Source of the DNA: Hyphomonadaceae bacterium
GTDB lineage: Bacteria; Pseudomonadota; Alphaproteobacteria; Caulobacterales; Hyphomonadaceae
Reading direction: 5' to 3'
NCBI GenBank assembly: GCA_947474455.1
Contig: CANJIL010000011.1
Coordinates: 1 to 64,000 of the forward strand
Length of the DNA: 64,000 nucleotides
In this document: positions 1 to 64,000 of the stretch, one piece after another
How the letters are laid out: every line of letters starts with the position of its first letter
Numbering within the stretch: position 1 is the first letter of the stretch
The notes under the pieces: model-generated
Told to the model about the DNA's origin: nothing
Seen by the model: only the letters and a program-made list of their open reading frames with translations
Database searches by the model: none
Program-made: the position numbers and the translations under genes

Positions 1-304
1 AACCCGTGAGGCTGGCCGGAAACCCGATTGGCGAATGGCCACTGCGCGGAATCATTCTTTCGAGGTTCGCCAACGTCAGGCTGGATTTCGGGAGGGAAAA
101 TCGGCTACCTGTTTTCGATCACTGGCAGATCGAACGGGCGACCCTGCCCGCGTCGCTCCCCGGCGCGGAGGAAATACCGGCCTCATGCTCAATATTTCCG
201 GCTAGTACCTCCATTTCGCGGTGGGACTTCCCTCCCCTGCAGTTCATCTTCCTAAATGAGTTCCGCCGCGCCGAACGCGGCCGCATTTCAAAGAAAGCCT
301 ACCT
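1..304. other. Left-edge stretch without a supported gene
   Basis: I see no convincing coding region, RNA gene or repeat here. The open frames that cross it have no recognisable motif or ribosome binding site. It probably holds the end of an upstream unit and the promoter of the gene that begins at 305. Confidence 0.4.
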
Positions 305-1210
305 ATGGCCCGCCTGTTCGAGAGCTATGTGATGGTCGATTGGAGCGCCGCCTCCAAACCCGCCACCGGCGCTGACTCCATCTGGATCGGCGCGCTCACG
401 CCGGATTCGCGCCTGAAGCTGACCTTCAAGGCGACGAACCCGCCCACGCGCGCGAAAGCCATCGAGGAGCTTTCGGAACTGCTCGCCCGCTGCCTCAAGC
501 GCGGCGACCGCGTTCTGGTGGGCGTGGACTTCCCGCTGGGCTTCCCGGCCGGGACCTCTGAAGCGCTGAAGCTCAAGGGCGAGCCCGGCCGCGCCGTGCG
601 TGATTTCCTGCTCAAGGAAATGAAGGACAAACCTGACAATTCGAACAACCGCTTCGCCCTCGCGGCGCGGATGAACCGGCTTATCTCCGATGGCCCCTTC
701 CCGTTCTGGGGCTGCTCGAAGAAGGACGAGCTCACCACGTTGTCCGTCAAGAAGACGCGCGAGCATGGTCCGAAAGACATCTCCGAATTCCGTATCGTGG
801 AAAAGGCCGCGATGGCAGCGAAGAAAGCGCGCGCGCAGCCGGTCTGGAAAATCGCCTATGCCGGCGCCATCGGCGGCCAGGCGATGACCGGCATTCCCGC
901 GATCGAACGCCTGCGCGAGAAATTCCCTGCGCTGAAAGTCTGGCCGTTCGACATCCCGCTCGCAAAGCTCGATAGCGAAGGTCTCGCCGATGCGCGCATC
1001 GTCCTCGCCGAAGTGCTGACGACGCTTAACGCAACCAACCAGCAAGCGAGCGAAATCCGTGACGAAGCCCAGGTCCGCAGCATCTGCGAGGCCATGGCTG
1101 AGCGTGACGCGAACGGAAAACTGGCCGCGATGTTCGGTGGCGAGACAAAGCTTTCCGATGCGCAGAAAGCTGCAGTGACGTCAGAAGAAGGATGGATTCT
1201 TGGGATATAG
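305..1210 (+). CDS. DUF429-like RNase H-fold protein, function unknown
   Basis: The 301-residue product has two acidic motifs typical of the RNase H-like DUF429 group: VDWSAASKP near residues 12-20 and VGVDFPLGFP near residues 72-81, with the aspartates placed like the metal-binding residues of that fold. It has no signal peptide or membrane segment, so it is probably cytoplasmic. Related proteins are sometimes labelled as molybdopterin or cobalamin synthesis proteins, but nothing nearby supports that. It stands alone upstream of the HU gene. Nuclease activity is inferred from the fold only. Confidence 0.75.
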   Translation: MARLFESYVMVDWSAASKPATGADSIWIGALTPDSRLKLTFKATNPPTRAKAIEELSELLARCLKRGDRVLVGVDFPLGFPAGTSEALKLKGEPGRAVRDFLLKEMKDKPDNSNNRFALAARMNRLISDGPFPFWGCSKKDELTTLSVKKTREHGPKDISEFRIVEKAAMAAKKARAQPVWKIAYAGAIGGQAMTGIPAIERLREKFPALKVWPFDIPLAKLDSEGLADARIVLAEVLTTLNATNQQASEIRDEAQVRSICEAMAERDANGKLAAMFGGETKLSDAQKAAVTSEEGWILGI

Positions 1211-1327
1211 CGCCCTTGTGACAGACATTGTCGGGATTCCGCACTTGAGATTCTAACCAAACGGCAGCCTCATCGCGCTCTGGCCGCCGTTATGCGATGG
1301 TGCGAACCCAAGTTCGGGAGCGGGCCC

Positions 1328-1597
1328 ATGAACAAGTCCGACCTCATCAAGTCCATTTCGGACGCGAGCGGTCTTAAACAGACGGAAGCGACCCGTCTGG
1401 TAGACGCCGTGTTCGACACGATCGCCGCCAGCCTGAAAAAGGGCGAGCAGGTTGCTATCTCCGGCTTCGGCACCTTCCTCGCGAAGACCCGCGCCGCACG
1501 CGAGGGGCGCAACCCCGCAACAGGCGCGACGATCAACATCCCCGCCCGCACGTCTGTCGCTTTCAAACCGGCGGCGGCGATGAAGGACATTAAGTAG
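1328..1597 (+). CDS. hup: HU family DNA-binding protein
   Basis: This 89-residue histone-like protein bends and compacts DNA as a dimer. It starts MNKSDLIKSI and carries the family signature GFGTFLAKTRAAREGRNP followed by a beta-arm region ending in VAFKPAAAMKD, the full HU length. The start at 1328 is chosen over an in-frame ATG 36 bases upstream because it matches the HU N-terminus and follows GGGAGCGGGCCC. HU, not IHF, is favoured because the C-terminus is short and the arm sequence is HU-like. It is monocistronic, convergent with the MATE gene. Confidence 0.93.
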   Translation: MNKSDLIKSISDASGLKQTEATRLVDAVFDTIAASLKKGEQVAISGFGTFLAKTRAAREGRNPATGATINIPARTSVAFKPAAAMKDIK

Positions 1598-1766
1598 CTC
1601 CCTCCGCCGTCAATCCCACCGAAGCCTGAAAGGCAAAGAGCGAGAAGCCAGGCGTTACAATCACCGCGCTTGTCGCCCTTGGGTTCCGGCTCACGCGCCG
1701 AGGCGCGTCGGAATGACACCGACGGAGGACGTCCGCTCAATTCACTGCAGCCAGATTGTTGAAACC

Positions 1767-3161
1767 CTAATGAGCATTCGGCGCCGCCGCACGTTCCGTC
1801 GCGCATGGCAGCCCAAATCTGACAGCCCGCGCCGACTTCACTTCCAGCGCCAGCACCTGCCCAACACCAGCGACAAGCGAGGCGACAGAGATGCCGATGA
1901 CTACACCCCACACGCCATAGTCGCTGTGCAGCCCCAGCCACCAGCACAGCGGCAACATCACGAACACATAGCTGCCGACATGGATCACCGTCGGAATCCA
2001 CACCACGCCCTGCGCCCGCAACGCCATTGATCCAACCGCCTGAAGCCCATCGAACAGCGTGACAAACGCAACCGCCGCCAGCATCAGCGACAATTGCGGC
2101 ACAAGATGCGCGCCCTCCGATGCAACCTCGGACCCGTTCAGCCACGTCATCGCAATCGGGTCGCGCAACAGGATCAGCGTCGACGCCAGGATCAGGCCCA
2201 GCAGCGTCGACGCCACCACGCCCAGCCGCGACGCCTCGCGCACGCTTACGGCATTGCCCTGCCCGAACCTCTCCGCCACGCGTACGCTCGTCGCCGTGCC
2301 CATGCCGACATAGATCATGAACACCACACCCATCATCTGGACCGTGAGTCCATAGACGGTGCCTGCATCGATCGAAACCAGCGTTGCGATTGCAAATGTC
2401 AGATTGAACGATCCCCATTCGGCAATGTTTGCAATGCCGGTCCCTATACCGACTATGTTCTGCCGCTTAAACTCGCCCGCAGGCGCCTTTGGCGCGCGCC
2501 TGAAAGCTGGCGTCAGCAACACCACAGCCAGAAAGAAGCAGACCAGCATGAACCAGCGGGACGCTGTCGTTCCCCAAACGACGCCAATTGCGCCGTATTC
2601 GGGCACCAGGATCAGTCCGGCGATCATGTTGAACAACACCGCCGCCATGTTGATGCCCGTGGCGATGTTCGGCTTGCGCAGGGCCTCGAGATAGGACTGG
2701 CAGGCCAGCCCGCCCATGTGCGCCACAGAACCGTAGGCGAGAATGTGCGTGCACGCCGCCGTCGCTTCGGCCAGCGCTGGGTCAAAGCCAATCAGATTGA
2801 GTAGCGGCCGCGCGATCATAATGCAGACGCCTGTCGCCAGCAGCCCGTAAGTCAGTGCGACGGCCATGCCGCGCCGGAAGATGCGGCCGGTCTCGTCGCC
2901 CTTGCCCGCCCCGTTGAGTTCGGCCGTAAGCACCTGCAAGCCGATCATCAGCCCCATGCCGAAGCCGAACAGCACTCCGATCGGCAGCCAGCCATTGAGC
3001 ACGAACGGCAGCTCGCCGGGCGCATAACGCCCCAGCAACACGGCATCCGTCAGCGACATCAGCATGAAAGATGCGCGCGAGATCGCGACCGGGACAGCCA
3101 GGCGTGTCAGGTCGAACATGTCCTTGGGCCGCGCCCAGGCGGGCAATCGCGGGGACGTCAT
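1767..3161 (-). CDS. MATE family multidrug/metabolite exporter
   Basis: The 464-residue polytopic inner-membrane protein has the length and roughly twelve hydrophobic segments of MATE transporters, which export cationic drugs or metabolites in exchange for sodium or protons. The N-terminal stretch FDLTRLAVPVAISRASFML and the repeated second-half segment around GVVFMIYVGMGTATSVRVAERFG are typical, including the conserved VxxRVGxxxG-type pattern. The substrate cannot be read from sequence. A short gap separates it from the DUF2185 gene upstream on the same strand. Confidence 0.9.
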   Translation of the reverse strand: MTSPRLPAWARPKDMFDLTRLAVPVAISRASFMLMSLTDAVLLGRYAPGELPFVLNGWLPIGVLFGFGMGLMIGLQVLTAELNGAGKGDETGRIFRRGMAVALTYGLLATGVCIMIARPLLNLIGFDPALAEATAACTHILAYGSVAHMGGLACQSYLEALRKPNIATGINMAAVLFNMIAGLILVPEYGAIGVVWGTTASRWFMLVCFFLAVVLLTPAFRRAPKAPAGEFKRQNIVGIGTGIANIAEWGSFNLTFAIATLVSIDAGTVYGLTVQMMGVVFMIYVGMGTATSVRVAERFGQGNAVSVREASRLGVVASTLLGLILASTLILLRDPIAMTWLNGSEVASEGAHLVPQLSLMLAAVAFVTLFDGLQAVGSMALRAQGVVWIPTVIHVGSYVFVMLPLCWWLGLHSDYGVWGVVIGISVASLVAGVGQVLALEVKSARAVRFGLPCATERAAAPNAH

Positions 3162-3214
3162 GGGGCAGCTCCATCGCGCATTCTGGCGTGCACGTAAGGG
3201 TTTCGGGGGCAGGC

Positions 3215-3634
3215 TTAATCCCCGGGCGGCGTCCAGTCGTCAACTGTCCGGAAATTTTTCGAACCTGGCGTGCGCTCGAAGACGCTGTTTGCCGGGGCGT
3301 CAAGAAACGGAATTATCGACGGGTCGTAATTGGCGATCGTGTTCACATCATAGATCGCAAGATTGCTTGGATCGTCCATGTAGTCCTGGCTTTCCAGCCC
3401 GCACATGAACCGCCAGCCGCTGTCGAGCGCGTTGTCCGGCTCCTCGCGGTACATGAAGTTCACGAGCTTGCCCTGCACCGTGATCATGTCAGTCGCAAAG
3501 CAGCTGCCACGGCCCTCCGTTAGCGGCTTGATGTCTTCGGCCTTCAACCTGAATTCTTTCCGCACGGTCTTCGCCGCTCCCGTCTCACAAATCGCCGCAC
3601 AGCGGACAGCCGGCCAGGAAGCTAGCGAACGCAA
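3215..3634 (-). CDS. DUF2185 (Imm33-like) domain protein
   Basis: The conserved DUF2185 pattern fills residues about 28-135: GSCFATDMITVQGKLVNFMY, then GWRFMCGLESQDYMDDP, then IYDVNTIANYDPSIIPFLDA and a final FER. DUF2185 is grouped with Imm33-type immunity proteins of polymorphic toxin systems, although many members sit alone with no toxin. No toxin is visible here. The annotated start overlaps the end of the upstream gene by 13 bases; an internal GTG near 3565 would begin directly before the domain and is a credible alternative, since the first 23 residues look unconserved. Confidence 0.8.
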   Translation of the reverse strand: MRSLASWPAVRCAAICETGAAKTVRKEFRLKAEDIKPLTEGRGSCFATDMITVQGKLVNFMYREEPDNALDSGWRFMCGLESQDYMDDPSNLAIYDVNTIANYDPSIIPFLDAPANSVFERTPGSKNFRTVDDWTPPGD

Positions 3635-4077
3635 GTCGTGCGTGTGCCTTTTTCGTCGATCATCGACATGTTGTTTGCTGTGATCTGCAGCGAACCGGAT
3701 ACCAGCTCTTCTTTCATCAGATCATCGCCAAGACTTCCCACCCGGCTGTTATCGACGATTTGTCCGCCGACCATGAACCTGATTACATCAACGCGGGTCA
3801 TCCGTTCGTGGAGCGTGCCGTCGCCGGGAAGGCGCCAGGACGATTCAGTGCGCAGAATCACCTCGACTACCTCACTGCCCTCACCCTGGCCCATGACAAA
3901 GAGCGAGTCAGTCGTGCCGTTCGCATTATAGACCATCTGGCTGCTGACCAGACCATCCGGCGTGCTCCCCGAACACGCCCATCGGCCAATGATCATCGCC
4001 GAAGGCTGCTGCGCCTCCGCCGCAAGCGGGCACAGCACCAACAGACCCGCCGCGCAAATCGCCGCTGAACTTTTCAT
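3622..4077 (-). CDS. Secreted protein of unknown function, paralog of neighbour
   Basis: The chosen start gives a clean signal peptide, MKSSAAICAAGLLVLC followed by an AEAQ cleavage region, so the 151-residue product is exported. An alternative ATG lies 12 bases upstream. The mature part begins with a GRWACSG motif and ends in GTRTTCVR; the next gene upstream has GKWTCKA and ends VVTTCVR at the same places, so the two are tandem duplicates. The conserved cysteines near both ends could form a disulfide in the periplasm. No known function. Confidence 0.75.
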   Translation of the reverse strand: MKSSAAICAAGLLVLCPLAAEAQQPSAMIIGRWACSGSTPDGLVSSQMVYNANGTTDSLFVMGQGEGSEVVEVILRTESSWRLPGDGTLHERMTRVDVIRFMVGGQIVDNSRVGSLGDDLMKEELVSGSLQITANNMSMIDEKGTRTTCVR

Positions 4078-4099
4078 CACCGCCCCCATAGCCAAGCCA

Positions 4100-4561
4100 T
4101 TATCGCACACAGGTTGTGACGACGCCATTCTCGTCGGTCGACGTGAACGATGCGCCGCTGAATACGACAATCCCCGTCGACGTCTGGTTCACAACAAGCT
4201 GATCGACCATCGCCTGGATCAGCGCGGGCGGAACATCCCGGCCGCCCGTTTTCCCGCTCATCACCGTGAGCTTGGTGATCGTCTCTTCCAGCTTGCCATC
4301 CGGAAGGAACTTCCAGTCCGCCTCGCCTGTCGCAGCCACATCCACCGACAGGTTGCCCTGTGAGAAATTGATCTTCGCGTCGAGCCCCGCGGCGCCGCCC
4401 TTCCCGTAATCGACCAGCCCTTCTGTCGACATGCCTTCTGCCGCCGCCTTGCAGGTCCATTTGCCAAGGATCTTGTCGGCCGGGCTTTCCGCGGCGGGCG
4501 CTGTCCCGGAAGCACAGGCGCCAAACGCCATCGCAACCGTCGCACACACGAGCTGCTTCAT
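4100..4561 (-). CDS. Lipoprotein of unknown function, tandem paralog
   Basis: Starting at 4561 gives MKQLVCATVAMAFGAC, a signal sequence with a lipobox-like AFGAC, so this 153-residue protein is probably a lipoprotein. It shares with the downstream gene the N-terminal G-(R/K)-W-x-C motif, a central W-x-x-P-DG-L/K-x-E stretch and the terminal TTCVR, but the middle has diverged. The 22-base gap suggests one transcript. Longer in-frame starts up to 4660 would bury the signal peptide and are rejected. Confidence 0.75.
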   Translation of the reverse strand: MKQLVCATVAMAFGACASGTAPAAESPADKILGKWTCKAAAEGMSTEGLVDYGKGGAAGLDAKINFSQGNLSVDVAATGEADWKFLPDGKLEETITKLTVMSGKTGGRDVPPALIQAMVDQLVVNQTSTGIVVFSGASFTSTDENGVVTTCVR

Positions 4562-4650
4562 GTCCGTAGCCCTTCCTGACGCCCTATTGTGTGTCCGGGA
4601 TACGATCGTGCGCTTCTCAAGTCCAATGAGCGCTCTGGTCTTTGCGTGTG

Positions 4651-5025
4651 TCATGGGCACCTGACCCGCGGGGCCAACGTCGACCCGTTCACGACGTTCA
4701 GTTCCCGCCCGCCATTCGCCAGCTCCAGCCGCACGGCGCCGTTCCAGGACGCTTCCGCGCTGGTGAATTTCCCATCGACCCGCGCTGCATCCTGTCCGTC
4801 AGGCGCCACCCCCGTCACGACAATCGTTGAGTCGGGAAAACGAATTTCGTTCGGCGCCACCGAAACGGCCAACGATCCGCCATGCCCGCATTCGCCAAGA
4901 CTGGCGTCCCAGGCGCCAACAAACGCCGACGGCACTTCTCGCAACGTTGCAGGCGGCGGAGGCTCATCACAGGCCACGACAAACAGAAGAGCCGGAATAG
5001 CCAGGACACGTCCGCGCATGCTCAT
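4651..5025 (-). CDS. Small lipoprotein of unknown function
   Basis: The 124-residue product begins with a signal sequence and lipobox (RVLAIPALLFVVAC), then CDEPPPPA, so it should be lipid-anchored. The mature part contains GAWDASLGECGHGG and ends RVRCP, with three cysteines after the lipid-anchor one. A start at the second ATG, two codons in, is equally possible. It follows aroG by 46 bases on the same strand and may share its transcript, but no functional link is apparent. Confidence 0.7.
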   Translation of the reverse strand: MSMRGRVLAIPALLFVVACDEPPPPATLREVPSAFVGAWDASLGECGHGGSLAVSVAPNEIRFPDSTIVVTGVAPDGQDAARVDGKFTSAEASWNGAVRLELANGGRELNVVNGSTLAPRVRCP

Positions 5026-5071
5026 GCTCCCAAGCCCGAGAGTCTAAGCTGCACGGCGATTCCCCGCCACC

Positions 5072-6535
5072 TCAGCTCTTGCGCTTCGCTGCCAGCTTCT
5101 CGGCCAGCAGGAACGCCAGCTCCAGCGCCTGCTCGTTGTTCAGACGCGGATCGCAATGCGTGTGATAGCGGTCCTGCAGATCCATCGCCGTGATCTGATG
5201 CGCCCCGCCCGTGCACTCCGTCACATCCTGCCCGGTCATCTCCAGGTGAACGCCGCCAGCATAAGCGCCTTCGCTCTCCACCACGTCGATGAACGACTTT
5301 ACCTCGTTGAGGATGCGCTCGAACGGCCGCGTCTTGTAGCCCGAGTCCGTCTTCTCGACATTCCCGTGCATCGGATCGGACGACCACACAACCGTCCGGC
5401 CTTCCTTCTGCACCGCCCGCACCAGCTTCGGCAGGCCCGTCTCCACCTTGTCCGAACCAAACCGCGCTATCAGCGTCAGCCGGCCAGCAATGTTGCCAGG
5501 GTTCAACCTGTCGATCAGGCGGAGCATGTCGTCGGGCGCCAGTGACGGCCCGCACTTCATGCCGATTGGATTGCGAATGCCCGAGCAGAACTCGACATGC
5601 GCCCCATCCAGCTGCCGCGTGCGATCCCCGATCCACACCATATGCGCGCCCGTATCGTAGTATTCGCCAGGACGCGTGGAATCCTCCCGGGTCATCGCCT
5701 GTTCATAACCGAGCAGCAGCGCCTCATGGCTGGTATAGAATTCTGTCTGTGACAGCGCCGGCGTCGTCTCCGGCGTGATGCCGCAGGCCGCCATGAAGTC
5801 CATAGCGTCAGAGATGCGTGCAGCAAGGGCCCTGTATCGCTCCGCCGCGGGTGAACGCTCTACGAATCCGAGCATCCAACGATGCACGTTGGCGAGCGAG
5901 GCGTACCCTCCCTGCGCAAACGCGCGCAACAGGTTCAGCGTCGCCGCCGACTGCGCATAGGCCTGCACCAGCCGCTGCGGATCAGGCGTGCGCGCTTCGG
6001 CGGTGAACTCCATCCCGTTGATGTTGTCGCCGCGATAGGATGGCAGCGTCACGCCACCGATCTCTTCAATCGGCGAAGACCGCGGCTTGGCGAACTGCCC
6101 CGCGATCCGGCCGACCTTCACCACCGGCTTGCCGCCCGCGAACGTCATGGCCGCCGCCATCTGAAGGATTAGGCGGAACGTGTCGCGGATATTGTTCGGA
6201 TGGAATTCCTTGAAGCTCTCCGCGCAGTCTCCGCCTTGAAGCAGGAAGGCCTTGCCGTGCGCCACATCGGCCAGCCGAGCCATCAGTGTGCGCGCCTCGC
6301 CCGCGAACACCAGAGGCGGATAGCTGGAAAGCTGCTTCTCGACAGCCGTCAGCTTGCCCATGTCCGGATAATCGGCCGGAATATGCATGGCCGGTTTTGT
6401 CCGCCACGAACCGGGCGACCAGTTAGCATGCGCAGTCGATACGTTCGGCGTCACGCTTCCACCTGCTCCAAGCTGACCTGCGCGATCCAAGACATCGCCG
6501 AAGCCCGCGTCAATCCGGTCAGTGCTCATCATCAA
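5072..6535 (-). CDS. aroG: Class II 3-deoxy-7-phosphoheptulonate synthase
   Basis: This enzyme condenses phosphoenolpyruvate with erythrose 4-phosphate, the first step of the shikimate pathway to aromatic amino acids. The 487 residues match the plant-type class II family: N-terminal [19 protein letters not shown], the [14 protein letters not shown] motif with the metal-binding cysteine, [13 protein letters not shown], and the C-terminal [15 protein letters not shown] and [19 protein letters not shown]-like ending. It lies three bases downstream of asd, so both first-committed steps of amino acid pathways probably share a transcript and asd's leader control. Confidence 0.95.
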
Positions 6536-6538
6536 CTC

Positions 6539-7588
6539 TTATAAAAGCCGTTCAGCGATCTGCACCGCGTTCAGCGCGGCGCCCTTCAGCAACTGGTCAC
6601 CCGAAATGAACAGCGCCAGCGAGTGGCCCGTCGGGTCAGACACATCCTCTCGTATGCGGCCCACCAGCACATCATTCTGGCCGCTCGATTCGACCGGCAT
6701 CGGGAAATGGTTCGCCTCGCGATTATCTACGAGCTTCACTCCCGGCGCTTTCGCAAGGATCGCACGCGCCGCATCAACCGACACCTTGTCCGCGAATTCC
6801 GCGGTGATCGCCATCGAGTGCGCCCGCAGAACCGGCACGCGCACGCACGTCACGCCGACACGTAGGTCCGGCAGGCCCATGATCTTGCGCAGTTCCTTGA
6901 CGACCTTCTGCTCTTCGCCGTTGTAGCCATCATCCCCGATCGCGGTGTTATGGCTGAACAGGTTGAACGCATACGGGTGCGGCAGAACCTTGTGCTGATA
7001 GGTCTCGCCCTTGAGATAGGCGCGCGTCGCCTCTTCCAGCTCGTCCATCGCCGGCCGCCCCGCGCCAGACGCCGATTGGTAGGTCGACGCAATCACGCGC
7101 TTCAACTTGCCCGCCCGATGCAGCGGCCAGAGCGCCATCACCATGATGGCCGCTACGCAGTTCGGGTTGGCGTAAATTTTCTGCGACGGCTTGATCAGGT
7201 CGCCATTCACTTCCGGCACCACCAGCGGCACCGACGCATCCATCCGGAAAGCCGACGAGTTGTCGATCGCATACGCGCCCGCCGCCGCCGCGATCGGCAC
7301 ATACTGTTTCGAGATGTCCGTCTCCGAAGCAAACAGCGCCACGTCCACGCCCCTGAAGGCGTCATCCGTCAGCACCTGCATTTCCACTTCCTTGCCCCGG
7401 AATTTGAAACGCTTGCCCGCCGAGCGCTCGGAGGCAAACGCCTTCAGTGTCCCCGTCACCAGGCTCGACTCCTCGAGGCAACGCAGCATCTCAGCGCCAA
7501 CGGCGCCGGTCGCGCCAACCACGGCGACAGTCTTGCCGCCAACGCCGGCTTTGGCGTCACGCTCTGCTGCCTGGGCTGTCTGGCTCAC
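6539..7588 (-). CDS. asd: Aspartate-semialdehyde dehydrogenase
   Basis: It reduces aspartyl phosphate to aspartate semialdehyde with NADPH, the branch point to lysine, threonine, methionine and diaminopimelate. Over 349 residues one sees the N-terminal nucleotide-binding VAVVGATGAVGAEML, the catalytic-cysteine motif NPNCVAAIMV, STYQSASGAG and the VRVPVLRAHS substrate region. The start is GTG at 7588, preceded by AAGGAGA. That ribosome binding site is inside a perfect inverted repeat and the leader carries a terminator, so expression is probably attenuated. aroG follows after three bases. Confidence 0.96.
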   Translation of the reverse strand: MSQTAQAAERDAKAGVGGKTVAVVGATGAVGAEMLRCLEESSLVTGTLKAFASERSAGKRFKFRGKEVEMQVLTDDAFRGVDVALFASETDISKQYVPIAAAAGAYAIDNSSAFRMDASVPLVVPEVNGDLIKPSQKIYANPNCVAAIMVMALWPLHRAGKLKRVIASTYQSASGAGRPAMDELEEATRAYLKGETYQHKVLPHPYAFNLFSHNTAIGDDGYNGEEQKVVKELRKIMGLPDLRVGVTCVRVPVLRAHSMAITAEFADKVSVDAARAILAKAPGVKLVDNREANHFPMPVESSGQNDVLVGRIREDVSDPTGHSLALFISGDQLLKGAALNAVQIAERLL

Positions 7589-7593
7589 GGGTA

Positions 7594-7617
7594 GGTCTCC
7601 TTAGGAGCCGGGAGACC
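7594..7617 (-). promoter_or_regulatory. Hairpin sequestering the asd ribosome binding site
   Basis: On the minus strand GGTCTCC and GGAGACC form a perfect 7-bp inverted repeat around a 10-base loop. The 3' arm contains the GGAG Shine-Dalgarno of asd, eight bases before its GTG start. Folding would hide the site, so translation should depend on unfolding. Which signal does this is unknown. Confidence 0.6.
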
Positions 7618-7624
7618 GGGGCAA

Positions 7625-7656
7625 TAAAAAAAGCCCCGACCTTTTCCGGCGGGGCT
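7625..7656 (-). terminator. Intrinsic terminator in the asd leader
   Basis: On the minus strand AGCCCCG pairs with CGGGGCT around a short loop and is followed by seven or more T residues. It lies between the 26-codon ORF and asd, only about 37 bases before the asd start. It is either the end of the small gene's transcript or an attenuator for the asd-aroG operon. Confidence 0.85.
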
Positions 7657-7670
7657 CTGGCTTGCTTCGG

Positions 7671-7751
7671 CTACTTCGTCACAGCCAAGCGCGCCATTTG
7701 CCCCGCAAGGGCAATGGTCTTCCAATAGCGCTTGAAAAACGAACGTTGCAT
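7671..7751 (-). CDS. 26-codon leader peptide or small protein
   Basis: A 26-residue reading frame beginning MQRSFFKRYWK and ending MARLAVTK stops 14 bases before the terminator hairpin. A GAAGG sequence lies upstream of its ATG. The peptide is basic and amphipathic and has three lysines and two threonines, end products of the asd pathway, but no run of one amino acid as in classical leader peptides. It may be an attenuation peptide, a small functional protein, or chance. Its position directly before a terminator and asd is the main argument for it being real. Confidence 0.45.
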   Translation of the reverse strand: MQRSFFKRYWKTIALAGQMARLAVTK

Positions 7752-7942
7752 GGGCGGGCCTTCTACGCGGGTCGGGCAAAAAGGTCAATGTGCGCAAGGA
7801 AGGGCCTGATTTTGCCCCCCCTCGGCATAATCCCGCCCGGTCGCCCGGTCAGATGGCAAGGGCCCAGACCGCACGGCGCCAACTGTCACTTACCTTAGGG
7901 ATCTGATACCTCAGGAATCTGACCCTCGCGCCCAGCGCGCGC

Positions 7943-8311
7943 TCAATACTCGAAAAGCTTCGCATCCCGCTCCGCGCGCTTCCTGGCCGCCTCCAGAATG
8001 TGCATGGCAAGGGCCGTCTTGGTCCCCTTGCCCTTCAGCAAGTTCGCCGGATCAAGGTGATGCTTGTGCACGATGACGCGTAACTCCTTCACATCAAACT
8101 TGAGAAGACGCGCCTCGAACTCCGCCAGCGTACCATTCTTGAACTCGATGAAGGGATGAAACTCACCGACATTGCGCTCGGCCATGCGGCGCTCGGCAAG
8201 CTCCTGACCGAACTTGGCCAGCGCATCTTCGAGCTTCCGTCCGAACGCCGGATTGTTCACGGCTTCGTCGGTCACAACCTTGAACATGCTCGACAGCGTC
8301 TTGTCGATCAT
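7943..8311 (-). CDS. ParA-associated protein of unknown function
   Basis: The 122-residue, charged, mostly helical protein starts MIDKTLSSMFKVV and has no membrane segment. Its ATG overlaps the stop of the upstream ParA gene in an ATGA arrangement, implying translational coupling and probably a functional pair. It does not resemble ParB: no HTH or ParB-type GERRxRA motif is seen. It could be a cargo adaptor or an ATPase-stimulating partner, as in ParA-like systems that position protein complexes. The C-terminal half (GTKTALAMHILEAARKRAER) is rich in basic residues. Confidence 0.8.
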   Translation of the reverse strand: MIDKTLSSMFKVVTDEAVNNPAFGRKLEDALAKFGQELAERRMAERNVGEFHPFIEFKNGTLAEFEARLLKFDVKELRVIVHKHHLDPANLLKGKGTKTALAMHILEAARKRAERDAKLFEY

Positions 8312-9162
8312 ATCAGCCCCGCGCGTTCCCTGAATTCACCCGCGAACCTGCGCATCACGCTGGCCGCCTCGCCATACTTCTGTTCCAGCGTCCGCTTGTG
8401 GTCAGACCATTCGGCCGCCCGCGCGATTTGTTCGGCTTGCGGGATGCGCGTATCGAACACGTTGAACTGGTCCTTCAGCAGGGCCGCCTCGCTCTGGTGC
8501 AGCGAGTTGCTCTCCTCGAACTTGGTGATCAACGTATAAATCCGGTCGTCCGTGAAACGCCGCTGCTCCATCGAACGCAATGCACGCTTGCGGAACGCGA
8601 AGATGCCCAGACGCGAGACATAGTCGGGGATGGTCGGGATCACGATGAACTCCGATAGCTCGATCGCCGCTTCTGCAAACATCGAGATGCCTGGCGGGCA
8701 ATCGAACAGCACAAGGTCATAACTGTCCGCCACGTTCTCGATCGCCGAATGGGTCAGCCGCGAGAAACGCGTGTTGAGCTGCTTGATATCGAAGCCCTGG
8801 CTGACCCACTTCTCCAGCGCATGCCGCTCAATATACCGGAACTCCGGCGTCGATATCAGCAGATCCAGCGCGGGATCGCCGGCGATGTCGCTCACGTTGC
8901 CCGCGACGAACTCGCGAAAGAAACGCGGTGCGCCGCCGTAAACATACTGGTTGAAATACTCGTCGATCGTGCGGCCTGTCTTCCGCAGCTCGATCCAGCG
9001 GTCTTGCCCCGCCAGCATCATCGAGACGTTCGACTGCGGATCGAGATCGATCACCAGCACCCGCAGCCCCTCGGACGCCAGCGTCTCGGCGAGACTCGCA
9101 ACAGTGGTCGATTTGCCCACGCCGCCCTTCATGTTCACGACGGAAACGGTGCGCGGGGCCAC
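8308..9162 (-). CDS. Orphan ParA/MinD family ATPase
   Basis: The 284-residue cytoplasmic ATPase has the deviant Walker A NMKGGVGKSTT (residues 10-20), the Walker A' IDLDPQSNVS and the Walker B LVLFDCPPG typical of ParA proteins, which partition DNA or position protein clusters by ATP-driven surface gradients. The start is GTG at 9162, directly before the conserved beta strand. It is not next to a parB or replication gene, unlike the chromosomal parAB locus, and it is coupled to the gene at 7943. It is therefore an orphan ParA of unknown cargo. Confidence 0.92.
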   Translation of the reverse strand: MAPRTVSVVNMKGGVGKSTTVASLAETLASEGLRVLVIDLDPQSNVSMMLAGQDRWIELRKTGRTIDEYFNQYVYGGAPRFFREFVAGNVSDIAGDPALDLLISTPEFRYIERHALEKWVSQGFDIKQLNTRFSRLTHSAIENVADSYDLVLFDCPPGISMFAEAAIELSEFIVIPTIPDYVSRLGIFAFRKRALRSMEQRRFTDDRIYTLITKFEESNSLHQSEAALLKDQFNVFDTRIPQAEQIARAAEWSDHKRTLEQKYGEAASVMRRFAGEFRERAGLI

Positions 9163-9291
9163 CGGTTACTCCACTGGATGTTCGGTCAGGAAACGTGCCG
9201 CCAAGGCGTCGGTCGGTTCGGCGTGCAGGTCAAGGCATTCAGCATGCCGCCGCTGCGAATTACAATGGCGCAAGACGCCGCCTTGCCGGCG

Positions 9292-9594
9292 CTACTCCGG
9301 CTTCGGCGGCGTGGTCGGGAACGGATTCGTGCCGGGCATGATGTAGATAAGCCCCAGCTCGTCCTGGATCCGCTTCTCCTCGGCCTCACGCGCCAGCCGC
9401 TCGCGCCGCAACTTCCGCAGCTCCGTCTGCTCGGCCATGCTGGCTGCGATCTCGGGCTCCGCCCATTTATTCGGCATGAACCACACGCTCAGGCCGACGA
9501 TCAGACCGAGCACGATGATGACGTAGTTGAAATACTTCCAGCCAAAGTATTTAGGATTCCACTGGAGTTTCACGGCCCTGTCTCCTCGCATCAC
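9292..9594 (-). CDS. Single-pass membrane protein of unknown function
   Basis: The 100-residue product has one hydrophobic helix (YVIIVLGLIVGLSVWFM, near residues 24-40) followed by a long charged, probably helical segment rich in Glu and Arg and a proline-rich tail (PTTPPKPE). It overlaps the stop codon of the glutathione reductase gene by four bases, so it is cotranscribed with it. A GTG a few codons inside (VKLQWNPKY) is another possible start. I do not recognise the family. Confidence 0.7.
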   Translation of the reverse strand: MMRGDRAVKLQWNPKYFGWKYFNYVIIVLGLIVGLSVWFMPNKWAEPEIAASMAEQTELRKLRRERLAREAEEKRIQDELGLIYIMPGTNPFPTTPPKPE

Positions 9595-10970
9595 ACCGGC
9601 TGCAGTTCTGGCGGGATGAACTTCTCACGCATCGTCACAAGTTCCTCCGCAATCGACGGGTGAAGCGCGCAGGTCCGGTCGAAGTCAGCCTTCGATGCGC
9701 CCATCTTAACCGCAATCGCGACAGCCTGGATGATCTCTGGAGCATCCGGCCCGACGATGTGAACCCCGACGACTTTCTCGTCTTCGGCCCGCACCACTAT
9801 CTTCATTAGCACACGTTCCTCGTCCCCCGTGAGCATGTCTTTCATGGGACGGAACTTGGTTCGGTAAATATCGATGGCGCCATAGGTTTTGCGGGCTTCC
9901 GCCTCGGTAAGACCCACCACTCCCACCGGCGGCTGGCAAAAGACGGCATGCGGCACATCGGCATGGTCGAAGATGGTCGGCAGGTTCATGAACTGGGTCT
10001 GGGCGAAGGCCTGCCCCTCCCGGATCGCGACCGGCGTCAGGTTCAGCCGGTTGGTCACGTCTCCCACGGCAAAGATGTGCGCCACATTGGTTTGCGAATT
10101 CTCGTCGACGGTCACGCCGCCACGATCGTTGAGCTTCACGCCGACCTTGTCCAGCCCAAGCCCTTCGGTGTTCGGGTCGCGCCCGATGGCGAACAGCACC
10201 TTGTCGCCCGCCGCGGTCTCGCCGTTCGAGAGACGGACAACAAACTTCTCGCCCTCCTTCTCGATGCGCACGGGCGAAGCATTGGCGATTACCTTCACGC
10301 CCTTGCGCTTCAGTTCCTCATGAACGTGGCTGCGCACGTCTTCGTCAAAACCGCGCAGCACGGTCTCCTTGCGGATCACCAGGCACACTTTGACACCCAG
10401 CCCGCTCAGGATGCCCGCGAACTCCACCGCGATATAGCCGCCGCCGACAATCACAATGTGATTGGGCAGCTGCTTGAGATGGAACATGTCGTTGGACGTT
10501 ATGGCGAGTTCGATGCCTTCGACATCGGGCGGCAACGACGTGCGCCCGCCCGTGGCGATCAGGATTTTGCCCGCCGTCACCGTCCGGTTGGCCTTGATCA
10601 GACGAAGCGTATGCGGATCGACGAACTCCGCGCGGTCGTCGACCAGCTCCGCCCCCGCGTTGCGGAGATTGCGCGCATAGATGCCGGACAGCCGATCGAT
10701 CTCGCGATGCATCCGGTCCAAGAACAGGTTGTGGTCGTAGGATACGCCCTCAACCTTCCAGCCATAGCCCTTCATGTGCTCAAATGAACGGCCGAACTCG
10801 CTGGCGTAGACCATGTACTTTTTCGGGATACAGCCGCGTATCACGCAGGTCCCGCCCGCGCGGTCTTCCTCAGCCACCAACACCTTGGCGCCTGACATGG
10901 CCGCGAGTCGCGAGGCGCGAACGCCGCCTGAACCGGCGCCAATCACGAACAGGTCGTAGTCATAGGCCAT
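9591..10970 (-). CDS. gor: Glutathione-disulfide reductase
   Basis: A flavoenzyme that uses NADPH to regenerate reduced glutathione in the cytoplasm. Its 459 residues show the FAD-binding FVIGAGSGGVRASRLAA, the redox-active cysteine pair in GGTCVIRGCIPKK, the NADPH-binding IVGGGYIAVEFAGILSGLG, the second FAD motif IFAVGDVTNRLNLTPVA and the C-terminal catalytic histidine region CALHPSIAEE. This pattern separates it from dihydrolipoamide dehydrogenase and mercuric reductase. It is followed by an overlapping small membrane-protein gene. Confidence 0.95.
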   Translation of the reverse strand: MAYDYDLFVIGAGSGGVRASRLAAMSGAKVLVAEEDRAGGTCVIRGCIPKKYMVYASEFGRSFEHMKGYGWKVEGVSYDHNLFLDRMHREIDRLSGIYARNLRNAGAELVDDRAEFVDPHTLRLIKANRTVTAGKILIATGGRTSLPPDVEGIELAITSNDMFHLKQLPNHIVIVGGGYIAVEFAGILSGLGVKVCLVIRKETVLRGFDEDVRSHVHEELKRKGVKVIANASPVRIEKEGEKFVVRLSNGETAAGDKVLFAIGRDPNTEGLGLDKVGVKLNDRGGVTVDENSQTNVAHIFAVGDVTNRLNLTPVAIREGQAFAQTQFMNLPTIFDHADVPHAVFCQPPVGVVGLTEAEARKTYGAIDIYRTKFRPMKDMLTGDEERVLMKIVVRAEDEKVVGVHIVGPDAPEIIQAVAIAVKMGASKADFDRTCALHPSIAEELVTMREKFIPPELQPV

Positions 10971-11050
10971 CAGGAACCCCTGCCTTTGAGGGTTCCTTAT
11001 CTAGGGAGTCTGAAGCCATCGCAAAAGTGCGGTTCTGGGCAGATCAGCGC

Positions 11051-11668
11051 TCAACAGCCCTGTTTCAACCAGGTTGGGGGGCTGCGGCCCGTTGCATCTC
11101 GATCTTTCGTGCGGTTCGGGACACCCACAGGCGTTCCCCGCTGCATCTCGACCTTCAACTTAATCCGGCACGGAAAGTTCATGTCGTCGCCCTCTCGCAT
11201 AAGCCCGCCCAGCGCCGCCACCGTTGCCGTTGCCGTTGTGGGATCCTCATAGACCCCGTCAGAAACAAGAGCATTGCGTGAATGGCCAATCTTTCCATCG
11301 CCCGAATTCACGCTCAGACTGACAGTGACGACATCGCTCGCGCGCATCGGCGTCTTCATCGGCTCCAGTTTGTAGGTCATGGCCTTGAGCTTCTGGCGGT
11401 CGCGCAACGCAAACACGAGATGCGTCGCGCCCGCATTCGCCAGCATCGGCGGGAAACCTTCCACCAGATCAGCCGTTGTAAACTCGAACTCGCGCAGTAA
11501 CTCTCCCGCAAGGCTCGACGAAACCTGCCGCGACCGAATGCGTGGTGATGTCAGCTTCGCCGACCAGCGCGCGCCCTGCTGCTTCGCCTCGATCGTCATC
11601 TCCGCTTCGTTCAACGCCAGATCGAACTTGCGGGACCCAGCCTTCATGTGGCCTTGACGCCAGACCAA
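11051..11668 (-). pseudogene. PhzF-family isomerase remnant, N-terminus missing
   Basis: The 205 codons resemble only the C-terminal two thirds of a PhzF-type isomerase: GVYEDPTTATATVAALGG corresponds to the family's EDPxTGSA motif and PVGVPNRT to its C-terminal MGxPSR motif. Whole proteins have about 260-300 residues and the catalytic glutamate lies in the missing N-terminal part. The frame starts inside the T-run of the neighbouring terminator, so the first portion appears deleted. It is probably non-functional; a divergent short protein cannot be excluded. Confidence 0.55.
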
Positions 11669-11700
11669 AAAAAGGGCGGCTCCGATGCCGGAACCGCCCT
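11666..11700 (-). terminator. Intrinsic terminator after the DUF/COG4315 gene
   Basis: On the minus strand AGGGCGG pairs with CCGCCCT, with an inner GGA/TCC extension, followed by seven T residues. It ends the transcript of the gene at 11723-12088. Confidence 0.88.
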
Positions 11701-11722
11701 TCGTTGCTGTTCCTGTGCAGCC

Positions 11723-12088
11723 TTATTTCTTGGCCAGCGGCCAGGCTTCGCCGACTCCGGTGGCGGGCTTGCCGGCCGTGTCGCGCGCGAACGTATAAAG
11801 CGGCTTGCCCTTGTAGGCCCACATCTTCGCGCCATCGTCGCGCGTCACGACGGTCCAGTCGCCATCATCCTTAGCGTCAGCAGCAGCCGCGAGCGCCGGC
11901 CAATTGCTGGCGCACTGACCGTTGCAGGCGGACTTGCCCGGCGTGGCGTCGCGTACAAACGTATAGAGCGGCTTTCCGTCCGGTGCGATCCAAGCGCCTT
12001 CCTTCTCGGTGACACCCGGAGGCGTCGCCCAGGCGGCGCCGATCAATGACAACGCACCAGCCGTCACCAGTCCAGCAAGAATCCGCAT
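11723..12088 (-). CDS. Secreted COG4315 repeat protein
   Basis: The 121-residue protein has a signal peptide (MRILAGLVTAGALSLIGAAWA) and two copies of the short repeat KPLYTFVRD / KPLYTFARD, the Yx(F/W)xxD repeat of COG4315 (PF03640). A CNGQCASNWPAL segment between them supplies a cysteine pair and tryptophan typical of the family. The function of this periplasmic family is unknown. It has its own terminator directly downstream and stands alone as a transcript. Confidence 0.88.
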   Translation of the reverse strand: MRILAGLVTAGALSLIGAAWATPPGVTEKEGAWIAPDGKPLYTFVRDATPGKSACNGQCASNWPALAAAADAKDDGDWTVVTRDDGAKMWAYKGKPLYTFARDTAGKPATGVGEAWPLAKK

Positions 12089-12178
12089 GTTTCTCTCCTC
12101 GTTGTTCCCGTCATCGCGGGACTGCGCTCAAGGCTAGCACTCGCCCCAGATCCGACAAACCCGGCAAAGCAGCCGCGA

Positions 12179-12751
12179 TCAGTTCGGAAGTGCGGGAGCA
12201 GGAGCGCCAGGCGCGGGCCCGCCCGGCGCGGGTGCAGCGCCCGGCGGCATCGCCGGCGCAGCCGGGGCTGGAGCAGGAGGCACGGGCCAGACGGAACGAA
12301 GATCCGCCAGCGCTTTCACACCCGCCTCTTTCGCCTGAGCCTGGAACTGCTCGCTGCCCTTCTGGCCAACAATCTGGATCTTCTCCTGGATCGCTGCACC
12401 TTCCTTGGATGTCACCATCTTCACGAGGAGCTCAAGCTCCTTCACGTTGAACTCCTCAGCAAACGAGGCGATCAGCGATTCCTTGATCTTCGGCTTGTCG
12501 TCCTCAAGCTTCTTGACGATCCCCATCAGAACCTGACGCGCCTGTTCCGGCGAGAGACCGTCCTGGAACATCATGCCCTGCACTTGCTGGTAGGCGATCT
12601 GCTGCATGCTCTCGGAATCGAGCGGAATAGGAACGCCAGCATCGACCAGCTTGGCGGCCAGACGCACTTCCGCCGCAGGCGGGCCGGCCTTGGGCTGGCA
12701 ACCCGCCAACGCAACGACCGCCGCAGCAACCGCAATCACCGTTCTGCTCAT
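12179..12751 (-). CDS. Lipoprotein with DUF2059-like domain
   Basis: The 190-residue product carries a signal sequence and lipobox (VVALAGC at residues 12-18), so it is probably anchored in an envelope membrane. The central part, containing FNVKELELLVKMVTSKEGAA, resembles DUF2059, a helical periplasmic domain of unknown role. The last 45 residues are almost only Ala, Pro and Gly, a flexible low-complexity tail that may span the cell wall. The domain match is by eye only. Confidence 0.75.
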   Translation of the reverse strand: MSRTVIAVAAAVVALAGCQPKAGPPAAEVRLAAKLVDAGVPIPLDSESMQQIAYQQVQGMMFQDGLSPEQARQVLMGIVKKLEDDKPKIKESLIASFAEEFNVKELELLVKMVTSKEGAAIQEKIQIVGQKGSEQFQAQAKEAGVKALADLRSVWPVPPAPAPAAPAMPPGAAPAPGGPAPGAPAPALPN

Positions 12752-12862
12752 CTCGTGTTCCCTGTCCGTCCTTGTGCGTCGCTGGGGGGCAGAGCCCGGC
12801 TTGTGGCGAGGCGTTTAGCATTCGCCGCGCGTAATCCATAGGGCTTTCCGGTCGCAGTCCTC

Positions 12863-13561
12863 TTATCGCCCGCCAACAACCCGGGCACCGTCGACTTCCC
12901 CTACGATCACCTGGCTGGCGTAGCCAATGAAAAGCCCGTGCTCGACCACGCCGGGGATATCGCCCAACGCGGCGGCGAGTGCAGCCGGGTCGGAAATCAC
13001 GCCGCACGAGAGGTCGAGAATCAGGTGGCCACCATCCGTGTGCAGCAGGTTCTCACCCGTCGCCATGCGCCAGGCGCTCGGCGCGTTAGCGAGCCCGAGT
13101 GAGGCAATGTGATGATGGATGCGCCGGCGCGTCAGTTCCGATCCGAACGCATTGATCTCGATCGGCAACGGAAATCGGCCCAGCGCTTTCACTTCCTTGC
13201 CTGCATCCGCGATCACCACCATCCGGTCGGACGCTTCCGCGATGATCTTCTCGCGCAGCAAGGCCGCGCCGCCGCCCTTGATGAGGTTGAGCTCTGGATC
13301 GAACTCATCCGCCCCATCAATCGTCAGATCGATGCGCGCCAGCTCGTCCGGCGCCACGATGCGTAGGCCGAGCGACCGCGCCAGCTTTTCGGTTGCCTCG
13401 GACGTCGGCGTGCCGACGATCTTGAGACCGTGGTTCACCCGCTCGGCCAGCAGCCGCACGAAGATCGCCGCCGTCGACCCCGTACCAAGCCCAAGCACCA
13501 TGCCGGGCTCGACCAACTTCAGGGCGGCTTCAGCCGCGTTGCGCTTGGCGATTTCGGACAT
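12863..13561 (-). CDS. rpiA: Ribose-5-phosphate isomerase A
   Basis: It interconverts ribose 5-phosphate and ribulose 5-phosphate in the pentose phosphate pathway. All family marks are present in 232 residues: [36 protein letters not shown] (catalytic Asp and Lys region), [12 protein letters not shown] and the C-terminal [12 protein letters not shown]. Length fits the bacterial enzyme. It lies about 90 bases downstream of a DUF6489 gene on the same strand. Confidence 0.96.
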
Positions 13562-13652
13562 GCTGCAAACCTCCGGCTCCCCCGCCCCTTACGCGGGAAA
13601 CGGTTCGGCCCCAAGCCTTGCGCCCGGAGCCCGACATCGGGCGCGATCGCCC

Positions 13653-13910
13653 CTAGCTTTTCTTGGCCGGTGTCTCGCCGGTCGCTGCACGGGCGCCGGC
13701 GGTCATCAGCTGCATTAAGCTGTCGGTTGCCTGCCCGCCCATTGAATACCATTGCTTCAGATAGAATTCCGGGCTCACCAACTCGATGTTCTGTTCGATG
13801 CGCTGCTTCACCGAAGACACCAGCAACTCATTGACCGGCGCCAGGTCCGGCAGCCCCAGGAACGAGCGCGCCTCTTCGGGCGTGCACTCTACGCTGATAT
13901 TCATCTTCAT
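13653..13910 (-). CDS. DUF6489 family small protein
   Basis: An 85-residue soluble protein starting MKMNISVECTPEEARSFLG, the hallmark of DUF6489, a small alphaproteobacterial family of unknown function. The rest is helical and amphipathic, with FYLKQWYSMGGQATDSLMQL, which recalls phasin-like or helical-bundle proteins. It lies upstream of rpiA on the same strand. No role can be assigned. Confidence 0.8.
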   Translation of the reverse strand: MKMNISVECTPEEARSFLGLPDLAPVNELLVSSVKQRIEQNIELVSPEFYLKQWYSMGGQATDSLMQLMTAGARAATGETPAKKS

Positions 13911-14097
13911 GCTGCTCTCCCGCCGCCTAAAGCTGGCTTTATGCTATTCGCCCCCTTTAGGAAACTTCGACAACGAAGCGAAGCGTCCGGCGTCGCAGAC
14001 GAGCGCATTCTGCCCGCGGGACGCCCTCCGGCGCCTTAACGCGTGCGCTTTCCGCGCACACAAGCGGGCAGCGATCCGAAATGCACACGCACGGCAG

Positions 14098-14144
14098 AAT
14101 TATACCCGGGCATAATTGACATTCTATTTTATCCGGGCGATATC
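14098..14144 (+). promoter_or_regulatory. Palindromic operator candidate and promoter of DUF2239 gene
   Basis: AATTATACCCGGGCATAATT at 14098-14117 is a 20-bp palindrome with nine of ten pairs matched. It overlaps a perfect -35 TTGACA (14116-14121), which is 17 bases from GATATC (14139-14144) as a -10. A second weaker palindrome, TATCCGGGCGATA, lies in the spacer. The arrangement is that of a repressed promoter. The regulator is unknown. Confidence 0.6.
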
Positions 14145-14163
14145 GTCTGTGAAGGAGCCGCCC

Positions 14164-14772
14164 ATGACCATCGCCCCGGCCGCCATCGCCTTTGAAGGCG
14201 ACCGCCGCATCGCGCTGGGCGCCCTCGTCGATGTCGCCATCGCCGTCCGCAAACGCGCCGCCAAGGCGACGCACGAGAACGTCCATGTCTTCGACTATAC
14301 GTCGGGAAAGACGCTGCACCTCGACCTTAGTGGCGCCGAGAAAGACATTCGCGCCCGCTTCGCGACCGCCTCGCCCTCCACAATCGTTGCGCTTGACGAT
14401 CCGGTCGAAGCTGCCCCGCGCGGCCCCGGCCGACCCAGGCTCGGGGTCGTCGCCCGGGAAGTCACCCTGCTCCCCCGACATTGGGACTGGCTCAGCGCCC
14501 AGCCAGGCGGCGCCTCCGTCGCGCTACGAAAGCTGGTCGAGGAAGCCCGTAAGACCCGCGGCCACAGCGACACGCTGCGCGCAAGGCAGGAGGCGGCCTA
14601 CGGCTTCATTTCCGCCATCGCCGGAGACTGGCGAAATTACGAGGAAGCCAACCGGGCGTTATTCGCGGGCGATGCGGATCGCTTCCGCGATCTCACAGAA
14701 TCCTGGTCCCCAGATGTCCGTGACCACGCCCGACATCTTGCCTCCGCCGCGTTCGCGTCACGCAAGGCCTGA
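14164..14772 (+). CDS. DUF2239 family protein
   Basis: The 202-residue protein contains the DUF2239 core GRPRLGVVAREVTLLPRHWD and WLSAQPGGASVALRKLVEEA in its middle. The start at 14164 follows GAAGGAG at the right distance; an ATG 48 bases upstream lies in the promoter and is rejected. The family is cytoplasmic and of unknown function; the RPRLG and LRKLVEEAR parts recall small nucleic-acid-binding folds but this is speculation. It is monocistronic and preceded by the palindromic operator candidate, so it is probably inducible. Confidence 0.88.
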   Translation: MTIAPAAIAFEGDRRIALGALVDVAIAVRKRAAKATHENVHVFDYTSGKTLHLDLSGAEKDIRARFATASPSTIVALDDPVEAAPRGPGRPRLGVVAREVTLLPRHWDWLSAQPGGASVALRKLVEEARKTRGHSDTLRARQEAAYGFISAIAGDWRNYEEANRALFAGDADRFRDLTESWSPDVRDHARHLASAAFASRKA

Positions 14773-14851
14773 TCGCCTTCTTACCTGGCGTCAGTCTGGC
14801 TCCAGCCCCGCATTGTGCTAGGCATAGAAAAACAGACTGACGGAGTGGTCC

Positions 14852-15979
14852 ATGGCGCTGGAAGGTCTTCAGCTTCGCTCACTGGTGAAGCAGAGCGGTG
14901 AACTCGAGCTCTCCCTGGCCAAGGTTCCCGTGCCCGATCCGGCGCCCGACGAAATTGTTGTTCGTATCGAAGCCGCGCCGATCAACCCCTCGGACCTCGC
15001 ACTCCTGATCGGTCCCGCCGACGCCTCCACACTGACCGCGTCCGGCTCGAAGGACAGCCCGGTCGTGACAGGCAAGGTTTCAGAAGCCGCCGTGCGTGCG
15101 GTGGCGGCGCGCGTCGGCGAGTCCATGCCAGTCGGCAATGAAGGCGCCGGCGTGGTGGTCGCAGCCGGCTCCTCGCCGGAGGCGCAGAAGCTGATGGGCA
15201 AGACCGTCGCCATCCTCGGCGGCGCAATGTTCGCGCAATACCGCACCGTGAAGGCGCAGACCGCACTTCCGCTTCCGGCCGACGCAACCGCTGCCGAGGG
15301 CGCCTCCTGCTTCGTGAACCCGCTCACGGCCCTCGCCATGGTTCACGTCATGCGCGCAGAGGGTCACACCGCGCTTATCCACACCGCCGCCGCTTCGAAC
15401 CTCGGCCAGATGGTGAACAAGATCTGCCTCAAGGACGGCGTCGAGCTGATCAACATCGTCCGCAGCGACGAGCAGACGCAGATCCTGCGCGACATTGGCG
15501 CGAAACACATCGTGGATTCGTCCAAACCCGATTTTATGGACAGCCTGGTCGCTGCCATCAACGCCACGGGCGCGACCCTGGCCTTCGACGCCATCGGCGG
15601 CGGCAAGCTCGCTGGCCAGATCCTGACAGCGATGGAAATCTCGCTCAGCTCGAAACTCGGGGCGTACAACCGGTACGGCTCTCCCACCCACAAGCAGGTC
15701 TATATCTACGGTCGCCTCAGCCTGGAGCCGACCATCCTCACCGCGTCATATGGCATGGCCTGGGGCGTCGGCGGCTTTCTCATCCTACCCTACCTGCAAA
15801 AGATCGGCTTCGCGGAAGCGCAAAAACTGCGCGAGCGGATCGTGGCCGAGCTAAAAACCACCTTCGCCAGCCGCTACACAAAAACCATCTCAATCCGCGA
15901 AGCGCTCGATATCGCGACCATCCAGGCCTACAACCGCAAGACGACGGGCGAGAAATACCTGATTAATCCCACCCTGTAG
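14852..15979 (+). CDS. Zinc-independent MDR family dehydrogenase/quinone oxidoreductase-like
   Basis: The 375-residue protein belongs to the medium-chain dehydrogenase/reductase superfamily: an N-terminal GroES-like domain (PDEIVVRIEAAPINPSDLA), a GNEGAGVVVAAGSS motif and a nucleotide-binding domain with LIHTAAASNLGQMVNKICL. The cysteine/histidine pattern for zinc is absent, as in quinone oxidoreductases and enoyl reductases. The substrate is unknown. The start follows a GACGGAG site. It is transcribed alone. Confidence 0.88.
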   Translation: MALEGLQLRSLVKQSGELELSLAKVPVPDPAPDEIVVRIEAAPINPSDLALLIGPADASTLTASGSKDSPVVTGKVSEAAVRAVAARVGESMPVGNEGAGVVVAAGSSPEAQKLMGKTVAILGGAMFAQYRTVKAQTALPLPADATAAEGASCFVNPLTALAMVHVMRAEGHTALIHTAAASNLGQMVNKICLKDGVELINIVRSDEQTQILRDIGAKHIVDSSKPDFMDSLVAAINATGATLAFDAIGGGKLAGQILTAMEISLSSKLGAYNRYGSPTHKQVYIYGRLSLEPTILTASYGMAWGVGGFLILPYLQKIGFAEAQKLRERIVAELKTTFASRYTKTISIREALDIATIQAYNRKTTGEKYLINPTL

Positions 15980-16093
15980 GCTGTCCGGTCAGGCATGGCG
16001 CTTCCAGTCAGCAGTAGAATAGCGCTCATCGGAGCAGGCCAGACGGGCCGTGTATCGAGCCACAGGAGCGTGCTTGCCAGCCTGACAAATTGC

Positions 16094-17464
16094 CTAGATC
16101 GCGCCCTTCGGTTTCTTCCCGGCCTTCTTCGCCGCCAACTTCTCGTCCCGAAACGCCTTCGCCCAGCCATCCTTGTTGACCTGACGCCCGCGCCCGATCG
16201 CTAGACCGTCCACAGCCACGTCCTCCACGATCACCGAGCCTGATCCGACATAGCCGCGATCGCCGATCGTCACCGGCGCCACCAGCGACGAGTTGGAGCC
16301 GATAAACGCGCCCGCCCCGATCACCGTGCGATATTTGAAGAACCCGTCGTAATTGCAGAAGATTGTCCCTGCGCCGATATTCACGCCCGCGCCAACTTCG
16401 CCATCGCCGAGATAACTCAGATGGTTCGCTTTGGCGCCTTCGCCGATCGTCGCGTTCTTCACCTCGACGAAGTTGCCGATACGCGCATCCTTCCCGATCA
16501 CCGCGCCGGGCCGCAATCGTGCATATGGCCCCACCAACGCTCCGGCCCCGACCTTCGCGCCTTCCAGATGCGAGAACGCGCGGATCGCCGCGCCGCCTTC
16601 CACGCTGACGCCGGTCGCGAACACCACATTCTGTTCAATCGTCACGCCAGCAGCGATCTTCGTATCGTAGCTGAAATGCACCGTCTCCGGCGCCGGCAGG
16701 GTCACGCCCGCCACCATCATCCGCTCGCGCACCATGTCCTGGAACACGCGCTCGACCTGCGCCAGTTCCGCCTGACTGTTGACGCCCTGAACTTCGCGCT
16801 CCTCACACAGCGCCACGGCTGCCTTCAGCTTACGTCCGCGCGCCAGCCCGACAAGGTCAGTCAGATAGAACTCGCCCTTCGCATTGTCGTTCTTCACGTC
16901 GCACAGAAGCTCGAACATCAGTTTCGCAGGCGCCGCCATCACGCCCGAATTCGCCAGCTCGATCCGAAGCTGCGCCTCGCTCGCATCATTCGCCTCGACG
17001 ATCGCCTCAAGCGCGCCATCCCCGGTCGTCACCAACCGGCCGTAGCGATTGGGAAGCTTCGTCTTGAAGCCCAGCACGCAAACGCTCGCGCCCTTCTCTA
17101 CTTCGGCAAACGACCGCTCGCCTGCTTCCTTCGGAACCAGCGGCGTATCCGCATAAAGCACGATGGCGTTCCCATATGCATCCTTCAGCGCCTCGCGCGC
17201 GGCGTCCACGGCGTTCGCCGTCCCCAGCTGCTCGCGCTGGATGACGACATTCTCCGCCCCCACCAGCTTCGCCGCCGCAACCGAAAGCTGCGGCATATCC
17301 GGCCCAACAACAACGACCGTCCGCTTGCAGCCAAGATCCTTCGCCAGCGCCACGCTCCAGGCCAGCATGCTGCGCCCGCCGATCTCGTGCAGCACCTTCG
17401 GCCGCGGAGACTTCATCCGCGTGCCCTTGCCAGCTGCCAGGATGATTGCGAAACGGTCGGTCAT
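16094..17464 (-). CDS. glmU: Bifunctional GlcNAc-1-phosphate uridylyltransferase/GlcN-1-P acetyltransferase
   Basis: GlmU makes UDP-N-acetylglucosamine for peptidoglycan and lipopolysaccharide in two steps. The 456-residue protein has the N-terminal pyrophosphorylase signature ILAAGKGTRMKSPRPKVLHE, metal-binding YADTPLV, and a C-terminal left-handed beta-helix with acetyltransferase residues seen in KNATIGEGAKANHLSYLGD and NYDGFFKYRTVIGAG. Domain order and length are standard. It is divergent from gph, separated by 56 bases. Confidence 0.97.
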   Translation of the reverse strand: MTDRFAIILAAGKGTRMKSPRPKVLHEIGGRSMLAWSVALAKDLGCKRTVVVVGPDMPQLSVAAAKLVGAENVVIQREQLGTANAVDAAREALKDAYGNAIVLYADTPLVPKEAGERSFAEVEKGASVCVLGFKTKLPNRYGRLVTTGDGALEAIVEANDASEAQLRIELANSGVMAAPAKLMFELLCDVKNDNAKGEFYLTDLVGLARGRKLKAAVALCEEREVQGVNSQAELAQVERVFQDMVRERMMVAGVTLPAPETVHFSYDTKIAAGVTIEQNVVFATGVSVEGGAAIRAFSHLEGAKVGAGALVGPYARLRPGAVIGKDARIGNFVEVKNATIGEGAKANHLSYLGDGEVGAGVNIGAGTIFCNYDGFFKYRTVIGAGAFIGSNSSLVAPVTIGDRGYVGSGSVIVEDVAVDGLAIGRGRQVNKDGWAKAFRDEKLAAKKAGKKPKGAI

Positions 17465-17520
17465 CGCTCGGCCTTTCAGGCTCGATTCTCAGTCAACCCT
17501 GACTATCAACACAACGCGCA

Positions 17521-18219
17521 ATGGCAAACCTCTCCGGCTGCACGATCGCTTTCGACCTCGACGGCACGCTGGTCGAATCCGTCGGCGACATGCACACGGC
17601 GCTGAACAAGATTCTCCTCGCCGAGGGCCTGCCTCCCAGCACCCTCCAGGATGTCCGCACCTTCGTCGGCCAGGGCGCGCGGGCGCTGCTTATCCGCGCC
17701 TGCGGTGTTCACGGCATCCACCATGATGACGCCAAACTCGATCAGCTTACCGAAGCCTATATCGCCACCTACGCCACCGACATCTGCACCCACACCACGA
17801 CATTCCCCGGCCTCGTCCCCGCACTGGAAAAGCTCAAATCGCTCGGCGCCGCGCTTTGCGTCTGCACCAACAAGCGCACCGATCTCTCGAACCAGCTGCT
17901 CGACGCCCTGGGCCTGTCGCGCCACTTCGCCGCCGTGGTCGGCTCTGATCTCGCGCGCAACCGTAAGCCGCACCCGGATCATTACATCGCCGCCATACGC
18001 GCCGCGAATGGCGACCCCTCCCACAGCCTGATGGTCGGCGACTCATCCAACGATGTGCAATCGGCCAAGGCCGCCGGCGCCCCGGTGGCTGTTTACGCCT
18101 ACGGTTATACGGACACGGCGCCGGACCTGTTGGGGGCCGACGCCGTGTTTAAGCATTTCGATGAACTGGCGGACGTTGCGGTCCGGTTACTCAACTATCA
18201 GCCGATCCCGCGAGTATAG
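17521..18219 (+). CDS. gph: Phosphoglycolate phosphatase, HAD superfamily
   Basis: The 232-residue HAD hydrolase shows motif I FDLDGTLVES with the nucleophilic Asp, motif II VCTNK, the conserved lysine in RNRKPHPDHY and motif IV MVGDSSNDVQSAKAAGAP. The cap region and length fit Gph, which clears 2-phosphoglycolate from DNA repair or oxygenase side reactions. Substrate identity is inferred from family only. Its 3' end overlaps a convergent hypothetical gene by 22 bases. Confidence 0.9.
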   Translation: MANLSGCTIAFDLDGTLVESVGDMHTALNKILLAEGLPPSTLQDVRTFVGQGARALLIRACGVHGIHHDDAKLDQLTEAYIATYATDICTHTTTFPGLVPALEKLKSLGAALCVCTNKRTDLSNQLLDALGLSRHFAAVVGSDLARNRKPHPDHYIAAIRAANGDPSHSLMVGDSSNDVQSAKAAGAPVAVYAYGYTDTAPDLLGADAVFKHFDELADVAVRLLNYQPIPRV

Positions 18220-18437
18220 CTCGCCGGTTTGCCCGGTTCAGGCCGGCCACCCTTTTTGCGGGGCGGCATGCCGTTCACCATGTTGCTGCGCACATCGGTG
18301 CGGGCAGAGCGCATCGCAGGCACGAAACCGGCGTCGACGAGATTGATCGAAACGTCAAAACCACGGTTCAACCAGTACTCTTCGATCTTCAGCTTCAGCT
18401 TGCGCGCGCCGTCTTCATCACAAAAATCGCCGTTCAT
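18198..18437 (-). CDS. Conserved small protein of unknown function
   Basis: A 79-residue soluble protein beginning MNGDFCDEDGARKLKLKIEE, followed by NLVDAGFVPAMRSARTDVRS and a basic tail with PPRKKGGRPEPGK. The compact N-terminal part with a well-defined helix and the 'GFVPAMRSARxDVRSxMVNG' pattern recalls a small conserved alphaproteobacterial family, but I do not know a function. An ATG six codons upstream is an alternative start. The tail overlaps the end of gph. Confidence 0.75.
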   Translation of the reverse strand: MNGDFCDEDGARKLKLKIEEYWLNRGFDVSINLVDAGFVPAMRSARTDVRSNMVNGMPPRKKGGRPEPGKPASYTRGIG

Positions 18438-18743
18438 GTAATTCGCTCCAGACACCTGATGGGGCGCTTCTGACGTAACAACGCCAATCGGCCCCTGTAG
18501 GTCCCTCAGTTCTCGCCTTCCGCTTTGCAGTATCGGCGTGATGTCAACTTAGGAATGCAGTTGAGGCGGCGCATGAAGCAGCAAAGGTTTTTTGAAGATC
18601 AATTGTGGCGACCGAAACGAGTTACGCCTTGGTTAGATGAACATCCGTTGCCGAACGAACAGTGCGCCAACGCGTTTTCAACCGATGCGCCCTGCAATTG
18701 TTCGATTTTTTGGGAAGTATCGTGTTGAATGGGGCATGGATGA

Positions 18744-18818
18744 TGGTGGGCGATGCAGGGATTGAACCTGCGACCCCTCCCGTGTGAAGGGAGTGCTCTC
18801 CCGCTGAGCTAATCGCCC
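18744..18818 (-). tRNA. tRNA-Val (anticodon CAC)
   Basis: The minus strand folds as a 75-base cloverleaf: acceptor GGGCGAT/ATCGCCC, D arm GCTC/GAGC, anticodon stem CTCCC/GGGAG with loop TTCACAC (anticodon CAC, reading GUG), T arm GCAGG-TTCAATC-CCTGC, discriminator A and an encoded CCA end. Confidence 0.96.
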
Positions 18819-18954
18819 GGGACCCTGAAATCAGGCGCTGATTCCAAGGGAGCGGGTTCATAGGCCCGCACGTGACAAGGCGTCAAGATTTTCGGCTGGG
18901 GCATGCCCCAGCTCTTCAAGGCATTAGCTATCGAGGCAAGCCCCCACCCCCCCC

Positions 18955-19983
18955 TTAGCCGAACGTCAGCTCCCCTTCACCAAGCGGCGCAAAGATCTCG
19001 TCCAGCATCCGATCGCTCACGCCAGCCAGCGCCGGCGGGTCCCACTTGGGCGCGTTGTCCTTGTCGATGATTACCGCCCGCACGCCTTCCTGGAAATCGT
19101 GGCTGTGCACCTGACGGCAGCCGATGCGGAACTCCATCCGCATGTTGTCCTCGAACGTCTGCATCTGCAGACCGAGCGTCATCTGCCGGTGCGCCACTTT
19201 CAGCGTGCGTGGAGACTTGGTCCTCAACACCGCCAGCTGCGCCTTGGCCCACTCGCCTGGCTCCGCCTCGAGCGCGAGGAAGGTCTCCTCCACGCTTGGT
19301 TTCCAGAAACAGCGCTGGATCACCTCCAGATGCTTCTCGAACGTTCCGACCTCGTCCCAGTCCATCGCCTCCAGCAGCGCAATGTCGCCCTCGCACACCG
19401 AAGCCTTCACGACTTCAACCACTTTCGACTCCGCGAAATTCGTCGCGATCCCGGCCGCGCAGATATCGCCGCCCTTCAGCCGTTCGCCCGTCAGCGCCAG
19501 CCACATGCCCAGTGGCGGCCCAAGCCGAGGCAGGAACCACCCGCCGCCTACGTCGGGGAACAACCCGATGCCGGTTTCCGGCATCGCGAACATCGTCCGC
19601 TCCGTCGCCACACGATGCGAACCATGCACGCTGATCCCCACGCCCCCGCCCATCGTTATGCCGTCGATGAAGGCAATGTACGGCTTGGGATAGTTCTTGA
19701 TCCGCGTATTGAGCCTGTACTCCGCCCGGAAGAACGCCTGCGCCGCAGATCCATCGCTCGCGCCGCTTTCCGCCAGCATGCGGATATCCCCACCGGCACA
19801 GAATCCCCGTGTCCCCTCCGCGTGATCCACGACCACGAGCTCGATCTCGTCATCGTTCTCCCACGACCGCAACGCGGTATCCATGGTCAGACACATCTCT
19901 TCGTTCAGCGCATGCAACGCCTGCGGCCGGTTCAGCGTGATCCGCCCCGCCACACCCTGACGGTGAATATTGACATCGGCCAT
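18955..19983 (-). CDS. 3-hydroxyisobutyryl-CoA hydrolase, crotonase fold
   Basis: The 342-residue protein is an enoyl-CoA hydratase/isomerase family member of the hydrolase branch: RGFCAGGDIRML (oxyanion hole), DGITMGGGVGISVHGSHRVA and PETGIGLFPDVGGGWFLPRL with the catalytic glutamate and aspartate. It hydrolyses 3-hydroxyisobutyryl-CoA in valine breakdown. The start at 19983 follows AAGGAATG and avoids an unconserved 46-residue extension. An isobutyryl-CoA-type dehydrogenase lies 1 kb away on the same strand, which supports the pathway assignment. Confidence 0.9.
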   Translation of the reverse strand: MADVNIHRQGVAGRITLNRPQALHALNEEMCLTMDTALRSWENDDEIELVVVDHAEGTRGFCAGGDIRMLAESGASDGSAAQAFFRAEYRLNTRIKNYPKPYIAFIDGITMGGGVGISVHGSHRVATERTMFAMPETGIGLFPDVGGGWFLPRLGPPLGMWLALTGERLKGGDICAAGIATNFAESKVVEVVKASVCEGDIALLEAMDWDEVGTFEKHLEVIQRCFWKPSVEETFLALEAEPGEWAKAQLAVLRTKSPRTLKVAHRQMTLGLQMQTFEDNMRMEFRIGCRQVHSHDFQEGVRAVIIDKDNAPKWDPPALAGVSDRMLDEIFAPLGEGELTFG

Positions 19984-20324
19984 GCAGCATTCCTTCAGAT
20001 TGCAATTTCGTTTTACACGAAATTCCCGTCCCCAAAACGGGGCGCACGCAAGCGAATCCTGCGCACATAGAGGCGTTGCCCAATGGATGGCTCGGACCGG
20101 CAAATAGCGGGCGGCGTCCAACCAGCCGTCGGCGAACGAATCCCAATTGTCACGGAATCACCCGAACACTCACATCGCGACGCAGGGCGACGGCTCTAGC
20201 GGTCAGGGCGAGGGTCGCCGAGCCCGGCGGGATCGCGCGCCTTTGCCCTGCGGACAGACCCCTGAAGACGCAGACCCCGTCACTGTGAGAGTGCCCGCAA
20301 GGAACAGCTGAGGAGAGGGCAGCC
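19984..20324. other. Divergent intergenic region without a gene
   Basis: These 341 bases separate two divergent genes and should hold both promoters. I see no clear palindrome, terminator or small gene with a ribosome binding site. Confidence 0.4.
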
Positions 20325-20543
20325 ATGCACTGGCACACCGTTCGTGTCGACGTGGCCGCGAACCGCGTCGAAATCTATCGCCACGCCGACGACATGTTCG
20401 ATGGCGATCCCCTGATCCTGATCGACGTTGGTCTCGACAAGTTCGGCCACACGCCGGACGCCGCCGAAAAACTGGCCGCCTGGCTTGGCCGCATCGTACG
20501 CAGCGACAACCCTGCCGTGCGCAAGGCTCTTGTTTTGGGCTGA
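20325..20543 (+). CDS. Small protein of unknown function
   Basis: A 72-residue product starting MHWHTVRVDVAANRVEIYR with a strong ribosome binding site (GAGGAGAGGG). It has beta-strand-like alternating residues at the start and an amphipathic helix (DAAEKLAAWLGRIVR) near the end, with no membrane segment. I do not recognise the family. The good start signal and balanced amino acid composition argue that it is a real gene. Confidence 0.6.
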   Translation: MHWHTVRVDVAANRVEIYRHADDMFDGDPLILIDVGLDKFGHTPDAAEKLAAWLGRIVRSDNPAVRKALVLG

Positions 20544-20987
20544 CAGTCAGAGCTGGCGCCGCCGCAGCAAATCTGGGTGCGCGCCCTGCTTCAGCGGCAA
20601 CGCCTTGTTCCGGCAGTTCGCGGCGGCCCGGATATACTTCACCCTCAACGCCAACGCGTCCGCCGGCCCGCGGCAACAAGTGTGCCAACATCAACAGACC
20701 AGCGCTCGCCGCCCGCATAAAAGGGCCATTGAGCGCCACGATACATGCCGGATGCAGTTCCCATCGCGCTGCAGATCTTCGAACGTTCTCAGTCCGTCGA
20801 AGATACCCAGCACGATCTACCCCTCAGCTCCCGCGCAGCCCGACGCAGACCCACATAGTCTTAGACCCAAAGCGCGTCGTAGCGGCGGCACGACCTGCAG
20901 TTACAGATCGTGGCCGACGCTCCAGCACGCCAACGAACCGCCATCGCGCCTAGCCGTAAGGGCATGCGCCTCACAACATCGATCGCC
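20544..20987. other. 444-bp gap, possibly a decayed gene
   Basis: No intact gene is supported. On the minus strand a frame ending near 20550 reads plausibly (VKYIRAAANCRNKALPLKQ) but runs into stops upstream and has no recognised family. The stretch may hold the remains of an old gene or be plain spacer. Confidence 0.3.
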
Positions 20988-22127
20988 CTACCGCCTCAGC
21001 AGATCCCGCGCGATGATCACCCGCATCACTTCGTTGGTCCCTTCGAGGATCTGGTGCACGCGCAGGTCGCGCACGATGCGCTCCACGCCGTAGTCGCTGA
21101 GATAGCCATAGCCGCCGTGCAGCTGCAGCGCCTCATTGGCCACCTTGAAACCTGTGTCCGTCACGAAGCGTTTCGCCATCGCACACCAGCGTGTCGCCAT
21201 CGGCGTCTTCGCGTCGAGCTCCTTCGCGGCTGCATAGAGCATCGCGCGAGCCGCTTGCGCTTCCGTCTCCATGTCGGCGAGCCTGAACTGGCTTGCTTGG
21301 AAATCGGCGATCGCCTGACCGAACTGCTTGCGCTCCTTTGTGTAGGCGAGCGCGCGGTTCAGCGCTTCCTGCATTCCGCCCAGCGAGCACGCCGAGATGT
21401 TGAGCCGTCCGCCATCCAGCCCCGCCATCGCGAAGCGGAAGCCGTCGCCTTCCGCGCCAACACGGCGGCTGGCCGGTATGCGTACGTTTTCGAGCGTCAC
21501 CAGACGCGTCGGCTGGGAGTTCCAGCCCATCTTCTTCTCATTGGCGCCGAACGACACGCCCTTGTCGCTCTTCAACACGATGAATGTCGAAATGCCTTTC
21601 GGGCCATCCTCGCCCGTCCGCGCCATCACGACATAGACGTCGCTCACGCCGGCGCCCGAAATGAACTGCTTGGAGCCATTGAGGATGTAATCCCCCCCAT
21701 CCTTCACCGCTTTCGTCTTGAGGCTCGCGGCGTCAGACCCCGAGCCAGGTTCAGTCAGGCAGTATGAGGACAAAAGCTCCGCCGAGGTCAGCTGCGGCAA
21801 CCATTCCTTGCGCACCTCCTCGGATCCGAATCGATCAATCATCCACGAACACATGTTGTGGATGGAAATGTATGCCGCCGTGGAGACGCAACCCTGACTC
21901 AGCTGCTCGAAAACCAGTACCGCATCGAAACGACTGAGGGCGGAACCGCCGACATCTTCGCTAACGTACAGACCGCCAAATCCCAGACTTGCCGCCTCCC
22001 GGATGACATCCACCGGAAAGTGCTTCTTTTCATCCCATTCGCCCGCAAATGGGCGCATCCGTTCAGCGGCAAAAGCGGCAGCCGTATCGCGTATCAAATT
22101 CTGTTCAGGGGTAAGCTCTGCTGTCAT
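20988..22127 (-). CDS. Acyl-CoA dehydrogenase, isobutyryl-CoA type
   Basis: A 379-residue FAD enzyme that introduces a double bond in acyl-CoA. Seen are SYCLTEPGSGSDAASLKTKA, FISGAGVSDVYVVMARTG, the ERKQFGQAIADFQ helix and the C-terminal YGYLSDYGVERIVRDLR with the catalytic glutamate in ILEGTNEVMR. The pattern is closest to isobutyryl/short branched-chain enzymes, and the nearby 3-hydroxyisobutyryl-CoA hydrolase supports valine degradation. The start at 22127 is preferred over an upstream one that overlaps the divergent GNAT gene's promoter. Confidence 0.88.
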   Translation of the reverse strand: MTAELTPEQNLIRDTAAAFAAERMRPFAGEWDEKKHFPVDVIREAASLGFGGLYVSEDVGGSALSRFDAVLVFEQLSQGCVSTAAYISIHNMCSWMIDRFGSEEVRKEWLPQLTSAELLSSYCLTEPGSGSDAASLKTKAVKDGGDYILNGSKQFISGAGVSDVYVVMARTGEDGPKGISTFIVLKSDKGVSFGANEKKMGWNSQPTRLVTLENVRIPASRRVGAEGDGFRFAMAGLDGGRLNISACSLGGMQEALNRALAYTKERKQFGQAIADFQASQFRLADMETEAQAARAMLYAAAKELDAKTPMATRWCAMAKRFVTDTGFKVANEALQLHGGYGYLSDYGVERIVRDLRVHQILEGTNEVMRVIIARDLLRR

Positions 22128-22225
22128 TGTGCTCTGTTCCAGGTTCAGTTCAGACGGTATTAATCGCCAACCACTTTTGTACCAAGCTCTCCTGAAAATA
22201 TCCCCGGACAGGCGCTTTTTTCCCA

Positions 22226-22786
22226 ATGGCGACTCTAATCACCGAAACCGCGCCGCAGTATCGCGTGCGGCCAGCCCGCGGGAACGAGATCGGGGAACTC
22301 CAAAACATTGATCTTGCCTCCGCCACCCTGTTCCGGGGGGCCGGCCTCATTGATTTCGGCCCGCTGGGAGAGCCAACTCAACCGATTCCCGAGGATCGCC
22401 TGCGCAAAGGCTTCGGCGACGGCCTGATCTGGGTTGCGGTCGACAGCCTGGAAGAAATCGTCGGTTTCGCCCTCTGCTCGGACCGGGGCGACGACCTCTA
22501 TCTCGACCAGCTCTCCGTCCTGCCGCGCCATGGCCGCCAGGGCCTTGGCGCCCGCCTCGTCCGCCGCTGCCTGCAGGAAGCCGAAGCCCGCGCCTTCCGC
22601 CGTGTCTCTTTGTCGACCTTCCGCAAGGTCCCTTGGAACGGCCCCTTCTACAAGAAGCTCGGCTTCCGCGAGATCCCCGGCTGGCGCCTCACCGACTGGC
22701 AGGCCGAAATCCGCGAACTCCAGAAGATCACTATGGACGTCCGCCTGCGCTGCTTCATGGAGCGCAAGGTAAAGCGGGCAAGGTAG
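22226..22786 (+). CDS. GNAT family N-acetyltransferase
   Basis: The 186-residue enzyme has the GNAT core: LDQLSVLPRHGRQGLGARLV carries the acetyl-CoA pyrophosphate-binding Q/RxxGxG/A motif, followed by AFRRVSLSTFRKVPWNGPFY and KLGFREIPGWRLT, the usual motif B. The acceptor substrate is unknown; it could be an amine, amino acid or protein N-terminus. It diverges from the acyl-CoA dehydrogenase gene, 98 bases apart. Confidence 0.88.
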   Translation: MATLITETAPQYRVRPARGNEIGELQNIDLASATLFRGAGLIDFGPLGEPTQPIPEDRLRKGFGDGLIWVAVDSLEEIVGFALCSDRGDDLYLDQLSVLPRHGRQGLGARLVRRCLQEAEARAFRRVSLSTFRKVPWNGPFYKKLGFREIPGWRLTDWQAEIRELQKITMDVRLRCFMERKVKRAR

Positions 22787-23243
22787 CCTCCGCGCCAATC
22801 CGGAGATACGTCGTTGCCAGTGATCGCCTGCCGCCCTTTCCTGATAATTGGCGCTGGCTAGCAATGGGCTGACGGCGCCTGGGAGCCCCAACGCCATTGC
22901 ACTAAGGGTCGGAGCCGGCTTGAGACACCTCTCGCAGGCGCCCTGAGCCATTGCGTGATCGCGAGGTCGACGATTGCGCACCAGTCCTCACGAAATTCCA
23001 CGGAAGCCTAGTCTTCGAGCGGTGACGACCCGGAGGCGCGAATGAGAAGCCCCAACGGATATGCAGTTTGTCCGTCCTTCGAACTGCAGGGGAGAAAGAC
23101 ACTCATTGGTTCGATCATTGGGGAGGATCTGGGTATTCGATCAATGCGCGGCGCTTGCGGTCAACCCGCTTCTGGACGGCATACACGGGCCAGATGACAC
23201 CACCTGAATGACCCGCTACCTGTTCCGCCAGAAGGAACGCTCC
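22787..23243. other. 457-bp gap upstream of hemB without a supported gene
   Basis: A 50-odd-codon frame from about 23042 (MRSPNGYAVCPSF...) lacks a ribosome binding site and family features, so I do not call it. The stretch presumably holds the hemB promoter. No clear hairpin or RNA gene is seen. Confidence 0.35.
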
Positions 23244-24251
<1,008 letters not shown>

Positions 24252-24759
24252 CTAGTCGCGCTGCTGAAACGTAAGTGCAAGACGCAGCCTTGAACTACTG
24301 CCCTGATGCACGCCAAGGCCCTCATACCTGCCCGGAGCCAGATGGATAAAAAGCTGGCTGTCACGACCGGGCCAACGACCAGAAAAACCCATCGCCGCGC
24401 CCACGGGCAGTTGCTCGAAATACAGGAAACAGCCAGCGAGCTCCTTTTCCATCGCCTGCAGCCTCACGCCGGCGATGGAAGGATCATCCTCCAGGAAATT
24501 GCAGTAGAAGACTTCGTCAACCGGCCCATCCACGCCTTTGGCGACGAGGCATTCGGAAGCATCCGGAACTGCCTGGCGCGCGCGCCATTCGTATTCCGAC
24601 TCTCTCTCCGATCAGCGCTTTCGGCTGGCCGGCCAGATCATTGGCAACCGCTCGCAAAGCACTGCAAGTCGCCGTCTGAGTCCAAGCAGGCGCAACTCCC
24701 TGCACGATCGCAATAATAAACGCGACGACCGCAAACCTGAACACGCCCGGCTCCTGCAC
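24252..24759 (-). pseudogene. Secreted protein gene broken by a GA-repeat frameshift
   Basis: The first frame (from 24759) gives a signal peptide, VFRFAVVAFIIAIVQGVAPA, and mature sequence up to KALIGER. The second frame continues seamlessly as ESEYEWRARQAVPDASECLV and then EVFYCNFLEDDPSIAGVRLQ to the stop at 24252. They are joined at a (CT)4 tract on the plus strand (24600-24609); adding one GA unit on the coding strand restores a single open frame of about 169 codons. The family is unknown. Either a recent mutation, a length-variable repeat or a sequence error. Confidence 0.65.
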
Positions 24760-24850
24760 GCGATCGCCTCCACCGCCTCCACGTAAGGCGAACTATCATC
24801 CACGCAATAAGTCCGGAAGAAGTGCCGGCGCCAGGCGGCCGGACGATGCC

Positions 24851-25077
24851 CTAGTGCAGAGGCCAGGCTTGTTCGTGGCCGATATCGCCCTTCAACCGCA
24901 AATGCCGCCTGTGCAGCTTCCACATCAGGCTCTCGAGAACCGCCAGCTTGTCTTCCGCCGGACCGGCATCCGCGCCGGTTTCCCCTGCCGGCCTGTCACG
25001 TCCAGCAGCCGTCCGGCCTGTTCGGCCGGCACGCCCACCTGCGTGCGCATCTGCATGACTTCCTGCTCGCGGCTCAT
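24851..25077 (-). pseudogene. Possible small disrupted gene
   Basis: A frame starting MSREQEVMQMRTQVGVPAEQ looks protein-like, then becomes arginine-rich noise, while another frame becomes protein-like (EDKLAVLESLMWKLHRRHLR) and stops at 24851. A single frameshift near 24980-25010 would join them into about 75 codons with a helical C-terminus. The family is unknown and the case is weak. Confidence 0.3.
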
Positions 25078-25156
25078 GGCCTCGGATCTTTCGCCAGCCC
25101 CTCGGGATCGCCCGTACATTCATTTACGCGGATGCTCGGACTTCGCTGCAAGAAAC

Positions 25157-25528
25157 CTACACCGCCTGTTCTTCGAACCGCCCGCGCAACCATCTGCCGA
25201 TCCCCACCGCCGCCGCGATTCCCACGCAATCGGCAATGAAATCCAAGATGTCGCCAGAGCGTCCCTCATCGCCCCGCGCCTGCACGATCTCGATCCCCGC
25301 CCCCAGCGCAAGCATGTGCGCCAGCCAGAACCAGAGATACCGTCTCGGCAGCACCAGCGCGCCCGGCCCGGTCAGACAGCCGAACATCACGAGGTGGAAG
25401 ATCTTGTCCTGAAACGGTATCGCCGGAGGCGGCCCCACATCGGGCGCGATCAGCAGGTAGGCCGCGACCGCCATCCCCAAGCCAGACAGCACCCCCAGCA
25501 CCCCCCACGTGACAGTCTCGCGACGCAT
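25157..25528 (-). CDS. VanZ-like membrane protein
   Basis: The 123-residue product has about four hydrophobic segments and the VanZ family features QDKIFHLVMFGCLTGPGAL and RSGDILDFIADCVGIAAA, where the D-x-x-x-H and S-x-x-D-x-x-x-N/D positions are conserved. VanZ-like proteins sit in the inner membrane and their role outside glycopeptide resistance is unknown. The start at 25528 has GGGAG six bases upstream; two earlier ATG codons are less well spaced. Confidence 0.82.
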   Translation of the reverse strand: MRRETVTWGVLGVLSGLGMAVAAYLLIAPDVGPPPAIPFQDKIFHLVMFGCLTGPGALVLPRRYLWFWLAHMLALGAGIEIVQARGDEGRSGDILDFIADCVGIAAAVGIGRWLRGRFEEQAV

Positions 25529-25732
25529 CCACATCTCCCTTCGTCGGTTCCGGCGATCCACAGACGATTTACCAGCCGCCTCGCCTCGCCGCAGCTAAGG
25601 TCTATCGACAGACTCACTCGATTGGTATTAATCCCGCCTCTTCGCGCGACACGCTGTCGGGCATGTCACGGCGAAGTTTGATTGGGCATCTTCCGTGCGC
25701 CTCGCCACCCGTACCGGGACCATCCCTCCATC

Positions 25733-26233
25733 ATGAGCGGCCTCACCGCGCCATCCAAGGCCCAGCGGGCTCCCGCCGACCGCGTTACCGTCCGTGGCGC
25801 CACCCCCGCCGATGCGCCCACGCTCGAAGCGATCGAGGCCGCCTCTTTCATCTATGACCGGCTCTCGTCCCGATCGCTTGCCCGCAATCTCCGCTCGCCG
25901 ACTGCTAACATCTTCCTCGCCGCGATCGGCGGCGTGCTCGCGGGCTATGCCATGGTGTTCTTCCGCCGTGGATCCACCCTAGCGCGCCTCTATTCGATCG
26001 CCAGCGTTCCCAACGCCCGTGGCCGGGGCATCGGCAGCCGCCTGATGGAGGCGTGCGAGCATGCGGCGATCAAGCGTGGCTGCGACCGCCTGCGCCTCGA
26101 GGTCCGCGAGAAGAACCGCCCCGCCATCGCCATGTACGAACGCCTCGGCTACCGTCGTATCGGGCGCTACGAAAACTATTATCAGGACGGCGCTCCCGCC
26201 CTCCGCTTCGAGAAGCAGCTGGTCTCCACTTGA
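25733..26233 (+). CDS. RimI-like GNAT acetyltransferase
   Basis: A 166-residue GNAT with a complete acetyl-CoA site: IASVPNARGRGIGSRLMEAC (R/QxxGxG/A) and LEVREKNRPAIAMYERLGY, which is close to RimI-type N-alpha-acetyltransferases. The start at 25733 removes an unconserved leader. Its stop overlaps the TTG start of the next gene (TTGA), so the two are translationally coupled. Pairing of a GNAT with an RLAN-domain ATP-grasp ligase has been described in comparative genomics as a predicted peptide or amino-acid modification system. Confidence 0.9.
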   Translation: MSGLTAPSKAQRAPADRVTVRGATPADAPTLEAIEAASFIYDRLSSRSLARNLRSPTANIFLAAIGGVLAGYAMVFFRRGSTLARLYSIASVPNARGRGIGSRLMEACEHAAIKRGCDRLRLEVREKNRPAIAMYERLGYRRIGRYENYYQDGAPALRFEKQLVST

Positions 26234-27699
26234 ACAACGACTGGATACTCATCGCCGACGACCTCCGGGACCTTGCGGCCCTCGGCGCCCCGTTCCGCAT
26301 GATGACCTCGCGCGATTACGTTCTGCAGCCAAAACTGCTCTCCGGCGCCCGCCCAAAGATCATCAACCTCGCCCGCAGCTACAATTACCAGACCGACGGC
26401 TATTACGCCTCCCTGCTGGCCGAAGCGCGCGGCCACCGCGTCGTCCCGACGGTCGAGACCATGCTCGACCTCTACGACCGCGATATGCACGAGGATGCGA
26501 TCTCGGTCCTCGAGGAACTACTCAACAAGGACCTCGACAAATTTCCGGAAAACGGCCCGGTCCCCGAAAAGCTGCTGGTCTGCTTCGGCGAAGTGGAAGA
26601 CGAGCGCTTCCGCAAATTCGCCCGCCAACTCTTCGACTGGTATCGCGCCCCGGCGCTGCTGGTCAGCACCAGCGAGAACGGCGAGCCCGGCAAGCACAAG
26701 GTCAAACGCATCAAGCTCTTACCCTTCACGCGCCTCGAAGACGACGAGCTGAAATTCTTCGTCGCAAGCCTCACCACCTATACTGGCCGTGTCTGGAAGA
26801 ACCCCAAGGCCCGCACCATCGCCAAATGGTCGATCGCGGTCCTGCACGACATCAACGAACAATTCGCCCCGTCCAACATTGAGTCCCTGAAACACTGGGC
26901 GCGCCTGGCTGAAAAGGACGGCGTCGAGATCGAGCCGATTTCGAAAAAGGACCTCGATCGCCTAGCCGAATTTGACGCCCTGATGATCCGCGAAACGACG
27001 TCGATCACCAACCACACCTACCGCTTCGCCCGCCGCGCCGTGGCCGAAGGCATGCCCGTGATCGACGACCCAGTCTCAATGATGCGCTGCACGAACAAGG
27101 TCTATCTCTGGGAGCGCCTCCTCGGCGCCGGCCTGCCCGCGCCACAAACGATCATCATCCAGGACAAGACCAATCTGGAAGAAGTGGCCGATCGTCTCAA
27201 ATTCCCCGTCGTGCTTAAGATTCCGGACGGCTCCTTCTCGCGCGGCGTGAAGAAGGCTCACGACATGGCCGAGCTCAAGGCCATCGTCGCCAAGCTGCTT
27301 GAGGAATCCGATCTGTGCATCGCGCAGAAATTCGTGCCCACCGAATTCGACTGGCGCATCGGCGTGCTCGACAAGCGCCCGCTCTTCGTCTGCCAGTACA
27401 AGATGGCCCGCGGCCACTGGCAGATCATGAACCACAAGCCCGACGGCAGCGCCGTCGAAGGCGGCCACAAGACGATCGCCGTCGCCGAAGCCCCGCAGGA
27501 TGTCGTTGACATCGGGGTCCGCGCCGCCAACCTCATCGGCGACGGCTTCTATGGCGTCGACATCAAGACCGGCCCGGACGGCCCCATCGTCATCGAGATC
27601 AACGACAACCCGAACCTTGAACATGGGGTCGAAGACGAAGCTGACAAACACGTCTGGTCCCACCTGACCGAATGGTTCGTCAAACGCCTGAACGCTTAG
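26230..27699 (+). CDS. RimK family ATP-grasp ligase with RLAN N-terminal domain
   Basis: The 489-residue protein begins at a TTG that overlaps the upstream stop; LNNDWILIADDLRDL fits the family N-terminus better than any ATG further in. Residues about 1-200 match the RLAN domain (INLARSYNYQTDGYYASLLA, RGHRVVPTVETMLD). The C-terminal half is a RimK-like ATP-grasp: FPVVLKIPDGSFSRGVKKA, EFDWRIGVLDKRPLFVCQYK and VIEINDNPNLEHGVED with metal-binding E-x-N. Such enzymes ligate amino acids to a carboxylate. The substrate is unknown; coupling to a GNAT suggests ligation plus acetylation. Confidence 0.93.
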   Translation: MNNDWILIADDLRDLAALGAPFRMMTSRDYVLQPKLLSGARPKIINLARSYNYQTDGYYASLLAEARGHRVVPTVETMLDLYDRDMHEDAISVLEELLNKDLDKFPENGPVPEKLLVCFGEVEDERFRKFARQLFDWYRAPALLVSTSENGEPGKHKVKRIKLLPFTRLEDDELKFFVASLTTYTGRVWKNPKARTIAKWSIAVLHDINEQFAPSNIESLKHWARLAEKDGVEIEPISKKDLDRLAEFDALMIRETTSITNHTYRFARRAVAEGMPVIDDPVSMMRCTNKVYLWERLLGAGLPAPQTIIIQDKTNLEEVADRLKFPVVLKIPDGSFSRGVKKAHDMAELKAIVAKLLEESDLCIAQKFVPTEFDWRIGVLDKRPLFVCQYKMARGHWQIMNHKPDGSAVEGGHKTIAVAEAPQDVVDIGVRAANLIGDGFYGVDIKTGPDGPIVIEINDNPNLEHGVEDEADKHVWSHLTEWFVKRLNA

Positions 27700-27711
27700 C
27701 GCAGTGGACGC

Positions 27712-27927
27712 CTAGTCGCGCTTGCGATCGCGCCACGGCACGAACACCAGCCAGAACAGCATACTCCCGGCCACCCCGAGCACCAGCGCAACCAGTGGCA
27801 GCCACGGCCAGTACATCGCCCGCAGCGCGCTTTCCGGTTCGAGTGACAACAGCCCCGCCCCCAGCGCAATCGCCGGGATCACGCCCGACATCGCCATCAG
27901 CTTCCGCTTGTCAGGGCCGAGCTGCAC
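27712..27927 (-). CDS. Small two-helix membrane protein
   Basis: The 71-residue product has two hydrophobic segments (AMSGVIPAIALGAGLLSL and YWPWLPLVALVLGVAGSMLFW) and a basic C-terminus (PWRDRKRD), so a hairpin in the inner membrane with both ends cytoplasmic is likely. It begins right after the gatA stop codon and is probably cotranscribed with gatC-gatA. No family recognised. Confidence 0.65.
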   Translation of the reverse strand: MQLGPDKRKLMAMSGVIPAIALGAGLLSLEPESALRAMYWPWLPLVALVLGVAGSMLFWLVFVPWRDRKRD

Positions 27928-29406
<1,479 letters not shown>

Positions 29407-29418
29407 CTGGCTGCGCTT

Positions 29419-29706
29419 CTATTCCACGACTTTCGGCACGACGAAGAATCCATCCTCAGACCGCGGCGCATTGGCCAGCACTTGGTCACGGATATTACCG
29501 TCGGTCACCACGTCCTCACGCATCGGCAGCGTCATCGCCACAGGCGTGGTCATGGCCTCAACGCCGTCGACATCCACTTCGTTGAGCTGCTCGATCCACG
29601 CAAGAATGCCGTTGAGCTCCCCGGCAAGCGGCCCCAGCCGCTCCTCGGGAACCGCAATCCGCGCCAGCCGCGCCACTTTGCGAACCGTATTCTTGTCGAC
29701 GCTCAC
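29419..29706 (-). CDS. gatC: Asp/Glu-tRNA amidotransferase subunit C
   Basis: The 95-residue GatC chaperones GatA folding and binds between GatA and GatB. The sequence has the family pattern [39 protein letters not shown], then [20 protein letters not shown] and ends FFVVPKVVE. Length is standard. It is the first gene of the gatC-gatA unit. Confidence 0.95.
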
Positions 29707-29798
29707 GTTCCGACCCTCATTAGGGGAGTTATCCCACAGTCGCCTGCCCTAGACGCCTCCGCCTTCCGCATCAAGCGGCAACCGTCTAAAGGCCTCTC

Positions 29799-30257
29799 AT
29801 GCCGCTTGTTTCGCTTCAGGACTTACCGCCGAAAGGCTCGCTTCTCGGCCTCGATCCGGGCTCGACCACCATCGGCGTCGCCGGCTGCGATCCCAACCGT
29901 CTCATATCCACCGGCCTCGAAACCATCGTCCGCGGCAAGAAACTGGCGCCCTCGCTCGACAGGCTGTTCGCGCTTTACGATCAGCGCCAGTCGGTCGGCC
30001 TCGTCATGGGCCTGCCGATCAACATGGACGGAACCGAGGGCCCCCGGTCCCAGTCCGCCCGGTCGCTGGCCCAGAATATCCTCGCCCGCCGTGACATTCC
30101 GCTCGCCTTCTGGGACGAGCGGCTGTCCACAGCCGGCGCCGAACGCGCCCTGTTGGAGGCCGACGCCAGCCGCGCCCGCCGCGAGGCCCTGATCGACAAG
30201 CTGGCCGCCGCCTGGATTCTCCAGGGCGCAATCGACAGGCTTAACGACGCCCGATGA
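29799..30257 (+). CDS. ruvX: YqgF/RuvX RNase H-fold nuclease
   Basis: A 152-residue RNase H-fold protein with catalytic LLGLDPGSTTIGVAGCD, the GLVMGLPINMDGTEGPRS motif and WDERLSTAGAERALLEA, then DKLAAAWILQGAID with the last acidic residue. In bacteria this family (YqgF/RuvX) is linked to pre-16S rRNA end processing, and older annotation calls it a putative Holliday junction resolvase. It is followed after 61 bases by pyrB, in the order usual for alphaproteobacteria. Confidence 0.94.
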   Translation: MPLVSLQDLPPKGSLLGLDPGSTTIGVAGCDPNRLISTGLETIVRGKKLAPSLDRLFALYDQRQSVGLVMGLPINMDGTEGPRSQSARSLAQNILARRDIPLAFWDERLSTAGAERALLEADASRARREALIDKLAAAWILQGAIDRLNDAR

Positions 30258-30318
30258 ACCCAAGGGTTGCCCCGCCGCGACTCCCTCGCTATCACCCCCA
30301 AAATCGCGGGTGACCTAA

Positions 30319-31290
30319 ATGGCGGACTACGCCTTTCCCCATCGACACCTTCTGGGGATCGAGGGCCTGAACCGGCTCGATATCGAGACATTGCTGGAAC
30401 TGGGCGACAGATATGTCGAGCTCAATCGCAGCCGCGTCAAACACACGAATGTTCTGGCCGGCCAGACGCTGGTGAACTTGTTCTTCGAGAACTCGACTCG
30501 CACGCAAGGCTCGTTCGAAATCGCCGGCCGCCGTCTGGGCGCAGATGTCGTCACCATGCCAATCGCCACTTCGTCTGTGAAGAAGGGCGAAACGTTGATC
30601 GACACCGCGATGACGCTCAACGCCATGCGGCCGGACCTGCTGGTCATACGCCATGGATCATCTGGCGCCGTGAAACTGCTCTCGCGGAAGGTCGACTGCG
30701 CGGTCATCAATGCTGGCGATGGCACGCACGAACATCCGACACAGGCGCTACTCGACGCCCTCACGATCCGTCGCCGCGTCGGCGACATTGGGGGCATGAG
30801 CATCGCCATCTGCGGCGACATCCTGCACAGCCGCGTCGCCCGCTCGAATGTCGCCTGCCTCAATGTGCTCGGCGCGGAGGTTCGACTGATTGCCCCACGC
30901 ACGCTGACGCCGCCCGGCGCCGCCGATTGGGGCGCGAAGATCTTCACCGACATGCGCGAGGGTCTCAAGGGCTGCGACGTAGTCATGATGCTTCGCCTCC
31001 AGCAGGAACGGATGGACGGCGCCTATCTGCCGTCTGCTCGCGAGTTCTTCCACTTCTGGGGCCTCGACGAGGAGAAGCTCTCTCACGCCAAGCCCGGCGC
31101 CTTCATCATGCACCCCGGCCCTATGAATCGCGGCGTCGAGATCGAGAGCGGAATCGCCGACCACAAGACGCGCTCGCTGATCACCGAACAGGTCGAGATG
31201 GGCGTCGCCATCCGCATGGCCGTGCTGGAAACGCTCGCCAAGAATGCACCCGAGATCGGCGCCCCCAAAGCAGGAGGGAAGCGCCGATGA
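30319..31290 (+). CDS. pyrB: Aspartate carbamoyltransferase catalytic subunit
   Basis: It makes carbamoyl-aspartate in pyrimidine synthesis. The 323-residue chain has the carbamoyl-phosphate motif [18 protein letters not shown], the KKGETLID loop, the [11 protein letters not shown] motif and [13 protein letters not shown]. Length and motifs are complete. Its stop overlaps the start of the dihydroorotase-like gene in ATGA. There is no pyrI regulatory subunit; the enzyme probably assembles with the catalytically dead dihydroorotase homologue encoded next. Confidence 0.96.
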
Positions 31291-32573
31291 CTGGCCGCAC
31301 CGCAATCTACAATGCCCGCCTGCTCGATCCAGCTTCGGGGCTCGATGCCAGTGGCGGCATCCTGATCGAGAACGGCGTGATCGCAGAGATCGGCGCCGGC
31401 GTCGCCAAGACGACAGCTGCCGATGTCAAGATCGACGCCAAGGGCAAGGCGCTCGCGCCAGGCCTCATCGACCTTCGCGTAAAAACCGGTGAGCCCGGGG
31501 CCGAAAACAAGGAAACGCTGGAGACAGCCGGCGATGCAGCCGCTGCCGGCGGCGTCACCACCTTCATCGTGATGCCCGACACCGACCCCGTGCTGGACAG
31601 CGTCGCGCTGGTGGATTTCATCAAACGTCGCGCCGATAGCGTTGCGAAGGTGAAGGTGCTTCCCACTGGCGGCCTCACGATTGGCCTAGATGGCTCAAAG
31701 ATGTCGGAGATCGGCCTGATAAAGCAGGCCGGCGCGGCCTTTTTCACCAATGGCGACAAGCCAGTGGAAGACGCCGGCGTCTTGCGCCGCGCCATGTCTT
31801 ACGCCGCCAGCTTCGATGTGCTGGTCGCCTCGCGCCCGGATACGCCTGCGCTGTCGAAGAATACGGTGATGAACGCCGGCGCCTTCGCCGCCCGCCTCGG
31901 CCTGCGCGGGACGCCCCTTGAAGCCGAATGGATCGCGCTGGCGCGCGATCTTATGCTGGCCGAAACCACGGGCGTGCGCTTGCTGGCTGACTGCATCTCC
32001 ACGGCGCGTTCGCTCAGCGCCATCGTCCGTGCGCGCAATAACGGCGTCAAGGTTTCGTGCTCGGTCGCCGCCTACTCGCTCTTCTTCAACGAACTCGATG
32101 TCGGCGATTACCTCACGTACTGCAAGGTACAGCCGCCTTTTCGCACGGAAGAAGACCGCTTGGCGCTGATCGACGGCCTCAAGCAGGGCATCATCGACGC
32201 CGTCGTCTCGGCCCACGATCCGCAGCCCACTGAGGATAAACGCCTGCCGATCGCAGACGCAGCTTATGGCGCCGTCGGCCTCGAAACGCTGCTGCCCTGC
32301 CTGCTCTCCATCGCCGTGCGCGAAGACATTCCGCTGCTGTCGGCGCTGAAAACAGTCACCTGCGGCCCCGCTGATCTGCTCGGCCTGCCGCAGGGCCGCC
32401 TCGCCAAAGGCGCTCCAGCCGATCTCGTGCTGTTTGATCCCACGGCGCCATGGGCCTGCGACCGCGACGATCTCTCGTCCCGCTCAAAGAACTCGCCCTT
32501 CGACGGCCGCAAGCTGGAAGGCCGGGTCTTGCGCACCTGGGTGAACGGCGCGACCGTGTTCGAGCGCGGCTGA
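31287..32573 (+). CDS. pyrC': Non-catalytic dihydroorotase homologue (PyrC'-like)
   Basis: The 428-residue amidohydrolase-fold protein resembles dihydroorotase throughout (APGLIDL..., [37 protein letters not shown]) but its metal ligands are gone: the usual HxH reads LRVK (residues about 61-64), the carbamylated-lysine and histidine motifs read LPTGG and SRPDTP, and the ATDHAPH aspartate segment reads SAHDPQ. Such pseudo-dihydroorotases coupled to pyrB are known in Pseudomonas, where they hold the transcarbamoylase dodecamer together. Here that role is inferred from the coupled start and the missing residues; a working dihydroorotase must lie elsewhere. Confidence 0.88.
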
Positions 32574-32589
32574 CGGGGGACGCGCACCC

Positions 32590-33291
32590 ATGGAAATCTT
32601 CGCGAACCTTGGCGTGTTTCTCGCCGTCTACGGACCAGTCATCGTGCTGGGCTATCTGCTCGGCTCAATCCCGTTCGGCTTGGTGATCACCAGGCTTGCG
32701 GGCCTCGGCGACATACGCGCGATCGGCTCGGGCAATATCGGCGCGACCAACGTGCTGCGCACGGGCCGCAAGGATCTGGCGCTCGCAACGCTGCTGCTCG
32801 ACGCGGGCAAGGCAGGCCTTGCCTATTTCTTCTGTATCTGGGGAGCAGCCCTCTATTCGGGTCAGTACACAGCTGATTTCACGCCGGGCTACTTTCACAG
32901 CCTCGGCCTCATCGGCGGCGCCGCCGCCTTCATCGGCCACTGCTATCCGGTCTGGCTGAAGTTCAAAGGTGGCAAGGGCGTCGCCACTTACATCGGCCTG
33001 TTGCTCGCGGCGGAGTGGCCGGTTGGCCTCGCCTTCTGCGCCGTCTGGCTCGCGATCGCCTTTGTCTTTCGCATGTCGTCCCTCGCCGCGCTGGTCGCAA
33101 CTCTGGCGGCGCCTCTCGTCGCCTACTGGCTCGGTCCGAATGGTGACGGCTACCTCGCCTTCGGCGCCCTCGCCGTCCTGATCTACTGGCGCCACCGCGC
33201 CAACATCCAGCGGATCATCTCCAACACAGAGCCAAGGATCGGCTCCAAGAAGGAGGCCGCCGCGGAAACTCCACCCGACGACCCCATATGA
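32590..33291 (+). CDS. plsY: Glycerol-3-phosphate acyltransferase
   Basis: An integral membrane enzyme that acylates glycerol 3-phosphate from acyl phosphate, the first step of phospholipid synthesis. The 233-residue protein shows the PlsY motifs DIRAIGSGNIGATNVLR, KFKGGKGVATYIG and the final YWRHRANIQRI with about six hydrophobic segments. It follows the pyrBC' pair by 16 bases and lies upstream of the dprA remnant. Confidence 0.95.
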   Translation: MEIFANLGVFLAVYGPVIVLGYLLGSIPFGLVITRLAGLGDIRAIGSGNIGATNVLRTGRKDLALATLLLDAGKAGLAYFFCIWGAALYSGQYTADFTPGYFHSLGLIGGAAAFIGHCYPVWLKFKGGKGVATYIGLLLAAEWPVGLAFCAVWLAIAFVFRMSSLAALVATLAAPLVAYWLGPNGDGYLAFGALAVLIYWRHRANIQRIISNTEPRIGSKKEAAAETPPDDPI

Positions 33292-33307
33292 AACGCAGCC
33301 AGCTCAT

Positions 33308-33892
33308 TGGTTGAGGAGTGGACGGACTGGCTGAGGCTCTCACGGACACGCGGGATCGGCCCGATCACCTTCTTCCATCTGCCGGAACGCTAGGGCTCGG
33401 CTGCAGCGATGCTCGAAGACCTTCCGTCGCTAGCCTGCTTGAAAACGGCAATCAAAGCGCCCGAAGGTTCCGATCTCCAGCGCGAGAGCGACGCGACGGC
33501 AAAGCTCCGCACCACTCACCTCGCCGCCTGCGAGCCTGACCGTTCCGCCTGCCTCGCCGCTCGATCCTCGCGTACGCGGCGCCCATCGCCACATCAAGCG
33601 GGGCGCTGCCTCGATCGAACCCGAAGAAGACTTGCTCCCGGCCATGGAAGGCATCGGCCCCGCCCACCCTCGACCAACCCTTCGCCGATCGTTTCAATGC
33701 ACGCGGCGCAGACGTGACCACCGCCTTGCTGCGCGCCGTGCGCCAAGCTCTCGGTCCCACCCGTTGCGCGTCGAGGAAATCGTCCGCGCGATCGACGCCT
33801 CGCACCATCTCGTGCTGGCTAGGCTGGCTGAACTGGAGATTGCCGACCAAGCCGTCACCCATGGCGGCGGAACCTCATCCCGCGCCGCCTGA
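33308..33892 (+). pseudogene. dprA: Degraded dprA (DNA-processing protein A)
   Basis: An N-terminal piece reads EEWTDWLRLSRTRGIGPITFFH, the start of DprA, before a TAG, then GSAAAMLEDLPSLA in the same frame. Later sequence loses the frame, and near 33755-33892 another frame reads PLRVEEIVRAIDASHHLVLA and ADQAVTHGGG, the DprA winged-helix C-terminus. The Rossmann core in between is mostly unrecognisable. The whole is under 600 bases against about 1.1 kb for the gene. Position plsY-dprA-topA is the alphaproteobacterial order, which supports the identity. Confidence 0.8.
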
Positions 33893-34025
33893 CACACTTC
33901 TGAAATATATCTCCCCCTACGGGGGAGGGTCTGAGCCGCACGTTCCCGCGAATTGACATTCCCCGCCGTGGCCCCCAACTTCCGGCCGCAACCTCCCCCA
34001 AATACACTGAAATCCTTGAGGAAAA

Positions 34026-36710
34026 ATGCAGGTCGTCGTCGTAGAGTCACCCGGCAAGGTCAAATCCATCAACAAGTACCTGGGCCCCGGGTACAAGGTG
34101 ATGGCGTCCTACGGCCACATCCGGGACCTGCCCTCCAAGGACGGTTCCGTGAAGCCCGACGAGGACTTCGCGATGACCTGGGACATCGACGGAAAATCGA
34201 TCAAACACGTCAAGGAAATCGCCGACGCGGTGCGTGACGCCGACGGCCTGATCCTCGCCACCGACCCTGATCGGGAAGGCGAAGCGATCTCGTGGCACGT
34301 GCTTGAAGCTCTCACCGCCCGCAAGGTGCTCAAGGGCAAGACGATCCAGCGCGTCACCTTCAACGCCATCACGAAGAAAGCCGTCACCGACGCGATCAAC
34401 GCTCCGCGCCAGATCGATCAGCAGCTAGTCGACGCCTATCTCGCCCGCCGGGCTCTTGACTATCTCGTCGGCTTCTCGCTCTCGCCGGTCCTGTGGCGCA
34501 AACTGCCGGGCTCGCGCTCGGCCGGCCGCGTGCAGTCGGTTGCGTTGCGCATCATTGTCGATCGCGAGATCGAGATCGAACGTTTCATCACACAGGAATA
34601 CTGGCAGGTTCAGACCAAGCTGGCGGTGAATGGCGGCGAGTTCGAGGCACGCCTCACCGAGCTCGACGGCCAGAAGCTCCAGAAGTTCTCGCTGCCGAAC
34701 GCCGAAGCCGCCGCCCGCGCCCTCGCCGCCGTGAAAGCCGGCAGCTATCGCGTCGCGTCAGTCGAGGCCAAGCCGCTCAAACGCAACCCGCCGCCGCCCT
34801 TCACCACCTCCACGCTGCAGCAGGAAGCCGCCCGCAAGCTCGGCTTCTCCGCCAGCCGCACCATGCAGATCGCCCAGCGCCTCTATGAAGGCGTGCAGAT
34901 CGGCGGCGAGCAGGTCGGCCTCATCACCTACATGCGTACCGACGGCGTGCAGATGGCTGAAGAAGCCTATGCGGCAGCCCGTTCCGCCATCGGCCGCAAC
35001 TACGGGAAGGATTATTTGCCCGACGGCCCGCGCCGCTACACGTCGAAAGCCAAGAACGCACAGGAAGCCCACGAGGCCGTGCGCCCAACAGACTTCAACC
35101 GCCGCCCCGGCGATGTGCATCTCGAACCGGATATGATGCGGCTCTATGAACTCGTCTGGAAGCGCGCCGTCGCTTCGCAGATGGAGGCCGCCTCGCTTGA
35201 GCGCACAACCGTCGAAATTCCCTCCGCCGACGGCAAAGCCGTTCTGCGCGCCACCGGTCAGGTGGTGAAGTTCGACGGCTTCCTGAAGCTCTATCAGGAA
35301 GGCAAGGACGAGAACGATGATGAGGACGGCGGCCGCCTGCCGGTCATCAACCAGGGCGACACCCCGCGCCTTGTCGAAGCCACCCACACGCAGCACTTCA
35401 CCGAACCGCCGCCACGCTATTCGGAAGCCTCGCTAGTGAAAAAGCTTGAAGAGCTCGGCATCGGCCGTCCTTCGACCTACGCCTCAACGCTCTCGACGCT
35501 GATCGACCGCGACTATGTGAAACTCGAGCAAAAGCGCTTCATCCCGGAAGACAAGGGACGCCTCGTCACCATCTTCCTCGAAAAGTTCTTTGCGCGTTAC
35601 GTCGAATATGATTTCACCGCCGGCCTCGAAGAAAAGCTGGACCTGGTGTCAGACGGCAAGCTCGCCTGGAAGGACCTCCTGCGCGATTTCTGGAAGGAAT
35701 TCCACGGCGCCATCGACGCCACGGCCGAGCTGCGTGTGTCGAACGTCATCGACGCGCTCAATGAGGTGCTGGCGCCGCACATCTTTCCGCCCCGCACCGA
35801 CGAAGCAGGCAACGCGGTCGATCCGCGCCGTTGCCCCACCTGCGGCGCGGGCGAGCTCTCGCTAAAGCTCGGAAAATTCGGCGCCTTTATCGGCTGTTCG
35901 AACTATCCTGAATGCCGCTTCACACGCCCCTTCGGCGCGGAAAAGCCCGGCCAGACCGACATCCCGCCTGAAGGCAAGATTCTCGGCAACAATCCGGAGG
36001 GCGTGCCGGTCTATCTCAAGAGCGGCCGCTTCGGCGCCTACGTCCAGCTCGGTCCAGACCCGGTCGAGAAAGGCGAAAAGCCGCGCCGCTCCTCCATCCC
36101 CAACGGATGGTCGGTTCCCGACCTCGATCTCGAACAGGGCCTGAAGCTCCTGTCGCTGCCGCGCGAAGTCGGCAAGCACCCGGAGGATGGCGAGCCGATC
36201 ATCGCCAATCTCGGCCGCTATGGCCCCTACGTGCAGCACATCAAGACCTACGCAAACGTGCCGGACGTCAACGAACTGTTCGAAATCGGCCTCAACCGCG
36301 CCGTCACGCTGATCGCCGAAAAACGCGCCGGCAAAGGCGCTGGCCGCGGCCGCGGCCAGGCCGCCCCGCCGCTGCGAGAAGTGGGAAACCACCCCGACGG
36401 CGAAGCGATCCGCCTTTATTCGGGCAGATTCGGTCCTTATCTGAAACACGGGCAGATCAATGCCAACATACCGCGCGGAGCGGACCCAGCCACAATCACG
36501 CTTGAACAAGCGATCGAGCTGGTGGACGCCCGCGCAGCCGCTTCACCCTCAACGAAAATGAAGGGCAAGAAGAAAGCGGCGAAGGCTCCGTCCAAGAAGG
36601 CCGAAGCCAAATCCACTGGAGACAAGAAATCAACGACCGCCAAAAAGCCCGCAGCAAAAAAAGCTCCGGCAAAATCCAAGACCGCGAAGGCGACAAAAGC
36701 AGAGGTATGA
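34026..36710 (+). CDS. topA: DNA topoisomerase I
   Basis: The 894-residue type IA topoisomerase relaxes negative supercoils. Visible are the TOPRIM start VVVESPGKVKSINKYLG, ILATDPDREGEAISWH (acidic metal site), the catalytic tyrosine in LITYMRTDG, a zinc-ribbon CPTCGAGELSLKLGKFGAF with a following CSNYPEC, and three C-terminal repeats of the form SGRFGAYVQLG. The end is a lysine-alanine-rich tail typical of alphaproteobacterial TopA. It overlaps rnr by four bases. Confidence 0.97.
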   Translation: MQVVVVESPGKVKSINKYLGPGYKVMASYGHIRDLPSKDGSVKPDEDFAMTWDIDGKSIKHVKEIADAVRDADGLILATDPDREGEAISWHVLEALTARKVLKGKTIQRVTFNAITKKAVTDAINAPRQIDQQLVDAYLARRALDYLVGFSLSPVLWRKLPGSRSAGRVQSVALRIIVDREIEIERFITQEYWQVQTKLAVNGGEFEARLTELDGQKLQKFSLPNAEAAARALAAVKAGSYRVASVEAKPLKRNPPPPFTTSTLQQEAARKLGFSASRTMQIAQRLYEGVQIGGEQVGLITYMRTDGVQMAEEAYAAARSAIGRNYGKDYLPDGPRRYTSKAKNAQEAHEAVRPTDFNRRPGDVHLEPDMMRLYELVWKRAVASQMEAASLERTTVEIPSADGKAVLRATGQVVKFDGFLKLYQEGKDENDDEDGGRLPVINQGDTPRLVEATHTQHFTEPPPRYSEASLVKKLEELGIGRPSTYASTLSTLIDRDYVKLEQKRFIPEDKGRLVTIFLEKFFARYVEYDFTAGLEEKLDLVSDGKLAWKDLLRDFWKEFHGAIDATAELRVSNVIDALNEVLAPHIFPPRTDEAGNAVDPRRCPTCGAGELSLKLGKFGAFIGCSNYPECRFTRPFGAEKPGQTDIPPEGKILGNNPEGVPVYLKSGRFGAYVQLGPDPVEKGEKPRRSSIPNGWSVPDLDLEQGLKLLSLPREVGKHPEDGEPIIANLGRYGPYVQHIKTYANVPDVNELFEIGLNRAVTLIAEKRAGKGAGRGRGQAAPPLREVGNHPDGEAIRLYSGRFGPYLKHGQINANIPRGADPATITLEQAIELVDARAAASPSTKMKGKKKAAKAPSKKAEAKSTGDKKSTTAKKPAAKKAPAKSKTAKATKAEV

Positions 36711-39040
36711 GCCGTCCACCTCGCCCGAGCGCACCGCCCACCCGAGAGATGGTCCTCGACTATCTCGAGAAGAACCCCAGTCACGGCGCCAAGCGCGATA
36801 TCGCGCGCGGGCTGGACGTTCCCATCGAGCACAAGCCCGAACTGCGCCGCATCCTGAACGAGCTTGAAGCCGAAGGCGCCCTTGTGCGCACGGCAAAACG
36901 CGCTTTTCAGCCCGCTGAAATGCCACCGCCCACGGGCATCGTGAAGTTCGAGCGCATCGACAAGGACGGCGAACTCGTCGGCCGCGCGATGGGCAGGGAC
37001 GGCCCCTATGGACCGGACATCTACTATCAGGGCGCCGCAGGCAAAGGCCGAGAGATCGCGCTTGGCCCGGGCGAGCGAGCGCTGTCACACATCACCAAGG
37101 GCGGCGACGGCATTTGGCGCGCCCGTGCAATCAAGAAGATCGATGCGACGCCTGAAACCTCACTGATCGGCGTCTATCGCGCCAACCGCTTCGGCGGCAC
37201 GGTCGAGCCGACCTCGCGCAAGGAAAAGAACAACTACATCATCGAAAAGGCCGACGCCCGCGACGCTGCTGACGGCGACCTCGTGCGGATCAACGCCCGC
37301 CCCGCCAAGGGCTACGGCCCGCAGCGAGCCAGCGTCGTGGAAGTCATCGGCCGTCTCGACGATCCGCGGGCAGCGTCCATCATCGCGATGCACACGCACG
37401 GCGTGCCGGACGAGTTCCCCGAAGCCGTCATCGAGGATGCGAACAACACAACCGCCGCCCTGGCCCCGCGCGAAGACCTCACCCGCATCCCGCTAATCAC
37501 CATCGATCCGGAAGATGCGCGCGACCATGACGACGCGGTCTATGCCGAGCCGGATGGCCATGGCGGCTGGCGCGTCATCGTCGCTATCGCCGACGTCGCC
37601 GCCTATGTCCGCACCGGCACGGTACTCGACCGCGAAGCCTACCGGCGCGGCAACTCCACCTATTTCCCGGACCGCGTCTCGCCCATGCTGCCGGAGCACC
37701 TCTCGGCGGACCTCTGCTCACTGAAAGAAGGCGAGCTGCGCGAGACGTTCGCTGTCGAAATGTTCTTCAACAACTCAGGCGCGAAGACGAAGCACCGCTT
37801 CATCCGCGGCAAGATGCGCTCGGCCGCCAAGCTGTCCTACCGCCAGGCGCAGGACGCCATCGACGGCCGGCCAGACGACAAGGCCGGTCCGCTGCTCGAA
37901 AACGTGCTGAAGCCACTGTGGGACAGCTACTGGACCGTCGACAAGTCCCGGAAGAACCGCGCGCCCCTGGACCTCGACTTGCCCGAACGCCGCGTGCGTA
38001 TCAGCGCGGATGGCAAGATCGCCTCGATCTCCTTGCGCGAGCGCTTGGACGCACACCGCCTGATCGAAGAGTTCATGATCCAGGCCAACGTCTGCGCCGC
38101 TGAAACGCTCGAGGCGAAACGCACGCCGCTGGTCTACCGCGTCCACGAGGAGCCTTCGGAGGAAAAGGTCAACGCCCTCTCCAACTTCCTGCCGACCATT
38201 GGCCTCAAATGGACCAAGGGCGAGAAGATCACCGGCAGTCGCTTCAACAAGCTGCTCGCCGATGTGAAGGAATCTGAGAACGAACACCTCGTCAATGAGA
38301 TGGTCCTGCGCACTCAGGCGCAGGCCCGCTACTCGAACGAGAACCTAGGCCACTTCGGTCTGAATCTTCTGAAGTACGCACACTTCACCTCGCCGATCCG
38401 CCGCTATTCCGACCTCATCGTCCATCGCGCCCTCATCCGCGCGCTGGGCCTCGGGCCAGATGGCGCAACCGACCAGGACATGGTCCGCCTCGAAGAGATG
38501 GCTGAGCACGTCACCATGACGGAGCGGCGCTCCATGGCGGCCGAGCGCGAGGCGACGGATCGCTATCTCGCCATCTACATGGCAGACCGCGTCGGCGCAG
38601 TGTTCGACGCCCGCATCGCCGGAGTCACCCGCGCAGGCCTCTTCGTCCGCCTCGCCGAGAATGGCGCGGACGGTTTCATCCCCGCCGCCCGCCTGTCGGA
38701 CGAATACTGGATCCACGACGACGCCCACGCGGCTCTCGTCGCTCAGCGCTCTGGCCAGCGCTATGAAATGGGCATGAACGTTCAGGTGAAACTGATGGAG
38801 GCGACGCCGCTCACTGGCGGCTTGCTGTTCTCCATGCAATCGCCGCCCCGGCCGCACCGCAAGGATCTCAAAGCGCCGCAACGCGAGGAGCGTAACTTCC
38901 GCGGCAATCCGGCCCGCAAGCGCCCCAGCGATGGCGGCGGTCGCCCATCCAACGTCAGACACTCCAACAAGGGCCCCGGCCCTGCGGGCGGCAAGGGCAA
39001 GGCGAGCTACGGCAAGAACAAGCGGAAAAAGGGGCGATGA
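36707..39040 (+). CDS. rnr: Ribonuclease R
   Basis: A 3'-5' exoribonuclease that degrades structured RNA. The 777-residue protein has a cold-shock-like N-terminal part, the RNB catalytic site TIDPEDARDHDDAVYAEPD with its aspartates, YFPDRVSPMLPEHLS, the HFTSPIRRYSDLIVHRAL motif and an S1 domain near residues 640-720 (GAVFDARIAGVTRAGLFVRL). A basic, glycine- and lysine-rich tail of about 60 residues follows, probably for RNA binding. Its start overlaps the topA stop (ATGA), and the NUDIX gene overlaps its end, forming one transcript. Confidence 0.96.
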   Translation: MSRPPRPSAPPTREMVLDYLEKNPSHGAKRDIARGLDVPIEHKPELRRILNELEAEGALVRTAKRAFQPAEMPPPTGIVKFERIDKDGELVGRAMGRDGPYGPDIYYQGAAGKGREIALGPGERALSHITKGGDGIWRARAIKKIDATPETSLIGVYRANRFGGTVEPTSRKEKNNYIIEKADARDAADGDLVRINARPAKGYGPQRASVVEVIGRLDDPRAASIIAMHTHGVPDEFPEAVIEDANNTTAALAPREDLTRIPLITIDPEDARDHDDAVYAEPDGHGGWRVIVAIADVAAYVRTGTVLDREAYRRGNSTYFPDRVSPMLPEHLSADLCSLKEGELRETFAVEMFFNNSGAKTKHRFIRGKMRSAAKLSYRQAQDAIDGRPDDKAGPLLENVLKPLWDSYWTVDKSRKNRAPLDLDLPERRVRISADGKIASISLRERLDAHRLIEEFMIQANVCAAETLEAKRTPLVYRVHEEPSEEKVNALSNFLPTIGLKWTKGEKITGSRFNKLLADVKESENEHLVNEMVLRTQAQARYSNENLGHFGLNLLKYAHFTSPIRRYSDLIVHRALIRALGLGPDGATDQDMVRLEEMAEHVTMTERRSMAAEREATDRYLAIYMADRVGAVFDARIAGVTRAGLFVRLAENGADGFIPAARLSDEYWIHDDAHAALVAQRSGQRYEMGMNVQVKLMEATPLTGGLLFSMQSPPRPHRKDLKAPQREERNFRGNPARKRPSDGGGRPSNVRHSNKGPGPAGGKGKASYGKNKRKKGR

Positions 39041-39807
39041 CCCGCCCCTTCGACCCCGACGATGATCCTGCGCAGGCAGGCGCGACAAACGCCGCGAAGA
39101 ATTTGAACGAGGGCGATCTGTTCCACGAGGACCCCGCGAACTTCATCGCCAACCCCGTCAGTCCACGCGATGCCGCCACACTCATCCTCTACCGGCTCGA
39201 TGATGATCGCCCCCGCATCTTGATGGGGTGTCGCGCTTCCGGTCACGACTTCATGCCGGACAAGTATGTCTTCCCAGGCGGCCGGGTGGATGACGAGGAT
39301 GCAACCGCGCCCGCGATGAGCGAGCTTGCTCCCGAAGTTGCTCAGCAGTTACGTTACCAATCGGAACGCCATCCGCGCATCTACCCGCTGACCGCCATCC
39401 GCGAAATGTTCGAAGAGACCGGCCTCATCGTCGGCAACCGTTCGCCGCCGCTCCTCGCCACACCCCCCGCCTGGGCTGGCTATTACGGCCAAGGCGCTGC
39501 TCCCAGTCTTGCCGGCTTCTCCTTCGTTGGCCGCGCCGTCACGCCGCCCATGCGCCACAAGCGCTTCGATGCCCGCTTCTTCATGGCCGACGCAGCGCAA
39601 TCCCTGATCGACGATCGGCCGCCCGCCGACAGCCGTGAACTCGCGGACCTGCGCTGGTTCACCCTCGCCGAAGCGGCCGAGCTCGACCTGCCCAACATCA
39701 CCCGCTACGTCATTTCCGAAGTCGAGGCGCAGCTGATAAAGCGACAGAAGCTACGCCCATTCTTCCTGCGCTGGAGTGAGCAGGGCCACGTCAGCGAGCG
39801 CATCTAG
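39037..39807 (+). CDS. NUDIX hydrolase
   Basis: The 256-residue hydrolase has a NUDIX box whose core reads LTAIREMFEETGLIVG, with the preceding VFPGGRVDDED giving the expected glycine. N- and C-terminal extensions make it longer than the bare domain, as in NUDIX proteins encoded next to rnr in related bacteria. The substrate, some nucleoside diphosphate linked compound, is unknown. ATGA overlap with rnr indicates translational coupling. Confidence 0.93.
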   Translation: MTRPFDPDDDPAQAGATNAAKNLNEGDLFHEDPANFIANPVSPRDAATLILYRLDDDRPRILMGCRASGHDFMPDKYVFPGGRVDDEDATAPAMSELAPEVAQQLRYQSERHPRIYPLTAIREMFEETGLIVGNRSPPLLATPPAWAGYYGQGAAPSLAGFSFVGRAVTPPMRHKRFDARFFMADAAQSLIDDRPPADSRELADLRWFTLAEAAELDLPNITRYVISEVEAQLIKRQKLRPFFLRWSEQGHVSERI

Positions 39808-39938
39808 TTCGCGCCGAGTCCAAGGAATCGCAGCCTCTTTCAAGGCATTAGGCCAACTTCCCGCACTTCCGCTTGACTTGGAAGCCGCCATCGTGTCCAA
39901 GCACGCTTCCGATTTTCCAGCACGTTCGAGACGCCCAG

Positions 39939-40106
39939 ATGGCTAAGCCAGCTACAATCAAAATTCGCCTGAACTCGACAGCCGACACCGGCTTCTTCTA
40001 TGTCACGAAGAAGAACCCGCGGACGCAGACTGAGAAGCTCGTCCTGAAGAAGTACGATCCGGTCGTGCGCAAGCACGTCGACTTCAAGGAAGGCAAGATC
40101 AAGTAG
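39939..40106 (+). CDS. rpmG: 50S ribosomal protein L33
   Basis: The 55-residue protein [20 protein letters not shown]... is L33 of the zinc-free (C-) type: no cysteines, and the [20 protein letters not shown] core is intact. The start at 39939 is the conserved methionine before AKPAT; the longer frame adds an unrelated leader. A strong terminator follows 22 bases after the stop. Confidence 0.97.
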
Positions 40107-40128
40107 TATCTTCCTTTCGCAAGAACTG

Positions 40129-40159
40129 AAAAGGCCCGGAGCAAGTCTCCGGGCCTTTT
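40129..40159. terminator. Bidirectional intrinsic terminator between rpmG and spoVR
   Basis: AAAAGGCCCGGA and TCCGGGCCTTTT form a perfect 12-bp stem around a 7-base loop. The A and T runs at its ends let it work in both directions, for rpmG on the plus strand and for spoVR on the minus strand. Confidence 0.93.
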
Positions 40160-40182
40160 GCTTTCCTCCGTAGCAGCGACGA

Positions 40183-41781
40183 TCAGGCGAACGGCCTCAT
40201 CGGCTCGGACTTGTGCTCGGCATAGACCGTGTTGTCGTCGCTCTCGACAAGCCGCACCTCGTAGCCCCACAGGTCAGCGAGATGCTGCAGGACGCGGTCG
40301 GCGTCTTTCTCTTCCAGGATCACGCCATCCACCACGTGGTGGCGCAACTCAAGGCGACGGTCGCCGGTGAGGTCGACGTCCACCACCTGAATGTCCGCAT
40401 CGCGCCGCGCCACGTCGTACTGCCGCGCAAGCGCCCGCCGGACTTCGCGATAGCCGCGCTCGTCGTGGATGGCTGCAACCTCCATCTCTTCCTCATCGTG
40501 GTCGTCGACGATCCTGAACAGGCCCATCTTCCGGATCAGGTTCGGCGACAGGTATTGCGAGACGATGCTTTCGTCGCGGAAATTCGCCCACACATTCTTG
40601 AGCGTGCCATAGGCGTCGCCATTGCCGGCAATGTCGGGGAACCAGGCGCGGTCCTCGTCCGTGGGCGTCATCGCGATCCGCTCGATGTCCTGCATCATCG
40701 CGAAGCCAAGCGCGTATGGATTGACGCCAGAGAAGCGGCGGTCATCGAAATCCGGCTGCATCACCACGCTGGAATGCGAGTGCAGGAATTCGAGGTAGGA
40801 CCCGTCGCTGATCTGACCCTTCTCGTGCAGCCGAGTCATGATGCGATGGTGCGTCCACGTCGCACAGCCCTCGTTCATCATCTTCGTCTGGCGCTGCGGA
40901 TAGAAATACTGCGCGATCAGGCGGATGATCCGCAGGATCTCGCGTTGCCAGCCTGCGAGGCGCGGCGCGGTCTTCTCAAGGAAGTAGAGGATATTCTCTT
41001 CCGGCAGCTTCAGGATCGCCTTTCGCTGATCCTCTTCCAGCTTCTTCTTGGTCGCAGGTTTCTTGCCTTTGCCTTGCGGCACGGTGCGCCAGAGATCGTT
41101 GAACAACGCCTCGCCGTGTGCTCGCCGCTCGCGCTCGCGCAGTTCCTCTGTGCGCAGGTCCATCGAGCGCTTGCCGGGATAGCGATGGATGCCGTGGCTT
41201 TGCAGTGCATGCGCCGCATCGATCAGCCGCTCGACACTCTCGACGCCATAACGCTCCTCGCACCGGGCAATGAAGCTTTTCGCGAACGACAGATAGTCTG
41301 CGATGCCGCTGGCGTCAGTCCACTGCTTGAACACATAGTTGTTCTTGAAGAAGTGGTTGTGCCCCATCGCCGCGTGCGCGAGCACCAGCGTCTGCATGGT
41401 CGCGGAGTTTTCCTCCATGATGTAGCAGACGCATGGGTCCGAGTTGATCACGATCTCATAAGCCAGACCCTGCCAGCCCTTGCGATACAACGCCTCATTG
41501 CGCGCGAAGTCCTTGCCGAAACTCCAGTGCTTGTAGAACAGCGGCATGCCCACGCTCGAATACGCATCCAGCATCTGCTCCGAAGTTATCACCTCGATCT
41601 GCGTGCGGTAGGGATCGAGCCCGATCTCGCCCTCGCCGACCTTGCGCACGGCCTCGAATATCCGCCCGAGCGTCTCGAAATTCCAGTCGGGCCCGTTGAA
41701 CAGGAGTTCGGATGACGCCGCCGTCGACGCCATGACAATGCGGGACTTGCGTTTCCCGGCAGTGATCGCTTCGTCGGTCAT
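40183..41781 (-). CDS. ycgB: SpoVR family protein (YcgB-like)
   Basis: The 532-residue cytoplasmic protein has the SpoVR hallmarks: LFNGPDWNFETLGRIFEAV, the VINSDPCVCYIMEENSATMQ segment, HAAMGHNHFFKNNYVFKQWT and MMNEGCATWTHHRIM with conserved histidines. Its function is unknown; in enterobacteria it belongs to the stress-induced yeaGH-ycgB group. Its start overlaps the yeaH stop by four bases, so all three genes here are one operon. Confidence 0.96.
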   Translation of the reverse strand: MTDEAITAGKRKSRIVMASTAASSELLFNGPDWNFETLGRIFEAVRKVGEGEIGLDPYRTQIEVITSEQMLDAYSSVGMPLFYKHWSFGKDFARNEALYRKGWQGLAYEIVINSDPCVCYIMEENSATMQTLVLAHAAMGHNHFFKNNYVFKQWTDASGIADYLSFAKSFIARCEERYGVESVERLIDAAHALQSHGIHRYPGKRSMDLRTEELRERERRAHGEALFNDLWRTVPQGKGKKPATKKKLEEDQRKAILKLPEENILYFLEKTAPRLAGWQREILRIIRLIAQYFYPQRQTKMMNEGCATWTHHRIMTRLHEKGQISDGSYLEFLHSHSSVVMQPDFDDRRFSGVNPYALGFAMMQDIERIAMTPTDEDRAWFPDIAGNGDAYGTLKNVWANFRDESIVSQYLSPNLIRKMGLFRIVDDHDEEEMEVAAIHDERGYREVRRALARQYDVARRDADIQVVDVDLTGDRRLELRHHVVDGVILEEKDADRVLQHLADLWGYEVRLVESDDNTVYAEHKSEPMRPFA

Positions 41782-43064
41782 GACGTCTCCGCGCTCGCCC
41801 CGCCCTTGGCAAAGAGTTCGCGGAACACCGGGTAGATGTCCCTGCGATGACTCACCTTGCGCATCGCCATGCGCTCGTCGGCCCTCGCCACAAGCTCATA
41901 CGCCCGCCACAGCGACGACGCATCGCCTCCGCCATCGTCCTTGGCGTGCCCGACTTCCAGATACGCATAATACTGGCACAGCGGCAGGATGGCCGTTTTC
42001 AGCAGATTGATCGTGTTGGAATTGTCCATCGGGAGGTTGTCACCATCCGACGCCTGCGCGCCATAGACGTTCCACTGCGTCGCCGGATACCTGTCTTGAA
42101 CCACGCGCGCCATTTCCTCCAACGCCGTCGACACCACTGTGCCGCCGGATTCACGCGAATGGAAAAACGTCTCCTCGTCGACTTCCTTCGCCTCATGCGT
42201 ATGCCGTATGAACACCACGTCCACGCGCTTGTAGCGTCGCTTCAGGAACAGGTAGAGGAGCGAATAGAACCTCTTCGCGAGATCCTTCATGTGTTCGTCC
42301 ATCGACCCCGAGACGTCCATCAGGCAGAACATCACCGCCCGCGCCACGGGCTTGGGAACTTGATCATAGCGTCGGTAGCGCACGTCCAGCGGATCGATGA
42401 AAGGCACCAGCCGCATGCGCTTCTGCTTGCGCGCTAGCTCCTCGCGCAGTTCGGCGGCTCTCTCCTCATTGCCGCCAATTTCATCGAGGCGCGCGATCTC
42501 GGCTTCCAGCGCCGCGATTTCCTCCGGCCGCGGTCGGCCCAGCGCGGTGCGGCGCGACAAGGAATTCCGCATCGTCCGGGAGACCGACAGGCTCGCTGGC
42601 GGGCCTGACGAGCGATAGCCCGCCCGCACAGGCTGTGTATCCTCAACACCCATCACCTGCCGCTTGGCCAAGTCTGGTAGTTCTAGATCCTCAAGAAAAA
42701 GGTCGAGAAACTCCTCGTCCGACAACGCGAAGCGGAAATCGTCCTCGCCCTCGCCGCCGTCGGATGCGCCCGATCCGCCGCCCTCTTCCTCCGGCCGCGC
42801 GATGGTGTCGCCCTGGATGTATTTCTTGTTGCCCGGCAGCACGTATTCACGCGTGCCGCCTTGCGATCCGCGACGCAGGACCGGCTCGCGAACGCCGTCG
42901 GCGGGAACAACGATGTCCCCGCCTTTCTCGACATCTTTGATCGAGCGCTTCGCCGAGGCTTCGCGCACCGCCCGCCGCACCAACGCACGCGCGCGCCTGA
43001 TGAATCGCTGGCGGTTCGCCAGCGACTTGCCTCCCGGGTCCCGACGTCTGTCGATGATGTTCAT
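41778..43064 (-). CDS. yeaH: YeaH/YhbH family VWA-like protein (DUF444)
   Basis: The 428-residue DUF444 protein has an N-terminal charged region (NIIDRRRDPGGKSLANRQRF, RRARALVRRAV) and a C-terminal von Willebrand A-like part with the MIDAS sequence CLMDVSGSMDEHM and VDVVFIRHTHEAKEVDE. It is the usual partner of PrkA-type kinases and SpoVR. It may act as a substrate or adaptor of the kinase. Twelve bases separate it from prkA; the spoVR start overlaps its end. Confidence 0.96.
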   Translation of the reverse strand: MNIIDRRRDPGGKSLANRQRFIRRARALVRRAVREASAKRSIKDVEKGGDIVVPADGVREPVLRRGSQGGTREYVLPGNKKYIQGDTIARPEEEGGGSGASDGGEGEDDFRFALSDEEFLDLFLEDLELPDLAKRQVMGVEDTQPVRAGYRSSGPPASLSVSRTMRNSLSRRTALGRPRPEEIAALEAEIARLDEIGGNEERAAELREELARKQKRMRLVPFIDPLDVRYRRYDQVPKPVARAVMFCLMDVSGSMDEHMKDLAKRFYSLLYLFLKRRYKRVDVVFIRHTHEAKEVDEETFFHSRESGGTVVSTALEEMARVVQDRYPATQWNVYGAQASDGDNLPMDNSNTINLLKTAILPLCQYYAYLEVGHAKDDGGGDASSLWRAYELVARADERMAMRKVSHRRDIYPVFRELFAKGGASAETS

Positions 43065-43076
43065 CGAATGCTTTCG

Positions 43077-45017
43077 TTAGCTGGCCTGCTTCACTCGCAT
43101 GTACCACTCGACCAAGCGGCGCACCTGCCGCTCGGTATAGCCCCGCTCGACCATGCGCTGAACGAACTCGTCGTGCTTCTTCTCAGAGTCCGAATCCCTT
43201 TTCGATCCGAAAGAGATCACCGGCAGCAGGTCCTCGACCTGACTGAACATGCGCCGCTCGATCACTTCACGGATCTTCTCATAACTCGTCCACGACGGAT
43301 TACGCCCCTTGTTGTTGGCGCGCTGGCGCAGGGTGAACTTCACCACCTCGTTACGGAAGTCCTTCGGGTTGGCGATGCCGGCCGGCTTCTCGATCTTAGA
43401 CAGCTCCTGGTTCAGCAACTCGCGGTCGAGCAGCTGCCCAGTATCCGGGTCCTTGAAGTCCTGGTCCTCGATCCACGCGTCGGCATAGTCGACATAGCGA
43501 TCGAACAGATTCTGGCCGTAGTCGTGATAGCTCTCCAGATAAGCCTTCTGGATCTCGTGGCCGATGAACTCCGCATAGCGCGGCGCCAGCTCGGCCTTGA
43601 TAAACTCCAGATACGTCCCCTCGACATCGTCGGGGAACTGCTCGCGCTTGATCGCCTGCTCGAGCACATACATCAGGTGCACTGGATCGGCTGCGACTTC
43701 CTCGGTGTCGTGGTTGAAAGTCGCCGACAGCGCCTTGAAGGCGAAGCGGGTCGATATGCCCTCCATGCCCTCGTCCACGCCGGCCGCATCCTTGTATTCC
43801 TGCAGCGTCCGGGCCTTGGGATCGACCTCCTTGAGGCTTTCCCCGTCATAGACCCGCATTTTCGCGAACAGGTTCGAGTTCTCGTGTGGCTTCAGCCGCG
43901 ACAGAACCGAGAACCGCGCCATCATCTCCAGCGTGCCCGGCGCCAGAGGCGCTTCGGCCAACTCCGACGTCCGGACCAGCTTGTCGTAGATCTTTGTTTC
44001 CTCGGTTACCCGCAGCACATAGGGCACCTTGATCACATAGATCCGGTCGATGAAGGCCTCGTTGGTCTTGTTGTTCTTGAACTGGCGCCATTCGCTTTCG
44101 TTTGAATGCGCCATGATAATGCCGGTGAACGGGATGGAGCCGATATTCTCCGAACCCGCGTAGTTGCCCTCCTGCGTCGCCGTCAGCAGGGGGTGCAGCA
44201 TCTTGATCGGCGCCTTAAACATCTCGACGAATTCGAGAACGCCTTGGTTCGCACGGTTGAGGCCGCCTGAATAAGAATAGCTGTCCGGGTCGGACTGCGA
44301 GTGCATCTCCAGCTTGCGGATATCCACCTTGCCGACCAGCGAGGAGACGTCCTGGTTGTTTTCATCGCCGGGCTCGGTCTTGGCGATGCCGATCTGGCGC
44401 AGCCGCGAGGGCTTCACCTTCGCCACCCGGAATTTGGTGATGTCGCCGCCGAACTCGTCCAGCCGCTTCAGCGCCCACGGGCTCATCAGGCCGGTCAGCC
44501 GCCGCCGCGGAATGCTATAGTCCTTCTGCAGCTGCGCCGCCTGCGTCTCCGGGTCGAACAGCGTCAGCGGGCTTTCGAACACCGGCGAGAGATCATTGCC
44601 CGCCTTCAGCACATAGATGTGCTGGTCTTCCATCAGCGCCTTGATGCGCTCGGCCAGCGAAGACTTGCCGCCGCCAACAGGTCCCAGGAGGTAGAGAATC
44701 TGCTTCCTCTCCTCGAGCCCCTGCGCGCCCTGTCGGAAGAATGCGACGATCCGCTCGATCGTCTCCTCCATGCCGTAGAATTCGGAGAACCGCGGATAAA
44801 CGCGGATCGTGCGGTTGGAGTGTATGCGCCCAAGCCGCGAGTCCCGCGACGTGTCGATCATCTCCGGCTCGCCGATCGCAGCGAGTAACCGCTCGTGCGG
44901 GCCCGCATACATCAGCGGGTCCTTCTTGCATCCTTCGAGATACTCCTGGATCGTCATCACCGTCTCGCGACGGGTTTCGAAGGCCTTGGTGTAGCTGTCG
45001 AACAAGTCGCGCGACAT
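43077..45017 (-). CDS. prkA: PrkA-type serine protein kinase (YeaG)
   Basis: The 646-residue protein begins MSRDLFDSYTKAFE; the start at 45017 follows GGGAGC. It has an AAA-like N-terminal domain with Walker A LLGPVGGGKSSLAERIKALM and a C-terminal PrkA kinase-like domain. The IIMAHSNESEWRQFKNNKTN and FIDRIYVIKVPYVLRV segments are highly conserved in the family. Homologues respond to starvation and general stress, and AAA+ protease activity has been claimed for some PrkA. It heads the operon prkA-yeaH-spoVR. Confidence 0.96.
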   Translation of the reverse strand: MSRDLFDSYTKAFETRRETVMTIQEYLEGCKKDPLMYAGPHERLLAAIGEPEMIDTSRDSRLGRIHSNRTIRVYPRFSEFYGMEETIERIVAFFRQGAQGLEERKQILYLLGPVGGGKSSLAERIKALMEDQHIYVLKAGNDLSPVFESPLTLFDPETQAAQLQKDYSIPRRRLTGLMSPWALKRLDEFGGDITKFRVAKVKPSRLRQIGIAKTEPGDENNQDVSSLVGKVDIRKLEMHSQSDPDSYSYSGGLNRANQGVLEFVEMFKAPIKMLHPLLTATQEGNYAGSENIGSIPFTGIIMAHSNESEWRQFKNNKTNEAFIDRIYVIKVPYVLRVTEETKIYDKLVRTSELAEAPLAPGTLEMMARFSVLSRLKPHENSNLFAKMRVYDGESLKEVDPKARTLQEYKDAAGVDEGMEGISTRFAFKALSATFNHDTEEVAADPVHLMYVLEQAIKREQFPDDVEGTYLEFIKAELAPRYAEFIGHEIQKAYLESYHDYGQNLFDRYVDYADAWIEDQDFKDPDTGQLLDRELLNQELSKIEKPAGIANPKDFRNEVVKFTLRQRANNKGRNPSWTSYEKIREVIERRMFSQVEDLLPVISFGSKRDSDSEKKHDEFVQRMVERGYTERQVRRLVEWYMRVKQAS

Positions 45018-45384
45018 CGTAGCTCCCATTCCGAAAGCAGCACGATCAAAAGGCACGTCCGAGAGGTCTGTCGCATCGGCCTGCTGTTTAGCCGAGCATG
45101 CTCCTCTCAGGTTGCACCTGACGGGATGAATGTGCGCCGCATAACGGGTCGGCGGCGTACGCTACCCCGGCTGGTGCGATGAGGAAGTGTCTCATCAGAT
45201 GTCGGCGCCAGTTTGACGAATTGAAGAGGGTGATCTGCAACCCGCACCGGCGCTGTGAATCAGAATAATAGAAGAATCCGACCGTTGAACCAGCCCTTGC
45301 AACACTTGATGGAGCTTCCAACGGCGTAGATCGCGTGACGTGACGTGTGTGACACAGTGCCTGCGGGCAGAGTGTGCACGCCAG
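45018..45384. other. Region upstream of prkA without a gene
   Basis: This 367-base stretch should hold the prkA operon promoter on the minus strand. I looked for the alphaproteobacterial EcfG promoter (GGAAC-N16/17-CGTT) and found no convincing copy. Short frames present have no support. Confidence 0.4.
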
Positions 45385-46310
45385 TCACTTTCCCGCCTCT
45401 TGCCTGAGCAGACGCAGAAGCGCGGTCTCGCCACGGGTCAATCCCGCCCTTCGCGGCCCAGTGAACAAGAATGTTGCGTCGAAAGCCACATCCATGAACG
45501 CTTCCTGCAGGCTAGGATGTACATAGCTGCCCTTACACACCGTCGGGGTGTCGGCTAGGAATCTGGCGCTCGCGGCTATCGACTGCTTGAGCGCCGCCGC
45601 ACGCACTTTTTTTCATCCTTGCCAACACTCTGCAACGCGCCTGCCACAATTGAGCTGGCCCGGAAGATGCGAAAATTCTTTGCGCTGGCTGTTTCCGCAA
45701 ACCGCCGGCGCAGCGCCATGTCGACATCATCCGCCGTCAGGCAGCGTTCTTCGCCCTCTGTGTTCTTACCCTGGAAAAGCCTTTCGCCGGGTTGAGCCTT
45801 CAGCAAACCCAAAGCAAGCGCCAGCGCCGCGTCTTCCAGAATGCGCTCGATGCGCTTGCCATCCTCGCGCGAATACTCCGGTCACCCCGGCCGCAGACCC
45901 GCCCGGTCCAGAAGAGCCAGCGCAAAGCTCGGCACAATATCCTCATCCACAGTCTGCCGGCGCAACTGCGCCTCGATCTCCGTGCGCACCTCGCCAAGCC
46001 GCGCCAGCCGCTCGCACTTCACCTTACCGCCGGTTTCGGTCCATTTCTCGTGAAACTTTTACCGAAGCCGCCCCGCCCCAACCCGGCCCGCACCCTGAAT
46101 GTGGCTCTTCGGACCGCGCGCGAGCTTCACATCTTCCCAGGTCGGTAGCGGCGCCAGCTTCTGCGGCCGCTCTTTCGAGCCGGCCGTCACTCAGCACCTT
46201 CGCGTGCTGGTCGACAAGGGAGAGGCCTTGCCCTTCTACACCCGCCTACGCGGCAATGCGTCCTGCTCCACATTATGCAGCCCCGCACTGACTGCCTGTT
46301 CCGCCGCGCT
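45385..46310 (-). pseudogene. Degraded DNA topoisomerase IB
   Basis: Pieces of the poxvirus-type topoisomerase IB appear in order on the minus strand but in different frames: LAPLPTWEDVKLARG and KSHIQGAGR near 46100-46180, KFHEKWTETGGKVKCERLAR near 46010-46070, LLDRAGLRPG near 45900, then ERCLTADDVDMALRRRFAET and NFRIFRASSIVAGAL near 45640-45750, and LADTPTVCKGSYVHPSLQEA (catalytic-tyrosine region) near 45490-45550. Stops and frameshifts separate several pieces, so it cannot be translated whole. It would have been about 300 residues. It lies directly downstream of the prkA upstream region. Confidence 0.82.
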
Positions 46311-46417
46311 CACCATGCCGCGCCTCCCCGTGCAACGCCGACGGCCTGTTCCACGCCTATGGACAGCAACGCTTCTCGAGCTACCGTCGCGACGAATCGT
46401 CGATGGGGATTCCAGAC

Positions 46418-47143
46418 ATGAGACGAACGTCCGTTCTTTGCGCCGCCGCGCTTGCGCTGACGATGCCGGCCTTTGCACAACAGCCCAACTGGCTGACGCG
46501 CTGCAACCGCCAACTCAACCAGTCCAACAACGACACGGAAACCGGGAACTACATATTCTTCACGCGCGGACAGGATGCCAATGCCGGAATGCGCGTCGGC
46601 TACGACTACTCGACACATGGGTTCGCGACGGCGACCGTATACCCCACAACGGCCAAAGATCTGATGAACCCTTACGGCGGCGGCTCGATCAGCATCAACT
46701 ATTTCATGCCAGTCGACGGCAAGACGACGGTTCCCACGGTCGGCCAGATAAGCATGGGGGCGATCGGCAAGGACTTCAAACCCGTTCCCGGCGCTCCGGT
46801 AGAAATGAAGCTCGTGCTCGATGGCGCGGCCTTTGGCCCTTACAAACCGAAGGAGTCGGCGAACACGGATGGCATGTACTCCGTCTGGCTCGACACCGCC
46901 GACACTGACGGCGACAGCAAACCTCCAATGCTTGCCGCGGCGGACTTCGCCGGGCTGGCGAAGGCTGCTGACGCAGCGAAGACCGTCGAGATCGTGCTCG
47001 TACAGGATGGCGTCGACACCGTCCGCATGCCGGTTCCGATGACAAAGCGCATCGCATGGCGCGACGAGCTTCCCGGCTGGGCCACACGCACCGCCCCGAC
47101 TGACGGGGTAACGATGCGCTGCGGGGACAGGAGAGTGGATTAG
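46418..47143 (+). CDS. Secreted protein of unknown function
   Basis: The 241-residue product has a signal peptide (MRRTSVLCAAALALTMPAFAQQ) and a mature part rich in beta-strand-like sequence, with YFMPVDGKTTVPTVGQISMG and cysteines at the start (LTRCNRQ) and end (MRCGDRR). An ATG five codons upstream is possible but the later one gives the better signal peptide. No family recognised; periplasmic or exported. It sits between two pseudogenes. Confidence 0.75.
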   Translation: MRRTSVLCAAALALTMPAFAQQPNWLTRCNRQLNQSNNDTETGNYIFFTRGQDANAGMRVGYDYSTHGFATATVYPTTAKDLMNPYGGGSISINYFMPVDGKTTVPTVGQISMGAIGKDFKPVPGAPVEMKLVLDGAAFGPYKPKESANTDGMYSVWLDTADTDGDSKPPMLAAADFAGLAKAADAAKTVEIVLVQDGVDTVRMPVPMTKRIAWRDELPGWATRTAPTDGVTMRCGDRRVD

Positions 47144-47149
47144 TCTCAA

Positions 47150-47610
47150 CTACGCCGTTTCTGCCAGCAGCTCCTTTTTGCGCGCCATCATCTTCTCGCC
47201 GAGCGCCTTGAGTTCGGCCGCCGGCATGAGCTCGCGCACCTTCGCAATGATCTCCGCTTCCCCCTCCTCGATATGGTGGAAGAGATAATCCTTCAGCACC
47301 TTCGCCTCGCCCGAATAGGCGATGCTCGAAGCGTCGGCTTTATGCATATCGGGGATCACCTTGGCGTCGGCCGCCCCATGCTCCTCGATCCCCTCCGCCG
47401 CCTGCGGGCATCCTCGACATCTTCCGAGGCATCGAGGATCGCCGGGTAAAGCAGCTCTTTCTCGATCGTGGTGTGCGCCTTCAACTCTTTCTCGAGGCGT
47501 TTGAGCAGTTTCTTCCGGGTCTCGACCGCCGCTTCAGTCGTCTCAGACAATTGCTTACTCTGCCTTCGCAAACGCTTGCGCGTCTTGGCGCAGAGCGTGA
47601 TCGCGTCCAC
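47150..47610 (-). pseudogene. Hemerythrin-domain protein gene with a frameshift
   Basis: The first frame starts at GTG 47610 (VDAITLC...) and carries ETRKKLLKRLEKELKAHTTI with the HxxxE iron-ligand motif, then LLYPAILDASEDVEDA. Another frame resumes with EEHGAADAKVIPDMHKADAS and FHHIEEGEAEII, the rest of the hemerythrin fold, to the stop at 47150. A single-base slip near 47390-47410 separates them. In addition, the first helix has Arg where hemerythrins carry a histidine ligand (AKTRKRL in place of a DH pair). The protein would be about 150 residues. Confidence 0.68.
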
Positions 47611-47736
47611 AGGCAACCTCCGAAAGATTGACGGGAAACCGTCCGGCCGGTGGAACGTCGCCATGCTGCGCGAGGTTCCTGAGAATGGAAGCGCCGGCCG
47701 TTGAGCCGCCGGACCATCCGTATCGTGTAAAATCAG

Positions 47737-47976
47737 TCAGTGGTGGCGCGGGCGATCGAAACGCCACACGATATGCCTTAGATCCTCATGGCCATTCCAA
47801 TTCAGATCGACTGCGTCAACCGCATCGGCGGGATCAGGCGTCTGCGGGCCCCATCCCTTGAAATCGTGAGGGATCCCTTCCATCCACGCGGGATCCTGTC
47901 CGCCCGCGCAAGTGACCAATGTCTGATCCGGCCTGTCGCCGGCGAGCGGGTTATCGGAGGGTGTTCTGTCGGCCAC
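47737..47976 (-). CDS. Candidate small soluble protein
   Basis: A 79-residue frame starting MADRTPSDNPLAGDRPDQTL has balanced, acidic composition and runs of Asp/Trp/His in NWNGHEDLRHIVWRFDRPRH that look protein-like rather than random. It fills most of a 419-base gap between the hemerythrin remnant and tRNA-Arg. No family is recognised and there is no clear ribosome binding site, so the call is tentative. The rest of the gap shows nothing. Confidence 0.5.
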   Translation of the reverse strand: MADRTPSDNPLAGDRPDQTLVTCAGGQDPAWMEGIPHDFKGWGPQTPDPADAVDAVDLNWNGHEDLRHIVWRFDRPRHH

Positions 47977-48083
47977 GATGCGCTCTTGTGTTCAACCGCA
48001 AGCAATGTTCGGCGCGAGGTCGCCGAGGTCGCGCTGATCTCGAGGCCTTAAACGCATGCGGCGGGAACTGGTTGCTGGACAGC

Positions 48084-48160
48084 TGGCGATCCCGGCAGGA
48101 CTTGAACCTGCAACCACCCGCTTAGAAGGCGGGTGCTCTATCCAGTTGAGCTACGGGATC
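48084..48160 (-). tRNA. tRNA-Arg (anticodon TCT)
   Basis: The minus strand forms a 77-base cloverleaf: acceptor GATCCCG/CGGGATC, D arm GCTC/GAGC, anticodon stem CCCGC/GCGGG with loop CTTCTAA (anticodon TCT, reading AGA), T arm GCAGG-TTCAAGT-CCTGC, discriminator G and encoded CCA. Confidence 0.96.
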
Positions 48161-48219
48161 AAAACGCAGCGAAACGCGTCTTAGAGGGGTTCACGAATGG
48201 AGGCCAGACGCGAACCGCC

Positions 48220-48525
48220 TCAGTGCGTCCACTGTCGTCTGCGCACAGCCGAGAAGTTTTCGGCGTAGCTCTTGATGACGCGCTTGGCGGGGCGCGGCTC
48301 GGTCACCTGGAAGGGAATGCCCTGCCGCCTGGCGAAATCGATCGCTTCCTCGCGGGTCTCGAACGTCATGCGCACCTGAGTGTTGGTGTCGGCATTCGAG
48401 ATCCAGCCCATTAGCGGATCTACAGTACGCGGCGTCTCGCTCTCGAACTCGAGCATCCATTCCTGCGACTTTGCTGCGCCGGATTGCATGGCGTTCCGGG
48501 CGGGGCGGTATATCTTCGCGAGCAT
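48220..48525 (-). CDS. NDUFS4-like ETC complex I subunit
   Basis: The 101-residue protein belongs to the ETC complex I conserved-region family (NDUFS4/18 kDa subunit): LAKIYRPARNAMQSGAAKS, then WMLEFESETPRTVDPLMGW and the C-terminal RRQGIPFQVTEPRPAKRVIK. It is an accessory NADH dehydrogenase subunit conserved in alphaproteobacteria. The start at 48525 (MLAKIY) matches the family; a start eight codons upstream is less likely. It lies apart from the nuo operon, next to tRNA-Arg. Confidence 0.92.
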   Translation of the reverse strand: MLAKIYRPARNAMQSGAAKSQEWMLEFESETPRTVDPLMGWISNADTNTQVRMTFETREEAIDFARRQGIPFQVTEPRPAKRVIKSYAENFSAVRRRQWTH

Positions 48526-48571
48526 TGGCGACTCCGTGACGGCCACCATCTGCCTCCAAAAGCGTGAAAAT

Positions 48572-49261
48572 TCAACTGCGCAGGCGGTCGCGGGCTTCTG
48601 CGACGATCAGGCCGCCAAGTCCGGGCAATTCCCCTGCGGTAAAGGCCGAAACCGGAGCCGTCGGTGCGGTTGACACCAGCACATCGAAATCCTCCCCACC
48701 ATGCATTCCCTCGCCTAGAAACAGTCCCACGGCCGACCAGGGCGGCTCGGTCGCCGCGATCATGTCACGCGCGAGAGGCGCCTCCTCCAGAAACCCCACC
48801 TCGATCAGGCCATAACGCGCCTGCATGAGCGCTGCGACCTGCCGCGCGCACGCCGCCGACCGGCCCGACCGCTTCGATCCATGCGCCACCAGCACCACAC
48901 GCGGATCAGCCGCGTGACTGATCGTCCTCAGCGCCAGATTGTCCGCCAGGAATGGCGCAAACGACCGCCACATCGCCAGCGGCGGGGCAAGCACGTGGGC
49001 AGGCGCAGCAAAGGCCGGCTTAAGCCGTTGCTCGTAGAAATACCCATCCGAGAACAAAAGCGGCAGGCACAGCACGGGCCGCGTCCCGCAAGCCCTCAGC
49101 GTCCGCTCCATGACGCCTTCGACATTCACCAGGATGGACCCGACATCCGCATCGGGAAGAGCCGCGCCGACCTGCCCCACAAGGCCGGCCAGCCGCGCAT
49201 TGTTCGCAGCCCCGCCGCGCTCGCCATGCGCCGCCAGCAGGATCACGGGGCGGTCAGTCAT
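48572..49261 (-). CDS. CbiX/sirohydrochlorin chelatase-like protein
   Basis: The 229-residue protein has two related halves of the class II chelatase fold, each opening with a histidine motif: LLAAHGERGGAAN at the start and VLVAHGSKRSGRSAACARQV in the second half. Members insert cobalt, nickel or iron into sirohydrochlorin. The second half is the more canonical. No cobalamin or siroheme genes are adjacent, so the metal and role are unclear; it may be a degenerate or specialised member. Confidence 0.8.
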   Translation of the reverse strand: MTDRPVILLAAHGERGGAANNARLAGLVGQVGAALPDADVGSILVNVEGVMERTLRACGTRPVLCLPLLFSDGYFYEQRLKPAFAAPAHVLAPPLAMWRSFAPFLADNLALRTISHAADPRVVLVAHGSKRSGRSAACARQVAALMQARYGLIEVGFLEEAPLARDMIAATEPPWSAVGLFLGEGMHGGEDFDVLVSTAPTAPVSAFTAGELPGLGGLIVAEARDRLRS

Positions 49262-49282
49262 TCATGCTGCTCAGGCAGGAAA

Positions 49283-49359
49283 TGGTCGGAGTGGCTGGAT
49301 TCGAACCAACGACCCTCTGCTCCCAAAGCAGATGCGCTACCAGACTGCGCCACACTCCG
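49283..49359 (-). tRNA. tRNA-Pro (anticodon TGG)
   Basis: The minus strand forms a 77-base cloverleaf: acceptor CGGAGTG/CACTCCG, anticodon stem TCTGC/GCAGA with loop TTTGGGA (anticodon TGG, reading CCA/CCG), T arm GTTGG-TTCGAAT-CCAGC, discriminator A and encoded CCA. Confidence 0.96.
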
Positions 49360-49462
49360 ATGTGCGCGGCTTATACCGTAAGTGTGGCGGAACGGAAGCG
49401 GCCCTGATTTTCGCTTCAAACGCCTTGACGGCGGCCCGTTCTGCTCGTTTTTCGCAATCCTG

Positions 49463-49482
49463 TTAATTAACCTGGTCATTAA
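49463..49482 (+). promoter_or_regulatory. Inverted repeat, likely ArsR-family operator
   Basis: TTAAT and ATTAA arms spaced by ten bases end directly at the ATG of the ArsR-family gene. ArsR repressors commonly bind AT-rich inverted repeats near their own promoter. No Shine-Dalgarno is visible before the start, so initiation may be weak or leaderless. Confidence 0.45.
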
Positions 49483-49836
49483 ATGCAAAAGCAGGCGGAC
49501 ACCCTCTCGCAGACGCTCTCGGCCCTCGCCGATCCCACGCGCCGCGCCATCCTCGCGCGCCTCAGCCAGGGCGAAGCCACTGTCAACGATCTGGCGAAGC
49601 CGTTTGACATTTCCCTACCCGCCGTCTCGCGCCATCTGAAGGTCCTGGAAAGCGCCGGCCTGATCTCCCGCGGCCGCGACGCGCAATGGCGCCCGTGCAG
49701 GCTGGAAACCACCCCGCTGCGCGAGCTCGATGGCTGGCTCGGCAAGTATCGCAAGTTCTGGGAAGGCTCCTTCGACCGGATGGACGCCTACCTCAAGCAG
49801 ATCACGCAGAAAACTGACAGAAAAGGAAAGCGGTAA
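49483..49836 (+). CDS. ArsR family winged-helix repressor
   Basis: The 117-residue regulator has the ArsR core LSALADPTRRAILARLSQGE, NDLAKPFDISLPAVSRHLKV and LESAGLISRGRDAQWRPCRL, with no metal-binding cysteine cluster, as in the SRPBCC-linked subgroup. It probably represses its own operon from the inverted repeat just upstream. Its stop overlaps the start of the SRPBCC gene by one base (TAATG). Confidence 0.93.
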   Translation: MQKQADTLSQTLSALADPTRRAILARLSQGEATVNDLAKPFDISLPAVSRHLKVLESAGLISRGRDAQWRPCRLETTPLRELDGWLGKYRKFWEGSFDRMDAYLKQITQKTDRKGKR

Positions 49837-50342
49837 TGACCGCCATGCCCCAGGCCGAGTTGCGCGACCCCTCCACGCGCGACGACGACCTGCGCTTGGA
49901 CCGCACATTCCAGACCCCGCTCGAACTGGTCTGGCGTCTCTGGGAAGACAGCGACCACATGATCCGCTGGTGGGCCCCGGAAATCTTCACCTGCATTGAG
50001 CTCGACTGGGCGCTCACACCCGGCCGCCCCTGGCGCGCGATGATGACCTCGCGCCAGTTCAACAAGAAAATTTCCCGCATGAGCGGCGTCATAAAGAAAG
50101 TCGTGAAACACCGGCGCATCGTCTTCACCTTCGCCTGGGATGAAGACTCCGGCGGAGACATGGACACCGTGGTCACCGTCACCTTCGCTGAGATGAATGG
50201 CGCAACGGTGCAGGGCTTCCACCAGACGCCGTTCACGAACCTCGAAGACCGCAACAGCCATGCCGGCGGCTGGAACCCCCTCATCAACAAGCAACAGCAA
50301 TACGCTGAAAACCTCGCCATCGCAGAAGGCAACCGCAAATGA
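49836..50342 (+). CDS. SRPBCC (AHSA1-like) protein
   Basis: The 168-residue START/AHSA1-fold protein contains DRTFQTPLELVWRLWEDSDH and MIRWWAPEIFTC, then ISRMSGVIKKVVKHRRIVFT, characteristic of the AHSA1 family that binds small hydrophobic ligands in a cavity. It is coupled to the ArsR repressor and to the glutathione S-transferase that overlaps its end (ATGA). The ligand is unknown. Confidence 0.9.
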   Translation: MTAMPQAELRDPSTRDDDLRLDRTFQTPLELVWRLWEDSDHMIRWWAPEIFTCIELDWALTPGRPWRAMMTSRQFNKKISRMSGVIKKVVKHRRIVFTFAWDEDSGGDMDTVVTVTFAEMNGATVQGFHQTPFTNLEDRNSHAGGWNPLINKQQQYAENLAIAEGNRK

Positions 50343-50983
50343 TTACGCTCACTACCTACAAATGGGTCCCCGATTTCGCCCAGCCTCTCATGCGCGCTTT
50401 CCGCGTCCGCTGGGCGCTGGAGGAAGCGGGCATACCCTACGCCGTCCGCCATGTCGCGCTCGGCGAGGAACAGCACTCGCCCGCCCACCTCGCGCGCCAG
50501 CCCTTCGGCCAGGCGCCCGCCATTGAGGACAATGACCTCACCCTGCACGAAAGCGGCGCCATCGCGCTCTACATCGCCGAGAAATCGGAAGCCCTCATGC
50601 CGAAAGACCGCATCGGTCGCGAACGCGCCACCGCATGGGTCTTCTCCGCTCTCAACTCCATCGAGCCATTCGTTCAGGAACTCGGCTCGATCATCTTCTT
50701 CCACAAGGACGCTGCCTGGGCTAAGGAGCGCCGCCCGCAGGTCGAGCACTTCGTCCACCTGCGCTTCGGCCAGCTCGCCAACGCTCTTTGCGACAAGGAC
50801 CATCTCGAAGGCCGCTTCACCGTGGGCGATCTGATGATGTCCGACGTGCTCCGCATCATCGACTCAACCGGCATCATCAACGAGTATCCGACTCTGAAGG
50901 CCTACAAGGCGCGTTGCGAATCCCGCCCCGCCTTCCAACGCGCCATGCAGGCCCAGCTGGAGCAATTCGCGGCAGCGGCGTAG
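50339..50983 (+). CDS. Glutathione S-transferase family protein
   Basis: The 214-residue enzyme has a thioredoxin-fold N-terminal domain ending in PFGQAPAIEDNDLTLHESGA and IALYIAEKSEAL, with the SER/ESGA motif of glutathione binding, and a helical C-terminal domain with FTVGDLMMSDVLRIIDSTG. It is the last gene of an ArsR-SRPBCC-GST operon, so it is probably induced together by the compound sensed by the repressor. The substrate is unknown. Confidence 0.92.
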   Translation: MITLTTYKWVPDFAQPLMRAFRVRWALEEAGIPYAVRHVALGEEQHSPAHLARQPFGQAPAIEDNDLTLHESGAIALYIAEKSEALMPKDRIGRERATAWVFSALNSIEPFVQELGSIIFFHKDAAWAKERRPQVEHFVHLRFGQLANALCDKDHLEGRFTVGDLMMSDVLRIIDSTGIINEYPTLKAYKARCESRPAFQRAMQAQLEQFAAAA

Positions 50984-51069
50984 GCGAAACGCCGCAGGAG
51001 GGTCCCGCCCGGGGGCCCCCTGCGTCGTCACGCCTTGACCTTGCGCCCGGCTTCGCCTCTTTGCGCGCC

Positions 51070-52908
<1,839 letters not shown>

Positions 52909-53028
52909 TCCGGACGTGGGGTTTTGGCGACAACCTGAAGCGCATCACCAGCAAATTCCTCAGTCACAACAAGTCATTTATTAACTGACATCGTCTAGGT
53001 TGATCCATTGCCTGAGGGGAGATCTGGC

Positions 53029-54126
53029 ATGGCGGAGAGCGCCAACAATTTCGCTTTGCTGCTTGATCTCGCCAAAGAGGGATCAAGTGAAAAGCGGCGT
53101 GAATTGCTGCGCCAGATCACCGACGTTTTCCTGGCTAACCAGCCGGAGCGCACGAATCGCGAGTCAGAACTGTTCGACGAAATCATCGGCGCCGTATCCG
53201 CCGACCTCGAGACGCAGGTCCGCATCGAACTCGCGAGAAAAATCGCAGTCAGCGATGTGCCGGTCCGCCGTACAGCGCGCCGCCTGGCAATGGACGTCAT
53301 CGAAGTCGCCGGCCCCGTCCTCGAACACTCGAAGGCGCTCAGCGAAACCGACCTGATCGACGTCATCAAAGCAAAGTCCCAGGACCACATGATGGCCGTC
53401 ACCAAGCGGCCGCACATCGGCGAGGACGTCTCCAGCGCGCTGGTCGCGAAGGGCGAAGACCGCGTCGTCGCCTCACTGCTCGAGAACCCCACCGCCCGGA
53501 TGAACCGCGAGACATTCCAGCGCGTAGCCGAGCGCGCCGAAGTCAGCCCCATCCTTCACGCTCCTTTCGTGCGCAATGCGCATGTCCCGCTCGACCTGTT
53601 GAACAACATCTATCTAAAAGTCGAAAACAATCTGCGCCGCGAGATCATGCGCAAGTTCCACGGCGTCTCGCCTACCGAGCTTGAAGCCGCGCTCGAAGCC
53701 AGCCGCAATCAGCTCTCGTCCGCCTACGGCGCTCTGCCCGAAGACTATCAGGCCGCGAAGGATCACGTCGTCGCCCTCGAGAAATGAGGCGCCCTGCAGC
53801 CGCCTGTGCTGGTGCAACTCCTGCGCGAAGGCAGACGCACCGCCTTCCTGCTTACCTTCGCCCAACTGGTCGACATCGAGTTCGGTCTGGGCAAACGCCT
53901 GATTGACGCCAAGGACATCGACGCACTCGCCATGCTTTGCCGTGGCGCCGGCTTCCAACGCGGTCTGTTCGTCACGCTGTGCATCAGCCTCATGAACGAC
54001 GACGGCGGCCTCAGCAAAGCGGAGACCTACGGCCAGCTCTATGAGCAGGTTCCGGTCGCCGCGGCCCAGCGCGCGCTGCGATTCTGGAAGGTCCGCGCCA
54101 AGGGCGGAGGCGCCAAAGCCGCCTAG
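53029..54126 (+). pseudogene. DUF2336 protein gene with an in-frame TGA
   Basis: The frame opens with a helical repeat protein (MAESANNFALLLDLAKEGSS) and contains DUF2336-type repeats up to VVALEK, where TGA occurs at 53785-53787. The same frame then continues without any further stop for 112 codons with clear family sequence (VQLLREGRRTAFLLTFAQL, LCRGAGFQRGLFVTLC). The full 365 residues fit the usual length. A CGA-to-TGA change (Arg to stop) explains it. Readthrough is possible, but a nonsense mutation is simplest. Some DUF2336 proteins act in alphaproteobacterial stress or surface regulation, but the role here is unknown. Confidence 0.75.
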
Positions 54127-54320
54127 AACTCGCACGCGGACGCGACGCCCCTAGCGCTGCACGGTGTGTTGCCGATTCGCGTCAAACGGAGATTTCCTGC
54201 GCCAGCGCTGTTCGCGAAAAGCGAATATGGCCAACTCCACACGCTCCTTATGCAGTTCCGGAATTGCTCCGCATCAGGCGCTCGCCTAGTTTCCCGGCTC
54301 TCGGGGCATAGAGAGACTGA

Positions 54321-56054
54321 ATGCCGAATCCGGTCATCCGCTCACAAACTGTGAGCATTGGCGATCTTTTGCGTCTTGGGTCATTCCAGCCCGCCCGGGT
54401 GCAGCGCGACTACTGCTGGACCGAACGCCAGCAAGCCGGGCTGCTCGAGGACTTGATCGCCAGCTTCGGCGAATTCGGGCTCGATCCCGAAGCGGAAACC
54501 GACAATGCCGAGGCGAACGAGCCCGCGACCGACACGCCCTTCGAAATGTCGGACTACGACAGCGAACTCGAGCTCACCGCTCCCTATACCTTCGTCGGCA
54601 CGGTCGTGCTGCATCCTGCTGGCGAACGCTTCGACATCTACGATGGGCTGCAGCGCGTCACGACCTTCACCGTCATTTTCGCCGTGCTGCGGGATCTGAT
54701 GCAGGCGGAGAAGAACAATCCGATCCATACGCTGCTGGCGAACGAAAGCGGCATCTGGCGCCTCAACCTGCAGATGAAACACAACACGCTCGAGTCCGAC
54801 ATTCTCGCCCACGGCCGCACGGCGAAGCGCCATCGCCCGCATCCTATGCTTACCGAAGCCTCCGAACGCCTGCGCGAATGCGTGGCGGTGGCGCGCGGCA
54901 TGTTCTCGGGCTGGAGCCGCGAAAGACTGGCTGCATTCACGGCCTTTCTCTCTGAAGCCGTTCTGGTAACCGTAACGCGCATCTCTGATCGCCGCGTCGC
55001 GGCCAAGGCGTTCGTCAGTATCAACTCTGGCGGCCTGCCGCTGAAGCCGGAAGAGATCGTCAAAGGCCAACTGATCGACCTGTCCTCGATCATGCCCAAC
55101 GCCGACGAAGCCGCGCGCACCATCCTCTTCGCCTGGAACTCGATGCAGGAGGAACTCGGCAAGCAGCGCTTCGACGATTTCCTGCGCTCGGTCGACTTCA
55201 TCGAACGGCGCATGGCGCAATCAGCCGACTACGCGATCCAGCTGATGGAACACATCCGCCGCCGCTATCCAGGCCAGCAGGGCTACCGATGGGCGACCGA
55301 AACATTGATCCACTATCTCGCTGCGTTCAAGTGGATCTATGAGTCGGTCGATCAGGAATGGGCGGTCGGCGTGCACGCCAGTTTGCGTCGCCTGCAGCTT
55401 CTGAAATGGGACCAGTGGCGCGCCTACGCCATGCTCATCCGCATGAAGTCAAAGCCCGCCGATCTCGACAAACGGATCGACATTCTCGACCGCGTATGCT
55501 TCGCCCTGACCGTCTCGACCCCGGACGCGCGTCGCTGCGCCGAGATGATCGGCAAACGCGTAGAGCGCTTCGCCAAGGGCACATTCGGAAAGCAAGGCGG
55601 ATTCGTGTTCTCGCAAGGCCAGCACGAGCGCCTCGTCCGCCACCTCAACAGCCCGATCACCGAGGGCGGCCGTCGCTCAACCATCATGCGTTGGATCGAA
55701 GCGGCCTCGCACGGCGACCGCGTGCCGCGCTACGTCATCGACACACGCTCGTCGGTCGAGCATGTCTACCCCCGCAACCCGCAGGATCACTGGCTGCCCT
55801 TCGAGAACGGGCTGGAGATCAACCAGCTCGCCACCTTGCGCGAGATGATCGGCAATCTGTGCGTGCTGCCGCAGGACGAACTCGGCAACTCGCCCTTCGA
55901 GGAAAAGCGCAAGGCCTACCCCCGCTTCAAGACCAAGTTCGCCAACGACGTCGCGCGCACCAAGTTCTGGACGCCGGATGCCGTGCTCTATCGCACCAAA
56001 CGGCTTGCGGACCAGACGCTAGCCTTCCTGGCGCTCGATGTGTCGGGGGCTTAA
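54321..56054 (+). CDS. DUF262/DUF1524 GmrSD-type restriction endonuclease
   Basis: The 577-residue single-chain protein has an N-terminal DUF262 (GmrS-like) NTPase-type domain with FQPARVQRDYCWTERQQAGL and the DGLQRVTTFT motif (family DGQQR), and a C-terminal DUF1524 (GmrD-like) His-Me nuclease with SSVEHVYPRNP (HxxP), IGNLCVL and PFEEKRKAY. GmrSD enzymes cut DNA with glucosylated hydroxymethylcytosine, a type IV restriction against modified phage. Whether this divergent member does so is inferred. It is a single gene beside other accessory sequence. Confidence 0.88.
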   Translation: MPNPVIRSQTVSIGDLLRLGSFQPARVQRDYCWTERQQAGLLEDLIASFGEFGLDPEAETDNAEANEPATDTPFEMSDYDSELELTAPYTFVGTVVLHPAGERFDIYDGLQRVTTFTVIFAVLRDLMQAEKNNPIHTLLANESGIWRLNLQMKHNTLESDILAHGRTAKRHRPHPMLTEASERLRECVAVARGMFSGWSRERLAAFTAFLSEAVLVTVTRISDRRVAAKAFVSINSGGLPLKPEEIVKGQLIDLSSIMPNADEAARTILFAWNSMQEELGKQRFDDFLRSVDFIERRMAQSADYAIQLMEHIRRRYPGQQGYRWATETLIHYLAAFKWIYESVDQEWAVGVHASLRRLQLLKWDQWRAYAMLIRMKSKPADLDKRIDILDRVCFALTVSTPDARRCAEMIGKRVERFAKGTFGKQGGFVFSQGQHERLVRHLNSPITEGGRRSTIMRWIEAASHGDRVPRYVIDTRSSVEHVYPRNPQDHWLPFENGLEINQLATLREMIGNLCVLPQDELGNSPFEEKRKAYPRFKTKFANDVARTKFWTPDAVLYRTKRLADQTLAFLALDVSGA

Positions 56055-56089
56055 TCGCGCTCGCCAACCAGCTTCGCTTCACGATTGGA

Positions 56090-56748
56090 TCAAGACCACG
56101 GCGGACAATCGGCCTCATTATCCTGGAGCCCGATGCACTTGAAGTCGTGCGGTTCGCGCAGCCAGCCGCTTGATCCATTCGCGCGTTTCACCTGCACCCA
56201 CCGCCCTTCGGATACATCCGTCACCGGACGCACTTTTTTGCCGCGCGACGGCGCCGTTCTCGATAGGATCGTCAGAACCTTTGTCGCACCACACTCCCGT
56301 CTGGCCCTTGCTCCAGACATCGAAACAGCTCTCGCCCATCTTCCCGAGCCGGTGCACGACTTCCCCTTCCTTGAATAGCTCGATGTCTGCAAGCATGCCC
56401 CCGGCAGCGGCGCAAACCTGCCCTGGTCGCGATCGAGTCTACCCATTCGCCCTCCAGGAGCCGGCCCCACGACAACAGGTGAGGGGCCGGGACTTCCCTA
56501 CAAATCGACTGCCTTTTGCGCCTGCGCCCTCCCGAAATAGCACCCCCGCCAAGACAGGCGCGCTTATCAAGGTGCATGCCGTAGACAGTAGGCGGCGCGT
56601 CGTTGGAGGCGTGCGCTTCCCCGACGATGGCCGGAGGCGTATCGGGTATCCCGTGGCTGACAACAGGAACCGTTTGCTGGTTTGGGCGGCACGCTGCGGC
56701 AAGCGCCAACAAGCCCCAAGCCAGTATGGCTCGATGAGCCAGGCCCAC
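56090..56748 (-). pseudogene. Disrupted lipoprotein gene with SH3-like end
   Basis: A start near 56748 gives a lipobox (GLLALAAAC), and protein-like sequence follows in one frame (GIPDTPPAIVGEAHASN, EGEWVDSIATRAG). A second frame carries MLADIELFKEGEVVHRLGK and CFDVWSKGQTGVWCDKG, and a third ends with VRPVTDVSEGRWVQVKRANG to the stop at 56090. The segments read as one SH3-like protein broken by at least two frameshifts. Function unknown. Confidence 0.6.
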
Positions 56749-56770
56749 CCTCCCGCGCACGAATGTCGGT

Positions 56771-58369
<1,599 letters not shown>

Positions 58370-58471
58370 GGGCGCGCCTGATACAGGGGTGCGCCGGAAA
58401 GGTCTACACCCGGCAAGACCTGCGCATCGGGCTGGTCATTGAGGAGGCCCGTTCATGGTGAAAACTGGGGA

Positions 58472-58741
58472 CTAGCGTCCGCCTTTCGGCTGCGCCGCCT
58501 TCATCTCGCTCATCAGTCTTTCGAGGTCTTTCTCCTCGGCAGCGAGGCTGTTCATCAGCTCCTCGGCCATCCGGGTTCGCCCCTGGAAACGCCGCGCCAG
58601 ACGCGCCAGGCGCGAAGCGCGCCATCTGAACCACCCGGTCACCAGCGTCACCAGCACGGCGAGCCCAAGCGCGCCGGCGATCACCGCGAGCGCAATGAAC
58701 CCGACCTGTTGGTCCTGAAGATAGGGAGTGAGCCCATCCAT
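58472..58741 (-). CDS. Membrane protein A of an unassigned three-gene operon
   Basis: The 89-residue product starts MDGLTPYLQDQQVGFIALAV with a single membrane helix of about 23 residues (VGFIALAVIAGALGLAVLV), then a basic segment (RWRASRLARLARRFQGRTR) and a helical acidic tail (EELMNSLAAEEKDLERLMSE). An outward N-terminus and a cytoplasmic coiled tail fit. No family is recognised. It ends the operon with the two genes upstream. Confidence 0.7.
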   Translation of the reverse strand: MDGLTPYLQDQQVGFIALAVIAGALGLAVLVTLVTGWFRWRASRLARLARRFQGRTRMAEELMNSLAAEEKDLERLMSEMKAAQPKGGR

Positions 58742-58742
58742 C

Positions 58743-59021
58743 TCAGCCGATCCACGTCTTCTCGGCACGCCAGAACATCTCGCCCGCCGTCTTGTGCTTT
58801 GCTTCAATCTCGCTACGGCGCGCCTTCACGCCCTTCAGGCTGCCTTTCGCTTTCGCCCGCGCCGCGTGAAGCTCCTTGCGGCTCTTGCCGATCGCAACCA
58901 GCGCGATCTTCATCCGCGGAATACATTTGACGATCCACATCAGCGACAACAGCACGCCCATCATCGCGCCCGCAACCGCCGCAGTCGGCCAGTAGACGAG
59001 AAGGGCTTGAACATTTTCCAC
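58743..59021 (-). CDS. Membrane protein B of an unassigned three-gene operon
   Basis: The 92-residue protein MENVQALLVYWPTAAVAGAM... has one strong hydrophobic helix (AVAGAMMGVLLSLMWIV) and a long lysine- and alanine-rich cytoplasmic helix (ARAKAKGSLKGVKARRSEIE), similar in layout to the next gene. It ends one base before the start of that next gene, and begins 12 bases after the end of the upstream gene. Unknown family. Confidence 0.7.
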   Translation of the reverse strand: MENVQALLVYWPTAAVAGAMMGVLLSLMWIVKCIPRMKIALVAIGKSRKELHAARAKAKGSLKGVKARRSEIEAKHKTAGEMFWRAEKTWIG

Positions 59022-59033
59022 TTCGGCGTCGCC

Positions 59034-60176
59034 CTATGCCGCCAGCGGCGTGTCGGCGGCGTCTCCGCCCTTCGCGAGCACTGGCGCGCTCATCAACTGC
59101 CAGTAGCGGCGCGCTGCGTTCTGCAGCTGCTCGGCGCGCTTGGCGTCACGCTCGCGCCAGCCCTTGGCCCGGAACCGCTTCTTCGCCACCTGCTTCATGA
59201 TCCAGGCGTGCTTGAACGCCTGATAGCTGATTTCAGGCGTGACTTTCTCGATCTCCTCGCCACGCGCGACGATGCGCGTGGCCCGCTCGGCACGCCTCGC
59301 CAGCTCCTCGGTCTGCACGCGCACCTCCAGGCGCTTTTCGGCGAGCTTCTTGCTGCCGTGGAGAATGCCGCCAATACTCCATCCCGCCAGCGCCCAGCCG
59401 ACAGGCCCGGTAAAGTCACCGATGAAATCCCCCAGCGTGTCCATAGCGCCGCCGATCTCGGAGACCGCCCCTGTCACATCATTGCCGAGAAAGCCCGCCG
59501 CGTTCGAGACCAGCCCATCGGCGCCGCTGGTGAGGCTGTTGATCTCATCGACATCGAGAGACTTCACCAGCTCGGTGGCATCCTTCGCGGCGTTCTGGTT
59601 GCCAAAGAAGTCGTCCACCTTGCCGACGCCGCCTTCCAGCGCATCGACGCCCTGCTGCACCGCGCCATGCACGTCATCGGGCGAAAAGCTTGTCACCAGA
59701 TGCGCATCTTCGTGCTGCGGCAGGTTCTCGAATGCCTTGTAGGCGCCCTGCGCCGCGAGGCTGCTGAGCAACGTCTCCGCCGACGTCACGGGTGCGCCTT
59801 CCGGCAAGACGAGATCAACCGCGATCAGGCTGGCGCTCAGCGCCAGCAACGATTTGTGCGAACGGCCGCCAAACCATCCCTCGCCCCTGAAAGCCGTGTC
59901 GTCGAGCCCGCGCTCGGCGCACAGCTTGGCCGCCATGGCTGTGTCCGGCAGCACACGCCGCATCGATTCAATGCGCTGGATGCCGATCCGGCCGATGCTC
60001 GCGCCGGCCTGCGCCTGCAGCGCCATGCACTTTTCCTGTACGGCGTCGCGTTCCATCGAGGCGGCGTTGAAAACCGCTAGGTTCTCGTTTTTGCGATTGT
60101 TCGCATAGTCCCGGGCCAGCTTCTTCGCCAGCCAGGATCCCGCAAATATCGCCAATGCGGAAACCGGTTCGACCAT
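59034..60176 (-). CDS. Operon head protein with two membrane-like regions, unknown family
   Basis: The 380-residue protein has an N-terminal hydrophobic region (MVEPVSALAIFAGSWLAKKL), a middle glycine- and aspartate-rich part with SGADGLVSNAAGFLGNDVTG, a hydrophobic segment (GPVGWALAGWSIGGILHG, near residues 268-285) and a long basic helical C-terminus (KRLEVRVQTEELARRAERAT, RYWQLMSAPVLAKGG). The middle repeats small residues as in pore-forming or envelope proteins. It heads the three-gene operon with the two single-helix proteins. I recognise no domain. Confidence 0.65.
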   Translation of the reverse strand: MVEPVSALAIFAGSWLAKKLARDYANNRKNENLAVFNAASMERDAVQEKCMALQAQAGASIGRIGIQRIESMRRVLPDTAMAAKLCAERGLDDTAFRGEGWFGGRSHKSLLALSASLIAVDLVLPEGAPVTSAETLLSSLAAQGAYKAFENLPQHEDAHLVTSFSPDDVHGAVQQGVDALEGGVGKVDDFFGNQNAAKDATELVKSLDVDEINSLTSGADGLVSNAAGFLGNDVTGAVSEIGGAMDTLGDFIGDFTGPVGWALAGWSIGGILHGSKKLAEKRLEVRVQTEELARRAERATRIVARGEEIEKVTPEISYQAFKHAWIMKQVAKKRFRAKGWRERDAKRAEQLQNAARRYWQLMSAPVLAKGGDAADTPLAA

Positions 60177-60280
60177 AGCGCAACCCCCGACGTCGGGGCG
60201 AATCTACCCGCGCCGCAGGCCGCTTACAAGCGAGCGCCGCCGCGGTGCTTTGGGCCGCTCGAATCCGTGACGCCTCAGGC

Positions 60281-61159
60281 TCAACCCCGCCGCAACCGGC
60301 GGGCAACCTCCACGAGTGGCGCCACTGCCGGATTGCTCGAAACCGCCGGCGTGACCAGGACGATGTCGAACGCTGGCGGATCGCGCAGCGACACGGCGAC
60401 AACGCCTTCCGCCAAAGTGGAGCAGACGGTTTCCGGCACCAGCGCGATGCCCAGCCCTTCAGCCACCAGTTGGACAATCGTATGCTGCAGGCGCGGCTCG
60501 TAGATGAAGCTGGGAACGACGCCGGCGGCCAGGTGGTAATCACTGATGGCGTTGCGCAATGTCGGCGCAACCGTGGCGGGCGCCGCAATCAGACTATGCC
60601 CGGCCAGGTCGGCCGCGCCGACTATCTTCCGGGCGGCGAGCGGATGGCCCGCTGGCACAATCAGGCTCAGCCGATCGCGGGCGAGCGAAACAGAGTTCAG
60701 CTGCACCCCATGCGGCGCGAAAGTCACTGCTGCGTCCAGCTTCCCGTCCACCAGCATCTCGTCGATGGCCGTCGGGATTGTTTCCTCGAGGATAAGACGA
60801 ACGTCCGGCCGCGCCTCAGAATAACGCCGCACGAGTTTTGGCACGGTGCCGTGTGCAGCGTGCATGGTGAAGCCGAGCCGCAGCTCCCCCTTCATCCCGC
60901 TCGCCACTAATTGCGCATCGCGGCACGCCGCATCGAACTGCGCCAGCACGCCCCTGCTGTCCTCGAGAAACCGCTTGCCGGCCGGCGTCAGGCTGACATT
61001 GCGCGAATTCCGCTCGACCAGCTTAACGCCAAGCTCGTTTTCGATGCCGGCGATCTGCCGGCTGAACGGCGGCTGGCTCATATTCATGCGGGCCGCGGCC
61101 CGTCCAAAGTGAAGCGTCTCCGCCAAAGCCACGAAATGGCGCATGTGGCGCGAATCCAT
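60281..61159 (-). CDS. LysR family transcriptional regulator
   Basis: The 292-residue regulator has the LysR HTH with ALAETLHFGRAAARMNMSQP and FSRQIAGIENELGVKLVERN, then a periplasmic-binding-type effector domain (RLGFTMHAAHGTVPKLVRRY). The start at 61159 follows two earlier in-frame ATGs that lie outside the HTH. It is divergent from the AEC transporter, 91 bases apart, so it most likely controls that gene and its own. Confidence 0.93.
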   Translation of the reverse strand: MDSRHMRHFVALAETLHFGRAAARMNMSQPPFSRQIAGIENELGVKLVERNSRNVSLTPAGKRFLEDSRGVLAQFDAACRDAQLVASGMKGELRLGFTMHAAHGTVPKLVRRYSEARPDVRLILEETIPTAIDEMLVDGKLDAAVTFAPHGVQLNSVSLARDRLSLIVPAGHPLAARKIVGAADLAGHSLIAAPATVAPTLRNAISDYHLAAGVVPSFIYEPRLQHTIVQLVAEGLGIALVPETVCSTLAEGVVAVSLRDPPAFDIVLVTPAVSSNPAVAPLVEVARRLRRG

Positions 61160-61250
61160 CTCATACCCCCAAAGCATCAATCAGGCCCTGGATAAGCATT
61201 GGATCATATCGATCCGCAGCGATAGAGCCAGCGCCGTCATCGGTGCCGCC

Positions 61251-62192
61251 ATGCTCGCCAGCCTCTCCGCCGTCCTGCCAGTCTTCGCCCTGATCCTGGT
61301 CGGCTGGATCGCAGCCAAGACAAAAGCGCTCGGGCCCGCCGCCACGCGCGAGGTCAACCGGCTTGTCGTGCAACTCGCCCTGCCTGCGCTGCTGTTCGAC
61401 ATCGTCGCGAACGCAAGCCTCGATCAGATCTGGCAGCCGAACTTCATTCTGGCGTTCGGCCTGGGCTGCGCGATCGTCTTCGCGCTGACCCTCTTCCTGC
61501 GTCTCAGGCAGGGAAGGCGCCTCGCCGACGCCGCGATCGACAGCCTTAACGCAAGCTACGCCAACACGGGCTTCATCGGCTTTCCACTCGTCCTTGCGGC
61601 TGTCGGCGACAGCGCCATCGGCCTGACGCTTGTCGCCAACCTGGTCACCGTCTGCGTGCTTTTCGGCGTCGCCCTCATTCTCGTTGAAAGCGGCCTGCAA
61701 ACCGGGGGCAGGCGTCGCGATATCGGGCTCAAGACATTGTCGTCGCTCGCCAGGAACCCTTTGATCATAGCGCCGGCTCTGGGCGCCGCCGTGCTGGCCT
61801 CGGGCTGGACACTGCCAGCCCCGGTACAGACCTTCCTCGACCTGCTCGGCGGCGCCGCGTCGCCATGCGCCTTGATTGCGCTGGGCCTGTTCATGGCCAA
61901 CACGCCATCACGCAAAGGCGGCGGCGGAACGATCACGGCCTGCCTGCTCGTGTGCACAAAGCTGATTGTTCACCCCGCGATCACCTGGCTGATCGCAGGC
62001 CCCATCCTCAGACTCCCGTCTGACATGGCCTTCATGGCGGTGCTTCTTGCAGCACTGCCGACTGGCACAGGACCGTTCATGCTGGCCGAGTTCTACGAAC
62101 GCGAAGCGACCCTCACCAGCCGCGTCGTTCTGCTCTCGACAATCCTGTCGCTGCTCACCGTTTCCGCATACCTGGCTTTCGCACACCCCTGA
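61251..62192 (+). CDS. AEC family (auxin efflux carrier-like) transporter
   Basis: The 313-residue protein has about ten hydrophobic segments and AEC family traits: VLPVFALILVGWIAAKTKAL with the first helix, NRLVVQLALPALLFDIVANA and LNASYANTGFIGFPLVLAA, with the crossover PALLF motif. The family moves organic acids, amino acids or auxin-like compounds by secondary transport. The LysR regulator next to it probably senses the substrate. The start at 61251 removes an unconserved 36-residue leader. Confidence 0.92.
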   Translation: MLASLSAVLPVFALILVGWIAAKTKALGPAATREVNRLVVQLALPALLFDIVANASLDQIWQPNFILAFGLGCAIVFALTLFLRLRQGRRLADAAIDSLNASYANTGFIGFPLVLAAVGDSAIGLTLVANLVTVCVLFGVALILVESGLQTGGRRRDIGLKTLSSLARNPLIIAPALGAAVLASGWTLPAPVQTFLDLLGGAASPCALIALGLFMANTPSRKGGGGTITACLLVCTKLIVHPAITWLIAGPILRLPSDMAFMAVLLAALPTGTGPFMLAEFYEREATLTSRVVLLSTILSLLTVSAYLAFAHP

Positions 62193-62208
62193 TCGGTGCG
62201 AGCAACAG

Positions 62209-62541
62209 CTATCCCTGCCGCACCTTCTCAGTAAGAAAGTGCCGCCCCTCACGATCCTCGATCTCGATCACCCAGAGATCCCGATCGGCCTTCAACCGCT
62301 TCGCCACCAGCGTATCGACGCCCGCCTCGTCCTCCGGCGCCAATCTCTCGAACTCGGCCGGACCATCCGGATTGAACGCGGGCGCATAAAGCCGCGCCTC
62401 GCCCCGCGCATGCGCCACCTTCACCAGAACATCGCCGCGCTGCTCGTCGCCGCGATGGACAATCGTAGCGAAGGCGCCCGCGCCAGTCGCGCGGCGCAGC
62501 AGGGCCGAAACCCACAGATGAGCAGGAATCTCGCGATGCAT
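62209..62541 (-). CDS. DUF1491 family protein
   Basis: The 110-residue protein begins MHREIPAHLWVSALLRRATG and contains GAFATIVHRGDEQRGDVLV and the C-terminal RDLWVIEIEDREGRHFLT, the layout of alphaproteobacterial DUF1491. Function unknown; it is soluble. It is convergent with the AEC transporter. Confidence 0.88.
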   Translation of the reverse strand: MHREIPAHLWVSALLRRATGAGAFATIVHRGDEQRGDVLVKVAHARGEARLYAPAFNPDGPAEFERLAPEDEAGVDTLVAKRLKADRDLWVIEIEDREGRHFLTEKVRQG

Positions 62542-62630
62542 GGCCGCCTTTTACCACATTTTCCCAAGCTGGCGTCGTCATTGCGGCCAATCTGCGTAAG
62601 CTGCGTAAACCATTTCTGGCGACACTCCCG

Positions 62631-62786
62631 ATGTTAATTGCCGCCGCCACCCTGATCGCTGCGACTCCCACCGCCGAGGCGGCGCGCATGGGCGTCTACG
62701 TCATGGCGGCGATTTTCGGCCTGCTGGTGTCCGGACTGGTGTCCATCGCCAAGGAAATGCGCGGGGAAACGGCCCACCGGCCGTAA
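62631..62786 (+). CDS. Small membrane/exported protein
   Basis: A 51-residue frame starting at ATG 62631 reads MLIAAATLIAATPTAEAARM, then a helix of YVMAAIFGLLVSGLVSIA and the tail KEMRGETAHRP. The start of the hydrophobic part resembles a signal anchor; if translation began upstream the product would be longer. It is in the same direction as the next gene, 36 bases away. No family known. Confidence 0.55.
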   Translation: MLIAAATLIAATPTAEAARMGVYVMAAIFGLLVSGLVSIAKEMRGETAHRP

Positions 62787-62822
62787 ACTCCATCTTCAAT
62801 ACGCGTGTGGCAGCTTACGGCC

Positions 62823-63722
62823 ATGTCGCGCCGCGCATTAACCTTTGCCTTCGCCATCCTTTTCGCCGCCCCGACCGCGTCGGCCGATACGGCGGCTGTC
62901 CAGCGCACATGGCTGGAGCGCGTCGCCATCAACGCCGCAGACAAGGCCTGCAACCTCTTTTCCGACGGCGAACGCCTCGCTCTTCAGTCCGGCATCTACC
63001 AGGCCCAGGGCGAGCTCCTGCGCGCCAACAAGACATCGGCCGAAATGGAAAAGCTGGCGGACGAGGTGTCCACCCACGCCCGCTCGCTCGGATGCGCCCA
63101 TCCCTCCGTCGTCGAGGTTGCCGCAACCATCCGCTCCAGCTACCGCCAGTTCGCCAAGACCAGCTATCTCGACTATCCTGCCCGCCGCTCGTCCTGGGGC
63201 GCCTCGCGCTCCGGACACGACAAATGGGCCGTCAGCCAGACCGACAAGACGACGAACACGACGTTTGGCCTGCGCCGCACGCCCGACGCCCTCCGCCTCG
63301 CCATAACGATCCCCGCCAAAGGACTTGAGCCGTCCTCGGTGCAGCTCGTCCTGCGCGACCCCGACAAGTTGCCCGAACCCTGGTTTGGCTCCATCATCGG
63401 CGCCACCAAGGAGCTCTCCGCCGCCCCGCGCTCGATCGCCAGGATCGAATGGGCCGGCGAGATCAGGAAAGGGAAGGACGCCATCGGCGACCCGATCTGG
63501 ATCTTCTATTTCAGTCCCGACGCCGTCACGCGGCTCGAAGCGCTCGACCCCCGCGAAGCCGTGCGCCTGGATGTGGTTCCCTCGCAACGCGCGAAGGACC
63601 AAAAGGTGAATAGCGTCTCCTTCGAAGTCGGCGACCTCCGCGCCGCCCACGCCTTCAGCCTGATCCCGCCGCCGGAATACGCTCCCGCCCCAGACGCCGC
63701 GCCCGTCGAAGCGGCGCACTGA
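62823..63722 (+). CDS. Secreted protein of unknown function
   Basis: The 299-residue protein has a signal peptide (MSRRALTFAFAILFAAPTASA) and a mature part with many helices at first (VAINAADKACNLFSDGERLA, MEKLADEVSTHARSLGCAHP with a cysteine) and beta-type sequence later. The C-terminus is proline-rich (PPPEYAPAPDAAPVEAAH). A start six codons earlier is possible. Periplasmic or surface protein; I see no domain. Confidence 0.75.
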   Translation: MSRRALTFAFAILFAAPTASADTAAVQRTWLERVAINAADKACNLFSDGERLALQSGIYQAQGELLRANKTSAEMEKLADEVSTHARSLGCAHPSVVEVAATIRSSYRQFAKTSYLDYPARRSSWGASRSGHDKWAVSQTDKTTNTTFGLRRTPDALRLAITIPAKGLEPSSVQLVLRDPDKLPEPWFGSIIGATKELSAAPRSIARIEWAGEIRKGKDAIGDPIWIFYFSPDAVTRLEALDPREAVRLDVVPSQRAKDQKVNSVSFEVGDLRAAHAFSLIPPPEYAPAPDAAPVEAAH

Positions 63723-63729
63723 TCACTTG

Positions 63730-64000
63730 TTAATGCTCCACCTGCCACTGCGCCGAATCCGAGGATCGACAATACTTCACCTCCTCGGTGTCCTCCCGGC
63801 TGTTTTTCACGACTAGCCGCCGAACCGTGCGACACGCACCGCTGCTGGACTGCGTCGTTGCCCGCAGTGGAGTCGTCGTTTTCGATGAAATGCTAGCCGC
63901 AGCCGGCGCTAGACGGGCGTCTGCAGTGTGGTGTCCGCTGAGATAGACGCTGCCGCAATCGACGCAATAGAACCTCACCGCGTGGGTGGCGGCGCCGCAG
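63730..64000 (-). CDS. Partial protein with zinc-ribbon-like motif, runs off the edge
   Basis: The reading frame continues to the window end without a stop. Its visible upstream part reads CGAATHAVRFYCVDCGSVYL, where CG and CVDCG give paired cysteines as in a zinc ribbon. The remainder is Ser/Thr/Ala-rich and ends SSDSAQWQVEH. A GTG at 63978 is a possible internal start. The true start and size cannot be seen. Confidence 0.45.
   Translation of the reverse strand, partial: CGAATHAVRFYCVDCGSVYLSGHHTADARLAPAAASISSKTTTPLRATTQSSSGACRTVRRLVVKNSREDTEEVKYCRSSDSAQWQVEH

Follow-up and report, generated by a model that had tools for sequence, protein, structure and literature searches.

A putative aromatic amino acid attenuator in front of asd-aroG in Hyphomonadaceae, apparently retuned from a threonine attenuator

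The leader that precedes the genes asd and aroG in a Hyphomonadaceae bacterium is best explained as a ribosome-mediated attenuator that senses aromatic aminoacyl-tRNAs and was retuned from an attenuator for threonine. On the basis of sequence comparison and modelled folds we give this reading a probability of about 0.7. The leader is conserved, two of its helices (B:C and D:E) covary and a third (A:B) does so in part, aromatic codons go together with aroG, and one change on the asd tree accounts for them. We analyzed a stretch of 64,000 nucleotides (contig CANJIL010000011.1, called the window here), in which leader, asd and aroG lie entirely on the minus strand (Table 1). Two copies of asd were found in this genome, the second one at G000:C21, and the aroG of the window was the sole copy found. 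The closest named matches of the window asd were from Hyphomonadaceae MAGs. We compared 15 loci with asd and an adjoining aroG (G000-G006, G008-G011, G013, G014, G020 and G023), and in 14 of them the leader is complete, that of G005 being cut by the contig end. Upstream of the leader there is an ORF of 122 aa (7943-8311, minus strand) with no Pfam or NCBIfam match, and the gene adjoining it is ParA-like as judged by eye.

Table 1. Features of the leader and of the genes downstream in the window
Feature	Position	Strand	Evidence
-35 element, TTGACC	7783-7788	-	TTGAC(C/G) in 14/14 complete asd-aroG leaders
-10 element, TAGAAG, 17-nt spacer, ends 8 nt before ATG	7760-7765	-	counterpart in 11/14
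Leader ORF, 26 codons, MQRSFFKRYWKTIALAGQMARLAVTK and stop	7751 to 7671	-	translation; homologues in 14/14 complete asd-aroG leaders
Putative control codons, F5 F6 (K7 R8) Y9 W10	7722-7739	-	aromatic-codon count across leaders
P1, hairpin UUGCCCU/GGGGCAA inside the ORF	7698-7714	-	fold and ribosome-edge scan, window
Segment A, GCGGGGC, codons 16-18, predicted 5' antiterminator strand	7700-7706	-	A:B covariation, window stall fold
B:C, predicted terminator hairpin	7631-7657	-	10 pairs, 97.6% of cells paired, 49 sequences
Segment B, GCCCCGC, can pair with A (antiterminator) or C (terminator)	7649-7655	-	covariation, stall fold
7-T run, overlaps the end of the B:C hairpin	7632-7626	-	sequence
D, anti-Shine-Dalgarno strand, GGUCUCC	7617-7611	-	D:E helix conservation
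E, GGAGACC, holds most of the asd Shine-Dalgarno	7600-7594	-	sequence, D:E covariation
asd, aspartate-semialdehyde dehydrogenase, GTG start	7588 to 6539	-	NCBIfam asd_B, 376 bits
aroG, class II DAHP synthase	6535 to 5072	-	NCBIfam DAHP_synth_II, 708 bits

Architecture of the leader

The -35 hexamer was found 36-38 nt upstream of the leader ATG in all the complete asd-aroG leaders. The -10 element that follows after 17 nt reads TAGAAG, TAGAAA or TAAAAG in the 11 leaders that have it, ends 8-9 nt before the ATG and is weaker in L012, L014 and L015. Both hexamers are far less variable than the sequence between and around them, which suggests that selection acts on them. Since the -10 element of the window ends so close to the ATG and no Shine-Dalgarno (SD) was seen before the ATG in the asd-aroG leaders inspected, translation of the ORF probably takes place on a leaderless message, as has been reported for trpL of S. 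meliloti (PMC7298713). The ORF has 26-28 codons across the 14 leaders and appears to be conserved as coding sequence, its residues 4-13 being constant in six close relatives, with synonymous variation at two of these codons (that of Y9, for instance, is TAT or TAC with the residue kept).

The leader stop is followed by 14 bases (7670-7657) and then by the B:C stem, which runs from 7656, or from 7657 if a G-U pair is added there, to 7632/7631. Further downstream D and E form a perfect 7-bp repeat, GGTCTCC/GGAGACC, around a 10-nt loop. The SD of asd, AAGGAG (7602-7597), is located 8 nt before the GTG start. These coordinates bear out what a preliminary description of the window had reported, a 26-codon ORF with an intrinsic terminator 14 bases later and a 7-bp inverted repeat that takes in the asd SD. 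The same description had asked for conservation of the peptide and for covariation in both hairpins among relatives, and the two were found: the ORF and both hairpins are kept in 14 of the 14 complete leaders, and both hairpins covary over 49 alphaproteobacterial leaders, above all of 500 shuffles.

The alignment behind these numbers came from a covariance model built from 16 leaders and took 49 of 56 sources (omitting L016, L046, L048, L058, L126, L131 and L141, of which L046, L048 and L058 gave no match to the model). In this alignment, which was fitted to the B:C and SD helices and so favours them, the two hairpins together had 47 cells with double changes, compared to 9.3 in the shuffles and at most 16 when the strands were slid, and they exceeded every shuffle on all five measures. 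Specifically, six pairs of B:C had changes on both sides. The D:E helix was paired in 95.1% of the cells and all six of its pairs had changed on both sides; in Yoonia and Loktanella, for example, GUCUCC/GGAGAC is replaced by the compensated GUCUUC/GAAGAC.

The candidate antiterminator A:B was absent from the covariance model. It exceeded the shuffles on three of the five measures: cells paired (72.0% against 68.2%, at most 50.3% when slid), cells with double changes (46 against 30, at most 23 when slid) and covariation score (0.160 against 0.118, also above the slid versions), with 0 of 500 shuffles as high in each case. The pairs with double changes (7; 366 of 500 shuffles as high) and the pair types (24; 157 of 500) showed no excess. 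In a test leader by leader A:B counted in 30 of 46, a rough number, as at least eight leaders (L003-L010) had segment B placed wrongly. As A:B and B:C share segment B, antiterminator and terminator are predicted to be mutually exclusive.

A generic scan of positions 6500-10500 misses the B:C hairpin, probably because of its bulge, and lists two other hairpins where 2.8 are expected. It is uninformative, since both the B:C hairpin and the conserved leader promoter escape it, and the case for more than chance therefore rests on the comparison among genomes.

Proposed mechanism, modelled folds and output

The mechanism that we propose would work as follows. The transcript would start at or beside the leader ATG. 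When tRNA for Trp, and probably for Tyr and Phe, is charged, the ribosome would cross codons 5-10, P1 or the ribosome itself would then block segment A, B would pair with C, and the T-run would stop transcription in the window. When aromatic tRNA is short the ribosome would stall within codons 5-10, P1 could not form, A would pair with B, the terminator would fail and aroG, the enzyme of entry to the aromatic pathway, would be made. The second hairpin would hide the SD of asd, probably lowering translation or tying it to the state of the leader.

Part of this scheme could be reproduced in modelled folds. In the fold of the window RNA segment A is concealed by P1 in the absence of a ribosome. 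With a transcript that ends after the hairpin, B:C had a probability of 0.99 without ribosome or with the ribosome at the stop codon. When the front of the ribosome was set at nt 41, B:C fell to 0.17 and A:B rose to 0.73. Shuffling the spacer under the same stall brought B:C below 0.5 in only 5 of 300 cases for the window and 9 of 300 for L004. A scan by trimming indicated that the window switch needs the front at nt 41-45. At the usual toeprint distance this corresponds to an A site on codon 10-11, Trp10 or Lys11. The range is wider in L003, L004, L007 and L010, covering F5 to W10 (W11 in L010).

Other results of the modelling go against the switch or limit it. Of the two scans only that by trimming showed the window switch, which depends on 1-3 nt and on omitting the upstream RNA. 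In a codon scan with the ribosome edge set 12 nt past the A site, no codon of the window opened B:C (0.96-0.99), and in the full-length RNA (folds that covered 20 sequences) the stalled window still favoured B:C, at 0.75. Switching at equilibrium was seen in 8 of 13 leaders of asd-aroG and in 7 of 21 of the Thr type; in the rest B:C wins despite the stall. A ribosome-mediated attenuator is well supported in kind, its exact energetics being less settled. The preliminary description had proposed attenuation through translation of the small ORF, and to this conservation and covariation lend support, the modelled switch doing so in part.

The form that the output takes may differ among relatives. 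The window is the only one of the 14 complete asd-aroG leaders with a T-run, the longest elsewhere being of 2 T. Termination is doubtful in the other 13, as this run is missing there, and their output may be translational. As the nested place of the window on the tree suggests, the clade may have lost the run and the window may have regained it.

The likeliest of the alternatives concerns the output: this would be mainly translational, with the state of the leader deciding whether GUCUCC takes the SD or C as its partner, and in most of the clade the first hairpin would be no terminator. We consider it doubtful as the main account, and it is compatible with an attenuator. It would fit an SD hairpin that is conserved and covaries and the absence of a T-run from 13 of 14 asd-aroG leaders, and it agrees with C:D being pairable in 85.4% of the cells and with the SD opening above 0.3 under stall in 4 of the 13 asd-aroG leaders folded. 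In the other nine, the window included, the SD stays closed under stall, and the window does have its 7-T run. The C:D helix, which we considered as an anti-sequestor, found no support: its pairing is no better than that of shuffles (140 of 500 as high), without covariation beyond them, and it beats a shuffled D (p<=0.05) in only 12 of 46 leaders, a count that is rough for the same mislocation of B in at least eight of them (L003-L010). The earlier proposal, which combined transcriptional with translational control, is plausible, with half of it shown: the SD hairpin is conserved and covaries, while its coupling through C:D lacks covariation.

Probable control codons and their origin

The N-terminal codons of the leader follow the genes downstream. 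The aromatic clusters within the asd-aroG clade read SFFKRYWK, MFSKRYFWK, SFGKRYWT, TFSKFTWK, MFVKCFYW and LTKRYWICF. Over residues 2-14, all 12 asd-aroG leaders counted had three or more aromatic residues including Trp. Among the asd-alone leaders 0 of 27 had three aromatics and 0 of 27 had Trp, and none of the thrS leaders had three (0 of 7 distinct peptides, out of 8), two of them having one Trp. Another 18 asd leaders, which include repeats of the 27, likewise held none with three aromatics. The mean number of aromatics was 3.8 in asd-aroG and 0.4 in asd-alone leaders; the mean number of Thr among the 13 codons was 2.0, compared to 4.7 in asd-alone and 5.0 in thrS leaders, and 24 of the 27 asd-alone leaders had at least three Thr. 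The count took 12 of the 14 complete asd-aroG leaders, omitting L006 (its peptide is that of L004) and L005, which has the same aromatic codons. Fisher's test gave 2.6e-10 for the aromatic codons, a value to be read with the asd-aroG rows as one clade and so as one event, not twelve. An aroG is present in all 15 loci of the clade and in 0 of 27 asd-alone loci, in seven of which the sequence reaches only about 0.4 kb past asd. The asd protein was the criterion of choice for the asd-aroG loci and for 20 of the 27 asd-alone loci, and the RNA model for the other seven; no locus was chosen by its N-terminal codons.

The control codons thus appear to match the product of the operon, aromatic with aroG and Thr without it, within a single clade. 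The preliminary description had seen no classic run of one amino acid and hence no evident class of leader peptide, which is not supported given the conserved mixed cluster of F, Y and W that matches aroG. Since this cluster is the probable control region, Lys, Thr and Met, which the description had named as additions to try, are not the first candidate ligands, though Thr is the ancestral signal. Counting against an aromatic attenuator, the window leader has only two Phe, one Tyr and one Trp codon.

It might be argued that the leader still senses Thr (and Ile), the aromatic codons being incidental or a second signal. We regard this as unlikely, although several observations speak for it. Thr12 and Ile13 persist across most of the clade and Thr14 in many relatives, the tail of the peptide resembles the KTTALAG of Thr leaders, Thr-type leaders precede the asd-alone genes that surround the clade on the tree, and asd makes a precursor of Thr. 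Besides, the modelled stall range covers Thr12 in L003, L004 and L007 (Thr13 in L010), and a stall at Thr12 keeps B:C low in the first three (0.06-0.23). Against it stand the drop in Thr and the rise in aromatics given above, as well as the extra Phe codon that L010 carries between Tyr and Trp. Thr14 of L004 and L007 falls beyond the positions at which a stall preserves A:B (0.99-1.00), and residue 14 of the window is Ala. In the window a front set by Thr12 fails to open B:C (0.89-0.99 at fronts nt 46-48), so that Thr12 could not signal there.

The origin of the aromatic signal was examined on quick trees of asd, with SH-aLRT as the measure of support. All asd-aroG genes formed one clade (SH-aLRT 100) within the asd genes with Thr leaders, among those of Rhodobacterales, Phenylobacterium, Niveispirillum and others. 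With leader types placed on this tree, a single change from Thr to aromatic suffices. The tree was built without L023, L065, L070, L072, L126 and L135 (long branches, a duplicate and a doubtful frame) and with L183, L184, L209, L215 and L224 added; an earlier tree with those six loci recovered the same clade with a support of 97. Both forms of the leader occur in one genome of the genus of the window (G013): an aromatic leader, MQGSFFKRYWKTITPAGLMARLAMTN, precedes its asd-aroG (L007), and its second asd (L209) has the leader MSTIKTTTTTKTTASAGRSLVRAG and no aroG within the 4.3 kb fetched.

We also considered that the leader was inherited from aroG, and rejected it. Fifteen loci of the same family where aroG stands alone were inspected by eye and with R2, one of the covariance models described below, and 0 of 15 showed such a leader; the second aroG of G008, also of the genus of the window (L169, G008:C23:75200-76300), likewise had no leader-model match within the region fetched. 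The absence at stand-alone aroG indicates that the leader came with asd and that its codons changed. The scaffold appears to have been inherited from the Thr attenuator of asd, with the codons changing when aroG came under it.

Known attenuators and a wider family of leaders

Two further explanations have little left in their favor. The hairpins could terminate a distinct gene, for a small RNA or a peptide, with asd transcribed from a promoter of its own, which we judge very improbable. Terminated attenuator RNAs can act in trans, as described for rnTrpL of S. meliloti (PMC7298713, seen in part), and our promoter scan is too insensitive to exclude a start near asd: it lists none between terminator and asd but also misses the conserved TTGAC/TAGAAG pair upstream of the leader. 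Nevertheless, asd is preceded by leader ORF, hairpin and SD helix as a unit in each of the 14 complete leaders, and the leader codons track the genes downstream. A riboswitch binding a metabolite, with a conserved structured leader and a sequestered SD to recommend it, was rejected as scarcely credible: neither the window nor seven of the loci matched an Rfam leader family at the gathering score, conservation lies in the hairpins and codons, and the ORF codons follow the downstream gene; the RNA ligand of the preliminary description is not needed. In the window the only Rfam matches at the gathering score were three tRNAs, and the seven loci gave four hits at E<=1, all of them below that score, among them rnk_pseudo over the L053 leader (27 bits, gathering 55, E 0.91).

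In E. coli, thrL has Thr/Ile control codons. The asd leader of Alphaproteobacteria would function in the manner of thrL but sits before asd or thrS, and the window leader differs from both thrL and pheL in gene set and structure. With the attenuators of trp, phe, thr, his and ilv it shares a short ORF whose control codons match the pathway, an antiterminator and a terminator that exclude each other, and a stop codon near the antiterminator. The clade of the window differs from these classic systems in its mixed aromatic codons, in an additional conserved helix that sequesters the SD, in an ORF that is probably leaderless and in the lack of a T-run in 13 of 14 leaders.

We regard the leader as a variation on ribosome-mediated attenuation; aromatic leader control of DAHP synthase is already known in C. 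glutamicum. There a Phe-Tyr-Phe leader, aroR, precedes the DAHP synthase gene aroF (PMC11802643, PMC4046766) and responds to Phe limitation (PMC11802643); pheL of E. coli has Phe control codons (PMC11802643). The portions of these sources that we could consult describe an actinobacterial leader without asd and mention no Trp codon. The likeness between aroR and our leader, both aromatic peptides before a DAHP synthase gene, is one of description, and the window leader appears to derive from a Thr leader. In S. meliloti, the part of the report available describes a trpL peptide of 14 aa with consecutive Trp codons before trpE(G), and an rnTrpL that starts at the trpL ATG (PMC7298713). This is again an alphaproteobacterial attenuator with the RNA start at the leader ATG, as is probable in the window, and again the likeness is one of description, from which we draw no relation of scaffold. 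In literature that was mostly outside subscription journals, neither this leader nor aromatic codons before asd-aroG were found described, nor were alphaproteobacterial Thr or His leaders of asd, thrS or hisS, and an earlier prediction is possible.

Two covariance models of both hairpins, R1 and R2, were used to search other genomes in samples of the class (the window is in both models, which makes its own match circular). R1 matched 34 of 384 genomes (E<=0.05) and R2 44 of 384 (E<=0.01). Not all of these matches are genuine leaders, and some are weak and may be plain terminators. Of 47 annotated matches (which came from 47 among 59 loci screened, several being places of loci found earlier), phmmer put 18 before asd, 7 before thrS and 6 before dapA; 2 more preceded hisS and 14 preceded other or unrecognised genes, one of these 14, L172, being the place of L135 with asd in another frame. 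The models also gave matches before GNAT and unknown genes.

A similar arrangement with Thr codons was found before asd and thrS. Thr-rich leaders precede thrS at L125 (L125:1640-2824) and also at L120-L122, L133, L143 and L170. The protein of L125 matches the thrS profile only at positions 170-564, indicating that its N-terminal part is missing; in thrS this part is the site of the editing domain. The two hisS leaders, MTRRSHHHGHHHPTLAGSGGMRVV and MSGFSHHHGHHHHPTPAGSAWERLA, are rich in His and have similar hairpins (L212:1510-1639 and L213:1456-1586); they come from two Caulobacterales genomes of one genus (G628 and G552), with hisS at 380 and 378 bits. At L189:1501-1642 the peptide MTTTTPSAGTG and a terminator precede a gene like aspartate kinase / homoserine dehydrogenase. 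The dapA leaders gave no clear codon signal, five of them having 1-3 Lys in residues 2-16, and the Lys-rich peptide of L217 (dapA) was withdrawn, as its frame has no stop there. Leaders like MFTRKTCQQTQRTLRITARALVCGWPRT (L161:1501-1636, also L162, L163 and L165), with a terminator and an SD hairpin, occur in a different genus of the family to which the window belongs; their control codons may be Gln/Thr, and the protein downstream, of 142 aa in L161, has no Pfam or NCBIfam match. The model matches L127, L128 and L136 lie before DUF1127 (checked with Pfam for L128 and L136), with peptides without obvious signal.

The leaders of asd, thrS and hisS could share descent or be the product of convergence of GC-rich hairpins. 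Tentatively, and with somewhat less than even confidence, we suggest that one scaffold of leaderless ORF, B:C and SD hairpin was retargeted repeatedly by codon changes only, to Thr (asd, thrS), His (hisS) and Phe/Tyr/Trp (asd-aroG), its output shifting between transcriptional and translational with gain or loss of the T-run.

These data point to a family of attenuators in Alphaproteobacteria outside Rfam. If the aromatic reading of the window leader is true, it would provide control of the entry enzyme of the aromatic pathway in a genome where one such gene was found. It would also be a traceable case of an attenuator switching the amino acid that it senses, with ancestral and derived forms in one genome, and it would become directly testable how the specificity of regulation evolves when codons are replaced.
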